Source: Nocardia wallacei (GTDB lineage: Bacteria > Actinomycetota > Actinomycetes > Mycobacteriales > Mycobacteriaceae). Taken from it: 64,000 nucleotides of DNA. Numbering within the stretch: position 1 is the stretch's first letter; each line of letters opens with the position of its first letter. Below are positions 1-64,000 of this stretch, piece by piece. The notes below the pieces were generated by a model. That model worked only from the letters and a program-made list of their open reading frames with translations, had not been told where the DNA came from and did no database searches. The translations under genes and the position numbers were made by a program. Where the stretch lies: positions 3,038,001 to 3,102,000 of the forward strand of contig NZ_AP023396.1 of assembly GCF_014466955.1 (NCBI RefSeq), in the 5' to 3' direction.

Positions 1-1
1 C

Positions 2-1777
2 AACAAGTCGCGGTCGCTGCCGCGGTTCTTCGCGGACAAGTCCTCGATCGACCTCGGCGTGGTGACGATCACCTGGCATCAGGCGCTCACCATGGGCGTC
101 GCGGTGGTGGTGGCGGTGGCGTTGCGAATCCTGTTGTTCCGCACCAGGACCGGCGCCGAGATGCGGGCGACCGTGGACGACCGGGCGCTGGTCGGGCTCA
201 CGGGCGCCGATCCCGGCCGGGCCAACCGGGTCGCCTGGATCCTCGGCATCGAGCTGGCGGCGGTCGGCGGCATTCTCATCGCGCCGACCGTGGCGCTGGA
301 CGCCGCGCAGCTGTCGCTGCTGATCGTGAGCGCTTACACCGCCGCCATCTTCGGCCGCCTGCGCAATCTGCCGATGACTTTCGCGGGCGCGGTGGTGGTC
401 GGCCTGATGGAGAGCTACCTGACCGGGTACCTGCCGCAGAACGAGTATCTGCCCGGCCTGCGGCTGGCGGCCCCGGCGCTGCTGCTGTTCCTGGCCCTGC
501 TGATGTTCCCGCACGGGCGGCTGCGCGGCCGCGACCGGAAGCTGAAACCCGTTCCGCTGCCGACGATCAACGGCTCGATGGCGTTCGCCGCGACCATCGT
601 GGTGTTCGGGCTGTTCCTCGCGACCATGCTCGGCGAGGCCGATCTGATCACCTACGGCGCCATGTTCGCCTGGGGTGTGATCGCGCTGTCGTACGTGCCG
701 CTGCTCGGGTTCGCCGGGCAGATCTCGTTGTGCCAGCTCAGTCTCGCCGGGGTCGGGGCGGTGGCCTATTCGCACCTCGGGCCCGACGGCCAGTGGTGGG
801 CGCTGCTCGCGGCGATGGCCATCGCCGGGGTGGTCGGCGCCGTGGTCGCGATTCCGGCGCTGCGGCTGTCGGGGGTGTACATGGCCCTGGCGACAGCGGC
901 TTTCGCGGTGGTGCTGGACCGGTGGATCTTCACGCTGCCGTCGTTCGAACTGCTCGGTGTGCGCATCGCGCTGTTCGATCAGGGCTCGGTGTCGCTGGTC
1001 GGGCCGGATCTGTTCGGCTGGAAACTGAATACCACCGCGGAGATCACCGTGTTCGCGGCGGTGTGCCTGGCGGTGGCGGGCCTGGGCATCGCGCTGTTGC
1101 GGCGCAGTCGATTCGGGCGTCGACTGATCGCGCTGCGGGACAGCGAGGCCGCCTACGCCACGCTCGGCGGCAGTCTGCTGGCGGCGCGGGTGCTGGTGTT
1201 CGCGCTGTCGGCCGCCATCGCCGGACTGGGTGGCGCGCTGTATGGCATGCAGTTGCAGGCGGTGGCGCCCGATCAGTTCAATCTGGTGGCGGGACTGCCG
1301 ATCTTCCTGATCGTCACCATCGCCGGGCTCGGCGCTGTCGGCGCGGGACTGTTCACCGGTCTCGTTTTCGCGGGGCCGCTCAACGTGATTCCCGTGCTGT
1401 GGCCCGGTTTGCAGAACCTGGCCCAGGTGCTGCCGTCGCTGGGCGGCATCGCCTTCGGCGGCGGCGTGCTCCGCGAGGGCGCCATCGGCCCGATGCGCAA
1501 GGACTGGTTCCCGATGCTGCGCGACCGGATCGTCGGTCCCGCACTGATTCTCGTGCTGCTCGCGCTGTGGGCCCTGCGGCTGCTCGACACCATCGACGGC
1601 TGGATGTTCACCGCGGGAGCCGTGGTGGCCGCCATCGCCGCCCGGCTCTGGCACCGGGCCAGGACCCGGCCGGAACCCGGACCGGCGGAGGTGCCGGTGG
1701 AGTGGTGGGGCATCAAGCGCCCGTGGAATTCGAAGGACGGGGAGGTGCTCGATCGTGCCGTCGCTACTGGAAGTTGA
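2..1777 (+). CDS. Branched-chain amino acid-type ABC transporter permease, fused LivH-LivM (5' partial)
   Basis: Membrane permease of a branched-chain amino acid/amide-type (LivHMGF) ABC importer. The frame is open to the left edge, so the start lies outside the window. The first ~150 visible residues match the C-terminal part of a LivH permease. From about residue 190 a LivM permease follows, with the typical LGFAGQISLCQLSLAGVGA segment, so both permeases are one polypeptide. Many hydrophobic helices are visible. The end overlaps the ATP-binding gene at 1755 by 23 bp. In a beta-oxidation operon the substrate is probably an organic acid or amide rather than an amino acid; that is inference. 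Confidence 0.9.
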   Translation, partial: NKSRSLPRFFADKSSIDLGVVTITWHQALTMGVAVVVAVALRILLFRTRTGAEMRATVDDRALVGLTGADPGRANRVAWILGIELAAVGGILIAPTVALDAAQLSLLIVSAYTAAIFGRLRNLPMTFAGAVVVGLMESYLTGYLPQNEYLPGLRLAAPALLLFLALLMFPHGRLRGRDRKLKPVPLPTINGSMAFAATIVVFGLFLATMLGEADLITYGAMFAWGVIALSYVPLLGFAGQISLCQLSLAGVGAVAYSHLGPDGQWWALLAAMAIAGVVGAVVAIPALRLSGVYMALATAAFAVVLDRWIFTLPSFELLGVRIALFDQGSVSLVGPDLFGWKLNTTAEITVFAAVCLAVAGLGIALLRRSRFGRRLIALRDSEAAYATLGGSLLAARVLVFALSAAIAGLGGALYGMQLQAVAPDQFNLVAGLPIFLIVTIAGLGAVGAGLFTGLVFAGPLNVIPVLWPGLQNLAQVLPSLGGIAFGGGVLREGAIGPMRKDWFPMLRDRIVGPALILVLLALWALRLLDTIDGWMFTAGAVVAAIAARLWHRARTRPEPGPAEVPVEWWGIKRPWNSKDGEVLDRAVATGS

Positions 1778-2468
1778 CGATGTCACCGTCGTGTTCGGCG
1801 GCAATCGCGCGCTCGACGGCGCGGGGCTGCGGGCCGAACGCGGCGCGGTGACCGGCTTGATCGGCCCCAACGGCGCCGGGAAGAGCACGCTGTTCGACGT
1901 GATCTGCGGGCTGCGCAAACCGACCACCGGGCGGGTGGCGATCGGCGGCGCGGACGTCACCCGGCTCGGGCCGTCGCGGCGCTCGCGGCACGGGCTGGCG
2001 CGCACGTTCCAGCGGCTGGAGTTGTTCGGGCGCTTGACCGTTCGCGACAACCTGCTGGTCGCGGCCGAACTCGGGCGGCACCGGCGGCAGGCGGCCGGAA
2101 TCGTCGGCGAGATCATCGAGCGGCTCGGCCTGCACGAGGTGGCCGATACCTCCGCCGACGACCTGCCCACCGGCACCGCGCGGCTGGTGGAGGTGGGGCG
2201 GGCCGTCGCGGCGCGCCCGAGCCTGATCCTGCTGGACGAGCCCGCCGCGGGCCAGGACCACACCGAGACCGAGCGATTCGGTGACCTGCTGCGCTCGCTC
2301 GCCGACGACGGCACCGCGGTGCTGCTCGTCGAACACGACATGGGCCTGGTGATGAACGTCTGCGACGAAGTGTTCGTGCTGGATCTCGGCAAGGTCATCG
2401 CCTCCGGCCCGCCCGCGGTGATCCGCGAGGACGAGGTCGTGCTGGCGGCCTATCTGGGGGACGTATGA
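1755..2468 (+). CDS. livG: ABC transporter ATP-binding protein, LivG type
   Basis: One of the two nucleotide-binding subunits of the importer. It has Walker A GPNGAGKST near residue 36 and Walker B LILLDEPAAG with the catalytic Glu, followed by the H-loop EHDMG. The signature region reads DLPTGTARLVEVGRA, where LSGGQ is usual; LivG proteins often vary here but this is a weak C-loop. At 237 residues it is a normal LivG length. The GTG start overlaps the permease gene and its stop overlaps the next ATG (ATGA), so the genes are translationally coupled. It would work as a heterodimer with the LivF product. Confidence 0.9.
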   Translation: MPSLLEVDDVTVVFGGNRALDGAGLRAERGAVTGLIGPNGAGKSTLFDVICGLRKPTTGRVAIGGADVTRLGPSRRSRHGLARTFQRLELFGRLTVRDNLLVAAELGRHRRQAAGIVGEIIERLGLHEVADTSADDLPTGTARLVEVGRAVAARPSLILLDEPAAGQDHTETERFGDLLRSLADDGTAVLLVEHDMGLVMNVCDEVFVLDLGKVIASGPPAVIREDEVVLAAYLGDV

Positions 2469-3220
2469 ACGTCCGGAGTGAGCTCGGAACCACCACGGCC
2501 GCAACGGGATCGGCCGCGCCGAACCTGGTCGCCCTGTGCGAGGCGCGGGCCGCCTACGACGCCATCACCGTGCTGCACGGTGTAAATCTGGAGGTCGCGT
2601 CCGGGCAGGTGGTCGCGCTGCTGGGACCCAACGGCGCGGGCAAGACCACCGCGCTGAAGGTGATCGCCGGTATCCACCCGATCACCTCGGGGCGGCTGCT
2701 GCTCGGCGGGCGCGATGTGACCGGCGCGCCACCGCGTGATCTCGCGCGGGCGGGGGTGTGCCTGATCCCGGAGGGCCGCGGCGTCTTCCCGAACCTCACG
2801 GTGCGCGACAACCTGCTGATGATGACCTTCACCGGCCGCCCGCGCGCCGAGATCGAGGAGATCGCGTTCACCCGGTTCCCCATCCTCGGCAAACGGGCGG
2901 GGCAGATCGCCGGGACCCTGTCCGGCGGTGAACAGCAGATGCTGGCACTGGCCCGCGGACTGGCCACCGATCCCGCGGTGCTGCTGCTCGACGAACTCTC
3001 AATGGGCCTGGCGCCCTTGGTCGTCGGGCAGCTCTACGAGCAGGTGGCCGAGATCGCCCGGCAGGGTGTCGCGGTGCTCGTGGTCGAACAGTTCGCCGCC
3101 GCGGTGCTGGGCATCGTCGACCACGCCGCCGTGCTGGTGCGCGGGCGGGTCTCACGGCGAGGACATCCGGACGCGATCCGCGACGAATTGGCAGCCCTCT
3201 ACCTAGGAAGTTCGAGATGA
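2465..3220 (+). CDS. livF: ABC transporter ATP-binding protein, LivF type
   Basis: Second nucleotide-binding subunit of the importer. Walker A is GPNGAGKTT, the signature is TLSGGEQQML and Walker B is VLLLDELSMGLAP, the LivF hallmark. The motif LIPEGRGVFPNLTVRDNL is also typical of LivF. A ~25-residue N-terminal extension precedes the ATPase domain. Length is 251 residues. The start overlaps the livG stop by 4 bp and the stop overlaps the next ATG. No periplasmic substrate-binding protein gene is visible; it may lie left of the window. Confidence 0.92.
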   Translation: MNVRSELGTTTAATGSAAPNLVALCEARAAYDAITVLHGVNLEVASGQVVALLGPNGAGKTTALKVIAGIHPITSGRLLLGGRDVTGAPPRDLARAGVCLIPEGRGVFPNLTVRDNLLMMTFTGRPRAEIEEIAFTRFPILGKRAGQIAGTLSGGEQQMLALARGLATDPAVLLLDELSMGLAPLVVGQLYEQVAEIARQGVAVLVVEQFAAAVLGIVDHAAVLVRGRVSRRGHPDAIRDELAALYLGSSR

Positions 3221-3585
3221 CCGAAGCACGCGCGGACCGGTTCGTCCGCGAATTGCGAGAACTGAAGATTCCCGATCCCGCCGCCGGGCGGTCCGGACTG
3301 TGGCTGCGCCTGGGCGTCGTGCTCATGGTGGCCGGGCCGGTGCTCGCGGTGCTGGCGTACGTCATGTCGCACGGCACCACCGATCCGCTGGCCCAGCGCG
3401 ACGCCATCACCCTGGCCCTGGGCGGGGTAGCCGTGAGCGTGGTGGGTGCGGCGCTGTTCCTGCGCTATTCCCTGACGAATTTCCTGCGGTTCTGGCTGGC
3501 CCGGCAGTCCCACGATCTGGACGAACTCGGAAACCGAGTGGCGGGCAGCGAGATTCGGCTCGACGGCGTCACCTCGGCGTCCTGA
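3217..3585 (+). CDS. Small two-helix membrane protein, function unknown
   Basis: A 122-residue protein that I do not recognise. A charged N-terminus of ~28 residues is followed by two hydrophobic segments, about residues 29-49 and 68-84, and a polar C-terminal tail (LARQSHDLDELGN), suggesting a hairpin membrane protein. It is coupled by ATGA overlap to livF and sits 47 bp before the acyl-CoA dehydrogenase gene, so it belongs to the uptake/beta-oxidation operon. A role as an accessory subunit of the importer is possible, but nothing in the sequence proves it. Confidence 0.75.
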   Translation: MTEARADRFVRELRELKIPDPAAGRSGLWLRLGVVLMVAGPVLAVLAYVMSHGTTDPLAQRDAITLALGGVAVSVVGAALFLRYSLTNFLRFWLARQSHDLDELGNRVAGSEIRLDGVTSAS

Positions 3586-3632
3586 GTCGCGCCGCCGGCC
3601 GGCGGCGGGTGTACCGAGATGGAGGTGTGGAG

Positions 3633-4826
3633 GTGTCCGATGACACGACCGCGGCGGGCATGAGTTTCGACCTGTCGGAGGACCAGGAGCTGATCCGGTC
3701 GTCGGTGGCCGAACTGTGCCGCAAGTTCGACGACCAGTACTGGCTGCAGAAGGACCGGGACCACGAATTCCCGACGGAGTTCTACCAGGCCATCGCCGCG
3801 GGCGGCTGGCTGGGCCTGACCATTCCGGAGGAGGACGGCGGGCACGGGCTCGGGATCACCGAGGCCACCCTGCTGGCCGAGGAGGTCTCGCGCTCCGGCG
3901 GCGGCATGAACGCCGCCAGCTCCATCCACATGTCGATCTTCGGGATGCAGCCGGTGGTGGTGCACGGATCGGAGGAACTCAAGCAGCGGACGCTGCCGCG
4001 GGTGGCCACCGGCGACCTGCACGTGTGTTTCGGCGTGACGGAACCCGGTGCGGGACTGGACACTCCGCGCATCACGACGTTCGCGCGCCGCGACGGCGAC
4101 CACTACGTCGTCAACGGGCGCAAGGTGTGGATCTCGAAAGCCGTGGAGTCGGAGAAGATCCTGCTGCTCGCGCGGACGCAGAGCTACGCCGAGGTCACCA
4201 AGAAGACCGACGGCATGACGCTGTTCCTCACCGATATCGACCGCGCGCACATCGACATCCGGCCGATCGCCAAGATGGGCCGCAACGCCGTCACCTCCAA
4301 CGAGGTCTTCATCGACGACCTGCGCATCCCCGTGGCGGATCGGGTCGGCGAGGAAGGCCAGGGCTTCCGGTACCTGCTCGACGGGCTCAACCCCGAGCGC
4401 ATGCTGATCGCCGCCGAGGCGCTCGGGCTGGGCCGGGTGGCGCTGGACCGGGCCGTGCGGTACGCCAAGGAGCGAGTCGTGTTCGACCGGCCGATCGGCA
4501 AGAACCAGGCCATCCAGTTCCCGCTGGCCGACTCGCTGGCCCGGCTGGATGCCGCCGAACTCATCCTGCGCAAGGCGACCTGGCGCTACGACAACGGGAA
4601 ATCCTGTGGGCGCGAGGCGAATACGGCGAAATACCTGTGCGCCGACGCCGGATTCACCGCCGCCGACCGCGCGCTGCAGACGCACGGTGGCATGGGCTAC
4701 GCGGAGGAGTACCACGTGTCGCGCTACTTCCGGGAGGCGCGCGTGATGCGCATCGCCCCGGTCAGCCAAGAAATGATCTTGAACTATCTGGGTTCGCACA
4801 CCCTGGGAATGCCGAGGAGCTACTGA
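3633..4826 (+). CDS. Acyl-CoA dehydrogenase (FadE type)
   Basis: FAD-dependent dehydrogenase that would introduce the alpha,beta double bond into an acyl-CoA. The FAD/substrate segments FGVTEPGAGLDTP and GRKVWISKA are present, as are the C-terminal domain motifs VFDRPIGKNQAIQ and LQTHGGMGYAEEY. The position of the MCAD-type catalytic Glu (EGTxEI) reads APVSQEM, but a Glu is present in NPERMLIA, where long-chain and isovaleryl-CoA dehydrogenases carry theirs. I chose GTG 3633 because GGAGGTGTGGAG lies just upstream; ATG 3660 is an alternative (388 residues). The stop overlaps the SDR start (TGATG). Confidence 0.9.
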   Translation: MSDDTTAAGMSFDLSEDQELIRSSVAELCRKFDDQYWLQKDRDHEFPTEFYQAIAAGGWLGLTIPEEDGGHGLGITEATLLAEEVSRSGGGMNAASSIHMSIFGMQPVVVHGSEELKQRTLPRVATGDLHVCFGVTEPGAGLDTPRITTFARRDGDHYVVNGRKVWISKAVESEKILLLARTQSYAEVTKKTDGMTLFLTDIDRAHIDIRPIAKMGRNAVTSNEVFIDDLRIPVADRVGEEGQGFRYLLDGLNPERMLIAAEALGLGRVALDRAVRYAKERVVFDRPIGKNQAIQFPLADSLARLDAAELILRKATWRYDNGKSCGREANTAKYLCADAGFTAADRALQTHGGMGYAEEYHVSRYFREARVMRIAPVSQEMILNYLGSHTLGMPRSY

Positions 4827-5590
4827 TGACCCAGCAGGGACTGTTCGACCTCACCGGGCGCTCCGCGTTGGTCACCGGCGCGGCCGGTGGCATCGGCTCG
4901 GCCGTGGCGCAGGCGCTGGCCACCGCCGGCGGGGGCGTGCTGGTCACCGACCGTGACGGCGATGCCGCCGCGGCCGTCGCGGAGAAGATCACCGGGAACG
5001 GCGGCACGGCAGCGAGTTTCGCGTTCGACGTGACCGATCGGGACGCGGCCGACGCCGCCGTCGAGCGGGCTGCCGCGCTCACCGGCGGGGTGCTGCACAT
5101 CGTGGTGAACAATGCCGGGGTCACCGCGCCCGCGATGTTCCCCAAGACCACCGCCGAATCGGTGCGGCGGCTGTTCGACATTCACGCGCTGGGCACGATC
5201 AACTGCACGCAGGCCGCGCTGGCCTACCTGCCCACCGACGGCACCGGGCGGGTCATCAACGTCACCTCCGCCGCCGGGCTGGTGGGCACGCTCGGCCAGG
5301 TGAACTACTCGGCCGCCAAGGCCGCCATCATCGGCATCACCAAATCACTGGCGAAAGAGCTGGCGCGCAAGAACATTCTGGTCAACGCGCTCGCCCCGCT
5401 GGCCGCGACGCCGATGACCGAGACCATCCGCACCGACGAGAAGTTCTCCGGGCCGATGCTCGACCGGATCCTGTTGCGGCGCTGGGCCGAACCGGAGGAG
5501 GTGGCGGGCGCGTTCGTGTTCCTCGCCTCCGACGCGGCCTCGTTCATCACCGGGCAGGTGCTGCCGGTGGACGGCGGCACGGTGATCTGA
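4826..5590 (+). CDS. Short-chain dehydrogenase/reductase, FabG-like
   Basis: NAD(P)-dependent SDR of 254 residues. The cofactor motif TGAAGGIG is at residues 17-24, NNAG at 95-98, and the catalytic Ser148, Tyr161 and Lys165 (YSAAK) are all present, with the C-terminal FITGQVLPVDGG typical of classical SDRs. Between an acyl-CoA dehydrogenase and a CoA-transferase it most likely acts as a 3-hydroxyacyl-CoA dehydrogenase in the beta-oxidation set; that is inferred from context. Both ends overlap neighbouring genes (TGATG), so it is translationally coupled. Confidence 0.9.
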   Translation: MTQQGLFDLTGRSALVTGAAGGIGSAVAQALATAGGGVLVTDRDGDAAAAVAEKITGNGGTAASFAFDVTDRDAADAAVERAAALTGGVLHIVVNNAGVTAPAMFPKTTAESVRRLFDIHALGTINCTQAALAYLPTDGTGRVINVTSAAGLVGTLGQVNYSAAKAAIIGITKSLAKELARKNILVNALAPLAATPMTETIRTDEKFSGPMLDRILLRRWAEPEEVAGAFVFLASDAASFITGQVLPVDGGTVI

Positions 5591-6795
5591 TGGGCGACCA
5601 CACCGGTGGCCCGCTGGCCGGGATCACGGTCGTCGCCCTGGAACAGGCGGTGTCCGCGCCGATGTGCACGCGGACGCTGGCCGATTTCGGCGCCCGGGTG
5701 ATCAAGGTGGAGAACCCGGCCGGTGGTGATTTCGCCCGGTACTACGACGACGTGGTGCACGGGCAGGCCGCGCACTTCGTGTGGGTGAACCGGGGCAAGG
5801 AATCGGTGACTCTGGATCTGAAAACCGAAGCGGGAGTGGGTCTGCTGCATCGGCTGCTGGAGCGGGCCGACGTGCTGGTGTCCAATCTGGCGCCCGGTGC
5901 GACCGCGCGCCTGGGGCTGGCGTCGGCCGATCTCGCTGTGCGTTACCCCGATCTGATCGCGGTGGAGATCGATGGTTTCGGGGCCGGTGGGCCGCTGTCC
6001 CACAAGCGGGCCTACGACTTGCTGGTGCAGGCGGAGTCCGGGGTGTGCGCGGTGACCGGCACCGCCGATGCCCCGGCCAAACCGGGACCGCCGGTCGCGG
6101 ACGTCACCACGGGACTGTATGCGGCACTGTCGATTCTGGCGGCGCTGCACGGGCGCACGCGCGGGTCGGCGCACGGCGGCAGCATCGCGGTGAGCCTGTT
6201 CGACACGATGGCCGAGATGATGGGCTACCACCTGACCTACGCCCGGCACGCCGGAGTCGATCAGCAGCCGCTCGGAATGAGTTCGCCCGCCGTGGCGCCC
6301 TACGGGGCGTACCCGACCGCCGACGGCCGCACCGTAGTGCTCGGCACCACCAACGACCGCGAGTGGCAGCGGCTGGCGACCGAGATCCTCGCTCGACCGG
6401 AACTCGCTGCGGCGGAACGCTTCCGGACCAACTCCGGCCGCGTTCGGCACCGGGCGGAACTGGACGAGGCGATCGGCGCCTGGTGCGCGCGGCACGACCT
6501 GGCGCACATCCAGAAGACCGCCGACGACGCCGGTATCGGCAACTCCTGCTACAACCGCCCCAGCGAGGTACTCGACCACCCCCAACTGGTCGAACGCGGA
6601 CGCTGGCGCACCATCGACACCCCCGGCGGCCCCATCCCCTCCCTGCTTCCCCCTGCCGTGCTCCCCGGATACGACCCGCCGATGGGGCCGGTCCCCGGCT
6701 TGGGCGCGCACACCGACGCGGTGCTGACCGAAATCGGCTGCACTGCCACCGAACTGGCCGAGCTACGCCGGACCGGTGCGATCGGAGCCGGATGA
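5590..6795 (+). CDS. CoA-transferase family III (CaiB/BaiF type)
   Basis: Family III CoA-transferases move CoA between carboxylic acids through an aspartyl-CoA thioester. The N-terminal GITVVALEQAVSAPMCTRTL and DFGARVIKVENP are typical, as is VNRGKESVTLDLK. The conserved catalytic Asp is expected in the AYDLLVQAESG segment. Length is 401 residues, normal for the family. It probably activates the imported acid or recycles CoA from a product. The last 40 codons, including the stop, are duplicated in frame directly downstream (6796-6915). Confidence 0.92.
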   Translation: MGDHTGGPLAGITVVALEQAVSAPMCTRTLADFGARVIKVENPAGGDFARYYDDVVHGQAAHFVWVNRGKESVTLDLKTEAGVGLLHRLLERADVLVSNLAPGATARLGLASADLAVRYPDLIAVEIDGFGAGGPLSHKRAYDLLVQAESGVCAVTGTADAPAKPGPPVADVTTGLYAALSILAALHGRTRGSAHGGSIAVSLFDTMAEMMGYHLTYARHAGVDQQPLGMSSPAVAPYGAYPTADGRTVVLGTTNDREWQRLATEILARPELAAAERFRTNSGRVRHRAELDEAIGAWCARHDLAHIQKTADDAGIGNSCYNRPSEVLDHPQLVERGRWRTIDTPGGPIPSLLPPAVLPGYDPPMGPVPGLGAHTDAVLTEIGCTATELAELRRTGAIGAG

Positions 6796-6915
6796 CCTCC
6801 CGATGGGCCGGTCCCGGGCCGGGGCGCGCGCACCGGCGCGGTGCGGACCGAAATCGGTTGTACTGCAGCGGAACTAGCCGAACTACGTCTTTCCGGACTG
6901 ATGGGAGCGGTGTGA
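6676..6915 (+). repeat. 120-bp in-frame tandem duplication of the CoA-transferase gene end
   Basis: Positions 6676-6795 (last 40 codons and stop of the CoA-transferase gene) are followed without a gap by a diverged copy at 6796-6915. By hand count about 90 of 120 bases agree. The copy keeps the reading frame: its conceptual peptide contains EIGCTA and ELAELR like the original and also ends in TGA. Reading through the first stop would therefore extend the protein by 39 residues that repeat its own tail. It may be an old tandem duplication or the remnant of a second CoA-transferase gene. Confidence 0.8.
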
Positions 6916-7189
6916 TGAGCGAGGTCGTGCTGACGTGGCGTGGCCGAACCCGGCGCCGCGGCAGCGTGGTCCGTCGCCGGTGCGCTGCCGTTGTAACAGT
7001 CCGCTGTCGCGGTGCGGTGGCGGACTGCGGGCACCGGGGCCGGATACGAAACGCGCAGTGCCGTGGTCTGTTTCGCCGTGGCGGGCAAGTTGCGCCGGTC
7101 CGATGCGATGGGGGGCGCGTGATGAGCCGGACAGTGGTGTGGCGTGGTCGAGGCCGCGCAGGCGGGGCGGCCCGGGGCGGAGGCGCGGG
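6916..7189. other. Non-conserved stretch between CoA-transferase tail repeat and enoyl-CoA hydratase
   Basis: I see no recognisable gene here. An open frame from ATG 6915 to the stop at 7193 would give 92 residues, but it is extremely Arg/Gly rich and resembles no family, so it is probably chance. The motif ATGAGC followed by a GTG-rich string and TGGCGTGG occurs near 6915 and 7122, and ATGAGC recurs at the real hydratase start (7190). This suggests repeated duplication of a gene junction that later decayed. Confidence 0.45.
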
Positions 7190-8017
7190 ATGAGCGGGGA
7201 ACCGGTGTTGCTGACTGAGGATCGTGACGGTGTTCGTACGCTGACGTTGAATCGGCCGGGGCGGAAGAACGCGATCGATGCGGAATTGTGGAGGGCGCTG
7301 GCTGATGCGTTGCGGGAGGTGGCGGGGGATCGGTCGGTGCGGGCAGTGGTGATTGCGGGGGCGGGAGGCGCGTTCTGCTCGGGGGCGGATATTTCGGTGC
7401 CGGACAACACGCATCCGATCTATCGGATGCGGGCGCTCACCGATGTCGCGGTGTTGCTGCACGAGGTGCCACAGCCGACCGTGGCGAAGGTGGCGGGTGT
7501 GGCGGTGGGGGCGGGCTGGAATCTGGCGCTGGGGTGCGATCTCGTGGTGGCCACGCCGGAATCGACATTCGCACAGATCTTCGCTCGACGCGGGCTGTCG
7601 CTGGATCTGGGCGGGTCGTGGCTGCTGCCTCGGCTGGTCGGTCTGCAGCAGGCCAAGCGGCTGGCGCTGCTGGCTGAGACCATCGACGCGAGGCAGGCGC
7701 GTGAGCTGGGGCTGGTGACCTGGGTGGTGCCCGCGGAGGAGATCGACGAATTCGTGACCGACCTGGGTGGGCGTCTGGCCGACGGGCCGCCGGTGGCCCT
7801 CGCGCAAACCAAGGCCCTGCTGAACGGCGGTGCGGACGCGACACTGCGGGAGGCGCTCGCGGCCGAAGCCCGCGCGCAGGGTATCAACTTCGCGACCGCG
7901 GACGTCCCGGAGGCGTTCGCGGCCTTCGCCGAACGGCGCGAGCCCCAGTACACCGGCCGCTGGACCGTGCGCCGTCCGCCGCTGCGCGCGAGCGACGAAT
8001 CCGAGAATGGGAGATAG
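7190..8017 (+). CDS. Enoyl-CoA hydratase/isomerase family protein
   Basis: Crotonase-fold protein of 275 residues. The two oxyanion-hole segments are GGAFCSGADIS and VGAGWNLALGCDLV, and the NRPGRKNAID motif is at the N-terminus. It would hydrate the 2-enoyl-CoA made by the neighbouring acyl-CoA dehydrogenases. The second catalytic region reads RRGLSLDLGGSW, so only one acidic residue is evident there; isomerase or other crotonase activity cannot be excluded. ATG 7190 follows GGCGGAGGCGCGGG, a good ribosome-binding site. Confidence 0.88.
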   Translation: MSGEPVLLTEDRDGVRTLTLNRPGRKNAIDAELWRALADALREVAGDRSVRAVVIAGAGGAFCSGADISVPDNTHPIYRMRALTDVAVLLHEVPQPTVAKVAGVAVGAGWNLALGCDLVVATPESTFAQIFARRGLSLDLGGSWLLPRLVGLQQAKRLALLAETIDARQARELGLVTWVVPAEEIDEFVTDLGGRLADGPPVALAQTKALLNGGADATLREALAAEARAQGINFATADVPEAFAAFAERREPQYTGRWTVRRPPLRASDESENGR

Positions 8018-8020
8018 CAG

Positions 8021-9166
8021 ATGCGTGAGGTAGTCATCGCCGGAGCGGTCCGCACCGCCGTCGGCAAACGCAACGGCGGGTTGTCGGGGGTACATCCGGC
8101 CGACCTGTCCGCGCACGTCCTCACCGCGCTCGCCGACCGCACCGGCCTGGATCCGGCCGTGGTGGACGACGTGATCTGGGGTTGCGTCGCACAGGTGGGC
8201 GATCAGTCCAGCAATATCGGCCGGTACGCGGTGCTGGCGGCGGGCTGGCCGGAGAGCATTCCGGGCACCACGGTGAACCGGGCGTGCGGATCCAGCCAGC
8301 AGGCAGTGGATTTCGCGGCGCAGGCGGTCATGTCCGGGCAGCAGGACGTCGTCATCGCGGGCGGTGTCGAGGTGATGAGCCGGGTACCGCTGGGCGCGGC
8401 CCGCGCCTCCGGCCAGCCGTACGGGCCGAAGGCGCTGGCGCGCTACGACGACTTCTCCTTCAATCAGGGACTGTCGGCCGAATTGATCGCGCAGAAGTGG
8501 GGTTTCGGCCGCACTCAGCTCGACGAGTACTCCGCGCGGTCGCACGAGCGCGCCGCCGCCGCACAGGACGCGGGCGCGTTTTCCGGCCAGATAGTCTCTG
8601 TCACAACCGATTCCGGCGCGGTGACCGAGGACGAGGGTATTCGCCGGGGTACCACGGCGGAGAAGCTCGCCGGTCTGAAGCCCGCGTTCCGGGAGGACGG
8701 GGTGATCCACGCCGGGAACTCGTCGCAGATTTCCGATGGTGCCGCCGCGCTGGTGGTGACGACTCCGGCGAAGGCCCGCGAACTCGGGCTGACGCAGCTG
8801 GTGCGGTATCGCGCGGGCGCGGTCGCCGGATCCGATCCGGTGCTGATGCTCACCGGCCCGATTCCCGCGACCGAAAAGGCCGTGCGGAAGGCGGGTTTGC
8901 AACTCGCCGAGATCGGCGTGTTCGAGGTGAACGAGGCCTTCGCCCCCGTACCGCTGGCCTGGCTGGCCGAGACCGGGGCCGATCCCGCGCTGACCAATCC
9001 GCTCGGCGGCGCCATCGCGCTCGGCCATCCGCTCGGCGGCTCGGGCGCGGTGCTGCTGACCCGGATGATCCATCACATGCGCGACAACGGGATCCGCTAC
9101 GGCCTGCAGACCATGTGCGAGGGCGGCGGCACCGCCAACGCCACCGTGGTCGAGCTGGTTTCCTGA
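8021..9166 (+). CDS. Thiolase (acetyl-CoA acyltransferase type)
   Basis: Degradative thiolase of 381 residues that cleaves 3-ketoacyl-CoA with CoA. The nucleophilic Cys89 lies in NRACGSSQQA, the catalytic His336 in ALGHPLGGSGA, and the second Cys366 in TMCEGGGTANA; the NEAFAP motif is also present. All catalytic residues of a true thiolase are therefore intact, unlike the thiolase-like protein at 59475. It starts three bases after the hydratase stop with GGGAGATAGCAG upstream and closes the beta-oxidation spiral in this operon. Confidence 0.93.
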   Translation: MREVVIAGAVRTAVGKRNGGLSGVHPADLSAHVLTALADRTGLDPAVVDDVIWGCVAQVGDQSSNIGRYAVLAAGWPESIPGTTVNRACGSSQQAVDFAAQAVMSGQQDVVIAGGVEVMSRVPLGAARASGQPYGPKALARYDDFSFNQGLSAELIAQKWGFGRTQLDEYSARSHERAAAAQDAGAFSGQIVSVTTDSGAVTEDEGIRRGTTAEKLAGLKPAFREDGVIHAGNSSQISDGAAALVVTTPAKARELGLTQLVRYRAGAVAGSDPVLMLTGPIPATEKAVRKAGLQLAEIGVFEVNEAFAPVPLAWLAETGADPALTNPLGGAIALGHPLGGSGAVLLTRMIHHMRDNGIRYGLQTMCEGGGTANATVVELVS

Positions 9167-9180
9167 ACGGAGGCAACGGC

Positions 9181-10329
9181 GTGCGACGAGAACTGTTCAC
9201 CGGCGACCACGAGGCGTTCCGGCGGCTGGCCCGGGATTTCATCGACAAGCGCATCGTGCCGGACTATCCCGAGTGGGAGAAGTCGGGCGTCATGCCGCTC
9301 GAAATCTTCGCGGAGATGGGCGAACTCGGGCTGCTCGGGTTCGCGCTGCCGGAGGAGTACGGGGGCGCGGGGCTGCGGGACTACCGGTACAACGTGGTGC
9401 TGCAGGAGGAGGCCGCCCGCGCGCTGGTCACCCTCGGCACCGTGCGTACCCAGCTCGACGTCATCCTGCCGTACTTCCTCGAATACGCCGACGCCGCACA
9501 GCGCGAGCGCTGGTTCCCGGGGCTCGCGACGGGCCGGCTGCTCACCGCGATCGCCATGACCGAGCCGGGCACCGGTTCGGATCTGGCGGGGATGCGGACC
9601 AGCGCGGTGCGCGACGGGGACCACTACATCCTCAACGGCGCCAAGACCTTCATCACCGGTGGCCTGCTCGCGGATCTGGTGATCGTGGTCGCCCGCACCG
9701 CCACCGATCCCGACAACCGCCGCGCCGGACTCACCCTGCTGGTCGTGGAGGACGGGATGGCGGGCTTCACGCGCGGGCGCATGCTGGACAAGATGGGCTG
9801 CAAGGTGCAGGACACCATGGAATTGTCGTTCACCGATGTCCGCGTGCCGCTGGAGAACCGGCTCGGCGAAGAAGGCGCGGCCTTCGGTTACCTCGGCCAC
9901 AACCTGCCGCAGGAGCGGCTGACCGTGGCGGTCGGCTCGGTGGCCCAGGCCCGCGCCGCCATCGCCGCGACCATCGATTACACCAAGCAGCGCAACGCTT
10001 TCGGTACCACGGTCGCCTCGTTCCAGAACACCAAGTTCGAACTGGCCGCCATGTCCAGCGAGGTGGAGGCGGCGCAGACGATGATCGATCGGGCGGTGCG
10101 CGATCTGATCGACGGCGTGCTGTCCGGCGCGGACGCGGCGCGGGTGAAGCTGTTCTGCACCGAGGTCCAAGCCCGCGTCGTGGACCGCTGCCTGCAACTG
10201 TTCGGCGGCTACGGATACATGATGGAGTATCCGATCGCCCGGCTGTACACCGATGCGCGGGTGGCACGGATCTACGCGGGCACCAGCGAGGTCATGAAGA
10301 TGATCGTGGCTCGGGATCTGGGCCTGTAG
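9181..10329 (+). CDS. Acyl-CoA dehydrogenase (long-chain-type active site)
   Basis: FAD-dependent acyl-CoA dehydrogenase of 382 residues. AMTEPGTGSDLAGM and GAKTFITGG bind FAD and substrate. The catalytic Glu is best assigned to LPQERLTVA, as in long-chain acyl-CoA dehydrogenase, because the MCAD-type position in IYAGTSEVMK is Ala. The C-terminal LQLFGGYGYMMEYPIARLYTD also matches that subgroup. The GTG start has GAACGGAGG at the right distance. It is the last gene of the operon; the next gene is convergent 29 bp away. Confidence 0.92.
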   Translation: MRRELFTGDHEAFRRLARDFIDKRIVPDYPEWEKSGVMPLEIFAEMGELGLLGFALPEEYGGAGLRDYRYNVVLQEEAARALVTLGTVRTQLDVILPYFLEYADAAQRERWFPGLATGRLLTAIAMTEPGTGSDLAGMRTSAVRDGDHYILNGAKTFITGGLLADLVIVVARTATDPDNRRAGLTLLVVEDGMAGFTRGRMLDKMGCKVQDTMELSFTDVRVPLENRLGEEGAAFGYLGHNLPQERLTVAVGSVAQARAAIAATIDYTKQRNAFGTTVASFQNTKFELAAMSSEVEAAQTMIDRAVRDLIDGVLSGADAARVKLFCTEVQARVVDRCLQLFGGYGYMMEYPIARLYTDARVARIYAGTSEVMKMIVARDLGL

Positions 10330-10358
10330 TTCCGTGTCGTCGTGAGCTCACCCCCGGT

Positions 10359-11306
10359 TCAGCGGTGCTCGGCGACGGTCAGCACCAGTTTGCCGATGGT
10401 GCGGCCCTTGCCGACGAGTTGGTTGGCTGCGACCGCCTGCTCCAGCGGTAGTTCCTTGTCGACGTGGACCCGCAGGGCGGCGTCGCGGACGAGGGTGGCG
10501 AGTGCCTCCAGTCCCGCGTGGTCCGGTTCGACCAGATACTCGGTGGCTCGCACGCCCAGTTCCGCCGCGCGCCGAGCCATGCCGGGGGACCAGGCGCCCT
10601 GGGCGTTGACGAGAATGCCGCCGGGGCGCAGGCATTCGAGGGCGCGGAGGGCGGACTCGCCACCGAACATCTGAATCACTATGTCGGCGTCGCGGACCGC
10701 CGTGGTGATGTCGGTGGCGGTGTAGTCCACGACCTCGTCGGCGCCGAGGGCGGTGAGGAAGTCGTGTTTGGCGGCGCGGGCGGTGGCGATCACGTGGGCG
10801 CCGCGGGCCTTGGCGATCTGCACGGCCAGGTGCCCGACGCCGCCCGCGGCCGCGGAGATCAGCACCCGGTCGCCCGGTCCGACTCCGGCTACGTCGACCA
10901 GCATCTGCCAGGCCGTGAGACCGGCGAGGGGAAGTGCGGCCGCCTCGGTGAAGCTCAGTTCTGCGGGCATGTGGGCGAAGTGGCGGGCGGGCGCGCTCAC
11001 GTATTCGGCGTAGGCGCCCGCGGCGCGCGGGAACCACGGCATTCCGAAAACCTTGTCGCCGGGGCGGAAACGGGTCGTGCCGTAGCCGACCTGTTCCACC
11101 ACGCCCGCGACGTCCCAGCCGTTGACGAACGGCAGGTCGAGCACGTGGTTGTAGGCCATGCCGCGAGCGGTGTAGTAGTCGACCGGGTTCACCCCCGCCG
11201 CAACCACTTTGACCAGGACCTCGCCGAAAACCGGTTCGGGCCGGTCTATTTCGGCCAGCCGCATGTTCTCCGGGGCGCCCCACTCCTGCTGTACCACTGC
11301 TCGCAT
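10359..11306 (-). CDS. NADPH:quinone oxidoreductase-like MDR protein (zinc-free alcohol dehydrogenase family)
   Basis: Medium-chain dehydrogenase/reductase of 315 residues. The Rossmann signature is VLISAAAGGVGHLAVQIAK, and the usual MDR zinc-binding Cys and His residues are absent, as in quinone oxidoreductases. The N-terminal MRAVVQQEWGAPENMRLAEID is typical. It would use NADPH to reduce a quinone or an activated double bond; the substrate is unknown. The start has GGAAGGATAGGAC upstream. It is divergent from the SnoaL-like gene across a region with two inverted copies of a candidate TetR operator. Confidence 0.85.
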   Translation of the reverse strand: MRAVVQQEWGAPENMRLAEIDRPEPVFGEVLVKVVAAGVNPVDYYTARGMAYNHVLDLPFVNGWDVAGVVEQVGYGTTRFRPGDKVFGMPWFPRAAGAYAEYVSAPARHFAHMPAELSFTEAAALPLAGLTAWQMLVDVAGVGPGDRVLISAAAGGVGHLAVQIAKARGAHVIATARAAKHDFLTALGADEVVDYTATDITTAVRDADIVIQMFGGESALRALECLRPGGILVNAQGAWSPGMARRAAELGVRATEYLVEPDHAGLEALATLVRDAALRVHVDKELPLEQAVAANQLVGKGRTIGKLVLTVAEHR

Positions 11307-11329
11307 GTCCTATCCTTCCATCATGTATA

Positions 11330-11420
11330 TGGACGACCGTACTATTAGTTTTTCGGCTATGTCCAGTGTCTATCCGCATATTGACCGCTGAATGCCGCTG
11401 ACTTATAGTCCGGTCGTCCA
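11330..11420. promoter_or_regulatory. Divergent promoter region with two inverted operator copies
   Basis: TGGACGACCG at 11330-11339 has its exact reverse complement at 11411-11420. The similarity extends outward: both copies read TGGACGACCGnACTAT then T/A and AGT in the orientation of the transcribed gene. The copies lie just upstream of the quinone-oxidoreductase gene (minus) and of the SnoaL-like gene (plus). A related, more perfect palindrome, GGACG-CC-CGTCC, precedes the TetR gene at 11941. I infer that this TetR protein binds all three sites. Confidence 0.6.
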
Positions 11421-11445
11421 CATAGTTCGACACCGGAGTGCGATG

Positions 11446-11899
11446 ATGACCCCCACCCCCCACCGAGACGATCCGGGCCTATGCCGAGGCCAAGTCGCGC
11501 GCCGACGTCGCGGCCGCCCTCGCCGTCTGCCACGACGAGGCGGTCTTCGAGACCGTCCCGTTCCAGGCCGTCGCCCACGGTGCGACCGAGGCCGCGGCCC
11601 ACTTCGGCGGCTTCTTCCGCGCCTATCCCGATTACACGGTGGAACTCGAATACCTTTGCGAGGCGGGCGATCGCGTGATCGGATCCGGGTGGGTGCACGC
11701 CACGATGGCGGGTTCGCTCGCCGGGATGGCACCGACCGGGCGGCGCTTCCGCGTGCCCTTCGCCTGCCATTGGCGGGTGCGGGCCGGACGCATCGTCCAC
11801 GAGCGGTTCTTCTTCGATTTCCACCAGATGTGTGAACAGCTCGGCCTGTCCACCGATGACGCGGCGGCTCACTTCGCCGCTTGGCGGGCGGCCGCGTAG
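11446..11899 (+). pseudogene. SnoaL/NTF2-like small protein, frameshifted near the start
   Basis: From 11462 to the stop at 11899 one frame encodes a coherent NTF2/SnoaL-like fold of ~145 residues: TETIRAYAEAKSRADVAA, then HFGGFFRAYPDYTVELEY and a C-terminal FFFDFHQMCEQLGL. That frame has no start codon before GTG 11639; upstream it meets TGA at 11447. The well placed ATGs at 11443 and 11446, with GGAG in front, are in another frame. Removing one C from the six-C run at 11456-11461 joins them perfectly (MTPTPTETIRAY). Either the gene is broken, the tract is phase-variable, or there is a sequencing error. Confidence 0.75.
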
Positions 11900-11913
11900 C
11901 GTGCGTGTTGTCC

Positions 11914-11925
11914 GGACGCCCGTCC
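11914..11925. promoter_or_regulatory. Candidate TetR operator upstream of the TetR gene
   Basis: GGACG at 11914-11918 and CGTCC at 11921-11925 form a palindrome with a 2-bp centre, 15 bp before the TetR start codon. It matches 10 of 12 bases of the copy at 11331-11342 and resembles the inverted copy at 11409-11420. The position suits autoregulation. Confidence 0.55.
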
Positions 11926-11940
11926 ATTAGACTGGCCGGC

Positions 11941-12573
11941 ATGGATAAGCGGGTCCTACGTGGTCTCCAGTCCCGGCAGCTCATCCTGGACCGGGCGATG
12001 GACATCGCCTCGGTGGAGGGGCTGGAGAGCCTGTCCGTGCGGCGGCTCGCCACCGAACTCGAGGTGAGCAAGAGCGGTGTGTTCGCGCAGTTCGGCTCCA
12101 AGGAGGAACTGCAATTGGCGACCGTGCGGGCGGCCATCGACGTGTTCACCGCGAAAGTCGTCCGCCCGGCGCGCAAGACACCGGCCGGGATTCGCCGGGT
12201 CCGCGCGCTGTCGGAGGCGTGGTTCCAGTACGTGCGGCAACCGGTGTTCGAGGGTGGTTGCTTCTTCATCGCGACGGCGCCGGAATTCGACTCCCGGCCC
12301 GGCCGCGTGCGCGACGCCATCGCCGCGGCTCGCCGTGACTGGCAGACCCTGTACGCGGCCACGATCGCCGAGGCGCAGTCGTCGGGTGAGATCCGTGCCG
12401 ACGTCGACCCCGCCGACCTCGCCTTCGAACTCGACGCCCTGGCCCGCATGGCCGCCGAGGATGCCATCCTGTTCGACGACGACCGGCGCTACGCCCGCGC
12501 CGAGGCCCTCATCCTCACCCGCCTCCGCGCCGCCGCCACCGACCCCACCCTGCTCGGCGGCGCCTCCCGCTGA
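11941..12573 (+). CDS. TetR/AcrR family transcriptional regulator
   Basis: A 210-residue regulator. The N-terminal helix-turn-helix spans about residues 12-57, including LSVRRLATELEVSKSGVFAQFGSKEELQLAT. The C-terminal ligand domain is of the type with WFQYVRQPVFEGGCFFIATAPEF. I chose ATG 11941, which directly precedes the DNA-binding domain. It follows the SnoaL-like frame by 41 bp on the same strand, has its own candidate operator, and probably represses the divergent quinone-oxidoreductase/SnoaL pair in response to an unknown ligand. Confidence 0.9.
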   Translation: MDKRVLRGLQSRQLILDRAMDIASVEGLESLSVRRLATELEVSKSGVFAQFGSKEELQLATVRAAIDVFTAKVVRPARKTPAGIRRVRALSEAWFQYVRQPVFEGGCFFIATAPEFDSRPGRVRDAIAAARRDWQTLYAATIAEAQSSGEIRADVDPADLAFELDALARMAAEDAILFDDDRRYARAEALILTRLRAAATDPTLLGGASR

Positions 12574-12725
12574 GTTCACCTACCGAATCTTCTCCTCCCA
12601 CCTGATGTCCGGCCCCTTCACCTACTCATAGCGGTATCGCGCTGAGCCGTCCCTTGGCGAGGGGCTATGGCGGTGGCTGTGGGGGCTGACGGTCAACTGA
12701 TCCAGGAACCGCCCACACTGGTCGG

Positions 12726-13187
12726 ATGGAGATCAGGGTGGCGGGGCTGGATGATGTGTCTGCGTTCTCGCGCTTGGCTTCTCAGGTGGAGCATTGGTTC
12801 GGGCCGATGGTTGGTGAGCCCGAGTTCCAGGCGTCGGTGCGGCGGATCGTCGGGCGCGCAACCGCGCTCGTCGCCGTGCGGGAGTCGGACATTGTCGGAG
12901 GGTTGTTGTTCGGGGGACAGACGCCGGTGTTCCATATTCGCTGGCTTGTGGTCGCGGAAGCCCAGCGCGGGAAGGGGATTGGGGGCGCGCTGGTTGCCGA
13001 GGCGCGTAAGAGATTCGTCCGGACTCCGGCGACCATTGAGGTGATCACCTTCGGATCCGACCATCCGGGCGCGGCTCTCAGCGGGGCGCGGAGGTTCTAC
13101 GAAGGGCTCGGGTTCGTCCCGGCGGAGACAGCGGCACCGGGGCCGGAAGGTGGTGCGCGGCAGGTGTTTCGGATGATTCTCGACTGA
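12726..13187 (+). CDS. GNAT family N-acetyltransferase
   Basis: A 153-residue GNAT-fold protein. The acetyl-CoA-binding motif A is visible as IRWLVVAEAQRGKGIGGALV (R/Q-x-x-G-x-G/A), near residues 77-96, and the C-terminal ARRFYEGLGFVPA is the usual beta6-beta7 region. The substrate cannot be told. The upstream 150 bp hold no gene, and no clear ribosome-binding site precedes ATG 12726, so the message may be nearly leaderless. It stands alone between two regulators and is not an obvious part of the catabolic pathways. Confidence 0.85.
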   Translation: MEIRVAGLDDVSAFSRLASQVEHWFGPMVGEPEFQASVRRIVGRATALVAVRESDIVGGLLFGGQTPVFHIRWLVVAEAQRGKGIGGALVAEARKRFVRTPATIEVITFGSDHPGAALSGARRFYEGLGFVPAETAAPGPEGGARQVFRMILD

Positions 13188-13203
13188 GGGTGCGAGGGGG
13201 GAC

Positions 13204-13803
13204 TCAGGGGGTAGGGGGTTGTCGCTCGCCCTCCAAATCGTGGAGGAGGGATTCGATGAGGTGGATTATGTCGGCGTGGCCGGCGGCTATGTCGAAGGCT
13301 TCCTCCATGCGGAGGAAGCGGGAGATGCTGGACATGAGCAGGACTACGGCGGCGGGGGTGTAGGTGTCGGATTCGTAGCCGTAGTCGGCGAAGATCTTCG
13401 TGACGGCTTCGAGTTGGAGGGTGCGGAAGCGCTTGGAGGATTCGGCGATCTCGGTGCGGATCGTCTTGCGGTGGTTGGCCAGGGCGACGAATTCCATCGT
13501 CAGCGCGTTCTGGGACTGTTCGTGGATCGACTCCCACAGCGACCACAGTGGTTGCGGTGCGGCCAGCGCCTCCACCTGTAGCTGGTAGCTGCGTTCGGCG
13601 CCGCGGCGGAACAACTCGGCGAACAGGTTGTCCATGGTGCCGAAGTAGTAGTAGACGAGCGCGGAGTTGGCGCCCGCCCGGGCGGCCAGCCGCCGCGTAC
13701 TCACCGCGGCGTACCCCTCCTCGAGCATGATCTGCTGCGCCGCGTCCAGGAGGGCGGCGCGGGTCGCGGAGTTCTCGGGGTCGGCGCTGCGGCCCGGTTT
13801 CAT
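13204..13803 (-). CDS. TetR family transcriptional regulator
   Basis: A 199-residue regulator, divergent from the Rieske/TauD operon. The helix-turn-helix lies at about residues 12-58 and includes VSTRRLAARAGANSALVYYYFGTMDNL. The C-terminal domain is helical with a hydrophobic core and no clear family signature. The 199-bp divergent region holds a 33-bp palindrome (13931-13963) next to a sigma70-like promoter, so this protein is the most likely repressor of the operon starting at 14003. The two ends of the gene are close to neighbours (16 bp from the GNAT gene, convergent). Confidence 0.9.
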   Translation of the reverse strand: MKPGRSADPENSATRAALLDAAQQIMLEEGYAAVSTRRLAARAGANSALVYYYFGTMDNLFAELFRRGAERSYQLQVEALAAPQPLWSLWESIHEQSQNALTMEFVALANHRKTIRTEIAESSKRFRTLQLEAVTKIFADYGYESDTYTPAAVVLLMSSISRFLRMEEAFDIAAGHADIIHLIESLLHDLEGERQPPTP

Positions 13804-13900
13804 CTGGTGCCCTCCTGGTGGCGTCGGTGCAGCTCAGTGTACGGCCGCCCGGATGGGCGGCCTGCCGGGCGGTTGTGGGAAGTGTTCCGCGCGAAGGCTA

Positions 13901-13930
13901 TTGACAGCCCCGAACGGCCTGCCGTATATC
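13901..13930 (+). promoter_or_regulatory. Sigma70-like promoter of the Rieske/TauD operon
   Basis: TTGACA at 13901-13906 and TATATC at 13925-13930 are separated by 18 bp. Transcription would begin near 13937, inside the adjoining palindrome, ~65 bp before the SDR start codon. Confidence 0.6.
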
Positions 13931-13963
13931 TTAATCACTCGCCTAAATTAGGCAGTCGATTAA
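13931..13963. promoter_or_regulatory. 33-bp palindromic operator
   Basis: Nested inverted repeats share one centre at 13947: outer arms TTAATC (13931-13936) and GATTAA (13958-13963), inner arms GCCTAA (13941-13946) and TTAGGC (13948-13953). The segments between the arms (ACTC and AGTC) are complementary if shifted by one base. It directly follows the -10 element, the classic place for a repressor. The divergent TetR gene at 13803 is the obvious candidate. Confidence 0.7.
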
Positions 13964-14002
13964 CATGGTCGGCCCGGTTCCCGGAGTAGAGGAGTCCGAA
14001 CG

Positions 14003-14797
14003 ATGAGCAGCCTCGCGGCCACCGCCCGCACCTCCGATTCCGGCGGGCCGTCGCGCGGCCGGGTCGCGGTCGTGACCGGCGGCGCCTCCGGTATGGGAGC
14101 GGCCATCTGCCGCGCCTTCGCCGGCCACGGCCACCGCACCGCCGTGCTGGACATCGACGCGGCCGCCGCGCAGCGGACCGCGGACGAACTGCGGGCCGCG
14201 GGCGGCACCGCGCTGGCGTGCGCCCTCGATGTGACCGACCGCGACGCGGTCGAGGAGGCGCTGGGCAAGGTCCGCGCCGAGTTCGGCCCGGTGGAGATCC
14301 TGGTGACCAGTGCGGGCGCGGTCGGATTCGCGCCCTTCACCGAGATCACCCCCGCGCAGTGGCACCGCATCATCGAGGTGAATCTGACCGGCACGTTCCA
14401 TTGCGTACAGGCCGCGATCCCCGACATGGTGACCGGCGGCTGGGGCCGGATCGTGACGATCTCCTCGTCCAGCGCGCAGCGCGGCTCACCGGGCATGGTG
14501 CACTACACCGCGGCCAAGGGCGCCGTGGTCGCGATGACCAAGGGGCTGGCCCGCGAATACGCCACCCGGGGCATCACGGTGAACACCATCCCGCCCTCGG
14601 GCATCGACACTCCCATGTCGCGCCGCTCGCAGGACGCCGGGCACCTGCCCGACAACGCCACGATGGCGAAGGCGATCCCGGTGGGCCACCTGGGCACCGG
14701 GGACGATATCGCCGCCGCGTGTCTGTTCCTGTGCTCGGACGCGGCGGGTTACATCACCGGCCAGGTACTGGGCGTGAACGGCGGGGCGGTCATATGA
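14003..14797 (+). CDS. Short-chain dehydrogenase/reductase
   Basis: First gene of the Rieske/TauD operon, 264 residues. TGGASGMG at 25-32 is the cofactor motif, the usual NNAG reads TSAG (102-105), and the active-site Ser (VTISSSS, ~155), Tyr168 and Lys172 (YTAAK) are present. C-terminal YITGQVLGVNGG is typical. A ~20-residue N-terminal extension precedes the Rossmann fold. It could oxidise a diol or alcohol made by the oxygenases of the operon. RBS GAGGAG sits before the ATG, and the stop overlaps the next start. Confidence 0.9.
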   Translation: MSSLAATARTSDSGGPSRGRVAVVTGGASGMGAAICRAFAGHGHRTAVLDIDAAAAQRTADELRAAGGTALACALDVTDRDAVEEALGKVRAEFGPVEILVTSAGAVGFAPFTEITPAQWHRIIEVNLTGTFHCVQAAIPDMVTGGWGRIVTISSSSAQRGSPGMVHYTAAKGAVVAMTKGLAREYATRGITVNTIPPSGIDTPMSRRSQDAGHLPDNATMAKAIPVGHLGTGDDIAAACLFLCSDAAGYITGQVLGVNGGAVI

Positions 14798-15405
14798 CCG
14801 CGCCCCGGCTGGCGCCGCTGCCACCCGAGCAGTGGGACGAGCCCGCGCGAAACATGTTGCGGGGCAAGGTGAGCCTGGCCGACCGCTACCTGTCCGGCGC
14901 ACCCGACGCCCCGCCCATGCCGAACATCCTCGGCGTGCTCGGACATCACGCCGAACTGGCCGGAGCCTGGCTGGGCTACAACGGAACACTGCTGGAGCGG
15001 TCCGCGCTCGACGCCCGAGACCGCGAACTGATCATCCTGCGGGTGGCCTGGCGCACCGACTCGACCTACGAGTGGGCGCAGCACGTGCGCCTGGCGACGC
15101 GCGCCGGTGTCACCGAAGCGGAGATCGCCGCGGTGGCCCGCGGGCACGCCGCGCCGGTGTGGACCGCGTCGGACCAAGTGCTGCTGGCGGCCGCCGACCA
15201 GCTGCTCGACCGGCACGCCGTCGATGACGCCACGTGGGCGGAACTGGTGCGGCACTTCGACATTCGGCAGGTGCTCGAGGTGCTGTTCGTCGCCGGTTCC
15301 TATCTGTGCCTGGCGCTGGTGTGCAACAGCGTCGGCCTGCAACTCGACTCGGATATGGCACCGCCGCCGACTTTCGCACGACCGGAAACGGAGGAACGAC
15401 CGTGA
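14794..15405 (+). CDS. Carboxymuconolactone decarboxylase-like (AhpD-fold) protein
   Basis: A 203-residue helical protein of the CMD family. The core motif reads RDRELIILRVAWRTDSTYEWAQH followed by HVRLATRAGVTEAEI, without the CxxC pair of true AhpD peroxidases, which points to the decarboxylase or hydrolase-like branch. A second helical segment ends in VLEVLFVAGSYLCLALVCNS. Such proteins are frequent in aromatic and alicyclic catabolic operons but their reaction is usually unproven. It overlaps the SDR by 4 bp and the Rieske gene by 4 bp. Confidence 0.82.
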   Translation: MTAPRLAPLPPEQWDEPARNMLRGKVSLADRYLSGAPDAPPMPNILGVLGHHAELAGAWLGYNGTLLERSALDARDRELIILRVAWRTDSTYEWAQHVRLATRAGVTEAEIAAVARGHAAPVWTASDQVLLAAADQLLDRHAVDDATWAELVRHFDIRQVLEVLFVAGSYLCLALVCNSVGLQLDSDMAPPPTFARPETEERP

Positions 15406-16670
15406 GCCAATGGCCCAAGCCCGCCGAGGGCAGCTGGACACAGCACTATCCCGACCTCGGCACGTCGATGATCTCGTTCGAGGATTCGGTGTCCCCGGAG
15501 TTCTTCGAACTCGAACGCGAGGCGATCTTCAAGCGCGCGTGGCTCAATGTCGGCCGGATCGAACAACTTTCACGCACCGGCAGTTACTTCACCAAGGAGA
15601 TCGAGGCCGCGCGCACCTCGGTGATCGTGGTGCGCGACCGCGAGGGCGAGATCAATGCCTTCCACAATGTGTGCCGCCACCGCGGCAACAAGCTCATGTG
15701 GAACGACTTTCCGCGCGAGGAGGTGTCGGGCACCTGCCGCCAGTTCACCTGCAAGTACCACGGCTGGCGCTACGACCTCGACGGCTCGCTGAATTTCGTG
15801 CAGCAGGAGGGCGAGTTCTTCGACCTGGACAAGGGCGAATTGGGCCTGGTGCCCGTGCACTGCGACATCTGGGCGGGCTTCGTCTTCGTCAACCTGGACC
15901 CGAATCCGCGGCCGCGCCAGACGCTGCGGGAGTTCCTGGGCCCCATGGTCACCGCCCTCGACGGCTACCCGTTCGAGAAGATGACCGAATGGTATGTCTT
16001 CAGCGCCGACAACCAGAGCAACTGGAAGTTGTTCGCCGACGCCTTCCAGGAGTACTACCATGTCCCGGGCCTGCATCCGCAGCAGGTGCCCAATCCGGTC
16101 CGCACCGGAAAAGGCTTCGAGTGCGCGCACTTCCAGGTCGACGGCCCGCACCGGATGGTGTCCACGGGCGGCGCGCGGCGGTGGACGCTCCCCGCGGAGT
16201 ACATGTATCCGATCGAACGCATCACCCGCAGCGGCCTGGTCGGGCCGTGGGAGTCGCCGGATATCGGTGAGCCGCCCGGCCTGAATCCCGGCCGCATCGA
16301 ACCGTGGGGCATCGACAATTTCCAGATCTTCCCCAATATCGAGATCCTCATCTACCGCGGCTGGTACCTGCTCTACCGGTACTGGCCGACCTCCTACAAC
16401 ACCCACCGCTTCGAATGCGTGCTTGCCTACCAACCGGCGCGCACCGTGCGGGAACGGGTCGAGCACGAGGTGTCCTCGGTGGTGTTCAAGGAATTCGCGC
16501 TGCAGGACGCGGGCATGCTGACCGGCACCCAGACCGCGCTGGAATCGGCCTACCGCACCGCCGGGCTCACCCACTTCCCGGTCAACGATCAGGAAATCCT
16601 GGTCCGGCATTTCCACAAGGCCGTCGCCGACCGGGTCGACGAGTACCGGCGCGAACTGGCGGGGGTGTGA
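15402..16670 (+). CDS. Rieske non-haem iron oxygenase, catalytic (alpha) subunit, copy 1
   Basis: Hydroxylates a substrate using a Rieske [2Fe-2S] cluster and a mononuclear iron. Cluster ligands are Cys91, His93, Cys117 and His120. The iron site lies in NWKLFADAFQEYYHVPGLH with His220, His225 and a bridging acidic residue at Glu217. Length is 422 residues. GTG 15402 is preceded by GGAGGAAC. The first ~190 residues are nearly the same as in copy 2 (17894), while the C-terminal half diverges. No beta subunit, ferredoxin or reductase gene is nearby; a small helical protein follows instead. Confidence 0.93.
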   Translation: MSQWPKPAEGSWTQHYPDLGTSMISFEDSVSPEFFELEREAIFKRAWLNVGRIEQLSRTGSYFTKEIEAARTSVIVVRDREGEINAFHNVCRHRGNKLMWNDFPREEVSGTCRQFTCKYHGWRYDLDGSLNFVQQEGEFFDLDKGELGLVPVHCDIWAGFVFVNLDPNPRPRQTLREFLGPMVTALDGYPFEKMTEWYVFSADNQSNWKLFADAFQEYYHVPGLHPQQVPNPVRTGKGFECAHFQVDGPHRMVSTGGARRWTLPAEYMYPIERITRSGLVGPWESPDIGEPPGLNPGRIEPWGIDNFQIFPNIEILIYRGWYLLYRYWPTSYNTHRFECVLAYQPARTVRERVEHEVSSVVFKEFALQDAGMLTGTQTALESAYRTAGLTHFPVNDQEILVRHFHKAVADRVDEYRRELAGV

Positions 16671-16675
16671 CGCCC

Positions 16676-17011
16676 ATGGCCGCAGACCTGCTACCCCCCG
16701 AATTCGCCGAGTTCGAGCCCTTCGCGCACACCTGGTGCCTGGCAACGGAATCCGAACGCTGGGCGCGCCGCATGGCCGCCACCATGCCGGAGCTGGTGGC
16801 CTTCCACGACGCCTTCCTGCCGCGGCTGGACGAGGCCATCGCCTACTGTGACAAATTCCCCCTCGACGATCTGCCCGACGACGCGCTGCACCTGCTGCAC
16901 CTGGTGTATTCGCTGGTGATGGTCGCCATGGCGGTCGAGATCTTCCAGCAGACCAGACCCACCGACAGCGCCGACGCCGAGATCACCCGGATCGCCGAAC
17001 CGGTGCCGTGA
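16676..17011 (+). CDS. Small helical protein paired with Rieske oxygenase, copy 1
   Basis: A 111-residue protein without a family I recognise. It is paralogous to 19165-19497: shared blocks include DLLPPEF/DLLPAEF, EPFA, WCLA-E-ER, YCDKF-LDDLPD and LL-L-YS. Predicted mostly alpha-helical, with no signal peptide. It is shorter than and unlike the NTF2-fold beta subunits of ring-hydroxylating oxygenases. Each copy directly follows a Rieske alpha gene, so a role as partner or stabilising subunit is likely but inferred. ATG 16676 is chosen because it aligns with the start of copy 2; GTG 16667 is an alternative. Confidence 0.8.
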   Translation: MAADLLPPEFAEFEPFAHTWCLATESERWARRMAATMPELVAFHDAFLPRLDEAIAYCDKFPLDDLPDDALHLLHLVYSLVMVAMAVEIFQQTRPTDSADAEITRIAEPVP

Positions 17012-17025
17012 GAAGGACGGACATT

Positions 17026-17865
17026 ATGACGATCACCATCGACAAGCTCGGCCACAACGTCGGCGCGGAGGTCAAGGGTGTCGACCGCGATCGGCTGCTG
17101 GCCGACGACACCGTGGCCGACGCGGTGCTGGCGGCCCTCGAGGACAACGGCGTGCTGGTCTTCCGCGATCTGCACCTGGATCCGGAGACGCAGGTGGCAT
17201 TCTGCCGCAAACTCGGCGAGATCGACACCGAGGCCGGCCACCATCCGGTCGAGGGCATCTACCGGGTCAGCCTCGACACCACCAAGAACTCCTCGGCGAG
17301 CTACCTGCGCGCGACGTTCGACTGGCACATCGACGGCTGCACGCCGCAGGACGACGCCTACCCGCAGATGGCCACCATGCTGACCGCCAAGGCCGTGGCC
17401 GCCACCGGCGGGGAGACCGAATTCGCCTCCACCTACAAGGCTTACGACAACCTCGCCGACGCCGAGCGGACGCGGCTGGCGTCGCTGCGGGTCGTGCATT
17501 CGCTGGAGGCCTCGCAGCGGCTGGTGACCCCCGACCCGACGCCCGAGCAGCTGGCCGTGTGGCGTAGCCGCCCGGTGAAGGAACATCCGCTGGTCTGGAC
17601 GCACAAGTCCGGGCGCCGCTCGTTGGTGCTGGGCGCCTCGACCGATCACGTCGTCGGCATGGACCCGGTGCGGGGCCGGGCGCTGCTGGACGACCTGCTG
17701 CGCCGGTGCACCGCCCCGGACCGGGTGTACCGGCACGAATGGTCGGTCGGCGACACCGTCATCTGGGACAACCGCGGCGTGATCCATCGCGCCGCGCCGT
17801 ACGAGCCGGATTCGCCGCGAGAGATGTTGCGCACCACCGTGCTCGGTGACGAACCGATCCGATAG
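17026..17865 (+). CDS. TauD/TfdA-family Fe(II)/2-oxoglutarate dioxygenase
   Basis: A 279-residue dioxygenase that would hydroxylate its substrate while decarboxylating 2-oxoglutarate. The iron facial triad is visible: His101 and Asp103 in DWHIDG, and distal His254 in NRGVIHRAAPY. Arg in PREMLRTTVLGD is the usual 2-oxoglutarate-binding residue. ATG 17026 follows AGAAGGACGG; GTG 17008 upstream is less likely. It sits between the two Rieske/small-protein modules and may act on the same compound or a side-group of it. Confidence 0.92.
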   Translation: MTITIDKLGHNVGAEVKGVDRDRLLADDTVADAVLAALEDNGVLVFRDLHLDPETQVAFCRKLGEIDTEAGHHPVEGIYRVSLDTTKNSSASYLRATFDWHIDGCTPQDDAYPQMATMLTAKAVAATGGETEFASTYKAYDNLADAERTRLASLRVVHSLEASQRLVTPDPTPEQLAVWRSRPVKEHPLVWTHKSGRRSLVLGASTDHVVGMDPVRGRALLDDLLRRCTAPDRVYRHEWSVGDTVIWDNRGVIHRAAPYEPDSPREMLRTTVLGDEPIR

Positions 17866-17893
17866 CCCCGCCCCACCACGCCAGGAGAACACC

Positions 17894-19168
17894 ATGCCTC
17901 GTTGGCCCAAGCCCGCCGAAGGCAGCTGGACCCAGCACTATCCGGAACTCGGCACCGCGCCGATGTCCTACGACGACTCCATCACCCCGGAGTTCTTCGA
18001 ACTCGAGCGGGAGGCGATCTTCAAACGCGCCTGGCTCAATGTGGGCCGGGTGGAGCAGCTTCCGCGCACGGGCAGTTATTTCACCAAGGAGATCGCGGCC
18101 GCGCACACGTCGGTGATCGTGGTGCGCGACCGGGAGGGGAACGTCAACGCCTTCCACAACATCTGTCGCCACCGCGGAAACAAGCTGGTGTGGAATGACT
18201 TTCCGCGCGAGGAGGTGTCGGGGACCTGCCGCCAGTTCACCTGCAAGTACCACGGCTGGCGCTACGACCTCGACGGCTCGCTGAATTTCGTGCAGCAGGA
18301 AGAGGAGTTCTTCGACCTGGACAAGGACGCGCTCGGCCTGGTGCGCGTGCACTGCGACGTGTGGGCGGGGTTCATCTTCGTCAACCTCGACCGGGAGCCG
18401 CGGCAGTCGTTGCGAGAGTTCCTGGGCCCCATGGTGACCGGGCTGGAGGGCTATCCGTTCGACAAGCTCACCCAGCGGTTCACCTACCGGTCCGAGGTCG
18501 GCGCCAATTGGAAGCTGTACATGGACGCGTTCCAGGAGTTCTATCACGCGCCCGTGCTGCACGGTAAGCAGACGCCGGACAACTACTCCATGGCCGCGCA
18601 GCAGGCCGGTTTCGAGGCGCCGCACTACCGCCTCGACGGACCGCACCGGCTGGTGAGCACCTCGGGCGTGGTCACCTGGGAACTCGACCCTTCGATGCGC
18701 AAGCCGATGGAGGACATCACCCGCAGCGGCCTGTTCGGGCCTTGGGACGTGCCGGATCTGGGGGAGATGCCCGCGGGCCTGAATCCGGCCGGTTGCGATC
18801 CGTGGGGGCTCGACTCGTTCCAGCTGTGGCCCAATTTCGTGATCCTGATCTGGTCCGGCGGGTGGTATCTGACCTATCACTACTGGCCGACCTCGCACAA
18901 CACCCACACCTTCGAGGGCAATCTGTACTTCATGCCCGCCCGCACCGCCCGCGACCGGGTCGCGCACGAGATGGCGGCGGTGACGTTCAAGGAGTACGGG
19001 TTGCAGGACAGCAGCACGCTGGAGGCGACGCAGCTGATGCTGGAATCCCGTGCGGTGACGACTTTTCCGCTCAACGATCAGGAAATCCTGCTGCGGCACC
19101 TGCACAAGGTGGCCGGTGACTGGGTGGACGAGTACCGGCGCGAGCGCGCGGAGGCGGTGCGGTCATGA
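17894..19168 (+). CDS. Rieske non-haem iron oxygenase, catalytic (alpha) subunit, copy 2
   Basis: Paralogue of the gene at 15402, 424 residues. The Rieske motif CRHRG and CKYHGW and the iron-site segment DAFQEFYHAPVLH are intact. Identity with copy 1 is very high through the Rieske domain and the start of the catalytic domain (up to about residue 190, ending near FLGPMVT), then falls sharply in the region that shapes the substrate pocket. This suggests two enzymes that share redox partners but differ in substrate. RBS AGGAGA precedes ATG 17894; the stop overlaps the next start. Confidence 0.93.
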   Translation: MPRWPKPAEGSWTQHYPELGTAPMSYDDSITPEFFELEREAIFKRAWLNVGRVEQLPRTGSYFTKEIAAAHTSVIVVRDREGNVNAFHNICRHRGNKLVWNDFPREEVSGTCRQFTCKYHGWRYDLDGSLNFVQQEEEFFDLDKDALGLVRVHCDVWAGFIFVNLDREPRQSLREFLGPMVTGLEGYPFDKLTQRFTYRSEVGANWKLYMDAFQEFYHAPVLHGKQTPDNYSMAAQQAGFEAPHYRLDGPHRLVSTSGVVTWELDPSMRKPMEDITRSGLFGPWDVPDLGEMPAGLNPAGCDPWGLDSFQLWPNFVILIWSGGWYLTYHYWPTSHNTHTFEGNLYFMPARTARDRVAHEMAAVTFKEYGLQDSSTLEATQLMLESRAVTTFPLNDQEILLRHLHKVAGDWVDEYRRERAEAVRS

Positions 19169-19497
19169 GCGATCTGTTGCCGGCCGAGTTCGCCGACCTC
19201 GAACCGTTCGCCGAAAAATGGTGCCTGGCAAGCGAAACCGAACGTTACGCGCAACGGCTCGCCAGCACCATGGACGAGATGCAGCGGTTCTACGACGCGA
19301 TCACCCCGCGTGCGGAGGAGGTGATCGGCTACTGCGACAAGTTCGCGCTCGACGATCTGCCCGACGAGGTGCAGAACCTGCTGTACCTGCTGTATTCGAT
19401 GATCCAGGTGTCGTTCCCGGTGGAGGTCTGGAGCCAGCCCCGCATTCCGGACACCGGCGTGGCCGCGCTGGAATGCGTCCTGGAGCCGCATCCATGA
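19165..19497 (+). CDS. Small helical protein paired with Rieske oxygenase, copy 2
   Basis: A 110-residue paralogue of 16676-17011 with the same conserved WCLA, YCDKF and DDLPD blocks. It is coupled to the second Rieske gene by ATGA overlap and to the amidohydrolase by the same kind of overlap. The C-terminal ~20 residues differ between the copies. Function is unknown; the repeated pairing argues for a specific partnership with this Rieske subgroup. Confidence 0.8.
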   Translation: MSDLLPAEFADLEPFAEKWCLASETERYAQRLASTMDEMQRFYDAITPRAEEVIGYCDKFALDDLPDEVQNLLYLLYSMIQVSFPVEVWSQPRIPDTGVAALECVLEPHP

Positions 19498-20738
19498 GCG
19501 CGAAACACACCGTCCTGCGCGCGGCCCGATGGGTCGACGTCGACACCGGCCGGGTGCACTCGCCCGCGTCGATCCTGGTGGAGGACAACGCCATCGCCGC
19601 CGTCGATCCGGCGCAGACGCCCGCCGACGCGCGAGTGGTCGAGCTGGGTGACCTGACGCTGCTGCCGGGGTTGATGGATATGGAGATCAACCTGCTCATC
19701 GGCGGCCCGGAGAATCCGTCGGGGCTGCCCCACCCGATGCACGGCGTGCAGGACGACCCGGTCTACCGGACGCTGCGGGCCACGGTCAACGCCCGCACCA
19801 CCCTGCACGCCGGATTCACCACCGTGCGCAATCTCGGCCTGATGGTGAAGACCGGCGGCTACCTGCTGGACGTCGATCTGGGCCGGGCCATCGAGCAGGG
19901 CTGGGTGGAGGGGCCGCGCATCGTCGGGGCCGGGCACGCCATCACCCCGACCGGCGGGCACCTCGATCCCACGATGTTCCAGCGCCTCGCCCCGCACATC
20001 ATGCCGCTGAGCGTGGAGGAAGGGCGCGCCAACGGGGTGCCGCAGGTGCGGGAATGTGTGCGGTATCAGATCAAATACGGCGCCGAGGTCATCAAGATCT
20101 CGGCCTCGGGCGGGGTGATGTCGCACGGCACCGTCGCAGGGGCGCAACAGTATTCCGACGAGGAGTTGGCCGCGATCGTCGACGAGGCGCATCGCGCCGG
20201 TGTCCGGGTCGCCGCGCACGCCCACGGCGACGCCGGGATCCGCGCGTGCATCCGGGCGGGCGTGGACTGCATCGAGCACGGGTCGCTGGCCTCCGACGAC
20301 ACCATCGCCATGATGGTCGACCACGGCACGTTCCTGGTGCCCACCAGCTACCTGTCCGAGGGGCTGGATGTCTCCAAAGCCGCTCCCGCACTACAGCAGA
20401 AGGCCGCCGAGGTGTTCCCGAGGGCGCGGGAGACGCTGCGCAAGGCCATCGCCGCCGGAGTCAAGATCGCCTGCGGCACCGACGCTCCCGCCGTCCCGCA
20501 CGGCGACAACGCCAAGGAACTGTGGGCGCTGGTCGACCGGGGTATGACGCCCGCGCAGGCCTTACGCGCCGCCACCGTCACCAGCGCCGAACTCATCGGC
20601 GCGGACGACCGCGGACGCCTGGCGGCGGGACTGCTGGCCGATATCATCGCCGTCCCGGGCGATCCCACCGCCGACATCACGGTGCTGCAGGATGTGCGGT
20701 TCGTGATGAAGGACGGCCGAATCGCCAAGCAGCCCTGA
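19494..20738 (+). CDS. Amidohydrolase-superfamily protein lacking the HxH metal motif
   Basis: A 414-residue TIM-barrel hydrolase related to imidazolonepropionase/prolidase-type amidohydrolases. The first-strand motif, normally DxHxH, reads DMEIN (Asp62, Glu64, Asn66), so both histidines are replaced. The remaining ligands are present: Lys201 in VIKISASGG, His242 and/or His244 in AHAHGD, His262 in IEHGS and Asp330 in CGTDAP. A single-metal site is therefore likely. It would hydrolyse an amide, ester or ring of a pathway intermediate. It overlaps the preceding small gene by 4 bp. Confidence 0.87.
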   Translation: MSAKHTVLRAARWVDVDTGRVHSPASILVEDNAIAAVDPAQTPADARVVELGDLTLLPGLMDMEINLLIGGPENPSGLPHPMHGVQDDPVYRTLRATVNARTTLHAGFTTVRNLGLMVKTGGYLLDVDLGRAIEQGWVEGPRIVGAGHAITPTGGHLDPTMFQRLAPHIMPLSVEEGRANGVPQVRECVRYQIKYGAEVIKISASGGVMSHGTVAGAQQYSDEELAAIVDEAHRAGVRVAAHAHGDAGIRACIRAGVDCIEHGSLASDDTIAMMVDHGTFLVPTSYLSEGLDVSKAAPALQQKAAEVFPRARETLRKAIAAGVKIACGTDAPAVPHGDNAKELWALVDRGMTPAQALRAATVTSAELIGADDRGRLAAGLLADIIAVPGDPTADITVLQDVRFVMKDGRIAKQP

Positions 20739-20770
20739 GCGTCCGAGCACACCGACCAGGAGGTCACATC

Positions 20771-22249
20771 ATGGCCGAGGCCGTGCTGTCACGGCAGCAG
20801 CTGTACATCGGCGGTGCGTGGGTCACGCCCGGCACCGCCGACACCATCGAGGTGATCTCGCCGCACACCGAGCAGCCCGTTGCCCGGGTGCCCGCGCCGG
20901 GACACGCGGACGTCGATCGTGCGGTCGCGGCGGCGCGTACGGCCTTCGACGCGGGGCCGTGGCCGCGGCTGGATCCGAGTGAACGCATCGCCGTGGTGCG
21001 CGAGCTGGCCGAGCGTTTCCGGCCGCGTCAGGAGGAACTCGCGCAGCTGATCACCACCGAGATGGGCGCCCCGATCACCTTCTCCCGCTCGGCGCATGCC
21101 CGGCTGCCCGGCGCGATGATCGGCGCCCTCGCCGATGTCGCCGCGAAACACCCGTGGCACGAGACGCGCCGCGGGGCGTTCGGCGGTGCGGTCGAGGTGT
21201 ATCGAGAGCCGGTCGGGGTGGTCGCCGCGATCATCCCGTGGAACATGCCGATGTTCCTGACCGTGGCGAAGCTGGTGCCCGCCCTGCTCGCCGGGTGCAC
21301 GATCGTGCTCAAGCCCTCGCCGGAGACGCCGCTGGATGCCTACTTCATGGCCGATCTACTGGACGGGCTGGACGTGCCGCCCGGTGTGGTCAGCATCCTG
21401 CCCGGGGATCGTGAGGTCGGCCGGTATCTGGTCGCGCATCCGGGCGTGGACAAGGTGTCGTTCACCGGGTCCACCGCGGCGGGCCGGGAGGTGGCCGCAG
21501 CGTGCGGTGCCGCGCTGCGCCGGGTCGGTCTCGAGCTGGGCGGCAAATCCGCCGCGGTCGTGCTCGATGACGCCGATCCGGAGGCCGTCGCCGCGGGCAC
21601 AGCCGTGGCAGGGCTGATGAACGGCGGCCAGGCTTGCGTCGCGCAGACCCGAATTCTGCTGCCGCGCAGCCGTTATCACGACTATGTTGACGCGCTGGCG
21701 AGCATGGTGGAGAACCTTTCCGTCGGTGACCCGTTCGACCCTGCCACTCGGATCGGCCCCCTGGTGACCGAGCGCCAGCAGCTGCGGGTCTCCGGTTACA
21801 TCGAGCAGGGGCGGCGCGAGGGCGCCCGGCTGCTGGTCGGCGGCCTCGGGTTCCCCGACGGCCTCGACCGCGGCTGGTATGTGCGGCCCACACTGTTCGT
21901 CGATGTCGACAACGGTATGCGGATCGCCCAGGAGGAGATCTTCGGGCCGGTGCTCGGGGCGATCGCCTACGACGACGAGGACGACGCCGTGCGGCTCGCC
22001 GACGCGACCGAGTACGGGCTGTCCGGCTCGATCTGGACCTCCGACATCGAGCGCGGCCGCGCCGTGGCGCGCCGAATTCGCAGCGGCACACTGGGAATCA
22101 ACCAGGCATACAGCATGGACCCGGCCGCGCCGTTCGGCGGCGTCAAGGCCAGCGGCATCGGCCGCGAGTTCGGGCCCGAAGGTTTGGACGGGTTCCTCGA
22201 CACCAAATCCGTCTCCGTCGCCGGGGCGGACGGCCGGAGCGGAGGATAG
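20771..22249 (+). CDS. Aldehyde dehydrogenase (NAD(P)-dependent)
   Basis: A 492-residue ALDH. The catalytic Cys289 lies in NGGQACVAQTR, the general-base Glu in VGLELGGKSA, and the cofactor/oxyanion segments PWNMP and FTGST are normal. It oxidises an aldehyde, probably produced by the oxygenase or SDR steps of this operon, to an acid. The ATG is preceded by CAGGAGGTC, a strong ribosome-binding site, 32 bp after the amidohydrolase. The NMP in place of the usual NYP/NFP of the PWN segment is a minor variation. Confidence 0.93.
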   Translation: MAEAVLSRQQLYIGGAWVTPGTADTIEVISPHTEQPVARVPAPGHADVDRAVAAARTAFDAGPWPRLDPSERIAVVRELAERFRPRQEELAQLITTEMGAPITFSRSAHARLPGAMIGALADVAAKHPWHETRRGAFGGAVEVYREPVGVVAAIIPWNMPMFLTVAKLVPALLAGCTIVLKPSPETPLDAYFMADLLDGLDVPPGVVSILPGDREVGRYLVAHPGVDKVSFTGSTAAGREVAAACGAALRRVGLELGGKSAAVVLDDADPEAVAAGTAVAGLMNGGQACVAQTRILLPRSRYHDYVDALASMVENLSVGDPFDPATRIGPLVTERQQLRVSGYIEQGRREGARLLVGGLGFPDGLDRGWYVRPTLFVDVDNGMRIAQEEIFGPVLGAIAYDDEDDAVRLADATEYGLSGSIWTSDIERGRAVARRIRSGTLGINQAYSMDPAAPFGGVKASGIGREFGPEGLDGFLDTKSVSVAGADGRSGG

Positions 22250-22251
22250 CC

Positions 22252-23424
22252 GTGCGACTGACCTTCGACGAGGATGTGGAGCGCTTCCGCGCCGAGTTCG
22301 TGGCCTTTCTGGACGAGCATTTGCCCGCAGAGGCCGAAGCGGTCGAGCGGGCGCGTTCCACCGCGCACATTCCCGAGTGGGCCCGCCGCTGGCAGCGCGT
22401 GCAGTTCGAGCACGGCTGGCTGATCCCGGGGTATCCGCCGCGCTTCGGTGGCCGGGACGCCGGGGTGCTGCAGCAGTATGTGCATCAGGAAGAACTGGCC
22501 GAGCGCCGGATCTATCAGACCTTCAATCCGCAGGGGCTGGGGATCGTCGCCGCCTCCCTGATCACCTTCGGCACGCCCGAACAGCAACAGCGCTGGGCGA
22601 TCCCGATCCTGCGTGGTGAGCGCACCGCGTCGCTCGGGATGAGTGAACCCGGCGCGGGGTCGGATCTGGCGAGCCTGCGCACCCGGGCGGTGCTCGACGG
22701 CGATCACTTCGTGGTCGACGGCCACAAGATCTGGACGTCGGGCGCGCACGACGCGGATGTGCTGCTCGCCTTCGTCCGGACCGATCCCGGCGCGGCGAAG
22801 CATCGTGGCATCTCGGCGCTGCTGATCCCGACCGATCTCCCGGGCGTGGAGCGCCGGCCGTTCGCCTCGGTCACCGCCCGGCACGACGTGGACCTGAACG
22901 AGGTGTTCTTCCGCGATGTCGTGGTACCCGCCGAGAACCTGGTCGGCGAGTTGCACCGCGGCTGGGCCGTGGCCAACGGGTCGCTCGGCCACGAACGCAC
23001 TCTGCTGTGGCTCAGCTACGCCGACCGGTTGGACCATCTGCTCGAGCAGTTTCATCCGGCGACCGAGTTGGATGCCGACCGCTACGCCGGCTTGGTTCTC
23101 GACAGCTACGCCCTGCGCCTGCTCGGCTCGGCCGCCTTGGCCCGCGCGGCCCGCGGCGAGGTCGACGTCGCCGCCCTCTCGGTGCTGAAGCTGCTCGGCT
23201 CCGAGGCCATCCAGCACGCCACCGAAAGTGCCCTCGCCGCAACGGGTTCCGATGGACTGGATCAGGATGCCGTCACCGGCCGGTTCAGCCCGCTCAACCC
23301 CGAGGCCACCGCGCCCGGCTGGTTCGAGCGCTACGCCCGCAGCTTCGCCCACACCATCGCGGGCGGCACCTCCGAAATCCAGCGCAATATCATCGCCCAA
23401 CGCGTGCTCGGCCTGCCACGGTGA
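22252..23424 (+). CDS. Acyl-CoA dehydrogenase
   Basis: Last gene of the operon, 390 residues. GMSEPGAGSDLASLRT and GHKIWTSGA bind FAD/substrate, and the C-terminal AGGTSEIQRNIIAQRVLGLPR is the tetramer/FAD-binding end. The MCAD catalytic position is Gly; Glu in LGHERTLL is the likely base. The GTG start sits two bases after the ALDH stop with GGAGCGGAGG in front. The convergent ALDH gene of the next operon ends only 4 bp away, with no hairpin terminator between them. Confidence 0.92.
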   Translation: MRLTFDEDVERFRAEFVAFLDEHLPAEAEAVERARSTAHIPEWARRWQRVQFEHGWLIPGYPPRFGGRDAGVLQQYVHQEELAERRIYQTFNPQGLGIVAASLITFGTPEQQQRWAIPILRGERTASLGMSEPGAGSDLASLRTRAVLDGDHFVVDGHKIWTSGAHDADVLLAFVRTDPGAAKHRGISALLIPTDLPGVERRPFASVTARHDVDLNEVFFRDVVVPAENLVGELHRGWAVANGSLGHERTLLWLSYADRLDHLLEQFHPATELDADRYAGLVLDSYALRLLGSAALARAARGEVDVAALSVLKLLGSEAIQHATESALAATGSDGLDQDAVTGRFSPLNPEATAPGWFERYARSFAHTIAGGTSEIQRNIIAQRVLGLPR

Positions 23425-23428
23425 CGGA

Positions 23429-24853
23429 TTACTCCGCCGCGTAGCCCAGGATGGCCTTGGTCTCCAGGTACTCCTCGAAGCCGTCCTGGCCCCACTCCCG
23501 GCCGTTGCCGCTCTTGCGGTAGCCGCCGAAGGGGGCGCGGAAGTCGAAGGCGTCGTTGACGGTCACCCATCCGGCGCTGATGCGGCGGGCGACGGCGCGG
23601 GCCTGATCGAGGTCGGCGCCCGCGACATTGGCGGCGAGGCCGTACTCGGTGTCATTGGCGATCTCCACGGCCTGGTCGAGGTCGTCGTAGCCGAGGATGG
23701 TCAGCACCGGGCCGAAGATCTCCTCGCGGGCGATGGTCATGTCGTTGGTGACGTTCGCGAACACGGTCGGTTTGACGTAATAGCCCTTGGTCAGGCCCTC
23801 GGGACGGCCGGTGCCGCCGGTCACCAGCGTGGCGCCCTCGTCGATGCCCTTCTGGATCAGCGCCTGGATCTTGTCGAACTGGGCACCCGACACCACGGGC
23901 CCCAGCGCGACGTCTCCGGTCGGATCACCCACGGACAGTTGCGAAGCCGCGTCCCGGGCCGCCGCGACGGCGTCGTCCATGCGGGTGCGCGGCACCAGCA
24001 TCCGCGACAGTGCGCTGCAGGTCTGGCCGGAGTTGTTCATCAGGGTCGCGACCGCGCTGCCGACATTGGCCGCCAACCGCGCGTCGTCGAGGACGATGTT
24101 CGGGCTCTTGCCGCCCAGCTCCTGGGTGACCCGCTTGACGGTGGGCGCGGCGCTCCTGGCGATCTCGATGCCCGCGCGGGTGGAACCGGTGAAAGAGATC
24201 AGGTCCACGCCGGGATGCGCGGACAGCGGCGCGCCCACGCTCGGCCCGTCGCCCTGCACCAGATTGAAGACCCCGGCGGGAACGCCTGCGGCATCGAGGA
24301 TCTCGGCGAAGATCTGCCCGCTGAACGGCGACTGTTCCGACGGCTTGAGCACCACCGCGCACCCGGCGGCCAGGGCCGGGAAGACCTTCACCGCGATCTG
24401 GTTCAGCGGCCAGTTCCACGGCGTGATCAGTCCGCACACCCCGATGGGCTCCTTGACGATCAGGGTGGCCCCGCGCGGCTGCTCGAACGAGTAGTTCTCC
24501 AGTACCTCGAGCACCGTGGCCAGATGCCCGGCGCCGAGGTCGACCTGGAAGCCGCCCGCCAGCGCGGCCGGGGCGCCCATCTCCTCGGTCAGCGCGGCGG
24601 CGAGATCCCCGCGGCGCCGGTCGTATTCGGCGCCGATCGCGCGCAATACCGCCAGCCGATCCACGACGGGGGTGGCCGCCCAGGCCGGGAACGCCTGCCG
24701 GGCGGCCGCGACCGCCAGGTCGACATCGGCGGCCGACCCGCGCGCGACCCGTCCGGCGATCTCCTCGGTGGCCGGGTTCACCACGTCGAACGTCTGTGCC
24801 GCGGCCGGATCGGTCCACTTGCCGCCGATGTAGAACTTCGAATACTCGCGCAT
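23429..24853 (-). CDS. Aldehyde dehydrogenase
   Basis: A 474-residue ALDH, last gene of the ~9.8-kb minus-strand operon that begins at 33274. The catalytic Cys279 lies in NNSGQTCSALSR, the base Glu in TQELGGKSP, and PWNWPL and FTGST are present. It is coupled by ATGA overlap to the thiamine-diphosphate enzyme upstream, which suggests that it oxidises the aldehyde released by that enzyme. The final residues FEEYLETKAILGY are typical of the betaine-aldehyde-type branch. Confidence 0.93.
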   Translation of the reverse strand: MREYSKFYIGGKWTDPAAAQTFDVVNPATEEIAGRVARGSAADVDLAVAAARQAFPAWAATPVVDRLAVLRAIGAEYDRRRGDLAAALTEEMGAPAALAGGFQVDLGAGHLATVLEVLENYSFEQPRGATLIVKEPIGVCGLITPWNWPLNQIAVKVFPALAAGCAVVLKPSEQSPFSGQIFAEILDAAGVPAGVFNLVQGDGPSVGAPLSAHPGVDLISFTGSTRAGIEIARSAAPTVKRVTQELGGKSPNIVLDDARLAANVGSAVATLMNNSGQTCSALSRMLVPRTRMDDAVAAARDAASQLSVGDPTGDVALGPVVSGAQFDKIQALIQKGIDEGATLVTGGTGRPEGLTKGYYVKPTVFANVTNDMTIAREEIFGPVLTILGYDDLDQAVEIANDTEYGLAANVAGADLDQARAVARRISAGWVTVNDAFDFRAPFGGYRKSGNGREWGQDGFEEYLETKAILGYAAE

Positions 24854-26559
24854 CACTGCTGTCCTTCCGCGTACCAGGTGCGGAACTCGTCGTAGCTCGG
24901 CATTTCCTCCGAGTTCGCCTTCGGGTCGACGGCGACGTGGACGACGCCGGGCTTCCCGCTGGCGTAGGCCCGTTTGATCGCGGGTGCGATGTCCTCGTCG
25001 CGTTCGACGTATTCGCCGTAGCAGCCGAAGCCTTCGGCCACCTTGTCCAGCCGCACGTCCTTGCTCCAGTGCACGCCGGTCTCCAGCGACCCGTGCCCGA
25101 AGGTGCGCTTGTAGACACCGACCTCCAGCCCCCACGCGTAGTCCACGCCGACCACGCACACGAGCGGAAGATTAAGTCGCGCAGCGGTTTCCAGCTCGGC
25201 GATCTGGAACTGGAACGACGAGTCGCCGGTGACCAGCATGACCGGCCGCTTGCCGCCGTCGGCCACCGAGGCGCCCACGGCGTAGGGCAGGCCCGTGCCC
25301 AGATGGCCGAAGTTCTGGTTCCAGATCACGTCGTGGGGCTTGGCCTGCGAGTAGGTCCAGCCGAAGATCGTGGTGGCGCCGCCGTCGCGGACCATGATGC
25401 CGTCCGGCGGGAACGCCTTGGTGGCCTCCACGATCATCCGCGCGGGATGCACCGGGCTCGCGCCGGCGGGCGCGGTCTCGGCCAGCTCCGCCAGCTGCGC
25501 GGCGTCCTGCTCGATCCAGCGCCGCAGCTCCGGCGTCGGCGTGCGCGGGGTGTCCCGCAACGCCTCCACCAGCTGCGGCACGATGGCCCGCAGGTCGCCG
25601 ACGAGCGGCACGTCGATCGGGCGGTTCACGCCGATGGCCGCTGGATCCTGTTCGATCAGAATCCATTTCCGGTTCGCCTCGTTGGCCACCCAGTGCCGTC
25701 CGCGCCCGAAGTGCACCGGTTCGCCGAGTTCGGTGCCGATGGCCAGCACCAGATCCGACTGCACCACCGCCTCCAGCCCGGCCTTGGAGAAGCCGTACGC
25801 GAAGGTGCGATCCTCCAGCCCCTTGATGTAGGAGGTGCCGCCGGAGGTCTGCAGCACCGGGCCCGCGACCAGATCGGCCAGCGCTTTCACCGACTCCCCG
25901 GCCCGCGCGGTGTGCACGCCGTGCCCGACCAGCAGGATGGGCTGCTTCGCCGCCTGGATGTATGCCACCGCCTCGGCCACCTTGTCGGGACCGGCGGTCT
26001 GGCCGACGAGCCGATAAGCCCTGGGCGGCAACACCGGTGGCGCGTCGAGTTCGGCGGTGATCACGTGCGACGGATACTCGATGTACACCGGTCCCGGCGT
26101 GCCCGACAGCGCCTTGCGCAGGCCCTCGCGGATGATCTCGTCGGTCTGGTCCGCGTATTCGATACTGGCGCTGTATTTCACCGAGTTCTCGATCAGCGGC
26201 GCCTGCTGCACGAACTGGATCCGGCCGCGGCGTACCCGTTGCTCGGTGATCCGGGCGCGCTGCCCGCCGAGGAATACGATGGGGGAGTTCTCCACCTTGG
26301 CGCACATCACCGAACCGGCCAGGTTCGCGATGCCCGGGCCGAGCGTGGCGATGGCCAGCGCGGCCTTGCCGGTCATCCGCGACACCGCCTCCGCCATGAA
26401 ACCGGCGGACTCCTCGTGGTGCGGCGCGACCACATTCCAGCCGCGCTCCTCGGCGAGATGGAACAGGTGCACGAAGTTCGGATCGGGGATACCGAAGATC
26501 GTGCTGATGCCCTCGGCCTCGAAGAGGTCGAGAATGCGTTCGTAGACCTTGACTGCCAT
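24853..26559 (-). CDS. Thiamine diphosphate-dependent enzyme (acetolactate synthase/2-hydroxyacyl-CoA lyase-like)
   Basis: A 568-residue three-domain ThDP enzyme: PYR domain with the activating Glu49 in PHHEESAGF, central domain, and PP domain with GDSSFQFQIAELETAA. The ThDP/Mg motif is atypical: GDS instead of GDG and VD where NN is usual. Overall shape is that of the acetolactate synthase/oxalyl-CoA decarboxylase/2-hydroxyacyl-CoA lyase group. Coupled to an aldehyde dehydrogenase, it may cleave a 2-hydroxyacyl-CoA or decarboxylate a 2-oxo acid to an aldehyde. Biosynthetic acetolactate synthase is unlikely in this operon. Confidence 0.85.
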   Translation of the reverse strand: MAVKVYERILDLFEAEGISTIFGIPDPNFVHLFHLAEERGWNVVAPHHEESAGFMAEAVSRMTGKAALAIATLGPGIANLAGSVMCAKVENSPIVFLGGQRARITEQRVRRGRIQFVQQAPLIENSVKYSASIEYADQTDEIIREGLRKALSGTPGPVYIEYPSHVITAELDAPPVLPPRAYRLVGQTAGPDKVAEAVAYIQAAKQPILLVGHGVHTARAGESVKALADLVAGPVLQTSGGTSYIKGLEDRTFAYGFSKAGLEAVVQSDLVLAIGTELGEPVHFGRGRHWVANEANRKWILIEQDPAAIGVNRPIDVPLVGDLRAIVPQLVEALRDTPRTPTPELRRWIEQDAAQLAELAETAPAGASPVHPARMIVEATKAFPPDGIMVRDGGATTIFGWTYSQAKPHDVIWNQNFGHLGTGLPYAVGASVADGGKRPVMLVTGDSSFQFQIAELETAARLNLPLVCVVGVDYAWGLEVGVYKRTFGHGSLETGVHWSKDVRLDKVAEGFGCYGEYVERDEDIAPAIKRAYASGKPGVVHVAVDPKANSEEMPSYDEFRTWYAEGQQ

Positions 26560-26567
26560 GCCTGTCC

Positions 26568-27479
26568 TCACTTCCCTGCCCTGGCCATCGCGAAGCTTCT
26601 GCCGATGTGGTCGGCATGGGCCGACGCGGGCGGCAGGATCCAGGAGTTGTCGGTATTGCGAATCTCGTCGATGCGCGCGGCGACCTCGCCGACGGTCCAC
26701 GAGGGCTGATACACGCCCGGCGTCTCGGCGATATAGGCCCGCGCCAGCCGGCCCGCGATCGACACCAGCAATTCGCCACTGAGCGTGCAGGTTTCGTGCG
26801 CCAGGTAGCCGACGGCGGGTGCCACGAGTTCCGGCCGCATGTCCGGATAGGCCGAGGTGTCGATGCCCGCGGCCATCCGGGTGAGCGCCGAGGGCACGAT
26901 GACGTTGGATTTGACGCCCACGTCGGCGCCCTCCAGCGCGACCACGCTGGACAGTCCGATCACCCCGGCCTTGGCGACGGCGTAGTTGGCCACCGCCTTG
27001 TTGCCGTAGAGGCCGCCGATGGAGGAGGTCAGCACCACCCGCCCGTACCCGGCCTTGCTCATCACCGGGAAACCGGCGCGCACCACGTGGAAGGCGCCGC
27101 GCAGATGCACGTCCACGACGGCCTCGAAATCCTCGTAGCTCAGCTCGGTCAGCGATCCGTAGCGGACGTTGCCCGCGTTGTGGATCAGGATGTCGAGGCG
27201 GCCGAAATGGTCCAGGGCCGATTCGACGATCGCCCGCCCGCCCGCCGCCGTGGCCACCGAGTCGGTGTTGGCCACCGCCTCGCCCCCGGCGTCCTTGATC
27301 GCCCGGGCCGCCGCCGCGGCCACATCGGCCTCGAAGACGTCGCCGCGGGTGGTGCCGCCGACGTCGTTGACGACCACCTTCGCGCCCAGGGCGGCAAGGA
27401 GTTCGGCGTAGGCGCGGCCCAATCCCCGTCCGGCGCCGGTGATCACGGCGACGCGATCGTCGAATCTCAGTTCAGGCAC
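26568..27479 (-). CDS. SDR, MFE-2-like 3-hydroxyacyl-CoA dehydrogenase type
   Basis: A 303-residue SDR. TGAGRGLG at residues 14-21 and the VVNDVGG strand after it are characteristic of the dehydrogenase domain of peroxisomal-type multifunctional enzyme 2 and its bacterial relatives. The active site is VLTSSIGG and NYAVAKAG. The usual C-terminal GGxx ends instead in a longer tail with SWTVGEVAARIDEI and NSWILPPAS, also seen in MFE-2-type proteins. It probably oxidises a 3-hydroxyacyl-CoA. GTG start with AGAGGA upstream; 8 bp from the ThDP gene. Confidence 0.88.
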   Translation of the reverse strand: MPELRFDDRVAVITGAGRGLGRAYAELLAALGAKVVVNDVGGTTRGDVFEADVAAAAARAIKDAGGEAVANTDSVATAAGGRAIVESALDHFGRLDILIHNAGNVRYGSLTELSYEDFEAVVDVHLRGAFHVVRAGFPVMSKAGYGRVVLTSSIGGLYGNKAVANYAVAKAGVIGLSSVVALEGADVGVKSNVIVPSALTRMAAGIDTSAYPDMRPELVAPAVGYLAHETCTLSGELLVSIAGRLARAYIAETPGVYQPSWTVGEVAARIDEIRNTDNSWILPPASAHADHIGRSFAMARAGK

Positions 27480-27507
27480 GGTGTTCGGTCCTCTCCGGCT
27501 GGACGTA

Positions 27508-29334
27508 TCACTTTTTCAAGGTCAAGCCCGCCAGGTCGCCCGCGTCTCGCCAGCCCTGCAACATTTCCTCGAGCACGTAGAAGCCGCCCCAGAACGGGTC
27601 GCCGAGGAACGAGCGCCCGTTCGGCTCGCCCTCGCTGTTGTAGTAGCCGGGCGTGCACTCCGAGACGAAGGTGCTGTTGTCGACGGTGTTCGCGCGGATG
27701 GTCTGTACCCAGCCGGCCTCGGCGTCGGCGGTGGGTTCCACCACGGTGGCGCCGCGCTGCTGGGCCTGCTCGACGATGTAGGCGATGTGGTCGGCCTGCT
27801 GCTCGAACATCAGGGTGGTGGCCGCGGTGACGCCGCCCTGGATGAACCCGGTGAAGTAGATGTTCGGGAACCCGTGCGTGGTGATGCCGTGCAGCGTCCG
27901 GAAACCCTTGCCCCAGTGTTCGTAGAGCGAGCGGCCGCCGCGGCCGGTGAACGGCTCGATGTCGTACTGGCGGTCCAGGGAGGTGGTGATCTCGAAGCCG
28001 CTGGCGAAGATGATGCAGTCGACCTCGTGCTCGACGCCGTGGGCGAGGATGCCCTGCGCGGTGATGCGCTCGACGCCCTTGGTGTCGGAGACGTCGACCA
28101 GCGTCACGTTGGGGCGGTTGAAGGTCGGCAGGTACTCGTCGTTGAAGACCGGCCGCTTGCACATGTTGCGGTAGTAGGGCTTGAGCTTCTCGGCCGTCTC
28201 CGGATCCTCGACGATCTCCTCGACCCGCCGCCGCAGCCGCTCCATCGCCCGGTAGTCCTCGATCTCCTTGAGCTCCAGGAACTTCGCCGGATCGGCGAGC
28301 GCGGCCCAGCCGCCCGTCGCGTTCAGCTTCGCGGCCAGGTTGCGCGCGACCTCGGTCCAGCCGTCGCAGATGAGGTCCGGCTCGCCGGGGCTGTAGAACG
28401 CGAAGGCGGCGTTGTGGAAGTTGCGCTGCCGCTCCGCCCGCCAGCCCGGCCGCAGCGACTTCACCCATTCCGGGTCGGTGGGGTAGTTGTCGCGTTCGAA
28501 GATGTAGGACGGGGTGCGCTGGAAGACGGTGAGATGCTTCGCATCCCGGGCCAGATGCGGAATCGCCTGCACGGCAGTCGATCCCGTGCCTATGATGGCG
28601 ACCTTCTTGTCGGCGAGGCGGTCCAGGCCGCCGTGCAGGTTCCCGCCGGTGTACTCGTAGTCCCAGCGTGCGGTGTGGAAGGTGTGGCCCCGGAAGTCCT
28701 TGATGCCGGGGATACCGGGCAATTTCGGCCGGTTGTAGGGACCTTGGCACATCACCACGAAGCGGGCGCGGATATCGTCGCCCCGGTTGGTGCCGATCCG
28801 CCAGCGCTCGATCTCCTCGTCCCATTCCAGCGAACGGGTCAGGGTATGGAAGATCGCCTTGTCGTAGAGGCCGAAATGCTTCCCGATGCGCTGGGCGTGT
28901 TCGTAGTTCTCGTCGCCGTGGGTGAACTTCTCGGTCGGCATGTAGCCGGTTTCCTCGAGCAACGGCAGATAGGTGTACGCGTCCGAGTCGACCTGGATCC
29001 CCGGATAGCGATTCCAGTACCAGACCCCGCCGAAATCGCCGCCCAGCTCCACGATCCGGAAATCCGTGACACCCGCACGCAGCAGCCGGTGGGCGGTGAT
29101 GAGCCCCGCGAAACCGCCGCCCAGAACGACGACCTCGATATCGGCCGAGATCGGGGCGCGCGGCACCACGGGCAGATGCGGATCGCGTTCGTAGAATTCC
29201 GCGAACTCGTCCTCGGCCTCGAGGTACTGCTGCTGGCCGTCGGGCCGGAGCCGCTTGTCCCGCTCCGCCAGGTATTTGCGGCGCAACGCCTCCCTGTCGA
29301 CGTCGGGCGTTACCGTGGGCTCGCAGTGTCGCAT
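27508..29334 (-). CDS. Baeyer-Villiger-type flavin monooxygenase
   Basis: A 608-residue FAD/NADPH monooxygenase that inserts oxygen next to a ketone to make an ester or lactone. An N-terminal extension of ~65 residues leads to the first Rossmann motif GGGFAG (72-77). The Baeyer-Villiger fingerprint FRGHTFHTARWD starts at Phe214. A second Rossmann motif IGTGSTAVQ follows at ~245-253, and ATG-like FASGFE is near residue 450. RBS and ATG 29334 are clear. Placed between SDR and Rieske genes and with an SMP-30-like gene upstream, it likely opens a cyclic ketone. Confidence 0.93.
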   Translation of the reverse strand: MRHCEPTVTPDVDREALRRKYLAERDKRLRPDGQQQYLEAEDEFAEFYERDPHLPVVPRAPISADIEVVVLGGGFAGLITAHRLLRAGVTDFRIVELGGDFGGVWYWNRYPGIQVDSDAYTYLPLLEETGYMPTEKFTHGDENYEHAQRIGKHFGLYDKAIFHTLTRSLEWDEEIERWRIGTNRGDDIRARFVVMCQGPYNRPKLPGIPGIKDFRGHTFHTARWDYEYTGGNLHGGLDRLADKKVAIIGTGSTAVQAIPHLARDAKHLTVFQRTPSYIFERDNYPTDPEWVKSLRPGWRAERQRNFHNAAFAFYSPGEPDLICDGWTEVARNLAAKLNATGGWAALADPAKFLELKEIEDYRAMERLRRRVEEIVEDPETAEKLKPYYRNMCKRPVFNDEYLPTFNRPNVTLVDVSDTKGVERITAQGILAHGVEHEVDCIIFASGFEITTSLDRQYDIEPFTGRGGRSLYEHWGKGFRTLHGITTHGFPNIYFTGFIQGGVTAATTLMFEQQADHIAYIVEQAQQRGATVVEPTADAEAGWVQTIRANTVDNSTFVSECTPGYYNSEGEPNGRSFLGDPFWGGFYVLEEMLQGWRDAGDLAGLTLKK

Positions 29335-29383
29335 TCGGATGTCCTAGATCTCTTGCTCGAAATTCGTGGGTGGGATGCCACGG

Positions 29384-30739
29384 TCAGGTCAGCTCGCGGG
29401 GCTCGCCGGCGCCCATGTACGAGGCGAGGTTGTGATGCAGGTTGACGATGCTGCGTTCGCGGTACGGGTTGGGCTTGGCGCCGCTGAAGCCGCGCGACTT
29501 CAAACCCTTCTGCACCGCGGCCATGTTCGAGAAGTCCTGCGGCAGCACGGTTCTCCAGTTCGGATCGCCCTCGGGCGTGTACTCCCACGCGGTCTCCGGT
29601 TCCTCGCCGGGCGGGAACAGCTCGAACACCGCCGCCTCGAAGATGCACTTGTCCGGGTCGTAGCCGTAGGGCCGGAACCGATAGCACAGCATGTTGTTGA
29701 GCGCGTGGCCGATCTGGAAGTTGGGGAAGATCTGCCAGGCGGTGCCGGCCCGGGCGACGATATCGGGATCGACCTTCGGCCAGACCACTCCGCGCGCCTC
29801 GTCCTCGGCGCGGGCGGTGTCGAGCCAGTAGCGCAGCACCTCGTTGGCGGGGGTGCCCTCGGGCAGCTCGTCGACCAGCCGGTTCGCGACGTCGACCAGG
29901 GTGCGGGTGGTGTTGGTGTTGGCGTTCTCCCAGGTGAAGTTCTGCAGCGTGGCCGTCGACACCCGGGCGTCGGGCCCGGCGCCGAGGCGCACCTTGGCCT
30001 GGTTCTCCTCCATGCCCTTCGGCGCGTCGTAACCGATGTTGCTGTGCTTGCCCTGCGCCCGCGCCCAGCCCAGGAACTGGCCGAAGTTCATGAACTCCGG
30101 GTGGGTGTATGGCACGTGGTAGGTCTCCATGAATGCCTCGAAGGCGACCTTCCAGTTGCAGTCGAAGGTCAGCCACCGGCGCCACCGGTAGCGCATCTTC
30201 TCCAGTTCGAAATGCTCGAGCAGGCTGGCGGCGGGTTCCAGATAGTCGCGCAGCGGTCCGGCGTCGGGATCCAGATTGATCCAGATCCAGCCGCCCCAGG
30301 TGTCCACCTGCACTCGATTCAGCCCGTCGTTGCCGGTCAGGCCGCACGGCCAGTCCTCGCGTTCGGCCACGAAGGTGTTGTTGCCCTCCAGGTCGTAGCG
30401 CCAGCCGTGGAAGCCGCAGACGAACTGCTTGCGGCTGCCGCGGGCGTCGTGCGCGCCCGGCGGGGTATCGATGAGGCGGCGGCCGCGGTGCGCGCACACG
30501 TTGTGGTAGGCGCGGATGGTGTCCGGGGCGGTGCGCACCACGATGATCGAATCGTCCTGGATCTCATAGGTCAGGAAGTCACCGACACGGGGAATCTCCT
30601 CCACCCGGTCGACCTGCTGCCACACCTTGGCCCAGAGTCTGTCGCGTTCGGCGCGCGCGTATTCCTCGGAGATGTACGCGTCCACGCCGATGACCAGCGG
30701 GGTCGACAGCGGTTCCGATCGCAGATCGGTTTCGGTCAT
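29384..30739 (-). CDS. Rieske non-haem iron oxygenase, catalytic subunit (third, distinct type)
   Basis: A 451-residue Rieske oxygenase. Cluster ligands are Cys82, His84, Cys108 and His111 (CAHRG, CGFHGW). The iron site is in NWKVAFEAFMETYHVPYTHPE with two His and a bridging Glu. It is only distantly related to the pair at 15402/17894 and no small partner protein follows. ATG 30739 has AGGAGG upstream; GTG 30742 is an alternative. No ferredoxin or reductase gene is in this operon, so electrons must come from elsewhere. Confidence 0.92.
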   Translation of the reverse strand: MTETDLRSEPLSTPLVIGVDAYISEEYARAERDRLWAKVWQQVDRVEEIPRVGDFLTYEIQDDSIIVVRTAPDTIRAYHNVCAHRGRRLIDTPPGAHDARGSRKQFVCGFHGWRYDLEGNNTFVAEREDWPCGLTGNDGLNRVQVDTWGGWIWINLDPDAGPLRDYLEPAASLLEHFELEKMRYRWRRWLTFDCNWKVAFEAFMETYHVPYTHPEFMNFGQFLGWARAQGKHSNIGYDAPKGMEENQAKVRLGAGPDARVSTATLQNFTWENANTNTTRTLVDVANRLVDELPEGTPANEVLRYWLDTARAEDEARGVVWPKVDPDIVARAGTAWQIFPNFQIGHALNNMLCYRFRPYGYDPDKCIFEAAVFELFPPGEEPETAWEYTPEGDPNWRTVLPQDFSNMAAVQKGLKSRGFSGAKPNPYRERSIVNLHHNLASYMGAGEPRELT

Positions 30740-30766
30740 CACATCCTCCTCATGGGCACCGCGGTG

Positions 30767-31612
30767 TCAGCGGGTGATGGCGGCGCGGAACGATTCGTCC
30801 TTCAGGAACAGCGAGGTGTTGTCGGCGCCGAGGTGGGTCCATTTGAGATTCAGCCCGCCGTCGACCAGCAGCGTCTGCCCGGTGATGTAGGTCGACAGGT
30901 CCGACAGCAGGAACAGGATCGGCCCGGCCTGCTCGTCCGGGGTGCCGCGGCGGCCCATGGCGATGGCGAGGCGGTCGCGCCCGGGGTCCTCGTCGACGTA
31001 GGCGCCCGAGGCCGGGGTCTGCGTGACGCCGGGGGCCACGGCGTTCACCCGGATGCCGTCGAGGGCCAGCTCGACGGCCATGGTGCGGGTCACCGACACC
31101 AGCGCGGCCTTGGCGGTGCCGTAGGCGATATGGAAAGGGGCGGTGTTCATTCCGCTGATGGAGGAGATCGACACGATCGACCCGCCGCGGCCTCGCGACT
31201 GCAGTTCGGCGGCGACCGCCTGGCTCATGAAGAACATCGTTTCGAGGTTCTGGGTGAACAGCGCGCGCCAGTCCGCCCGGGTCACCCGGGTGGACGGCAT
31301 CCAGGTCGACGGTGCGGCGCCGCCCGCGACATTGACCAGCCCGTGCAACTCGCCGTCGGCCCGGCGGGCGTGCTCGAGGACCGTCGCGATGCCCTCGTCG
31401 GTGGCCGCGTCGGCGGCGACCGGCAGCACCGAAAGCCCTTCGGCCGCCAGCGGTTCGACGTGTTTCGCCAGATTCTCCGCCGATCGGCTGACCGCGATCA
31501 CGGTGGCGCCCGCGCTCGCGACCTTGCGGGTCACCGTGGTGCCGATGCCGCCACCGCCCGCGCCGGATACGATGACGACGCGGCCCCGCAGTCCGAATCC
31601 GTTGTCGGTCAT
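30767..31612 (-). CDS. Short-chain dehydrogenase/reductase
   Basis: A 281-residue SDR with a glycine-rich cofactor motif GAGGGGIG (17-24), NVAG-like VNVAGG, active-site Ser in SISSISG and AYGTAKAA as the Tyr/Lys pair, plus YITGQTLLVDGG near the end. The tail of ~20 residues after this motif is longer than usual. In a pathway with a Rieske hydroxylase and a Baeyer-Villiger enzyme it would fit the oxidation of an alcohol to the ketone. It ends 27 bp before the Rieske start codon. Confidence 0.9.
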   Translation of the reverse strand: MTDNGFGLRGRVVIVSGAGGGGIGTTVTRKVASAGATVIAVSRSAENLAKHVEPLAAEGLSVLPVAADAATDEGIATVLEHARRADGELHGLVNVAGGAAPSTWMPSTRVTRADWRALFTQNLETMFFMSQAVAAELQSRGRGGSIVSISSISGMNTAPFHIAYGTAKAALVSVTRTMAVELALDGIRVNAVAPGVTQTPASGAYVDEDPGRDRLAIAMGRRGTPDEQAGPILFLLSDLSTYITGQTLLVDGGLNLKWTHLGADNTSLFLKDESFRAAITR

Positions 31613-31618
31613 GGCTGC

Positions 31619-33274
31619 TCACGCCTTCTCGCGCAGCGCCAGCACGCTGCCCTCGGCATCGGCCGAGACGTAGAGGGTGCCGTCCGGTGCGGCGGCGATG
31701 CCCGCGAAGGGGCCCATCGGACCGGAGAACGGCGGGGTGCCGAGCAGCGGTTTGGGCACCACGCCGGGCGGTGCGCCGATGGGGAGGCCGGACGCGAGCG
31801 TGGTGCGCGCCTCGGTCTCGAGATCGACCCGCACCACGCTCTTCGCGCCGGGGTCGACGATGTGTAATTGCCCGTCGCGCACCAGGATTCCGTGTGGCGT
31901 CGCCAATCCGTCGACCACCGTGTCGACACCGGCGGGGCCGATCGAGACCACACGCCCGGCGCCCGATTCGGACACCAGGACGGTGCCGTCCGGGCCGAAT
32001 GCGACCCCCAGTGGCGCGTTCAGCCCGGCGGCCAGCACCTCGACCTCGCCCGCCCGGACCGACAGCACCCGGCCCGCGCCCAGCTCGGCGGCGACGATCG
32101 CGCCGCCGGGGGCTTGCCCGATGCCGTAGAGCTGGTCGAAGCCGTCGGCGACGACCTGCGGCTCCTCGGCCGAACCCGGGCGGTAGCGCGAGATCTGGCC
32201 GGTGGAGGTGGCGCACACGAACTCGCCCGCGCCCACGGCGGCGACGCCGCGCACGTATCCGGGGTTGCCGGGGCTGAAAAGTGAGGCGACAGTGTGTAAT
32301 TCGCCGTCACGCAGCACGTAGAAGAAGGTGCCGTCGGCGATGTAGAGGCTGCCGTCGGGGGCGACGGTGAGATCCAGCGGCCACAGCAGGCCGCCATCCA
32401 GTACCGGGCGGGTCTCGCCGCCGGCGCGGATCTCGGTGATCGCGCCGGAGAAGTGCGACACGAGCAACCGGTCGCCGACGAAGGTGCAGTTGTCCAGGCC
32501 GGGCTCCAGCCGCGCCAGCACCACCCGATCGCCGGTGCGCGGGTCGATGCGCAGCACCTCGCCGGACGCCGCCTGGGTCGAGACGAGGCAGCCCTCGGCA
32601 TCGAACTTGACCGAGTCGGGCGCGCCGAGATCACCGGCGACCCGTTGCGGCGCACCGCCGTCGGGGTCGATGCGCCAGATGTCGTTGGTGCCCATGACCG
32701 GGTAGTACAGGAGCCCGTCGGGGCCGACCTCCATGGCGTTGGGCATCGGCAGGTTGTCCTGCAGCACCCGCGGAGCGCCGCCGTCGAGGGGAAGTTCCAT
32801 GAGCCGCCCGCCGATGCGGCATTCGTTGACGAACAGGCGACCGTGGTACACGGTGATGCCGTTGGCGCCGGGCAGATCGGCGCGGAGCACCCGGGTGCGG
32901 CCGTCGGCGCCGCGGACGCTGACTCGCGCGTCCATGTATTCGGTGGCGATCAGATTGCCCTCGGCGTCGAAGGCCAGGTCGTCGGGGGCGACGATGTCAC
33001 CGCCCTTGGCGCTGACGGTCTCCAGCTCGCCGGTGCCGACGTCGAGTGCGCTGATCTGACTGCCGGCGACCTGGGCCACGTAGACGCGGCCGTCGGGACC
33101 GGTGCGCAGGCCGTTCGCGCCGAACAGCCGGCTCGGCGGGGTGAGCCGTCGCAGGCTCCAACCCTCGGCGAGGGATATCGATGCGGTGCCGCGGTAACGC
33201 GCCCCTGTAGTCAAGGCGGGGCCTCCGAGTGGTGAGAAGTTCGTTGGTCTTGTCATGTCTCTGACCCGCTGCAT
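31619..33274 (-). CDS. SMP-30/gluconolactonase-like beta-propeller protein
   Basis: First gene of the minus-strand operon, up to 551 residues. Repeated strands such as GPDGRVYVAQ, DAEGNLIATEY, GPDGLLYYPV, APDGSLYIADG, FGPDGTVLVSESG and APDGTLYVSADAEG show a beta-propeller with NHL/SMP-30-type blades, probably more than six, so it is longer than a typical ~300-residue lactonase. No signal peptide. Beside a Baeyer-Villiger enzyme, lactone hydrolysis is the best guess. ATG 33274 or 33256 may be the start; neither has a strong ribosome-binding site. Confidence 0.8.
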   Translation of the reverse strand: MQRVRDMTRPTNFSPLGGPALTTGARYRGTASISLAEGWSLRRLTPPSRLFGANGLRTGPDGRVYVAQVAGSQISALDVGTGELETVSAKGGDIVAPDDLAFDAEGNLIATEYMDARVSVRGADGRTRVLRADLPGANGITVYHGRLFVNECRIGGRLMELPLDGGAPRVLQDNLPMPNAMEVGPDGLLYYPVMGTNDIWRIDPDGGAPQRVAGDLGAPDSVKFDAEGCLVSTQAASGEVLRIDPRTGDRVVLARLEPGLDNCTFVGDRLLVSHFSGAITEIRAGGETRPVLDGGLLWPLDLTVAPDGSLYIADGTFFYVLRDGELHTVASLFSPGNPGYVRGVAAVGAGEFVCATSTGQISRYRPGSAEEPQVVADGFDQLYGIGQAPGGAIVAAELGAGRVLSVRAGEVEVLAAGLNAPLGVAFGPDGTVLVSESGAGRVVSIGPAGVDTVVDGLATPHGILVRDGQLHIVDPGAKSVVRVDLETEARTTLASGLPIGAPPGVVPKPLLGTPPFSGPMGPFAGIAAAPDGTLYVSADAEGSVLALREKA

Positions 33275-33329
33275 CGCGGAAATGACATTCCGCTGATACG
33301 CAGCGCAGGCCGTGTAACGCGCATCACGC

Positions 33330-33357
33330 TACTTCAATCCTCATAAGGATAGCAATA
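33330..33357 (-). promoter_or_regulatory. GntR-type operator, copy 1 (28 bp)
   Basis: Exact reverse complement of 34512-34539. The core is ATCCT-TATG-AGGAT. It lies 56-83 bp upstream of the SMP-30 gene, in the orientation of the minus-strand operon. The copies flank the GntR/FCD gene, so that protein probably controls both operons. Confidence 0.75.
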
Positions 33358-33541
33358 CTCGAGTTGTTACTTACCGTCGAGTAGTCGAAGGTCCGGCTGC
33401 TGCGAGCTTGTGAGTGCGTGCTCGGAAGATGCACGGCTACATGGTGTTTCCCCGCTCGAGGCGACGAGGGGAACTCGGTGCGCGTACCGGTGAGCGGAGA
33501 TGTCGATCCGGGTTGTTCGCGGATGTCTGACTGATAATCTC

Positions 33542-33558
33542 TTCTCATACGAGGAGAA
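33542..33558. promoter_or_regulatory. TTCTC-GAGAA palindrome
   Basis: TTCTC (33542-33546) and GAGAA (33554-33558) flank a 7-bp spacer, the same design as the site at 62438-62458. It includes the octamer TCTCATAC, also found at 54503 and, inverted, at 62291. The binding protein is unknown. Confidence 0.45.
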
Positions 33559-33620
33559 TACGATTACCGACTGATCATCGGGCGGCTTTGCTCAACCGCG
33601 TTGTGGCACGAGCGGAGCGC

Positions 33621-34427
33621 TCAGATCCCCGTGCGCGGACCGGGCCGCATGGCCAGCCGGGCGCCGCTGGGAGAGGCGTTGACCACGCCGTCGTCGAAGC
33701 GCTCGAGGACCAGCGCCTGGGTGGCGGCCAGGTGGGCGCGATACAGCCGCTCGGCCTCGTCGGCCCGGCCCGCCGCGATGTCCTTGACGAGGCGGCGATG
33801 AGTGCGCACCGCCTCTGCGGCCTCGGCGGGGGACGGGTACTCGCCGCGGCGGGTCAGCGTCTCCGCCCACGTCTGCTCCTGTACCGACCACAGCGCGACC
33901 AGCGTGCTGACCACGTAGCGGACGGTGAGGTTCGGCGTGAAGGAGACGATCAGGTCGTGGAATTCGCGGGCGGTATGGGTGAACGCCACGCCGTCGTCGA
34001 CGAGTTCGGCCGACTTGTCGACATTCTCGGTGAGCGCGGGGATGACGGTTTCCGCGCGGTCGGGCCGACGGGCGCACTCTGCCGCGCAGGTCGGCTCCAG
34101 TATGCGCAGACCCGCGGCGAGGTCGCCGAGAGTGACGTGCGCGGCCTGCAGGGCGAGGCCGAGGTGGTAGGCCGCGGACCGCTCGTCGGGCCGGTGCACC
34201 TCCGCGCCGCCGACATTGCCGCGGCGCACCGTGACCAGGCCCTCGGTCTCCAGGATGCGCAGCGCCTCCCGGATCGAGGGGTAGCTGACGCCGAAGTCCT
34301 GTACCAGCTGGTCCTGGGTGGGCAGCCGGTAGTGCTCGTCGCCGGCCAGGATGCGCGAGCGCAGCTCGGCGGCAACGGTTTCGGCGATCCGGCGCTGCGG
34401 CACGCGGCCGCGCTTGGCTGCGGTCAT
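33621..34427 (-). CDS. GntR family regulator, FadR/FCD subfamily
   Basis: A 268-residue regulator. The winged helix-turn-helix occupies about residues 12-80, including LPTQDQLVQDFGVSYPSIREAL and LVTVRRGNVGG. The helical FCD ligand domain follows, with the metal/ligand histidines probably in AREFHDLIV and RTHRRLV. ATG 34427 is taken as start; GTG 34454 is in frame and possible. It lies between two identical inverted operators that face the two flanking operons, so it most likely senses a pathway acid or acyl-CoA and represses both. Confidence 0.9.
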   Translation of the reverse strand: MTAAKRGRVPQRRIAETVAAELRSRILAGDEHYRLPTQDQLVQDFGVSYPSIREALRILETEGLVTVRRGNVGGAEVHRPDERSAAYHLGLALQAAHVTLGDLAAGLRILEPTCAAECARRPDRAETVIPALTENVDKSAELVDDGVAFTHTAREFHDLIVSFTPNLTVRYVVSTLVALWSVQEQTWAETLTRRGEYPSPAEAAEAVRTHRRLVKDIAAGRADEAERLYRAHLAATQALVLERFDDGVVNASPSGARLAMRPGPRTGI

Positions 34428-34511
34428 GCGGGCCGCCGCCCAGGGGTGGTGCACGCGCGCGTCGCCTCGGTCATGGCGGCAGTCTAGTCAACGGCGAATT
34501 GACCGTACAAA

Positions 34512-34539
34512 TATTGCTATCCTTATGAGGATTGAAGTA
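34512..34539 (+). promoter_or_regulatory. GntR-type operator, copy 2 (28 bp) overlapping the promoter
   Basis: Identical to the reverse complement of 33330-33357. TTGACC at 34499-34504 could be a -35 element with a weak -10 (TTATGA, 34523-34528) inside the operator, giving a leader of only ~15 nt before ATG 34550. Binding here would block transcription of the acyl-CoA dehydrogenase operon. Confidence 0.72.
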
Positions 34540-34549
34540 CTGTGCGGCA

Positions 34550-35719
34550 ATGGACTTCACGATGGGTGAGTCCGCCGCGGAACTCCGGGCCGAGTTGCGG
34601 CGGCTGATAACCGAGGAGGTCCCCGCCGACTATCTCGGCGCGTTCACCGACGATCCCGCCGATCTGGCTGTCGCCCAACGGTTCTGCCGGGTGCTCGCCG
34701 ATCGGGGCCTGCTCTGCGCGGCTTGGCCGGAGGAGTTCGGCGGCCGCGGCGCCTCGGTGTGGGAGCAGACCGTGGTGCGCGAGGAGATGTGGGCGCACCA
34801 CGAACCCCGCGGGGCTCAATATATGGGTGTCAACTGGGTGGGGCCGACCATCATGCGGCACGGGACGCCCGAACAGCAGCGCAAGCATCTGCCGCCGATC
34901 GCGCGCGGCGAGGTGATCTGGTGCCAGGGCTTCAGCGAGCCCGATTCCGGATCCGATCTGGCGTCGCTGCGTACCGCCGCCCGCCGCGACGGCGACGGCT
35001 GGCGCATCTCCGGGCAGAAGATCTGGACCTCCTACGCCACCATGGCGCAGTGGATCTTCCTGCTCGCGCGGACCTCCTCGGTGGGCCGGAAACAACAGGG
35101 GCTCACCGTCTTTCTGCTGCCGATGTCGGATCCGGGGATCGAGGTACGGCCGATCCGATCGATGCTCGGGCCGCATCATCTCAACGAGGTTTTCCTCGAC
35201 GGTGTGCGCGCGACCGAGGCCGATGTGCTGGGTGAGGTCGATCGGGGGTGGCCGGTGGTAGGGGAGGTGCTGGCCTTCGAACGGGTCGGGATCGCCCGCT
35301 ATGCCCGCTGCGACCGGCTGCTGCGCGCGGCTCCGGAGGTACTCGGGGCGCGGTGGGAACAGGTTCCGGCCGAGTTGCGCGCGCGCTGGGTGCGGGCGCT
35401 CACTCGCGCTCGGCGCGCCCGGCTGCTGGCCTACCAGGTGGTCGCCACGCAGAGCGCCGGGCAGGTGTCGCCCGCCGACACCGCCGCCTATCGCATCGCG
35501 GTGACCAGGCTGGACCAGGAGAGTGCGGGCGTCCTCGCCGAACTGGCCGGGTATGTCACGGGAGACGGTGACGCGCAACGCCGCTTCCGTCGCGCCGTGG
35601 ACGACCACTGGCGCTACGCCAATGCCGCGACCGTCGCCTCGGGCAGCATCGAGATGCAGCAGATCCTGCTGGCCCGGTCACTACTGGGTCGATCCCGCCG
35701 ACCGGGTGCGGCCGCATGA
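34550..35719 (+). CDS. Acyl-CoA dehydrogenase, full-length type
   Basis: A 389-residue dehydrogenase opening the plus-strand operon. GFSEPDSGSDLASLRT and GQKIWTSYA are intact FAD/substrate segments, and SGSIEMQQILLARSLLG is the C-terminal end. Glu in AFERVG is at the long-chain-type base position. The next gene encodes a degenerate acyl-CoA dehydrogenase, so the two may form an alpha2beta2 heterotetramer as known for mycobacterial steroid FadE pairs. ATG 34550 is chosen because earlier starts fall inside the operator. Confidence 0.9.
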   Translation: MDFTMGESAAELRAELRRLITEEVPADYLGAFTDDPADLAVAQRFCRVLADRGLLCAAWPEEFGGRGASVWEQTVVREEMWAHHEPRGAQYMGVNWVGPTIMRHGTPEQQRKHLPPIARGEVIWCQGFSEPDSGSDLASLRTAARRDGDGWRISGQKIWTSYATMAQWIFLLARTSSVGRKQQGLTVFLLPMSDPGIEVRPIRSMLGPHHLNEVFLDGVRATEADVLGEVDRGWPVVGEVLAFERVGIARYARCDRLLRAAPEVLGARWEQVPAELRARWVRALTRARRARLLAYQVVATQSAGQVSPADTAAYRIAVTRLDQESAGVLAELAGYVTGDGDAQRRFRRAVDDHWRYANAATVASGSIEMQQILLARSLLGRSRRPGAAA

Positions 35720-35870
35720 GCGGGTGGCCTGGTCGCTGCTGGGCCAGGGCTGTGGTGTCAGGAGGCGGTACGAGCCGGCGCGGTGATGGCCTTGGGGCGG
35801 AAACGAATTCGGTAGGCGTCCGTGCGCTGGGGTGTGGTGGGCGGGGCAGGTTTGTCGGAGGGAGTTGGAC

Positions 35871-36857
35871 ATGACCGCCGCGGAGTTTCGGCAGCAGGAA
35901 CATGGCATGAGTATCGAACTCTCGGATGAGGCAACGGAATTCGGCAAGCAGGCGGTGCGGGCACTGGCGGTGGCCGGGGGTGACGACCTGGTGCGGGCGG
36001 CGGAGCGGGAGCCGGGGCGGCGGGCGGCTCTGGTCGAGCCGGTGCTCGGCGCCCTGGGTGCCTGGGAGCTGGCGCCGCGGCGCGATGGTGCGGAGCTGGA
36101 AGCGGCGGCGGTGCTGTGCCGTAGTGCGGGATACTGGGCTACGCCGTATCCGGTGGCGGAACGCCTGGCCCGGCCGGAAGGCGGCAGCGCCGACGGACTG
36201 CTGGTGGTAGCCGGGGACGAGCCTGCCGCCGCGATCGCGGGAATCGAACAACCCTGGGCGACAGTGAACTTCGATGGTGTGCGCGGCGTAGCGACGGCAC
36301 GTGCGCCGCTTTCGCCCGCACGCGAGACGGCGTTCGTGACGCGACTGGACATTCGGCCCCTCGAGGGCGACGGGGGCGGCGATCTCGCGCTGGCGGTGCT
36401 GCTGCCGTGCTGGACGTTGCTCGGAATGCTGGATCGCGCAATGGAACTGACCCGTGATCATGTCCTGGTGCGGGAGCAGTTCGGGCGGCCGCTGGCCGAA
36501 TTCCAGTCGGTGCAGTTCCAGTTGACCGATGCCGAGGTGGAGCGGCGCGGCGCGGACATGCTCGCGCGTCATGCGCTGTGGAGCAGCCAGGCGGGCCGGG
36601 ACGCCGCGCTGGTCGACGCGCTCACGCTGCGTTCGGCGATGCTGGCGGCGGCGGACACGGTCTTCCGGATCGCCCATCAACTGCACGGCGCCTCGGGTTT
36701 CTGCGACGAGTCGCCGCTGTCGTGGCTGTCTCGGTACAGCCTGCCGCTGCGCCGCCTGCCACTCGGCGCGGCCGCCACCGAGGACCTGCTGACCCGATTG
36801 GTCGGGCGGGACGGCCCCGCGGGATTGTTCGAAGCGAACGGGGAATACGGCCGATGA
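35871..36857 (+). CDS. Acyl-CoA dehydrogenase-like protein, short degenerate type
   Basis: A 328-residue acyl-CoA dehydrogenase relative. The C-terminal helical domain is clear (HVLVREQFGRPLAEFQSVQFQL and HQLHGASGFCDESPLSWL), but the middle beta-domain lacks the T/S-EPG-SD FAD-binding segment and is shortened. Such proteins act as the second subunit of heterotetrameric acyl-CoA dehydrogenases in actinobacterial steroid catabolism. A strong GGAGGGAG precedes ATG 35871; ATG 35907 is in frame. It overlaps the hydratase gene by 4 bp. Confidence 0.85.
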   Translation: MTAAEFRQQEHGMSIELSDEATEFGKQAVRALAVAGGDDLVRAAEREPGRRAALVEPVLGALGAWELAPRRDGAELEAAAVLCRSAGYWATPYPVAERLARPEGGSADGLLVVAGDEPAAAIAGIEQPWATVNFDGVRGVATARAPLSPARETAFVTRLDIRPLEGDGGGDLALAVLLPCWTLLGMLDRAMELTRDHVLVREQFGRPLAEFQSVQFQLTDAEVERRGADMLARHALWSSQAGRDAALVDALTLRSAMLAAADTVFRIAHQLHGASGFCDESPLSWLSRYSLPLRRLPLGAAATEDLLTRLVGRDGPAGLFEANGEYGR

Positions 36858-37630
36858 GTGACGACCTTCCTCCGGTGCTGACCGTGACGGCCGAGGGACC
36901 GGTTCGTCACGTCGTGATCAACCGTCCGGACGAACTCAACGCGGTGAACGCCGACCTGCATCGGGCGCTGGCGGAGGTGTGGCGGCGCCTGGCCGCCGAC
37001 CGCGAGGCGCGGGTGGTCATCCTCACGGGTGCCGGGCGGGCATTCAGCGCGGGTGGTGATCTGGATTGGATCATGTCGTTTCTGGACGATCCGGTGGCCC
37101 GGGACGAGAGTATCCGGGAAGGCGCTCGGATCATCGAGGAGCTGTTGCGCTTTCCGCTGCCGGTGATCGCCGCGGTCAACGGTCCGGCGATGGGGCTGGG
37201 CGCGAGCGTCGCCATGCTGTGCGATGTGGTGCTGATGTCCGAGCGCGCCTACCTGGCCGATCCGCACGTGGCGGTCGGGCTGGTGGCGGGCGACGGGGGC
37301 GCGGCGTTCTGGCCGCTGCTCACCCCGCTCCTGCGAACCCGCGAATACCTGTACACCGGCGACCGGATCGACGCCGCCACCGCGGTGGAGGTCGGTCTGG
37401 CCAGCCGGGTCGTAGCGGCGGGCGAGCTGCTCGCCGAGGCGCGCGAGCTGGCCGAGCGCCTGGCCGCGCAGCCGCCGGAGGCGTTGCGCGGCACCAAGAG
37501 AGTGGTGAACATGTACCTCTCGCAGGCCCTCGCCGGGCCCATGCAGGCCGGGTTCGCCGCCGAGGTGGTCAGCATGCAGACCCCGGAACACCGGGAACGG
37601 CTGCTCGCGCTGCGGGACCGGGCGCGGTGA
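36854..37630 (+). CDS. Enoyl-CoA hydratase/isomerase family protein
   Basis: A 258-residue crotonase-fold protein. Oxyanion-hole segments are GRAFSAGGDLDWI and GPAMGLGASVAML; the second catalytic region reads VGLVAGDGGAAFW, with Asp rather than the two glutamates of classic hydratases, so hydratase or isomerase activity is uncertain. It is coupled by ATGA at its start and GTGA at its end to acyl-CoA dehydrogenase genes, so it acts in the same beta-oxidation unit. Confidence 0.87.
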   Translation: MSDDLPPVLTVTAEGPVRHVVINRPDELNAVNADLHRALAEVWRRLAADREARVVILTGAGRAFSAGGDLDWIMSFLDDPVARDESIREGARIIEELLRFPLPVIAAVNGPAMGLGASVAMLCDVVLMSERAYLADPHVAVGLVAGDGGAAFWPLLTPLLRTREYLYTGDRIDAATAVEVGLASRVVAAGELLAEARELAERLAAQPPEALRGTKRVVNMYLSQALAGPMQAGFAAEVVSMQTPEHRERLLALRDRAR

Positions 37631-38823
37631 CCGGGCGCGATCCGGCCGAGTTCCGCGCCGAGGTGCGGCAGTGGTGCCGCGCGCACGTGCCGACCGACTG
37701 GCGGCGGAGCCAGACCGGCGCCTCCGACGCGGAATTCGTCCGCTTCCAACGGGACTGGTTCCAGCGGTTGCGCGCGGCCGGATATGCCGTGCCGCACTGG
37801 CCGCGCGAGTACGGCGGCGGCATGCCGGTCGCGGAACAGATCGTGCTCTATCAGGAACTCGCCGCGCACGACGCGCCGCGGCTGGTCCTGGCCTTCGTGG
37901 CCGTGCACCACGCGGCGGCGACACTGCTGGCCGCCGGGACCGAGGCGCAGCGGCGTCGGCACCTGCCCGCGATCCTCGACGGCGAGATCTGGGCGCAGGG
38001 CTTCTCCGAGCCGGGCGCGGGATCGGATCTGGCGGCATTGCGCACCGCCGCGCGCCGTGAAGGGGACGAGTACGTGGTCACCGGGCAGAAGGTGTGGGCG
38101 AGCGGCGCGCAATACGCCGACTGGTGCCTGCTGCTGGCCCGCACCGACCCGAATGCGCCCAAGCGCCAGGGGATCTCGTACTTCCTGCTGGACATGCGCA
38201 CCCCCGGCGTCGAGGTGCGGCCGATCCGCCAGGCCACCGGGGAATCGCATTTCTGCGAGATCTTCCTCGACCAGGCCCGGATCCCCGCAGACCGGCTGGT
38301 GGGCGCGGAGAACGCGGGCTGGCGGGTGGCCCGCGCGACCTTGGGCGCCGAACGTGGTCTGACCATGCTGGAATTGGCCGAACGACTCGGCAACGCCGGG
38401 TTCCGGTGGCTGGTCGAGGCTTGCGAACGCCCGGACGACAGCGGGCGGCGGCCGATCGATGACCCGGTGGTGTGCGACCGCCTCGCCACCCTGGAAATCG
38501 AACTCACCGGGCTGCGCGCACTGTGCCGGGAGCTGGTGGAGCGCCACGAGACGGCCACCGCCGGTCCGGCCGACGCCTCCGTCGTGAAGCTGTACTACAG
38601 CGAACTACTGCAGCGCATCACGGATTTCGGGGCGGAGGTGGGCGGCATGGCCGCTCAGACCGTCGTGCGCAAACCGATGTCCGGCGGCTGGGAATCGGGC
38701 GCGTGGGTCCTCGACTTCGTCGGCTCCTGGGAATGGACCATCCCGGGCGGTACCAGCGAAATCCAGCGCACCATCATCGCCGAGCGCGGCCTCGGCCTCC
38801 CCAGGTCGCCGACGGGGGCATGA
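37627..38823 (+). CDS. Acyl-CoA dehydrogenase, full-length type
   Basis: A 398-residue dehydrogenase with GFSEPGAGSDLAALRT and GQKVWASGA for FAD binding and IPGGTSEIQRTIIAERGLGLPR at the C-terminus. Glu in GAERGLT is at the long-chain-type catalytic position. The GTG start overlaps the hydratase stop and its stop overlaps the start of a degenerate partner (38820), a gene order typical of heterotetrameric FadE pairs. Confidence 0.92.
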   Translation: MTGRDPAEFRAEVRQWCRAHVPTDWRRSQTGASDAEFVRFQRDWFQRLRAAGYAVPHWPREYGGGMPVAEQIVLYQELAAHDAPRLVLAFVAVHHAAATLLAAGTEAQRRRHLPAILDGEIWAQGFSEPGAGSDLAALRTAARREGDEYVVTGQKVWASGAQYADWCLLLARTDPNAPKRQGISYFLLDMRTPGVEVRPIRQATGESHFCEIFLDQARIPADRLVGAENAGWRVARATLGAERGLTMLELAERLGNAGFRWLVEACERPDDSGRRPIDDPVVCDRLATLEIELTGLRALCRELVERHETATAGPADASVVKLYYSELLQRITDFGAEVGGMAAQTVVRKPMSGGWESGAWVLDFVGSWEWTIPGGTSEIQRTIIAERGLGLPRSPTGA

Positions 38824-39956
38824 TGAACGACTTCGCCGAGATCCACGACGAGTTGCGCACGGTGGCGCGCGGCCTGCTCGCCAAATCCGGGCACGAGGCC
38901 ACGGCGGACTGGTCGGCGATCGCCGGTGCGGGCTGGCCGGGTCTGGAGGCGCCGGACGAATTCGACGGCGCGGGAGCCACTTTCGCCGAGCTGGCGGTAG
39001 TGCTCGAGGAGATCGGCCGGGCGGCGGCGCGCACGGCCTTCCCCTCGGTGGCCGTGCTGGGGGTCGGGGCGCTCGGCCTGCTGGCCGCAAGCCCGCAGCG
39101 GGACAGGCTTCTTCGCGAGTGCGTGGCGGGTGATGCGCTACCCGTCGCGGTGCTGCCGGGAACGTGGGGGCCGGGGACGGATACCTGCGCTGCGGTGGCC
39201 GGGGTGGGCGCCGGCGGTAGGGCTGGTCCGGTGGCGAGCGCGGGGTTCACGCTCGGGGCGGCGGCGGACGGCTTGCTGTGTGGCACCGCTGAATTCGTGT
39301 GTGATGCCACCGTGGGGGATCGACTCCTGATCCCGGTCCGCGCGGCGGATGGCGCGGTCGTGATCGCGGTGGTCGAGGCGAGAGCGAAAGGGCTGGCAGT
39401 CGAGGCGGAGCCGGTGGTTGATGCGACGCGGGTGTTCGGTCGCGTGGTCGCCGATCGGGTTGCGGTCGCGCCGGAGGCGGTGCTGAGATTCGCGGGGGAC
39501 GGCGCGGCGGGACTGCGACGGCTGTACGACCGGGCCGGGACCGCCATCGCCTGCGACAGTCTCGGGCTCAGTGCGGCCGTGCTGGACGCGACCGTCGAAT
39601 ATGTGCGTGTCCGAGAGCAATTCGGGCGGCCGGTGGGCTCGTTCCAAGCGGTTCAGCACGCCTGTGCGGACATGCTGGTGCAGGTGTCGGTGGCGCGGCA
39701 GCTGGTGACGGCGGCCGTCCGTGCCGAGGTCGCGCGGGCGCCGGACGCCTCGGTGGCGGCCTCGATGGCGAAGGCGTACGCCACCGAGGTGGCGGTGCGG
39801 GTCGCGGGCAAGGCCATGCAACTGCACGGCGGCATCGGTTACACCTGGGAGAGCGGCATGCACGTCTACCTCAAGCGCGCCACGCTCAACAGGTCGCTGT
39901 TCGGCACACCGTCCGCGCACCGTGCCGAGCTGGCCCGCCGATTCCGCCGAGGGTGA
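38820..39956 (+). CDS. Acyl-CoA dehydrogenase-like protein, degenerate partner type
   Basis: A 378-residue acyl-CoA dehydrogenase relative without the EPG-GSD segment in its middle domain (LPGTWGPGTDTCAAVAGV at that point). The C-terminal domain is well kept: YVRVREQFGRPVGSFQAVQH and LHGGIGYTWESGMHVYLKR. It is coupled to the full-length enzyme upstream (ATGATG overlapping its end) and is probably its heteromeric partner. Last gene of the GntR-controlled plus-strand operon. Confidence 0.87.
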   Translation: MMNDFAEIHDELRTVARGLLAKSGHEATADWSAIAGAGWPGLEAPDEFDGAGATFAELAVVLEEIGRAAARTAFPSVAVLGVGALGLLAASPQRDRLLRECVAGDALPVAVLPGTWGPGTDTCAAVAGVGAGGRAGPVASAGFTLGAAADGLLCGTAEFVCDATVGDRLLIPVRAADGAVVIAVVEARAKGLAVEAEPVVDATRVFGRVVADRVAVAPEAVLRFAGDGAAGLRRLYDRAGTAIACDSLGLSAAVLDATVEYVRVREQFGRPVGSFQAVQHACADMLVQVSVARQLVTAAVRAEVARAPDASVAASMAKAYATEVAVRVAGKAMQLHGGIGYTWESGMHVYLKRATLNRSLFGTPSAHRAELARRFRRG

Positions 39957-40119
39957 CCGCCGCGGTGGTGCGGGCGGGGACGGTACGTCCACCAATGGTG
40001 TGGGTTCGGGGATGGCGAGACGCTCGGCCCCGCTAGGGTGCTCGCGTCGGCCGTTGACGATCGCCAGCGGTTCGCCGATACCGTGTGTAGTCCGTTCTGC
40101 CCAGGGAGGAGCAAGAATC

Positions 40120-40470
40120 GTGCGAAGTATCGTCCGTGCCGGGCTGTCCGCCATCGCGGTGACCGCGGCCGGAATCGTGGCGCTCGCGCCGTCGGCCGCC
40201 GCCGCGCCGTCCTACTACGACCCCGAGATCTGGTCGTGCGGCCATCTTTTCCGCACGCCGCTGGAAGCGCCGCGACCGGGCACCGCGGCGTACTGGAGTC
40301 CGTTCGGTACCTCGAACATCGTCTGCTACGACGACGGCAGCGGGTTGGCGCGCTACTATCAGCGCGACCCGGGTGGCGCGTGGCACGACATGAACGAACT
40401 GGTGCCCGGCAACTTCTTCCCGGTCATCTTCTCGACCACCATTCCCGACCGCGCGCACTGGCGCGGGTGA
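40120..40470 (+). CDS. Small secreted protein, function unknown
   Basis: A 116-residue protein with a classical Sec signal peptide: MRSIVRAG, a hydrophobic stretch to about residue 26, and a probable cleavage after AAA near residue 28. The mature ~88 residues contain two Cys (SCGHLF and NIVCYDD) that could form one disulfide, and many aromatic residues. I do not recognise a family. GTG 40120 follows GGGAGGAGC, a good ribosome-binding site. It stands apart from the catabolic operons and may be unrelated. Confidence 0.8.
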   Translation: MRSIVRAGLSAIAVTAAGIVALAPSAAAAPSYYDPEIWSCGHLFRTPLEAPRPGTAAYWSPFGTSNIVCYDDGSGLARYYQRDPGGAWHDMNELVPGNFFPVIFSTTIPDRAHWRG

Positions 40471-40507
40471 GGGGGCCGAATCCGGCACCCCTGACGTAGC
40501 GGAACGC

Positions 40508-42172
40508 CTACGCGCCCAGGCGTTCTGCTGCCAGTTTTCGCAGGTCGGTGGATTTGATCTTGGCGCTGCCGGTCAGGGCGATGTCCGTCTCGTCGAAGAA
40601 CAGGATGTGGCGGGGGACCTTGTAGCTGGCCAGGCGTTCGCGGAGGTAGGTGCGGATCTCCTCGGCGTCGAGCCGGGTGCCCGCGTGCGGGACCACGCAG
40701 GCCACCACGATCTCGCCGAGGGTGTCGTGCGGGACGCCGACGGTGCGGACGACTCGCACGCCGGGGAACGGGAACAGGGTCTCGTCCACCTCGCGCGGGG
40801 AGACGTTCGCGCCGCCGGTCTTGATGATGTCGGTGAGGCGGCCCTCCCAGTACAGGCGGCCGGTATCGTCGAGGTAGCCGCCGTCGCCGGTGTGGAAAAA
40901 GCCGTCGGCGTCGAGGGTTTCGTCCAGCGGGGTGCCGAGGTAGCCGAGCATCAGCGTCGGGCCCTTGACGCAGATCTCGCCGCGGTCACCGCGGCCCAGC
41001 ACGGCGCCGCTCAGCGGGTCGACGATCTTGATCGTATTGCCCGGCAGCGGCACGCCGCTGCTGCCCGCGATCTGATCCTCCGGCGTATTGGCCGGGAAAC
41101 ATGTTGTGATGGTGAAGGTTTCGGTATTGCCGTAGGCGTGACCGGGCTCGGTGTAGGTGGTCGACACGGTCGGGTGCCGGGCGGCAGCGGTCGCCACGTC
41201 CACGAAGCGCAGGGCCGAGAGATCGGTTTCGGCCCAGTTCGGCGCGCCCTCCAGCTGCGCCCACTGATGCGGCCAGGCGACCGGGAAATCGACCCGCTCG
41301 GCCTGCATGAGTCGCAGTGCCGCCGCCGCGTCGAAGGTCGATTGCAGCACCAGCGCGCCGCCCGCGGCCAGGGTCGCACCCAGCGCCATCCCGAAGTTGC
41401 CGGACCAGAACAAGCCGTTGGCCGTCCAGCAGCGCACATGATCGTCCGGCCCGAAGTCGTACATGCGACGGAACCGCCACAGCTGGATGGCGACGCCGCG
41501 ATGCGCGCTGCGGATGCCCTTCGGTTTGCTGGTGGTCCCGGAGGAGAAGAAGATCACCGCGGCATCGCTCGGCCGCACCGACGCCGCGGCGGCGTCGATC
41601 AGTTCCTGCGGTTCGGTGTCGCCGCGCGCCAGGAACTCGTCCCAGGTCTCGATCGCGCCGTCCGGCACCGGCTCGCCGACGACCGAAAGATGACGCAGGA
41701 AGGGGTACTTCGCCGACCGCACCGTGCCGGGTTCCGAATTCGACACCGCGGGTACGAGTTCGGCCAGCACGGCCGCGAAATCCTTTCCCGCCACGGCGCG
41801 TTCGAACAGCAGCACGGATACCCCGGACACCGCGAGCAGATGATCCAGCTCCGCCGGAGTCGAGAAGGTGCTCAGCGTGACCGCGACGCCGCCGGCCAGT
41901 GTCGCGCCGAACACCGCGGCGATCCACTCCGGCCGGTTGGTCATCAGCACGCCGACCCGGCCGTCCTTGCCGATTCCCGCGGCCCGCAGGGCGCGGGCGA
42001 CGGCGTTCGCGCGCTCCCACAGTTCGGTGTAGGTCCAGCGAATGTCGCCGGCGGCGAGGGCCTCGCGGTCGGCGTAGCGTTCGGTCACCTCGCGCAGGAA
42101 ACCGGGCAGGGTCAGCGGCCCCAGGCCCGGTTCCTCGGCCAGCGGCGGTCCCGAGACGATCGCATCGGTCAC
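40508..42172 (-). CDS. AMP-dependent acyl-CoA synthetase (acyl-CoA ligase)
   Basis: A 554-residue ANL-superfamily ligase that activates a carboxylic acid through an acyl-adenylate. The P-loop is FFSSGTTSKPKG, the A8 region is DGYL-like GDGGYLDDTGRLYWEGR, with LTDIIKTGGANVSP as hinge, and the catalytic Lys is in LTGSAKIKSTDL near the C-terminus. GTG start with AGGGAG upstream. It is the third and last gene of a run with AcuI-like and MaoC-like genes and may activate a branched or cyclic acid. Confidence 0.92.
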   Translation of the reverse strand: MTDAIVSGPPLAEEPGLGPLTLPGFLREVTERYADREALAAGDIRWTYTELWERANAVARALRAAGIGKDGRVGVLMTNRPEWIAAVFGATLAGGVAVTLSTFSTPAELDHLLAVSGVSVLLFERAVAGKDFAAVLAELVPAVSNSEPGTVRSAKYPFLRHLSVVGEPVPDGAIETWDEFLARGDTEPQELIDAAAASVRPSDAAVIFFSSGTTSKPKGIRSAHRGVAIQLWRFRRMYDFGPDDHVRCWTANGLFWSGNFGMALGATLAAGGALVLQSTFDAAAALRLMQAERVDFPVAWPHQWAQLEGAPNWAETDLSALRFVDVATAAARHPTVSTTYTEPGHAYGNTETFTITTCFPANTPEDQIAGSSGVPLPGNTIKIVDPLSGAVLGRGDRGEICVKGPTLMLGYLGTPLDETLDADGFFHTGDGGYLDDTGRLYWEGRLTDIIKTGGANVSPREVDETLFPFPGVRVVRTVGVPHDTLGEIVVACVVPHAGTRLDAEEIRTYLRERLASYKVPRHILFFDETDIALTGSAKIKSTDLRKLAAERLGA

Positions 42173-42191
42173 GGCGGTCTCCCTGTCTTCG

Positions 42192-43385
42192 TCAGTACGG
42201 CAGCTCGACTTCGGCGGTGCAGTCCACGAGCACGCCGGAATCCTGGTTGGTGAGCTTCAGCCGCACCTGGACCAGCGGCACGCCCCACACCGATTCGGCC
42301 TCCTTGCCGATGATCTCGGCGTCGAAGTAGGTGACATCGCCCTCGAACGCGGGCAGGCGGAAGTTCGCCTTGGTGTGGCGCACCATGCCGTCCAGGCCCG
42401 CCCAGTAGGACAGGTAGTCGGTGCACCACGCGCCCATCGTGGCGCCGTAGCCGTAGGCGCGCGCCATACCGACTTCGTCGGCCTTCTCACCGTCGATGTG
42501 CCCGCGCGAGGGGCCGACGTACAGGCCGTCGCGTTTGCGCGGATCGATGCGCGCGCCCTCCTCGTCGAAGGCGAAACCCTCGGTCCAGCCCGGATCCTGG
42601 TAGATCCACGGGTCCTCGATGCCCGGCGGCGCGGTCCAATGGAACGTGCCCCAGATATTGAACAGAAAGGCGCGGTACTCGGTGGTGAAGGAGGCGATGC
42701 TGTGCGGCCCGATCACCCTGCGCGGCAACCGGTCCCCGACCTTCACCTCGTCGAGGTGCGGAGACACCCCGGCGCGGTTGGACAGAATCCACTCGTGCCG
42801 CAGCGCCTCGATCTCGGTGAGTTCGGCCGCGGTCCAGGACCTCACGGTGCCGTTCTGATCGCTGTACATGCCCCGCTTGTGCGCCTCCGCGGCGAGATAG
42901 CGGATGGCGGTGGACCGTTCCTTCGCCACCAGGGCCCCGTGCTGGTTGGTGTGGGTGGTGTCGCCGCGCGACAGCATGGTGGGCCCGGCGAATTTCGTGT
43001 CCACGATCTTGTAGTCGTGGAAGCGGCGGGTCTGGAACAGCTTGTCACCGGGGCGCACCGGACAGCCGTAGAACCACCACTCCTCGCCGCCGAAGATGAG
43101 GTGGCTGCCCGGGATGTGGCCGACGCAGGCCGGTTGCGCGCCGTGGCCGTAATCCAACGCCACGGCGATGGATTGGGGCGCGACCAGGCCGCCGTAGCGG
43201 GACTGCCGGGCGAACTCCTCGTCCCAGTGCAACGGGTTCGGATAGTCCATCGCCATCACCCAGCGCCGGATGTCGGAGGTGCTGCACGGATCCCACAGCT
43301 GGCCCCCGCCGACCGGTTTGCCGACCCGGTGGTCGACGTCGCTGAGATCGAGTGCGACGGTGGGCTCGCTCGTCTTCTTGCTCAC
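42192..43385 (-). CDS. MaoC-like double-hotdog hydratase
   Basis: A 397-residue protein with an R-specific hydratase motif in the N-terminal hotdog: MDYPNPLHWDEEF with Asn50, His53 and Asp55 as the hydratase-2 type active site. A second hotdog-like half follows (HSIASFTTEYRAFLFNIWG, then FRLPAFEGDVTYFDAEI). It would add water to a 2-enoyl-CoA, perhaps a bulky one, since larger hotdog hydratases accept steroid-type side chains. GTG start with ATGAGGAG upstream, 13 bp after the AcuI gene. Confidence 0.85.
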   Translation of the reverse strand: MSKKTSEPTVALDLSDVDHRVGKPVGGGQLWDPCSTSDIRRWVMAMDYPNPLHWDEEFARQSRYGGLVAPQSIAVALDYGHGAQPACVGHIPGSHLIFGGEEWWFYGCPVRPGDKLFQTRRFHDYKIVDTKFAGPTMLSRGDTTHTNQHGALVAKERSTAIRYLAAEAHKRGMYSDQNGTVRSWTAAELTEIEALRHEWILSNRAGVSPHLDEVKVGDRLPRRVIGPHSIASFTTEYRAFLFNIWGTFHWTAPPGIEDPWIYQDPGWTEGFAFDEEGARIDPRKRDGLYVGPSRGHIDGEKADEVGMARAYGYGATMGAWCTDYLSYWAGLDGMVRHTKANFRLPAFEGDVTYFDAEIIGKEAESVWGVPLVQVRLKLTNQDSGVLVDCTAEVELPY

Positions 43386-43398
43386 GGGGTACTCCTCA

Positions 43399-44382
43399 TC
43401 ACCGATTCACATCGACGACGAAGCGCCCGCGCACGGTGCCGTCGATGAGTTGGCCGGCCGCCGTGATCGCCTCGCCCAGCGGGATTTCGCGGGCGATCGA
43501 ATCCAGCGCGGCCGGGTCGAGGTCGCGGGCGAGCCGGGCCCAGGCCTGCAGGCGGCGCGGCTTGGGAGCTCGCACGCTGTCGATGCCGAGCAGCGTGACG
43601 CCGCGCAGGATGAACGGCGCGACCGTGGCGGGGAAATCCATGCCCTGGGCCAGTCCGCAGGCGGCGACCGCGCCGCCGTATCGGGTCTGCGCGCAGACAT
43701 TGGCGAGGGTGTGGCTGCCGACGGTGTCGATCGCGCCCGCCCAGTACTCCCGCTGCAGCGGTTTACCGCGCTCGCTCAACTCCGCGCGATCCACCACCGT
43801 GCTCGCGCCGAGTTCGTGCAGATACCCGGTCTCCGAGACCTTTCCGGTCGCGGCGGCCACGGTGAAACCGGCCTTGGCGAGCAATGCGACGGCGATGCTG
43901 CCGACCCCGCCGGTCGCGCCGGTCACCAGGATCTCGCCCTGCCCCGGCTCGACGCCGTGCCGCAGCAGCGCCTCGACGCACAAACTCGCGGTGTAGCCCG
44001 CGGTGCCGATCGACATGGCCTGGCGGGCGGTGAACGCGGCGGGCAGCGGCACCAGCCAGTCGCCGTCGAGGCGGGCGCGCTGGGCCAGGCCGCCCCAGTG
44101 GCCCTCGCCGACGCCCCAGCCGTTGAGGATCGCCGAGTCGCCCGCGGACCAGTCCGGGTGTGTGCTCTCGGTGACCACACCGGCGAGGTCGATGCCGGGC
44201 ACCATCGGGAACGAGCGGACGATCGGCGACTTGCCCGTGATCGCCAGGGCGTCTTTGTAATTGAGCGTGGAGTACGCGACGTCGATGCGGACATTTCCCT
44301 CCGGCAGGTCCGCGTCGTCCACCTCGGTCGGCGCGACCTTCGGTCCCGTATCGCCCTTTTCGATGAGCAAGGCCGTGAACAT
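43399..44382 (-). CDS. acuI: Acrylyl-CoA reductase-like MDR protein (AcuI/YhdH family)
   Basis: A 327-residue NADPH-dependent reductase; AcuI enzymes reduce acrylyl-CoA to propionyl-CoA. The N-terminal [18 protein letters not shown], then [17 protein letters not shown] and [12 protein letters not shown] are hallmarks, with [18 protein letters not shown] as the cofactor motif. ATG 44382 follows GAAAGGAA. It suggests that a C3 unit or a similar short enoyl-CoA appears in the pathway, or that it detoxifies reactive enoyl-CoAs. Twin palindromes lie ~60-90 bp upstream. Confidence 0.9.
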
Positions 44383-44440
44383 TCGCAGCGAGTTCCTTTC
44401 TCCGCCCGGATGGCACTCGCGCACATGATGTTCACTGCGC

Positions 44441-44472
44441 GAGAATCTAATTCTCCATTATGGCGAATAATG
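44441..44472. promoter_or_regulatory. Twin palindromes upstream of the AcuI gene
   Basis: GAGAAT-CTA-ATTCTC (44441-44455) is followed directly by CATTAT-GGCGA-ATAATG (44456-44472); all arms are perfect. They lie 59-90 bp before ATG 44382, in an AT-rich stretch unusual for this window. The first resembles the TTCTC/GAGAA sites at 33542 and 62438. The binding protein is unknown. Confidence 0.55.
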
Positions 44473-44516
44473 CTTCCATTACTGTTTCGGCGTGTCAACC
44501 GGAATGCCACGGCCGG

Positions 44517-45287
44517 TCAGCGCGCGGTCCAGCCCCCGTCCACGACGATGGTCTGGCCGGTCACGTAGCGGGCGGCGTCACCGGCGAGCCAGACGATGGC
44601 GCCGACGATGTCATCCGCCGTCGCCTCGGTGGGCAGCGGTGTGTTGCGGCGCAGGTAGCGCGCGCCGCGTTCGTCGTCGTAGAGACTGTCGGTGATCTCG
44701 CTGCGGAAGAAGCCGGGCGCGACCGTGTTCACTCGGATCGAGTGCCGTGCCCACTGCACGGCCAGCTCGGTCGTGAGCCCCGAGAGCCCGGCCTTACCGG
44801 CGGCGTAGGACGCCTGCGGGATGCCGGGAATGCCGACGCGGCCGCTGATCGAGGAGACGTTGACGATCGCGCCGCGACCGAGGTCGCGCATGTGCGGGAA
44901 GACCGCTTGGGCCAGGCGGAACGGCGCGACCAGGTTCAGTGTCAGGGTGCGGTCGATCGCCTCGGCCGTCTCCGATTCCGCCCGGTCCTCGCCGAATCTG
45001 TTACCGGCCGCGTTGATCAGGATCTCGGGCGGTCCCAGCGCGGCCACTACGGCCGGGACCACGGTGTCGACATCCCCGGTGAGATCGCACTCCACGGCGT
45101 GCCCGTCGAGCCGCGTGGCGAGTTCGCCCAGCCGGTCCGCGCGCCGGGCCACGACCGCGACCCGGGCGCCGAGCGCGGACAGGGTTTCCGCGACGGCCGC
45201 ACCGAGGCCCGACGACGCGCCGGTGACGATGGCGACCCGGCCGTCGAGGCCGAACAGCCTGGTGATGCGGTCCGCGGGCGTGCTCAC
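44517..45287 (-). CDS. Short-chain dehydrogenase/reductase
   Basis: A 256-residue classical SDR: TGASSGLG (22-29), NAAG in place of NNAG, active site NVSSISG and YAAGKAG, and YVTGQTIVVDGG near the end. The GTG start overlaps the stop of the acyl-CoA ligase gene by 4 bp, so both belong to one minus-strand unit starting at 46807. Substrate unknown; a 3-hydroxyacyl-CoA or ring alcohol is likely. Confidence 0.9.
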   Translation of the reverse strand: MSTPADRITRLFGLDGRVAIVTGASSGLGAAVAETLSALGARVAVVARRADRLGELATRLDGHAVECDLTGDVDTVVPAVVAALGPPEILINAAGNRFGEDRAESETAEAIDRTLTLNLVAPFRLAQAVFPHMRDLGRGAIVNVSSISGRVGIPGIPQASYAAGKAGLSGLTTELAVQWARHSIRVNTVAPGFFRSEITDSLYDDERGARYLRRNTPLPTEATADDIVGAIVWLAGDAARYVTGQTIVVDGGWTAR

Positions 45288-46807
45288 GGCTGTCGCCTCG
45301 CGGCGGGCGGGACGAGTTCGGTGAGGCGGGTGCGCTCGATCTTGCCCATCGCGTTGAGGGGGAGGGCGTCCACCCGCGACCAGATCTCCGGCACCTTGTA
45401 ACCGGCCAGTTCGCGGCGGCACAGGGCGGCGAGTTCGTCGAAATCGACTGCGGGAGAAGCGCTCTCGACGAGCGCGGCCACCTTCTGGCCGAGGCGTGCA
45501 TCGGGCACCGCGCAGACCGCGACCTTCGCGACGGCCGGATGCGCGCCGATGACGCGCTCCACCTCCAGCGGGTAGACGTTCGCGCCACCGCGGATGATCA
45601 CCATCTTCTTGCGGTCCAGCACCGACAGCTGCCCCGCGGCATCGACGGTGCCGATGTCGCCGGTGCGGAACGGGCCCGGCGGTGCGGGCCGCACGCGGCC
45701 GTCTTCCCAGTAGCCGAGCAGCGGCGTCCACAGTCCCGCCCACGGGCCGGTGGTGGCTCCGGCCAGGCACAGTTCGCCGGGTTCGCCGGGCGGCAGCCGG
45801 TGGCCGTCGTCGGCGTAGGCCGCGACGTCGTACTGTGGCAGCACGCGGCCGCTACTGCCCGAAACCCACTGTGTCCCCGGGGGATCGATCGCCACCACGG
45901 TCGGCGCCTCGCTCAGGCCGTAGGTGGCGCGGGGGACCGGGCCGTGGGTCGCGGCGAAGGCGGTGCGCACGGAGTCCGGGGTGTCGCTGGCGCCGCTCCA
46001 TACCTCCCGCAGCGAGCCGAGATCGAGATTCGGGCGGCGGGCCAGATCGTAGAGCTGAGCGGGCGCGCCGTTCCAGACCGTGACGCGGTGCTCGGAGATC
46101 CAGTCGGCGACGCCGTCCGCGTCGCGCCGATCCATGATCACCGCGCAGCCACCGGCCCGCGCCGTCAGCAGTGTCGACAGCACCAGCATGTTGAGCACGG
46201 TGAACGGGAAGCTGTCGCCCTTGCGCAGTTCCGGTCCCCAGCCGCGGGTCGCGACCAGGACCGCGCCGGGCAGCAGCAGGTTGCGCTGACTGTGCACCAC
46301 GGCCTTGGGCGTGCCGGAAGTGCCGCTGGTGAAACCGATTCCGGCCGGAGCGTCGAGGTCCTGGTCGACCCGTGGCGCGGGGGAGGCGCTGTCCAGCAGG
46401 GACTTCCAGCGGTCGGGGTCGACGGTGACGGGCGAGGCCACCCGGCAGCGCGGCCCGGCGAGGACGGCGGCGGGCTCACACAGCTCGGCGAGCTGCTGCT
46501 GCTCGCCGGCCGACAGCGCCTCGCCGATGCCCGCCCATATCGCGCCGATGCGCTGCGCGCCGTGGAAGGCGGCCACGATGTCGAGATCGTTGGGCAGGCA
46601 GGCCGCGACCCGCTCGCCCGGACGCACGCCCAGTGCCCACAGCGCGCCGGCGGCGCGGTCGGCGCGCTCGTCCAGCTCGGCGTAAGTCCAAGCGCCGGAG
46701 GCGGCTTCGAGGGCAGTGGCCTCCGGACGGGCGGCGAGGGCCGTGTCGAGCACCCGGGCGATCGGCCGGAGAGGTTCCGGTGGGCGTTCGCCATTGACAG
46801 TGTCCAC
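45284..46807 (-). CDS. AMP-dependent acyl-CoA synthetase
   Basis: A 507-residue ANL-family ligase. P-loop GFTSGTSGTPKA, adenylate motif ATYGLSEAP, hinge LDRKKMVIIRGGANVYP and C-terminal LNAMGKIERT with the catalytic Lys are all present. I chose GTG 46807, which has AAGGA in front; an upstream ATG at 46843 would put the candidate operator at 46826 inside the coding region and has no ribosome-binding site. It probably provides CoA thioesters for the divergent CoA-transferase/hydratase genes. Confidence 0.9.
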   Translation of the reverse strand: MDTVNGERPPEPLRPIARVLDTALAARPEATALEAASGAWTYAELDERADRAAGALWALGVRPGERVAACLPNDLDIVAAFHGAQRIGAIWAGIGEALSAGEQQQLAELCEPAAVLAGPRCRVASPVTVDPDRWKSLLDSASPAPRVDQDLDAPAGIGFTSGTSGTPKAVVHSQRNLLLPGAVLVATRGWGPELRKGDSFPFTVLNMLVLSTLLTARAGGCAVIMDRRDADGVADWISEHRVTVWNGAPAQLYDLARRPNLDLGSLREVWSGASDTPDSVRTAFAATHGPVPRATYGLSEAPTVVAIDPPGTQWVSGSSGRVLPQYDVAAYADDGHRLPPGEPGELCLAGATTGPWAGLWTPLLGYWEDGRVRPAPPGPFRTGDIGTVDAAGQLSVLDRKKMVIIRGGANVYPLEVERVIGAHPAVAKVAVCAVPDARLGQKVAALVESASPAVDFDELAALCRRELAGYKVPEIWSRVDALPLNAMGKIERTRLTELVPPAARRQP

Positions 46808-46825
46808 GCTGTCCTTGATATCACT

Positions 46826-46839
46826 ATCCTTACAAAGAT
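46826..46839. promoter_or_regulatory. Degenerate GntR-type operator, copy 3
   Basis: ATCCTTACAAAGAT matches 11 of 14 bases of the core of the two identical operators at 33330 and 34512, and the CT before it and the TT after it also agree or nearly so. It lies in the divergent region between the acyl-CoA ligase (46807, minus) and CoA-transferase (46919, plus). It may place these genes under the same GntR protein. Confidence 0.45.
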
Positions 46840-46918
46840 TCATCAGATAGACCGGAATGCGCCGAGATCCAGGAGCGCGCGGCCCCGGGCCGGTTCGGTC
46901 GTGAACAAGGACGTGGCG

Positions 46919-48085
46919 ATGGAACATGCAGGTCCGCTGTCCGGAATCCGTGTCATCGATCTGACGGCGATGGTCATGGGCCCCTACTGCACGCAGATCA
47001 TGGCCGACATGGGCGCGGAGGTCATCAAGATCGAACCGCCCGCCGGCGACAACACGCGCTACATCTCGGTGGGCCCGGAACGGGGCATGGCGGGGGTGTT
47101 CGTCAATGTCAACCGGGGCAAACGCAGTGTGGTGCTGGATCTGCGCACCGCCGACGGGAAGGCGGTGCTGCGCGAGCTGCTCGCCGAAGCCGACGTCTTC
47201 ATCCACTCGATGCGCGCCGCGGCCGTCGCCCGGCTGGGTTTCGCGTACGCGGAGGTGGCGGCGGTGAATCCGGCGATCGTCTACACCAACTGCTACGGCT
47301 ACGGCCGCCGCGGCCGCGACGCCGACCGCACCGCCTACGACGACACCATCCAGGCCGAATGCGGATTGCCTTCGGTACAGCGGCAACTCACCGGCACCGC
47401 GAGTTACGTCGGCACCATCATGGCCGACAAGATCGCCGGATTGACCGCGCTGTACGCGACCACGATGGCCCTGTTCCACCGCGAGCGCACCGGTGCGGGG
47501 CAGGAGGTGGAGGTCGCGATGTTCGAGACCATGGCCGCGTTCATGCTCGTGGAACACGCGAACGGGGCCATGTTCGACCCGCCGCTCGGCGCCGCCGCGT
47601 ATCCCCGGGCGGTCACCCCGAATCGCAAGCCCTACCGCACCGCCGACGGATATCTCGCCGCGCTGGTCTACAACGACAAGCAGTGGACGGCGTTCGTGGA
47701 GTCCGTGCGCCCACCCTGGGCCGGGCCGGAGTGGGCGACCCTGGAGCAGCGCGCCGCCCGCATCGACACCGTCTACGCGCTGCTCGCCGAGACCTTCGCC
47801 GAGCGCAGCACCGGCGAATGGCTGGAACTGCTTCGCGCCCTGGATATTCCGGCCGCGCCGGTGCGCTCGCTGGACGAGCTGTTCGACAATCCGCACCTGC
47901 TCGACTCCGGCTTCTTCGAGACCGTCGACAGCCCGCACGGCCCGGTGCGCTTCCCCGGCCCGCCCGCCTGGTTCTCCCGCACGCCCGGCCGGGTCGCGGG
48001 ACCGGCTCCGCGGCTCGGCGCCGACACCGAGGACGTGTTGAGCCGGGTCCGCGCCCCGGGGACGAACGGCCGGGTGCGGGGATGA
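46919..48085 (+). CDS. CoA-transferase family III (CaiB/BaiF type)
   Basis: A 388-residue family III CoA-transferase. MGPYCTQIMADMGAEVIKIE and VNVNRGKRSVVLDL are typical N-terminal blocks and the catalytic Asp is expected in AYDDTIQAECG. ATG 46919 follows AAGGACGTGGCG. It overlaps the next gene, another type of CoA-transferase, by 4 bp. It would shuttle CoA between pathway acids. Confidence 0.92.
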   Translation: MEHAGPLSGIRVIDLTAMVMGPYCTQIMADMGAEVIKIEPPAGDNTRYISVGPERGMAGVFVNVNRGKRSVVLDLRTADGKAVLRELLAEADVFIHSMRAAAVARLGFAYAEVAAVNPAIVYTNCYGYGRRGRDADRTAYDDTIQAECGLPSVQRQLTGTASYVGTIMADKIAGLTALYATTMALFHRERTGAGQEVEVAMFETMAAFMLVEHANGAMFDPPLGAAAYPRAVTPNRKPYRTADGYLAALVYNDKQWTAFVESVRPPWAGPEWATLEQRAARIDTVYALLAETFAERSTGEWLELLRALDIPAAPVRSLDELFDNPHLLDSGFFETVDSPHGPVRFPGPPAWFSRTPGRVAGPAPRLGADTEDVLSRVRAPGTNGRVRG

Positions 48086-49353
48086 CGGTGGTGCTCGCGG
48101 CGGGCGAACTGGATCTGCGCGAGATCCTGCGTCCCGGCGACCGCATCGTGGTCGGTCAGGCCTGCGGCGAGCCGCCGACGCTGATCGAGGCGCTGATCGC
48201 GCAGGGCGGCGAGATCGGCGGGCTGTCGGTGTTCATCGCGACCAGCTTCTCCGGACTGTTCACCCCCGCCGCCACCGACTCGTTCGCGCTGTCGAGCATG
48301 GGTGCGGTCGGGGCGCTGCGGGCGGTGAGCAAGGCGCACCGGCTGGGGATCGTGCCCTGTCATGTGAGCCGGGTGGGGCCGCTGATCGAGGCCGGAATCC
48401 TCGGCTGCGACGTGGCTTTCGTGCAGGTGAGTCCGGCCGACGCGGACGGCAGGCACAGCCTGGGACTGATCAGCGACTACGTGCGCGCGGCGGTCGGCGC
48501 TGCCCGGGTGGTGGTCGCGGAGGTGAACGACCAGGTGCCGTACACCTTCGGCGAGTGGCTGGTGGCCGACGAAATCGACTGCGCGGTAACGGTTTCCCGG
48601 CCGCCGGTGCAGGTGGCGGCCCCGGCCGCCGGCCCGGTGGACCAGGCCATCGCCGCGCACGCCGCCGCCTACATCGAGGACGGTGCGGTGCTGCAGACGG
48701 GTGTCGGCGCGGTGCCCGATGCCATCCTGCGGCTGCTGCACGACCGCACCGATCTCGGGGTGCACTCCGGCATGATCGGCGACGGCCTGGTGGATCTGGT
48801 GGCGGCGGGCGTGATCACCAACGCGCGCAAGGAGATCGACCGCGGGGTGTCGATCACCGGCGCGCTCATCGGCACCGAGCGGCTGTTCCGGTTCGCCGAC
48901 CGCAATCGCGCTGTCCGCATGTGCCCCACCGGATACACCCATGACGCGGCTGTGCTGGCGCGGCTGGAGCGGCTGGTCACGGTCAACTCCGCGCTGGAGG
49001 TCGATCTGACCGGGCAGGTCAATGCCGAGCAGAGCGGCGCGGCCTATCTCGGCGGCACCGGCGGCCAGGTGGATTTCGTGCGGGCGGGCGCACGCTCACC
49101 GGGCGGGCACGCCATCATCGCACTGCCCGCCACCGCCAAGGGCGGCACGGTCAGCCGGATCACCGCGGCGCTGTCCGGGCCGGTCACCACGGCCCGCAGC
49201 GATGTGGACGTGGTCGTCACCGAATTCGGCGCGGCCGAACTCACCGGGCAGACCCTGGCCGAGCGGACCCGGCGCCTGATCGCGGTGGCGCACCCCGATT
49301 TTCGTGACGAGCTGGACCGGGCGGCCGACGTCGTCCGGCGGAGAGGTTTCTGA
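48082..49353 (+). CDS. Acetyl-CoA hydrolase/CoA-transferase family protein (family I-like, 4-hydroxybutyrate CoA-transferase type)
   Basis: A 423-residue protein of the acetyl-CoA hydrolase/transferase superfamily. The catalytic Glu306 lies in NSALEVDLTGQVNAEQ, and the CoA-binding GGTGGQVDFVRAG and HSGMIGDGLVDL segments are present. It moves CoA from one acid to another through a glutamyl-CoA intermediate. Having a family III and this family back to back suggests two different CoA transfers in one pathway. ATGA overlaps at both ends. Confidence 0.9.
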   Translation: MTVVLAAGELDLREILRPGDRIVVGQACGEPPTLIEALIAQGGEIGGLSVFIATSFSGLFTPAATDSFALSSMGAVGALRAVSKAHRLGIVPCHVSRVGPLIEAGILGCDVAFVQVSPADADGRHSLGLISDYVRAAVGAARVVVAEVNDQVPYTFGEWLVADEIDCAVTVSRPPVQVAAPAAGPVDQAIAAHAAAYIEDGAVLQTGVGAVPDAILRLLHDRTDLGVHSGMIGDGLVDLVAAGVITNARKEIDRGVSITGALIGTERLFRFADRNRAVRMCPTGYTHDAAVLARLERLVTVNSALEVDLTGQVNAEQSGAAYLGGTGGQVDFVRAGARSPGGHAIIALPATAKGGTVSRITAALSGPVTTARSDVDVVVTEFGAAELTGQTLAERTRRLIAVAHPDFRDELDRAADVVRRRGF

Positions 49354-50120
49354 TGTCCGACGCCGTACTGTTCGATGCCCGCCCCGACGGCATCGCCGTG
49401 ATCACCGTGAACCGGCCGGAGCGCCGCAACTGCCTGGACTCGGCGGTGCGGGCCGGGCTGTTCGAGGCGTGGGACCGGTTCGAGCACGATCCGGCGCTGC
49501 GGGTCGCGATCCTCACCGGCGCGGGTACGAAGGCGTTCTGTGCCGGAGGCGATCTGGCGGAGATGGTGGCGACCGGGATGGGGGTGCCGCCGCGCGAGAT
49601 GTTCCCGGTGCCCTACGACACCGTGGAGTTGTCCAAGCCGACCATCGCGGCGGTGAACGGCGCGGCGTTCGCCGGGGGCTGGATGATCGCGCAGGCCTGT
49701 GATCTGTGCGTGGCGAGCACCACCGCCACCTTCGCGGTCACCGAGGTGAGGGTGGGCCGCAGTTCGCCCTGGGCCGCACCGCTGATCCACATGATCCCGC
49801 AGCGGATCATGATGGAGTTGCTGCTGACCGGAAAACCGATCGACGCCCGCCGGGCCTATGAGATCGGCCTGGTGAACCGGCTCGCCGAACCCGGCGAATT
49901 GCTGGACACCGCGGTGGAATTGGCGACGGAGATCCTCGCGGGCGCCCCGCTGTCGGTGCGGGCCGCCCGCGATACCGTCATGCTCGCCACCGAGATGGGC
50001 CGCGCCGCGGCCTTGCGGGCCGCCCGGCACGCCTCGGTCGAGTGCTATACGAGCGAGGACGCGCAAGAGGGTCCGCGCGCCTTCGCGCAGAAGCGCAAGC
50101 CGCAGTGGCGGGGCCGTTGA
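49353..50120 (+). CDS. Enoyl-CoA hydratase/isomerase family protein
   Basis: A 255-residue crotonase-fold protein. NRPERRNCLD, oxyanion-hole segments TKAFCAGGDLAEM and GAAFAGGWMIAQACDL, and VTEVRVGRSSPW in the second catalytic region are visible. The Glu in VTEVRVG may be one catalytic acid. Start overlaps the preceding stop. It is the last gene of the short plus-strand operon 46919-50120, beyond which the next gene is convergent. Confidence 0.9.
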   Translation: MSDAVLFDARPDGIAVITVNRPERRNCLDSAVRAGLFEAWDRFEHDPALRVAILTGAGTKAFCAGGDLAEMVATGMGVPPREMFPVPYDTVELSKPTIAAVNGAAFAGGWMIAQACDLCVASTTATFAVTEVRVGRSSPWAAPLIHMIPQRIMMELLLTGKPIDARRAYEIGLVNRLAEPGELLDTAVELATEILAGAPLSVRAARDTVMLATEMGRAAALRAARHASVECYTSEDAQEGPRAFAQKRKPQWRGR

Positions 50121-50250
50121 CGTCGCGCCCCGACATCAGGATGGCGCCCGGCGTCAGGATGGGGTGTGTCGGGCATTACGACGGGCGCCGGACGGGCGTT
50201 GGGCTCTGTCTACTCCGCCAGGGGACGGCGCAACGGGCAAGTGTTGTGGC

Positions 50251-51105
50251 TCAATCTTCTTCGCGTAGCAAGCGGAGAGGGGCGTGGTTGGCCCAGCCTT
50301 CTTGTGGCCAGTTGAACCAGCCGGAGGAGGCGTAGGTGCCGCCGTCGGGGTGCAGGGTGGTGCCGGTGAGGTAGGTGGACAGGGCCGAGGCCAGGAACAC
50401 CACGCAGTGGGAGATGTCGGTGGCCGTGCCCACCCGGCCCATCGGGATGGCGATGCGCACCCCGGCTGGATCGTGCAACGCGTTGTCCGAGTGCGGCATC
50501 CGGGCCAGGCTCGGCGTCGGTACGTAGTCCGGGGCCACATTGTTGACCCGGATGCCGTCCGGGGCGACCTCCACCGCGAGGGTGCGGGCGAACTGCTCCA
50601 CCCCCGCCTTGGCGGCCGCGTAGACCGCGAAACCCGGTGCGGCGCGGTGCGCTTCGATCGTGGTGATGTTGACGATGCTGCCGCCGCGCCCACCCGCCCG
50701 CATCCGGGGCACGGCCAGCGCGCAGGCGTGCAGCACGGTGCCCAGATTGGCGCGGATGAGCGCGTCCCAGCCCTTCGGCGCCGTCTCGGTGAACGGGGCG
50801 CGAAACGTGCCGCCGACCACATTGACCAGGGTGTCCACCCGGCCCCAGCGCGCGTCCACCGCGTCGAAGAACGACTCGAGTGTCGCCGGGTCGCGAGCGT
50901 CGCCGAGCTGGACCAGCGCGTCGCGGCGGTCTGCGGCCAGCTCGCGCCGCAGCGTTTCGGTGGCCTCGGAGTCCTTGTCCAGCACCGCGATTCGCACTCC
51001 GTTGGCGGCCAGGTCGGTCACGATCGCCCGCCCGAGGCCACCGGCGCCCCCGGTCACCACGGCGACCGTGCCGTCCAGACCCGCGCGCTGCTCGAACCAG
51101 TTCAC
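50251..51105 (-). CDS. Short-chain dehydrogenase/reductase
   Basis: A 284-residue SDR. TGGAGGLG (18-25) binds the cofactor, NVVGG stands where NNAG is usual, and the active site reads NITTIEA with VYAAAKAG. The serine position is Thr in the NITTIEA segment, which is unusual and could lower activity. The C-terminal TYLTGTTLHPDGG is typical but a tail with WFNWPQEGW follows. GTG 51105 overlaps the upstream stop (GTGA). Last gene of the minus operon starting at 54460. Confidence 0.88.
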   Translation of the reverse strand: MNWFEQRAGLDGTVAVVTGGAGGLGRAIVTDLAANGVRIAVLDKDSEATETLRRELAADRRDALVQLGDARDPATLESFFDAVDARWGRVDTLVNVVGGTFRAPFTETAPKGWDALIRANLGTVLHACALAVPRMRAGGRGGSIVNITTIEAHRAAPGFAVYAAAKAGVEQFARTLAVEVAPDGIRVNNVAPDYVPTPSLARMPHSDNALHDPAGVRIAIPMGRVGTATDISHCVVFLASALSTYLTGTTLHPDGGTYASSGWFNWPQEGWANHAPLRLLREED

Positions 51106-52016
51106 CACGCCACCTTGCCGAGATAGGTGTCGCCGAAGGCGGCGACGAAGTCGAGCGTGGCTCGGTAGTCGCGGGTCCGGTGCGACACCACCACCCAGTC
51201 CACGCCCACCTCGGCGGCCTCCGCCAGCGCGGCGCGGTGCCGGTCGGCATCGAGGTCCGGATTCGCCAGTCCCGCACCCTGATACGAGTAGACCAGGGCG
51301 ATGTGCTCGGTGCGCCCGGCTGCCGCCGCGTCCGCGCGGATCTTCGCGATGGCGCGGCCGACATCCGCGAGGGTGCCCAGGGCCGGGGTGCGAGCCGTCG
51401 TACTCAGTTCCGCGCCACCGGTCATCGGGATCCATCCCTGCGCGTGCGTGGTGACGCGGCGGCGGCTGAGTGCGGAGTTGCCGCCGATCCACATCGGGAT
51501 GGGCTGCTGCACCGGCCGTGGCCGCGCCACCACGTCGCGGGCGTCGAAGTGGCGGCCCGCATAGCTGAACGGCTCGCCGCTCCAATGCCGGGGCAGCACC
51601 TCGAGCGCCTCGTCGAACAGGGCGTTGCGCTCGTCGAAATCGACTCCGAGCGCGTGGAATTCGCTCTTCTGGTAACCCGCGCCGAGCCCGAGCACCATCC
51701 GGCCGCCGGAGAGCTTGTCCAGGGTGGCCGCCGCCTTGGCCAGCAGCATCGGATTGCGGTACGGCGCGACCGACAGGTAGGTGAGCAGCCGCAGCCGCTC
51801 GGTCGCCGCCGCCGCGAAGGCCAGGGCGACGAACGGGTCCAGCGTCTGATGCCCGCCCGCGCCCAGCCAGCGCGCGCCCGGCGCCGGATGCTCGCTGAGC
51901 GAGATCGCGTCGAATCCGTACTGCTCGACCGCGGCCGCGACCTCCGGCAGCGGGCCCGCGTCGAGCAGGTCGCCCGCGTAGCCCGCGGATTCGGGGTAGT
52001 GGAAGATGAATCGCAT
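51102..52016 (-). CDS. LLM-class (luciferase-like) oxidoreductase, probably F420-dependent
   Basis: A 304-residue TIM-barrel protein of the luciferase-like monooxygenase superfamily. GFDAISLSEH near the N-terminus, LSVAPYRNPMLLAKAAATLD, and GRMVLGLGAGYQKSEF are characteristic of the actinobacterial F420-binding branch. It would reduce or oxidise a pathway intermediate by hydride transfer with F420. Its presence supports a mycobacterial/nocardial host. ATG 52016 lies 19 bp after the acyl-CoA dehydrogenase stop. Confidence 0.88.
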   Translation of the reverse strand: MRFIFHYPESAGYAGDLLDAGPLPEVAAAVEQYGFDAISLSEHPAPGARWLGAGGHQTLDPFVALAFAAAATERLRLLTYLSVAPYRNPMLLAKAAATLDKLSGGRMVLGLGAGYQKSEFHALGVDFDERNALFDEALEVLPRHWSGEPFSYAGRHFDARDVVARPRPVQQPIPMWIGGNSALSRRRVTTHAQGWIPMTGGAELSTTARTPALGTLADVGRAIAKIRADAAAAGRTEHIALVYSYQGAGLANPDLDADRHRAALAEAAEVGVDWVVVSHRTRDYRATLDFVAAFGDTYLGKVAW

Positions 52017-52035
52017 CGCAGGTGCCCGTCCTTCG

Positions 52036-53286
52036 TCAGCGTCGGCCGTGTTCGACCTGGTTGAACGGCACATCGCGATCGGCGGCGTATTCGCGCGGCA
52101 TGCCGAGCACACGCTCGCTGATCACATTGCGCGCCATCTCGGTGCTGCCCCCGGCCAGGCTCCACGCCGCCCGGAACAGGTAGTCCAGACCGACCTGGGT
52201 GGTGTCGGCCGGATCGCCGGGCGCGTGCGTGGCGGCCGTCGGCCCGGCGATGCGCACCGCCGTATCCGTTTGCAGCCAGGCGTTCTCGGCGCTGAACAGC
52301 CGGGTGATGGCGCCCGCCGCGGGCGGGAGCGCGCCACTGGTGATCGCGGCCGTGACATGCTCGATGAGCTGGTCGCGCACGACATTCATGGCGCGCGCCG
52401 CGCCGATGTCCTCCCGCGTGCGCGGATCGCCGAATTGCCCGGTGGCACGGGCGAGTTCGACGAGCTGGTTCGCCTCACCGCCCAGATGCGGGCGGGCGCC
52501 GCTGGTGTAGGGCGAGGTGCCGCCCAGCGCGGCCCGCTCGTGGCCCAGCAGCTGCGAGGCCGCCTCCCAGCCCGCGTCGACCTGGCCGAGCACCGCCTCG
52601 GGCGGCAGCGCCACGTCGTCGAAGAACTCCTGGCAGAACTCGGTCGAACCGGTCACCTGCTTGATCCGCTGCACCGTGACGCCCTCGGCGTGCACCGGCA
52701 CCAGAAACAGGGTGAGCCCGCGGTGTTTGGGCACGTCCCAGTTGGTGCGGGCCAGGCACAGTCCGTAGTCGGCGGCGTACGCGCCGGAGCTCCAGATCTT
52801 GGAGCCGTTGAGGATCCAGCGCTCGCCGTCGCGTTCGGCGCGGGTGGTGAGCCCGGCGAGATCCGATCCGCCGCGCGGTTCGGACAGGAACTGCACCAGG
52901 ATCTCCTCGCCGCGCAGCACGGCCGGCAGATGAGCGCGCTTCTGCTCCTCGGTGCCGAGATCGAGCAGCGTTGCCGCGCAGATGGACAGCGTCGGCACGT
53001 TCAGCAGCAGCGGCATCTCGTAGGGGATCGACTCCTCGGTGAAGGCGAGCTGATGCGCCGGGGACAGGCCCTGCCCGCCGTACTCGGCGGGGAAACAGAT
53101 GCCGGCGAACCCGCCGTCGTAGAGGATTCGCTGCAACTGCCGGGCCCGGTCCCAGGCCCCCTCGGAGTAGGACTCGGCGGGTCCCGGGGGAGCGGGTGGC
53201 AGATGGTCACGCAACCAGTCGCGCGCACGGGCGCGGAACTCGGCGACGGGCTCGATTCCGGTGGCGGGCTCCAGGTCGATCGCCAT
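52036..53286 (-). CDS. Acyl-CoA dehydrogenase, full-length type
   Basis: A 416-residue dehydrogenase. FLSEPRGGSDLAGLTT and GSKIWSSGA are the FAD/substrate segments and SLAGGSTEMARNVISERVLGMPRE is the C-terminal end. Glu in LGHERAALG is at the long-chain-type base position. It is paired with the degenerate acyl-CoA dehydrogenase at 53321, in an operon that is divergent from the P450 gene. AAGGCAG precedes ATG 53286. Confidence 0.92.
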   Translation of the reverse strand: MAIDLEPATGIEPVAEFRARARDWLRDHLPPAPPGPAESYSEGAWDRARQLQRILYDGGFAGICFPAEYGGQGLSPAHQLAFTEESIPYEMPLLLNVPTLSICAATLLDLGTEEQKRAHLPAVLRGEEILVQFLSEPRGGSDLAGLTTRAERDGERWILNGSKIWSSGAYAADYGLCLARTNWDVPKHRGLTLFLVPVHAEGVTVQRIKQVTGSTEFCQEFFDDVALPPEAVLGQVDAGWEAASQLLGHERAALGGTSPYTSGARPHLGGEANQLVELARATGQFGDPRTREDIGAARAMNVVRDQLIEHVTAAITSGALPPAAGAITRLFSAENAWLQTDTAVRIAGPTAATHAPGDPADTTQVGLDYLFRAAWSLAGGSTEMARNVISERVLGMPREYAADRDVPFNQVEHGRR

Positions 53287-53320
53287 GGGCGGCACTGCCT
53301 TTCGTGAGAGCGGGCGCGGC

Positions 53321-54460
53321 TCAGGCGGCCGCGGTGTCGAGTAGGTCGGTGATGTGGCGGCGGTGTTCCTCCGGCGTGCCGTACAGGGCCCGGCCCAAGG
53401 TGATCCGGCGCAGGTACAGGTGCAGGTCGTGCTCCCAGGTGACGCCGATGCCCCCGTGCAGCTGCACGCAGTCCTGCGCGATCGCCGGACTCTGGGCTCC
53501 CACATAGGATTTCGCGATGCTGACGGCCTCTTCGGCGGCCGCCGCCCCGTCGTCCCAGGCCGCCGCGGCGGCGGCCGAGGTGGCCCGGCACGCCTCGAGC
53601 CAGGTCTTGTTGTCGGCCATGCGGTGCTTGAGCGCCTGATAGGAGGCCAGCGGGCGGCCGAAGGTATAGCGGTCCGACAGCCAGCCCAGGGTCGCCTCCA
53701 GCGCGCGTTCGGTGGCGCCGACCATCTCGGCCGCGGTGAGCGTGGCGGCGGTGAGCGCCTGTGCGCGCACGGCGGCCGCGGCGTCGTCGCCGGTGTGGAC
53801 CACCGCGTCCGCATCGACCGCGACATCGTCGAACGACACGCGCGCGGTGCGCCGGACCAGATCCAGGGTCCAGCCGGGAGTCACCGTCACCCCCGGCGCA
53901 TCGGCGTGTACCAGCACCTGCACCGGGCCCTCCGGGCCGCGCGCGGTGACCAGGAACAGGTCCGCCTGATCGGCGGACTCGACGCGATCCTTCACGCCGG
54001 CGAGCCGGTAGCCGCTGCCGTCGGGTACCGCCCGGGTGCCCGGCGCGTCGATGGTCAGGGGCGGGAAGCCGCGACCCGGCTCGTAGATCGCCCAGGTCGC
54101 CACCTCCGCACCGGCGAGCACGGCGGTCACGACCCGCGAGTGCGTGCCCGCGGCCGAGGCCAGGCCCGCGAGCACCGCGTTGGTGGTGACGAACGGTCCC
54201 GGCGCGCACGCCCGGCCCAGTTCGGTCGCGATCAGGGCCAGCTCGGTCATCGGGCGGCCGGAGATCGTTCCGCCGCCGAGGTTCTCGGGCGCCAGCATGG
54301 CCGTCCAGCCCAGTTCCGCGCCGCGCCGCCACCACTGGCGGTCGAAGCCGGTCCCCGCCTCGCCGAGCGCGCGGACGGTGCTCACCGGCATCGTGTCGGC
54401 GAGGAAGTCACGTGTGGTCGATTGGAAGAACCGCTGGTCCGCGGTGGGGTCCTGGGGCAT
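53321..54460 (-). CDS. Acyl-CoA dehydrogenase-like protein, degenerate partner type
   Basis: A 379-residue protein. The C-terminal domain is intact (RYTFGRPLASYQALKHRMADN and QLHGGIGVTWEHDLHLYLRR), but the middle domain has WAIYEPGRGFPP instead of a proper SEPG-GSD segment. It is the likely heteromeric partner of the full-length enzyme encoded next (52036-53286). ATG 54460 follows AGAGGACC. First gene of its operon, sharing a divergent promoter region with the P450. Confidence 0.87.
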   Translation of the reverse strand: MPQDPTADQRFFQSTTRDFLADTMPVSTVRALGEAGTGFDRQWWRRGAELGWTAMLAPENLGGGTISGRPMTELALIATELGRACAPGPFVTTNAVLAGLASAAGTHSRVVTAVLAGAEVATWAIYEPGRGFPPLTIDAPGTRAVPDGSGYRLAGVKDRVESADQADLFLVTARGPEGPVQVLVHADAPGVTVTPGWTLDLVRRTARVSFDDVAVDADAVVHTGDDAAAAVRAQALTAATLTAAEMVGATERALEATLGWLSDRYTFGRPLASYQALKHRMADNKTWLEACRATSAAAAAAWDDGAAAAEEAVSIAKSYVGAQSPAIAQDCVQLHGGIGVTWEHDLHLYLRRITLGRALYGTPEEHRRHITDLLDTAAA

Positions 54461-54502
54461 GGGGCCGGTCCTCTGGTTGACGCCGAGCTGGACATGTGGA
54501 AA

Positions 54503-54522
54503 TCTCATACTCACAGATGAGA
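54503..54522. promoter_or_regulatory. TCTCAT-ATGAGA palindrome in divergent promoter
   Basis: Perfect 6-bp arms TCTCAT (54503-54508) and ATGAGA (54517-54522) with an 8-bp spacer, between the acyl-CoA dehydrogenase (54460, minus) and P450 (54606, plus) genes. The octamer TCTCATAC is shared with 33543 and, inverted, 62291. A nearby ATTCTCA (54528-54534) matches a half-site of 62438-62458. Confidence 0.55.
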
Positions 54523-54605
54523 GCCATATTCTCAATCATGGAAGTCAACTGGCAACGTGGGTCGGGCGGTATTCCGGCCGGAGTGTCGAAGGGAACCGTC
54601 GAGTC

Positions 54606-55901
54606 GTGAAAAACTTCGAAGAGCTGGACTTCTTCCTCGGGCGGGAACTGGTCGACGATCCGTATCCGTATTTCGACGCCCTCCGTGCGCAGTGCCCGGT
54701 CACCCGCGAGAAGCACCACGACGTGATGATGGTGACCGGTTACGACGAGGCGCTCGAGGTCTACAACGACGTCGAGCGGTTCTCCTCCTGCATTTCGGTG
54801 ACCGGTCCGTTCCCCGGTTTCCCGGTGCCGCTGGACGAGACCTCGGATGTGAACGCGCTGATCGCCGAACATCGCGACTCGCTGCCGATGAGCGATCAGC
54901 TGCCGACCCTCGATCCGCCGGTGCACACCGACCACCGCGCCCTGCTGATGCGGCTGATCACCCCGAAGCGCCTCAAGGAGAACGAGGCGGCGATGTGGGA
55001 GATCGCCGACCGGCTGCTGGACGGATATCTGGCCGGCGGCGGGGGCGACGTCATCCGCGAGTTCGCCGGTCCGTTCACGCTGTACGTGATCGCCGATCTG
55101 CTGGGGGTGCCGCAGGCCGACCAGGAGGAGTTCCTGCAAGCGCTGCAACGGGATCCGCATCGGGAAGGGTCCAGTGTCGGCAGCACCGACGGGGAAGGCA
55201 TGTCGCACAACCCGATCGAGTTCCTGTACGCCCGGTTCTCGTCGTATGTCGAGGACCGGCGGGCCAACCCGACCGGCGACGTGCTGACCAGTATGGCGAC
55301 CGCGACGTTCCCGGACGGCCGCCGGCCGGAGGTGATCGATGTGGTGCGGGTGGCGGCCAATCTGTTCTCCGCCGGGCAGGAGACCACCGTGCGGCTGCTC
55401 AGCTCGGCGCTGAAGCTGCTGGCCGAGCGTCCCGACATCCAGCGGTATCTGCGCGAGGACCGCAGCCGGATCCAGAACTTCATCGAGGAGTCGCTGCGGA
55501 TGGAGAGCCCGGTGAAGGGCGACTTCCGTCTGGCGAAGGTGCCGACCACGGTCGGCGGGACCGAGGTGCCGGTGGGCACGGTGCTGATGGTGGTCAACGG
55601 CGCCGCCAACCGCGACCCGCGCCGCTTCGAGGACCCGACCACGTTCGAGGCCGGCCGTCCGAACGCGCGCTCGCACTTGGCTTTCGGGCGCGGCGTGCAC
55701 ACCTGTCCGGGCGCGCCGCTGGCGCGCGCGGAAGCGCGGGTGGCGATCGAGCGGCTGCTGGAGCGCACCACCGACATCCGGATCGACGAGAGCGTGCACG
55801 GACCGGTGGAGGCTCGAAAGTTCCACTACCTGCCGACGTTCATCCTGCGCGGGCTCACCTCGCTGCATCTGAAGTTCGACCGTGAGGAGACGGCGCGATG
55901 A
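54606..55901 (+). CDS. Cytochrome P450
   Basis: A 431-residue soluble P450 monooxygenase. The oxygen-binding I-helix motif AGQETT begins at residue 256, the ExxR pair is Glu295/Arg298, and the haem-ligand Cys367 lies in FGRGVHTCPGAPLAR. GTG 54606 follows GAAGGGAAC. It is coupled to a ferredoxin gene, its probable electron donor. No ferredoxin reductase gene is nearby. It could hydroxylate a hydrophobic substrate such as a terpenoid or steroid; the family within P450s cannot be named with certainty. Confidence 0.94.
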   Translation: MKNFEELDFFLGRELVDDPYPYFDALRAQCPVTREKHHDVMMVTGYDEALEVYNDVERFSSCISVTGPFPGFPVPLDETSDVNALIAEHRDSLPMSDQLPTLDPPVHTDHRALLMRLITPKRLKENEAAMWEIADRLLDGYLAGGGGDVIREFAGPFTLYVIADLLGVPQADQEEFLQALQRDPHREGSSVGSTDGEGMSHNPIEFLYARFSSYVEDRRANPTGDVLTSMATATFPDGRRPEVIDVVRVAANLFSAGQETTVRLLSSALKLLAERPDIQRYLREDRSRIQNFIEESLRMESPVKGDFRLAKVPTTVGGTEVPVGTVLMVVNGAANRDPRRFEDPTTFEAGRPNARSHLAFGRGVHTCPGAPLARAEARVAIERLLERTTDIRIDESVHGPVEARKFHYLPTFILRGLTSLHLKFDREETAR

Positions 55902-56086
55902 AGGTCACCGTCGACGACGACCGGTGCCGCGGCCACGGCGTCTGCCTGGGTCTGTGTCCCGAGGTGTTCGAGCTGACCGACTACGGCTACGCCGAGGTCA
56001 CCGTCACCGATGTGCCCGAGCAGCACGAGCAGGCGGTGCGGGACGCCGAACAGGCCTGCCCGGAACGCGCCATCACGATCGAGTAG
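55898..56086 (+). CDS. Small ferredoxin of the P450 system, 3Fe-4S type with His
   Basis: A 62-residue ferredoxin, overlapping the P450 stop by 4 bp. Ligand region CRGHGVCLGLCP has Cys10, His13, Cys16 and an additional Cys20; the last cluster Cys is in QACPERAI. His in the second position is common in actinobacterial P450 ferredoxins and usually goes with a 3Fe-4S cluster. Cys20 is extra compared with the ferredoxin at 61247, where this position is Ala. The end of the gene overlaps the convergent gene at 56073 by 14 bp. Confidence 0.92.
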   Translation: MKVTVDDDRCRGHGVCLGLCPEVFELTDYGYAEVTVTDVPEQHEQAVRDAEQACPERAITIE

Positions 56087-56900
56087 GGCCCGGGTTCGGT
56101 TCCGGCGCGGGTAGTCCGATGGTGATGGCGGCGTTCAGGATTCCCAGATCCGCGCCGAGTTCGGCGGCGAGGGCGCGTGCCACCGCGATGTCCTTGCCGA
56201 GGAATTCGCCGACCGAGGCGCGGAAGGCGTCGACGGCGCCCTTGGCCGCGATGCTCGCCAGGGCACGGCCGCTGCTGCTGGCGTGCGGCAGCGCGGCGAG
56301 CAGGGTCGATTCCTCGAGTCCCAGCTGGCCGCCGAGGCGTACGGCGTCGGCGACGAGACCGATCTGGGCGGCGAACAGCGTGTTGTTGACCAGCTTGACG
56401 CGCTGCCCGGCGCCCGTGCCGCCGACATGCAGTACCGGATCGGCATAGGCGGAGAAGACATCTCGCGCGCGGGCGATCGCGGCGCTCGTGCCGCCCGCGA
56501 ACACGGTGAGGTGTCCGGCCGCGATATCGTGCGGGCCGCCGCTCACCGGCGCGTCGACCACCTCGATGCCGCGCGGCCGCGGCGCGTCGGCGATGGCGGC
56601 CACCGTCCGCGGGCTGCCGGTGGTGTGCACGACGACCACGGCGCCGCGTGGCAGGACGGACAGCACCGGGCCGTCCAGGCACACCTCACGCACCTGCTCG
56701 TCGCTGAACACGCACACGACGAAGACCGCTGCGCCATGGGCAGCCGCGGCAGCGGATTCGACCGGCTCGGCACCGAAACCGGCCAGCGCCGAACAGCTTT
56801 CGGTCGTCCGCCCCACCACCCGTACCGTATGCCCGGCGCCCACCAGCCGGTCGACCATCGGCCGCCCCATGCGCCCGGCCCCCGCGAACCCGATCAGCAC
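56073..56900 (-). CDS. 3-hydroxyisobutyrate dehydrogenase-like protein, copy 1
   Basis: A 275-residue beta-hydroxyacid dehydrogenase. Cofactor motif GFAGAGRMG (4-12), substrate motif DAPVSGGP (~116-123) and the catalytic Lys169 in GQRVKLVNN are present. It would oxidise a beta-hydroxy acid such as 3-hydroxyisobutyrate, or reduce a succinic-semialdehyde-type compound. GTG start with GGAGGTCGCG upstream. It is followed, on the opposite strand, by the ferredoxin gene with overlapping 3' ends. A paralogue lies upstream at 57133. Confidence 0.87.
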   Translation of the reverse strand: MLIGFAGAGRMGRPMVDRLVGAGHTVRVVGRTTESCSALAGFGAEPVESAAAAAHGAAVFVVCVFSDEQVREVCLDGPVLSVLPRGAVVVVHTTGSPRTVAAIADAPRPRGIEVVDAPVSGGPHDIAAGHLTVFAGGTSAAIARARDVFSAYADPVLHVGGTGAGQRVKLVNNTLFAAQIGLVADAVRLGGQLGLEESTLLAALPHASSSGRALASIAAKGAVDAFRASVGEFLGKDIAVARALAAELGADLGILNAAITIGLPAPEPNPGPTRS

Positions 56901-57007
56901 CGCGACCTCCGCGCCGAGTATCGCCCGCCGCAGCCGGGGCGGTGGCGGCCCGGCGTCGCGGCCCCGGCGGTGCGCGGGCAGCCCCGTGCGGGGGAGCGCG
57001 TAGGGGT

Positions 57008-57095
57008 CGGCATCGCGGTTCGGGTCGCGGGTGAGCAGTCGTTCGCGGGGTAGCGTGCGGGCCTCAGCATCGCGGTTCCGGTGACGGGTGTGCTG
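57008..57095. repeat. Short degenerate direct repeat between the two dehydrogenase genes
   Basis: 31 bases at 57008-57038 recur at 57065-57095 with 25 matches (core GCATCGCGGTT), a period of 57 bp. It lies in a 232-bp stretch (56901-57132) that holds no gene I can see. Confidence 0.4.
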
Positions 57096-57132
57096 TTCTG
57101 CGATCGGGCGGGTTCGGCATGGCGAAATCCCT

Positions 57133-57951
57133 TCAGCGAGTGCGGTTCATGAACGCGAGGGTGGTGTCGGCGGCGTCGAGCACGATGCCCGGGCGCACGC
57201 CCGAGGCGTCGGCGAGGTCGGCGATCAGGCCGACGTCCTTGCGGAGGAGGTCACCGGCGTGGGCGGCGAGGCGGTCGAGGGTACCGCCGGCGGCGACGAC
57301 GCGGCCCAGGGCGAAGCTGTCGGCGGTGCCGTGCGTGATCACCTCGCCGAGCCGGGCGGGGTCGATGCCCAGCGCCCCGGCCAGGGTCAGGGTACTGGTG
57401 GCCGTGGCCAGGTTCGCGGTGAACAGCAGGTTGTTGAGCAGCTTGGCGGTCTGCCCGGCACCGACGTCACCGAGGTGCACGATCGGGTTCGCGTAGGTCT
57501 CGAATACCGGGCGGCCGCGCTGCACCGCCTCGGCGTCTCCGCCGACCATCACCAGCAGCGTGCCCGCCTCCGCTGCCATTCCGCCGCCGCTGACCGGCGC
57601 GTCGAGGAGCGTCACCCGTTGCGCCGCGGCCACTTTCGCCAGTTCCCGGCAGGTTTCGGGATGTACCGTGGAGTGCACGGCGACGATCGATCCCGGTGCG
57701 ATCCCGGCCAGCACGCCGTCGTCGCGGGTGAGCACCTCCCGCACGTCGTCGTCGCCGACCACGCACAGGCACACCAGGTCGCTCCGCGCGGCCAGCGCGG
57801 CGGGGGAGCCGGCGGTGGTGGCCGGGGTGTCGGCGAAGGGTTCCAGCGACGCCGCGCGCCGCGCCCACAGCGTGGTGGGGTACCCGCTCTCGGCGATGCG
57901 CCGCGCCATCGGGCCACCCTGACTGCCCAATCCGATGAATCCGACCCGCAT
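57133..57951 (-). CDS. 3-hydroxyisobutyrate dehydrogenase-like protein, copy 2
   Basis: A 272-residue paralogue of 56073-56900. GFIGLGSQG (4-12), DAPVSGGG and Lys170 in GQTAKLLNN are intact. ATG 57951 overlaps the DoxX stop by 4 bp, so this copy is firmly part of the minus-strand operon from 62190, whereas copy 1 lies 232 bp further on and may have its own promoter. The two probably act on different hydroxy acids. Confidence 0.88.
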   Translation of the reverse strand: MRVGFIGLGSQGGPMARRIAESGYPTTLWARRAASLEPFADTPATTAGSPAALAARSDLVCLCVVGDDDVREVLTRDDGVLAGIAPGSIVAVHSTVHPETCRELAKVAAAQRVTLLDAPVSGGGMAAEAGTLLVMVGGDAEAVQRGRPVFETYANPIVHLGDVGAGQTAKLLNNLLFTANLATATSTLTLAGALGIDPARLGEVITHGTADSFALGRVVAAGGTLDRLAAHAGDLLRKDVGLIADLADASGVRPGIVLDAADTTLAFMNRTR

Positions 57952-58481
57952 CAGCGCACCTGGTCCTTCGTCGTCGATACGGTGGTGGAATCCTGCGCGG
58001 GGCGGTAGAAGACGGCGAGCAGCCCGGCCGTGGCCAGCACGCCCAGGATCAGCGCGATGCCGCCACCGGCCCACCCGGTGATCTCGATGCCCGCCGCGTG
58101 ATCCACCGACAGCCACCCCGGCCCGAGCAGGCCCAGCGCCAGCGCGGCGACCGCCAGCACGAGCACGTACTCGTAGCCCTCCTTGAACACGAAGAACCCG
58201 TTGCGCCGGTGCGCCAGCAGCCCGGCGACCAGCATCACCGACACGATCGCCGCCGCGGCGAACGGGGTGAGCAGCCCGAGCGCCAGCAACGCTCCCGCTC
58301 CCACCTCGGTGAGCACACTCAGCCACGCCTGGAGTACGCCGTTGCGCAGCCCGAGCGAGGCGAACCAGCGGCCCGTGCCCGCGATCCTGCCGCCGCCGAT
58401 CCAGTGGTTGACGCCGTGCGCGATCATCGTGCCGCCCACGACCAGTCGCAGCAGCAACAGCGCTACATCGCCGGCCTCCAT
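57951..58481 (-). CDS. DoxX family membrane protein
   Basis: A 176-residue protein with four hydrophobic segments and the DoxX-like start LLLLRLVVGGTMIAHGVNHW. DoxX-like proteins are four-helix membrane proteins; some are linked to quinone or thiol redox chemistry, most are uncharacterised. ATG 58481 follows GGAGGTGAGG; GTG 58490 is an alternative. Located between hydrolase and dehydrogenase genes in the operon. No cofactor-binding residues can be pointed out. Confidence 0.82.
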   Translation of the reverse strand: MEAGDVALLLLRLVVGGTMIAHGVNHWIGGGRIAGTGRWFASLGLRNGVLQAWLSVLTEVGAGALLALGLLTPFAAAAIVSVMLVAGLLAHRRNGFFVFKEGYEYVLVLAVAALALGLLGPGWLSVDHAAGIEITGWAGGGIALILGVLATAGLLAVFYRPAQDSTTVSTTKDQVR

Positions 58482-58486
58482 ATGCC

Positions 58487-59449
58487 TCACCTCCCTGGCG
58501 GCGTCTGCGCGCCGCCGTCGAATTGCCGTGCGGGACCGGAGAACTCACCGGTCGCGGCGGCCACCACGCACTCCTCGACGAAGCCGAGCAGCTTCAGGTG
58601 GTACGCCGCAGCCGTGTACCCCAGGCTGATGTTGTGCCCGGTGTTCGGCTGCAGATTGACTACCACCCGCGGCGCCGCTGTGAACAGTGCCGCGATCCCG
58701 GCGAGTTCCTCGGGATCGTTGCGCCACACCGTCTCGTGGTCGCCGGCGCTCCAGCGCACCGGAATTCGCACCATTCCGGCCAGCCGGGGGAGTTCGCGGT
58801 CGGGCCAGTCGGTGATCGCCGCCGCCTCCAGCTTGGGGCCGGGTACGCCGATCGCCGCGCCGCCCACCAGATCCGGTGGATACAGCCGGTCGGGGTGCCA
58901 CAGCAGCGCGCCGAGCCCCGGCGGCCGGGTGCCGTGCGGCCGCGGGCTCCACAGCACGCGCTCGGCCTCGGGATGATGCCGTCGCCCGCTGCCCGCGAGT
59001 TCCACGCCCAGCAGCGCGCGGCCGCGGCGGTCCTCGGCCGACATGCGCAGGGCGAGTTCGCATCCGGCCGAGTGGGCCACGAGGAATACGCCCGCACCGC
59101 GGGGCCGGTCGCCGAGGTGGGCGTCGATGCCGCCGTACATCAGCCCGACGCGGCGTTCCGGCCGGGTCAGCCGGTCCGCGAACGGGCCCGAATTCCCGTA
59201 GCCGGGCCGGTCGAGCGCCAGCACCGTGTACCCGAGTCGGCGGGCGGTGCGCAGCAGCGAGAGCCCGGGATGGCCCGGGCAGTCGAAGTACGCCGACGTC
59301 GTACCGCCGCCGTGCAAGGCCACCAGTACCGCGCGCGGCGACGGCGCCTCGGCCAGTAGTCCCGATACCGGGATGCCGTCCACGTCGGCGAGCACCGCGG
59401 CGGGCGCGCCGTCGTCGGCCGGCAGCAGCTCGGTCTGCGTGAGAGTCAT
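58487..59449 (-). CDS. Alpha/beta hydrolase
   Basis: A 320-residue alpha/beta hydrolase. The oxyanion segment HGGGTTSAYF is at ~46, the nucleophile Ser127 is in the elbow VAHSAGCE (AHSAG where GxSxG is usual), an acid may be the Asp in SAGDHETVW, and His in NTGHNISLG completes the triad. It could hydrolyse an ester, a lactone or a CoA thioester. It slightly overlaps the DoxX region at its 3' end and follows the DUF35-thiolase gene by 25 bp. Confidence 0.85.
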   Translation of the reverse strand: MTLTQTELLPADDGAPAAVLADVDGIPVSGLLAEAPSPRAVLVALHGGGTTSAYFDCPGHPGLSLLRTARRLGYTVLALDRPGYGNSGPFADRLTRPERRVGLMYGGIDAHLGDRPRGAGVFLVAHSAGCELALRMSAEDRRGRALLGVELAGSGRRHHPEAERVLWSPRPHGTRPPGLGALLWHPDRLYPPDLVGGAAIGVPGPKLEAAAITDWPDRELPRLAGMVRIPVRWSAGDHETVWRNDPEELAGIAALFTAAPRVVVNLQPNTGHNISLGYTAAAYHLKLLGFVEECVVAAATGEFSGPARQFDGGAQTPPGR

Positions 59450-59474
59450 TGCGCGACATTCGTGTTCACGGCGA

Positions 59475-61157
59475 TCACGACTGCGTCCGCAGCAGTATCG
59501 CGCCGCCGGGCGTGAGCCCGCCGCTGGACACGACCGCGACCCGGGCGCCGTCGACCTGCCGCGCGCCCGCCGTCCCGCGCAGCTGCACCACCGCCTCGTG
59601 CAGCAGGCCCATGCCGTGCGTGCGGCCGTGCGAGAGCTGGCCGCCGTGCGTGTTGACCGGAATCGTGCCGTCGCGGGCGATGGCCTTGCCGCCGTGGAGG
59701 AAGTCCTTGGCCTCGCCGATACCGCAGAACCCGAGCGCCTCGATCCAGGACAGGCAGTTGAAGGTGAAGCCGTCGTAGAGTTCGGCGACGTCGACGTCGG
59801 CGGGCCGCAGCTCGGTGCGGCTCCACAGGTGCGCGGCGGGCCCGAGCACCTGCGGCTCGTGGGTCAGCGTGCTCTGGTCCCACTCGATGCGCTCGATGAT
59901 CTGGGTGCCCACGGCCTCCACCAGTATCGGCGGCACCGCGAGATCGCGCGCGGCGTCCTTCGCCGACACGATCACCGCGATGGCGCCGTCGCAGGGCACG
60001 TCGCAGTCATAGAGGCCGAACGGGGTGGTGATGGTCCGGGCGGTGAGATAGTCGTCCATGGTGAGCGGATCCCGGTACACCGCGGTGGGTTCCAGTTCGG
60101 CGTTGGCGCGCTGGTTCAGCGCGATCCAGCCGAGCGTCTCACGGGTGGTGCCGTAGCGGTGGAAGTGCCGCTGCGCGTTCTGGGCCAGGGTGTGCGCGGC
60201 GGAGGTGGCGCCGAAGGGCATCATCCAGCTGGTGGTGCGCCCGCCCGACGGCTTGATCCGGCCGGTCCTCATCAGCTCGTTGAACGTCGCCTCCCACAGC
60301 GTGCGGAAGCACAGCACGTGCCGAGCCAGCCCGGCCGCGACGGCCGTCATCGCGGCAATCACCGAGCCGCCCGGACCGAAGGTCTCGATGCCGCCGTTGT
60401 GCCAGGTGGGCCGCAGGCCGAGGGCGGCCTCCACGGCGGTGATGCCGCCCTCGCCGAATCCGCCCAGATTGCCGCCGCCCGGATAGGAGGCGAGGCCGTC
60501 GATGTCGTCTAGGGTCAGCCCGGCATCGGCGACGGCGCGCTCACACGCCTCCACGGTCAACTCCAGCGGCGGCACCATCAGCCGCCGGCCCAGCCGGGAC
60601 ATGCCGATCCCGGTGAGCGCCACCTTGTCCTCGAACTTGTCCTGCCGGATCATCGGCCGCACGTGTTCGGCGAACCGGCTGGGGTCGATCTCGTCCACCG
60701 GCAGCGGGGCGGGCGAGGGCTGCTCGGCGGCGGGCCGGAACAGCGGCAGCCAGACATCGTCGTCGCGCCGGAACACGACCTCCAGCCGCATGCCCAGGGC
60801 CAGCTCGTCGGGGTCGGTGTCGATGATGTTGGTGGTCAAGCGGACTCGCGGATCCTCCACCAGCGCCACCTGTGCCACCACGTAGGGGGCCGGGAGCCCG
60901 GGCATCGAGAACCGGTGATTCACCGTGAAACTCGACAGCACGGCCGCGCCGGACACCTCCCGCACGCCCAGATCGTGCCCGCGGCAGTACCGGCACAGCG
61001 GCTGCGGCGGATGGATCAGCGCGGCGCAGGACCGGCACTCCTGGATCCGCAGCGTGCCGTCGGCGCCCGCGGTCCAGAAGAATTCGGTGTCCGGGGTGAG
61101 CAGGGGCAGTGGCCGCCCGGACGGCTCGGCCCGCGATGCAGGGGTCTGCTCGGCCAC
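59475..61157 (-). CDS. DUF35/OB-fold and thiolase-like fusion protein (possible side-chain aldolase)
   Basis: A 560-residue fusion. Residues 1-150 form a DUF35 domain: rubredoxin-like zinc ribbon with Cys41, Cys44, Cys55 and Cys58, then an OB-fold. From ~175 a thiolase-like domain of the SCP-x/Ltp2 group follows. The thiolase nucleophilic Cys is absent (IETFGPGGSV there), while YDGFT (Tyr461) and the His-rich NTHGGQLSHGRTHG remain, as in the steroid aldolase Ltp2. In steroid degradation DUF35 (ChsH2) and Ltp2 are separate proteins forming a retro-aldolase; here they are one. GTG start with GAGGAGGC. Confidence 0.88.
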   Translation of the reverse strand: MAEQTPASRAEPSGRPLPLLTPDTEFFWTAGADGTLRIQECRSCAALIHPPQPLCRYCRGHDLGVREVSGAAVLSSFTVNHRFSMPGLPAPYVVAQVALVEDPRVRLTTNIIDTDPDELALGMRLEVVFRRDDDVWLPLFRPAAEQPSPAPLPVDEIDPSRFAEHVRPMIRQDKFEDKVALTGIGMSRLGRRLMVPPLELTVEACERAVADAGLTLDDIDGLASYPGGGNLGGFGEGGITAVEAALGLRPTWHNGGIETFGPGGSVIAAMTAVAAGLARHVLCFRTLWEATFNELMRTGRIKPSGGRTTSWMMPFGATSAAHTLAQNAQRHFHRYGTTRETLGWIALNQRANAELEPTAVYRDPLTMDDYLTARTITTPFGLYDCDVPCDGAIAVIVSAKDAARDLAVPPILVEAVGTQIIERIEWDQSTLTHEPQVLGPAAHLWSRTELRPADVDVAELYDGFTFNCLSWIEALGFCGIGEAKDFLHGGKAIARDGTIPVNTHGGQLSHGRTHGMGLLHEAVVQLRGTAGARQVDGARVAVVSSGGLTPGGAILLRTQS

Positions 61158-61246
61158 AGCGCCTCCTCGTGATGTCGCAAGCCGCCGCCGCGGCCGGGGC
61201 GCAGCGCCGCCGCGGCCGGGGTCGCCGGATGCTGTGTGGTGTCCGG

Positions 61247-61441
61247 CTATTCGGCGATGGAGATCGCGCGTTCGGGGCACGAGTGCACGGCCTCGCGTAC
61301 CTGTTCGCGCTGGTCGTCGGGGACCGATTCGTCGACCGGGGACGAATGGCCGTCGATCTCGCTCAGTTCGAACGACTTCGGGGCGATCATCGCGCACAGC
61401 GTGTGCCCTTGGCAGCGTTCCTGATCGACATGGACCTTCAC
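61247..61441 (-). CDS. Small ferredoxin, 3Fe-4S type with His
   Basis: A 64-residue ferredoxin. Cluster ligands are Cys10 and Cys16 in CQGHTLCAMIAP and the Cys in HSCPERAI, with His13 in the variable position, typical of actinobacterial P450 ferredoxins. GTG start with GAGAGGAAG upstream. No P450 is in its own operon, so it may serve the P450 at 54606, one of the Rieske oxygenases, or an enzyme outside the window. It lies between the SDR and the DUF35-thiolase fusion. Confidence 0.9.
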   Translation of the reverse strand: MKVHVDQERCQGHTLCAMIAPKSFELSEIDGHSSPVDESVPDDQREQVREAVHSCPERAISIAE

Positions 61442-61482
61442 GACGTACTTCCTCTCGGATGGGACAGCGGTGGTGGGCGGGC

Positions 61483-62190
61483 TCAGGTGTTGCGCCCGCC
61501 GTTGACGCCGATGATCTGGCCGGTGATGTAGCCGGCCTCCTCGGAGATGAGGAACGCGCAGGTCGCCGCGATGTCGGCGGGCGTGCCGACGCGCCGGACC
61601 GGCGTGCGCTGGATGTGGTCCTCGACCGAGCCGCCGAGCCGGCGCGCCTCCTCGGAACGGCGCAGCATCGGGGTGTCGATGAATCCGGGCGGCACGGCGT
61701 TCACCGTGATGCCCGACGGCCCGAGTTCCAGCGCCAGCGCCTTGGTGAGGCCGTTGACCGCCGACTTCGCCGACACGTAGTGCGACATGAACGGCTGGCC
61801 GGAGTGGGTGCTGGAGGAGGAGATGTTGACGATGCGCCCCCAGCCCGCCGCCAGCATGTCCGGCAGCACCGCCTGCACGCAGTGGAAGACGCCGTTGAGG
61901 TTGACGTCGATCACCCGCTGCCATTCGGGGAAGGAGATGTTCTGGAACCGCTTGAAGCCGTCCACGCCGGCCGCGTTCACCAGCACGGTCACCGGGCCGA
62001 GTTTCGCGCGCACGTCGGTCAGCGCCGCGGCGATCTCCTCGGGGTCGGTGACGTCGGCCCGGAAGGCGAGGTCGTCGTCGGTGGGCGGGTTCAGATCCAG
62101 TGCGGCGACGTGGAATCCGTCGCTGCGCAACCGCTGGGCGATGCCGAGGCCGATACCCGAGGCGCCGCCGGTGACCACTGCCGTCTTCAC
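61483..62190 (-). CDS. Short-chain dehydrogenase/reductase
   Basis: A 235-residue SDR, short because it begins almost at the cofactor motif TGGASGIG (7-14). NAAG in place of NNAG, active site NISSSST, HYVSAKSA for Tyr/Lys, and YITGQIIGVNGG at the end. GTG 62190 has GGAAGG at some distance. It opens the minus-strand operon that ends at 57133 or 56073 and may act as 3-hydroxyacyl-CoA dehydrogenase. Confidence 0.88.
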   Translation of the reverse strand: MKTAVVTGGASGIGLGIAQRLRSDGFHVAALDLNPPTDDDLAFRADVTDPEEIAAALTDVRAKLGPVTVLVNAAGVDGFKRFQNISFPEWQRVIDVNLNGVFHCVQAVLPDMLAAGWGRIVNISSSSTHSGQPFMSHYVSAKSAVNGLTKALALELGPSGITVNAVPPGFIDTPMLRRSEEARRLGGSVEDHIQRTPVRRVGTPADIAATCAFLISEEAGYITGQIIGVNGGRNT

Positions 62191-62290
62191 GCCGGGCGCC
62201 CCTTCCCGGTGATCCGCGGGCGCGCCGGGCCGCTCGGCGCCCTCGTCGCGGGAGTGCGTGTAGTCTCGAGCACAAGAATCTCCCTTCCAA

Positions 62291-62309
62291 GTATGAGAAC
62301 CGTACTCTC
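62291..62309. promoter_or_regulatory. GAGAA-CTCTC imperfect palindrome upstream of the SDR operon
   Basis: GAGA (62295-62298) and TCTC (62306-62309) flank a 7-bp spacer. On the minus strand it contains TTCTCATAC, the same string as at 33542-33550, and the octamer TCTCATAC also occurs at 54503. It lies ~100 bp before the GTG at 62190. Confidence 0.45.
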
Positions 62310-62437
62310 GTCGCGTTTGGGTCCGCAAGGGTCGCGCGCCGGGCCGCCCGGACGCAACGGCCTGCGCGCCGATGCCGAGATTTCGCGCAGGCCACCGGTT
62401 TGTGGCGAGTTGTTACGCCCCCGGCCTATGAATGTTA

Positions 62438-62458
62438 CATTCTCAGATATCGAGAATG
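62438..62458. promoter_or_regulatory. CATTCTC-GAGAATG palindrome upstream of the ALDH gene
   Basis: Perfect 7-bp arms CATTCTC (62438-62444) and GAGAATG (62452-62458) with a 7-bp spacer, 30-50 bp before ATG 62488. The design equals that at 33542-33558. It is a strong operator candidate for the ALDH gene and perhaps for the divergent operon. Confidence 0.65.
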
Positions 62459-62487
62459 AAGTTTCCATAGATCGGCGAGGAGACGGG

Positions 62488-63950
<1,463 letters not shown>

Positions 63951-63954
<4 letters not shown>

Positions 63955-64000
63955 GCAAACCGCTGGAGGGCATCCGGGTGCTCGAGGTCGCGATGTACGG
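63951..64000 (+). CDS. CoA-transferase family III (CaiB/BaiF type), 3' truncated by window edge
   Basis: Only 16 complete codons are visible. KPLEGIRVLEVAMY matches the usual start of CaiB/BaiF-type CoA-transferases. GTG 63951 overlaps the ALDH stop (GTGA), so it is translationally coupled. Confidence 0.65.

Follow-up and report, generated by a model that had tools for sequence, protein, structure and literature searches.

A small helical protein as a probable partner of one branch of Rieske oxygenases in Nocardia wallacei and other bacteria

In Nocardia wallacei, two paralogous genes for Rieske oxygenase alpha subunits are each followed by a gene for a protein of about 110 residues. The question raised by this locus is whether the small protein is a dedicated partner of the oxygenase and whether the two together form a new oxygenase architecture, as a sequence-only reading of the DNA had proposed. 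The window, that is, the whole stretch analyzed, comprises 64,000 nucleotides (positions 3,038,001 to 3,102,000 of contig NZ_AP023396.1). Five genes were called in the span 15402-19497, all on the + strand. The first alpha subunit, R1 (15402-16670, GTG start, 422 aa), is followed by S1 (16676-17011, 111 aa), a TauD/TfdA-type 2-oxoglutarate dioxygenase (17026-17865, 279 aa; PF02668, 3e-57), the second alpha subunit, R2 (17894-19168, 424 aa), and its small, predicted helical partner, S2 (19165-19497, 110 aa). R2 and S2 overlap by 4 nt (ATGA). R1 and R2 are 67% identical, and S1 and S2 52%. Gene calls, Pfam matches, and identities agree, and the duplicated module with the TauD gene between its two copies is confirmed.

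The flanking genes are also on the + strand. Upstream lies a short-chain dehydrogenase/reductase (SDR; 14003-14797; PF13561/PF00106), a member of a conserved cluster whose homologues are found again beside R-S modules in relatives. A carboxymuconolactone decarboxylase/AhpD-like gene (14788-15405; PF02627) follows it, and such a gene precedes R1 again in several Nocardia relatives. The next gene of the operon, an amidohydrolase (19494-20738; PF01979, 1.1e-44), starts inside S2 with a 4-nt overlap. It scores 397 bits against NF051886, below the cut-off of 500, and, among the best 80 of 171 loci encoding an S relative, most again have it 3′ of S2. An aldehyde dehydrogenase (20771-22249; PF00171, 4e-151) and an acyl-CoA dehydrogenase-like protein (22252-23424, named by reading the ORF) come after it; homologues of the latter were found by tblastn near some other R-S loci. 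Parts of an importer are encoded at the start of the window. Together with the SDR, AhpD-like, TauD, amidohydrolase, and two dehydrogenase genes, they point to the stepwise breakdown of an organic compound taken up by the cell. A SnoaL fragment is also present in the window, at 11639-11899, outside the operon.

Both R1 and R2 show Rieske (PF00355) and Ring_hydroxyl_A (PF00848) domains above the cut-off. The cluster-ligand motif CRH-X23-CKYH is intact in both. The mononuclear-iron motif, NWKLFADAFQEYYHVPGLH in R1, reads QE(F/Y)YHXPXLH across the two proteins, with Glu in the position before HX4H. The domain pair and the motifs CXH...CXXH and (D/E)X2HX4H place them among the alpha subunits of Rieske non-heme iron oxygenases. 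They have the alpha fold of a CntA-type alpha3 oxygenase, and by structural comparison their alpha core is most like that of the alpha3 enzyme CntA. The identity of R to the CntA-type enzymes (carnitine CntA, GbcA, and stachydrine demethylase) is about 21% over the structural alignment, and R1 and R2 score only 121 and 123 bits against the GbcA equivalog NF058607, far under its cut-off of 670. The R branch also differs from these enzymes in having the adjacent gene for a helical protein. R1 and R2 probably represent a separate branch of Rieske terminal oxygenases with a CntA-like alpha core.

Searches of Pfam and NCBIfam gave no match for S1 or S2 up to E = 1. The AlphaFold2 model, which was made for S2, has four helices and no strand (pLDDT 90.6). 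S is a small acidic protein, and in an alignment of 50 rows no Cys or His falls in a column that is invariant or nearly so. The search with S2 returned 1643 homologues over the threshold, of which 120 are among the matches listed. The gene is under purifying selection, with NG86 dN/dS values of approximately 0.14, 0.16, and 0.30 in three comparisons. Among the closest known systems are the alpha3beta3 oxygenases (HcaEF, the biphenyl and naphthalene dioxygenases, and IadDE), which have a homologous alpha subunit and a small second gene directly after it. The small subunit of alpha3beta3 enzymes has the NTF2 fold of the PF00866 type, whereas S2 is predicted to be all-helical and has no such match. 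Given the absence of a match in either database and the prediction of four helices, S does not appear to be an NTF2-fold beta subunit. No PF00866 beta subunit is encoded with the alpha subunits: the whole 7.9 Mb genome gave no match to this family at E ≤ 0.1, although three of 14 control genomes were positive in an identical search. The genome contains three R-S pairs, made up of its three S genes and its three close R genes; the third pair (with R3) is located some 2 kb upstream of the window. PF00848 identifies six alpha subunits in all, three with S and three without; one of the latter is inside the window (29384-30742, − strand).

The sequence-only reading suggested scoring how often homologues of S neighbor a Rieske gene; S genes lying mostly elsewhere would have counted against it. 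In a scan of named genomes, the best 80 of the 171 loci encoding an S relative were kept and contained 126 R-S pairs. With the start of S set to the nearest start codon, no estimated gap between the R stop and the start of S exceeds 22 nt in the 126 pairs; R and S overlap in 52, by exactly 4 nt in 37 of these. This spacing argues that the pairing is more than chance. The paralogue types of R and S agree in 123 pairs. Across 136 loci, some of which overlap one another, an R lies on the same strand no more than 300 nt away for 178 of 183 S matches. The five others comprise a cut locus from the N. wallacei genome itself (L005), a contig edge (L066), a split R (L121), and two S genes with no R nearby (L081 and L122; the latter shows cupin-like and regulator-like genes by reading).

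A survey drawn evenly across the phylum (396 genomes; S at E ≤ 0.001, R at E ≤ 1e-60 with up to four candidates per genome scored) found S in 13 genomes and R in the identical 13. All 34 S matches adjoin R: 33 adjoin a listed R, and the last adjoins an R of 44% identity that was missing from the list. Among 148 genomes in the genus survey, which scored presence in the genome rather than adjacency pair by pair, the identical 62 carry S and R (162 and 167 matches, respectively). Copy numbers are unequal in seven of the 62, six with one extra R and one with one extra S; unmatched S genes occur in G497 and G510, and an extra R in G450.

Proteins encoded on plasmids gave 16 S matches of 30-46% identity, 15 proteobacterial and one from Rhodococcus. 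R adjoins 15 of the 16, one of these R genes (L121) being split into two ORFs, and the order is reversed in three cases, S preceding R. The counts from the phylum and the plasmids thus bear out the earlier expectation. The R-S pairing is found across many actinobacteria and also on certain proteobacterial plasmids, and it is far more general than the window shows. The search of plasmids with R gave 29 records. Eight of the lower-scoring ones were inspected (H29, H33, H35, H36, H37, H39, H42, and H44), and none has S by profile within about 7 kb. At one plasmid locus (L128), IS elements are found on both sides of R-S. A SnoaL_4 gene is close to R-S at five proteobacterial loci (L125, L130, L131, L133, and L156) on four plasmids, L130 and L156 being on the same one, and a SnoaL gene is near R-S at L124. 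Since R, S, and the NTF2-like SnoaL_4 occur together at five loci, S is not simply a replacement for the beta subunit. By annotation, the Acinetobacter plasmid loci share a styrene/indole-monooxygenase gene, a flavin reductase, and an SDR with the iif indole-degradation and WHOP-like clusters; the available part of the paper on those clusters (PMC12538310) describes no S-like protein.

Of the 200 R rows gathered, 172 are accompanied by an adjacent S and 28 lack one. Eleven of the 28 are distant R, and 13 are close R that are fragments or are cut by the end of the locus. The remaining four consist of L130_13141, L152, a short fragment in L019, and, from L121, the first of the two halves into which R is split. 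A tree was calculated from 58 R rows of at least 330 residues and rooted at its midpoint. Fifty-one rows form one group (support 98/97), 49 of them marked as having S. The two marked as lacking it are L130_13141, which had been cut and for which further DNA revealed S directly after R (8.9e-30), and L152, in which R is cut short beside an IS6100 element. The seven rows outside the group all lack S, and the tree requires three changes of the S label, compared with an average of 8.6 for shuffled labels. For close R rows (E ≤ 1e-100), possession of S was a condition of entry, both for the 24 that were drawn and for those added by name, and 11 close rows without detected S, all cut by the locus end or with a broken frame, were left out. 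The support of the tree for the R-S link in actinobacteria is therefore circular, and for this phylum the weight rests on the surveys.

Adjacency is not universal, because six Nocardia genomes (G403, G479, G485, G510, G514, and G536) each have a solitary R with no S within 5.0-5.5 kb, even with filters off (best E 0.36). The metal motifs of these six are intact, their nearest relative among the three R proteins of the N. wallacei pairs is R3 (69-73%), and, judged by similarity, they belong inside the S-bearing group. Their genomes contain other S genes. This sub-lineage may work without S or use S made elsewhere.

The tight adjacency, the overlaps, the parallel divergence of types, and the survival of the pair when other neighbors change argue that S works with R. 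S probably acts as a working partner of this Rieske branch that has not been described before. In its likeliest form, to which we assign a probability of roughly 55%, S would be a dedicated, non-catalytic, acidic four-helix protein whose synthesis is tied to that of each alpha subunit through translational coupling. It would bind the alpha trimer as a stoichiometric subunit (alpha3-S3 type) and stabilize the trimer or shape access to it, with a KshB-type FAD/NAD/2Fe-2S reductase supplying electrons in trans. A model of an R-S read-through fusion (from L051) has a pTM of 0.75 and a mean pLDDT of 81.0, with no interface score; the S helices have a pLDDT of approximately 71-85, the tail is lower, and the other four models are clearly worse. 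The R-S coupling analysis had only about 46 effective sequences and is confounded by phylogeny.

The main rival is a dedicated maturation or folding chaperone, which would hold the nascent alpha subunit or help to insert the 2Fe-2S cluster or the iron and then leave, so that the mature enzyme is alpha3. The likeness of the alpha core to the alpha3 enzyme CntA speaks for it, and a small acidic helical protein with tightly coupled genes would suit such a role, as would R genes without a neighboring S in genomes that still carry others. However, one S per R in each module and the parallel divergence of types fit a subunit at least as well, and the conserved columns of S offer no Cys or His. We consider a chaperone rather unlikely.

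Electron transfer bears on a second rival. The sequence-only reading found no beta subunit, ferredoxin, or reductase. This is correct for the span, and for PF00866 it holds genome-wide. It does not hold for electron-transfer genes elsewhere: a reductase that we take to be KshB-like is encoded about 30 kb upstream of R1, outside the window (C1:3021798-3022868), and such genes are adjacent to the pair in many relatives. The reductase is 40% identical to its L028 counterpart, in which NAD-binding, FAD-binding, and Fer2 domains are present. The 3-ketosteroid 9-alpha-hydroxylase KshAB is an actinobacterial oxygenase with a FAD/NAD/2Fe-2S reductase of the same domain order as the L028 type; we know of no helical partner for KshAB. 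The mycobacterial loci L058, L028, and L020 have MarR and a KshB-like reductase or Fer2 ferredoxin between the amidohydrolase and the SDR. Genes for a reductase or ferredoxin are found repeatedly close to oxygenases that have S, both in actinobacteria and on plasmids (L125, L127, L129, and L130), as would be expected if S were a docking or gating factor linking the alpha trimer to a KshB/VanB-type reductase or a ferredoxin. By tblastn, 46 of the best 80 loci match one of the two donor queries (reductase or ferredoxin) and 34 have no match within the fetched DNA. Because the donors differ (KshB-like, VanB-like, or separate ferredoxins) and these 34 loci lack a match, S does not track one donor type, and we regard a docking role as quite improbable. 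More improbable still is that S is a passenger, or a pathway enzyme with no tie to R, and has stayed next to R solely because the operon moves as one block; the whole operon, with its SDR, TauD, and amidohydrolase genes, is conserved in many relatives, but the other neighbors vary between taxa while R-S stays, even across phyla, the order is reversed in three cases, and IS elements flank the pair in L128.

With S as a subunit still the preferred reading, the claim of a dedicated small helical partner stands in that S is a dedicated, predicted helical, non-NTF2 neighbor of one Rieske branch. It does not stand as a universal rule or as a simple exchange of one beta subunit for another. A new oxygenase architecture is plausible, and, as far as the literature searched shows, the S proteins form a previously undescribed family of probable partners of a Rieske oxygenase branch. 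The architectures in the accessible part of a 2025 review (PMC12445004) are alpha3, alpha3beta3, alpha3alpha′3, and alpha3alpha3. The fuller claim, that an all-helical subunit ancestral to the branch and present in actinobacteria and proteobacteria would add an architecture absent from that set, with some operons encoding three subunits including SnoaL_4, is tentative, and we place it just short of even odds.

Rieske oxygenases are widely studied and engineered, and the S family is large. If the whole branch needs a small, unannotated partner, an alpha gene expressed alone could fail or mislead, and S would then explain such failures. Members of the S family are currently named "hypothetical protein" or are mislabeled.

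A third pair of a Rieske oxygenase alpha subunit (R) and the small predicted helical protein that adjoins it (S) is present in the same genome. This pair, R3 and S3, lies on the minus strand just upstream of the window (locus L004, 15410–17012). An acyl-CoA dehydrogenase-like gene comes after the pair, and the divergent gene upstream of it, judged by reading alone, may encode an ABC-type substrate-binding protein.

R4, a fourth Rieske alpha subunit (29384–30742, minus strand), has no S and serves as a useful contrast to the R–S pairs inside the same window. It adjoins a Baeyer–Villiger-type monooxygenase (27508–29334), for which the top NCBIfam match is PtlE (658 bits, below the cut-off of 1100). 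Intact R3-like genes are also observed as solitary genes, with no adjoining S, in six Nocardia genomes (L160–L165); these could reveal an S-independent working of R. A plasmid of Sphingobium yanoikuyae (L155) has the Rieske–TauD–Rieske order seen in the window, but it lacks S and its Rieske proteins are distant. In pTK3 of Sphingobium sp. TKS (L152), an R of the S group is truncated next to an IS6100 element, and S is absent.

At two loci (L081 and L122), S is present and R was not found nearby. The amidohydrolase gene downstream of S is retained at L081, and a cupin-like gene is located near S at L122.

The CXH and CXXH motifs of the Rieske domain are 23 residues apart in actinobacterial R, compared with 17 in most outgroup Rieske proteins. 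The region between these motifs in actinobacterial R is a possible partner contact region.

Several S proteins among the matches listed are named “Xaa-Pro dipeptidase” in public records. This is likely a labeling error, since the name suits the adjoining amidohydrolase and not S. A short SnoaL-like (NTF2-fold) open frame approximately 3.5 kb upstream of R1, the first Rieske gene of the window, is possibly a fragment or has a wrongly read start (11639–11899, plus strand).
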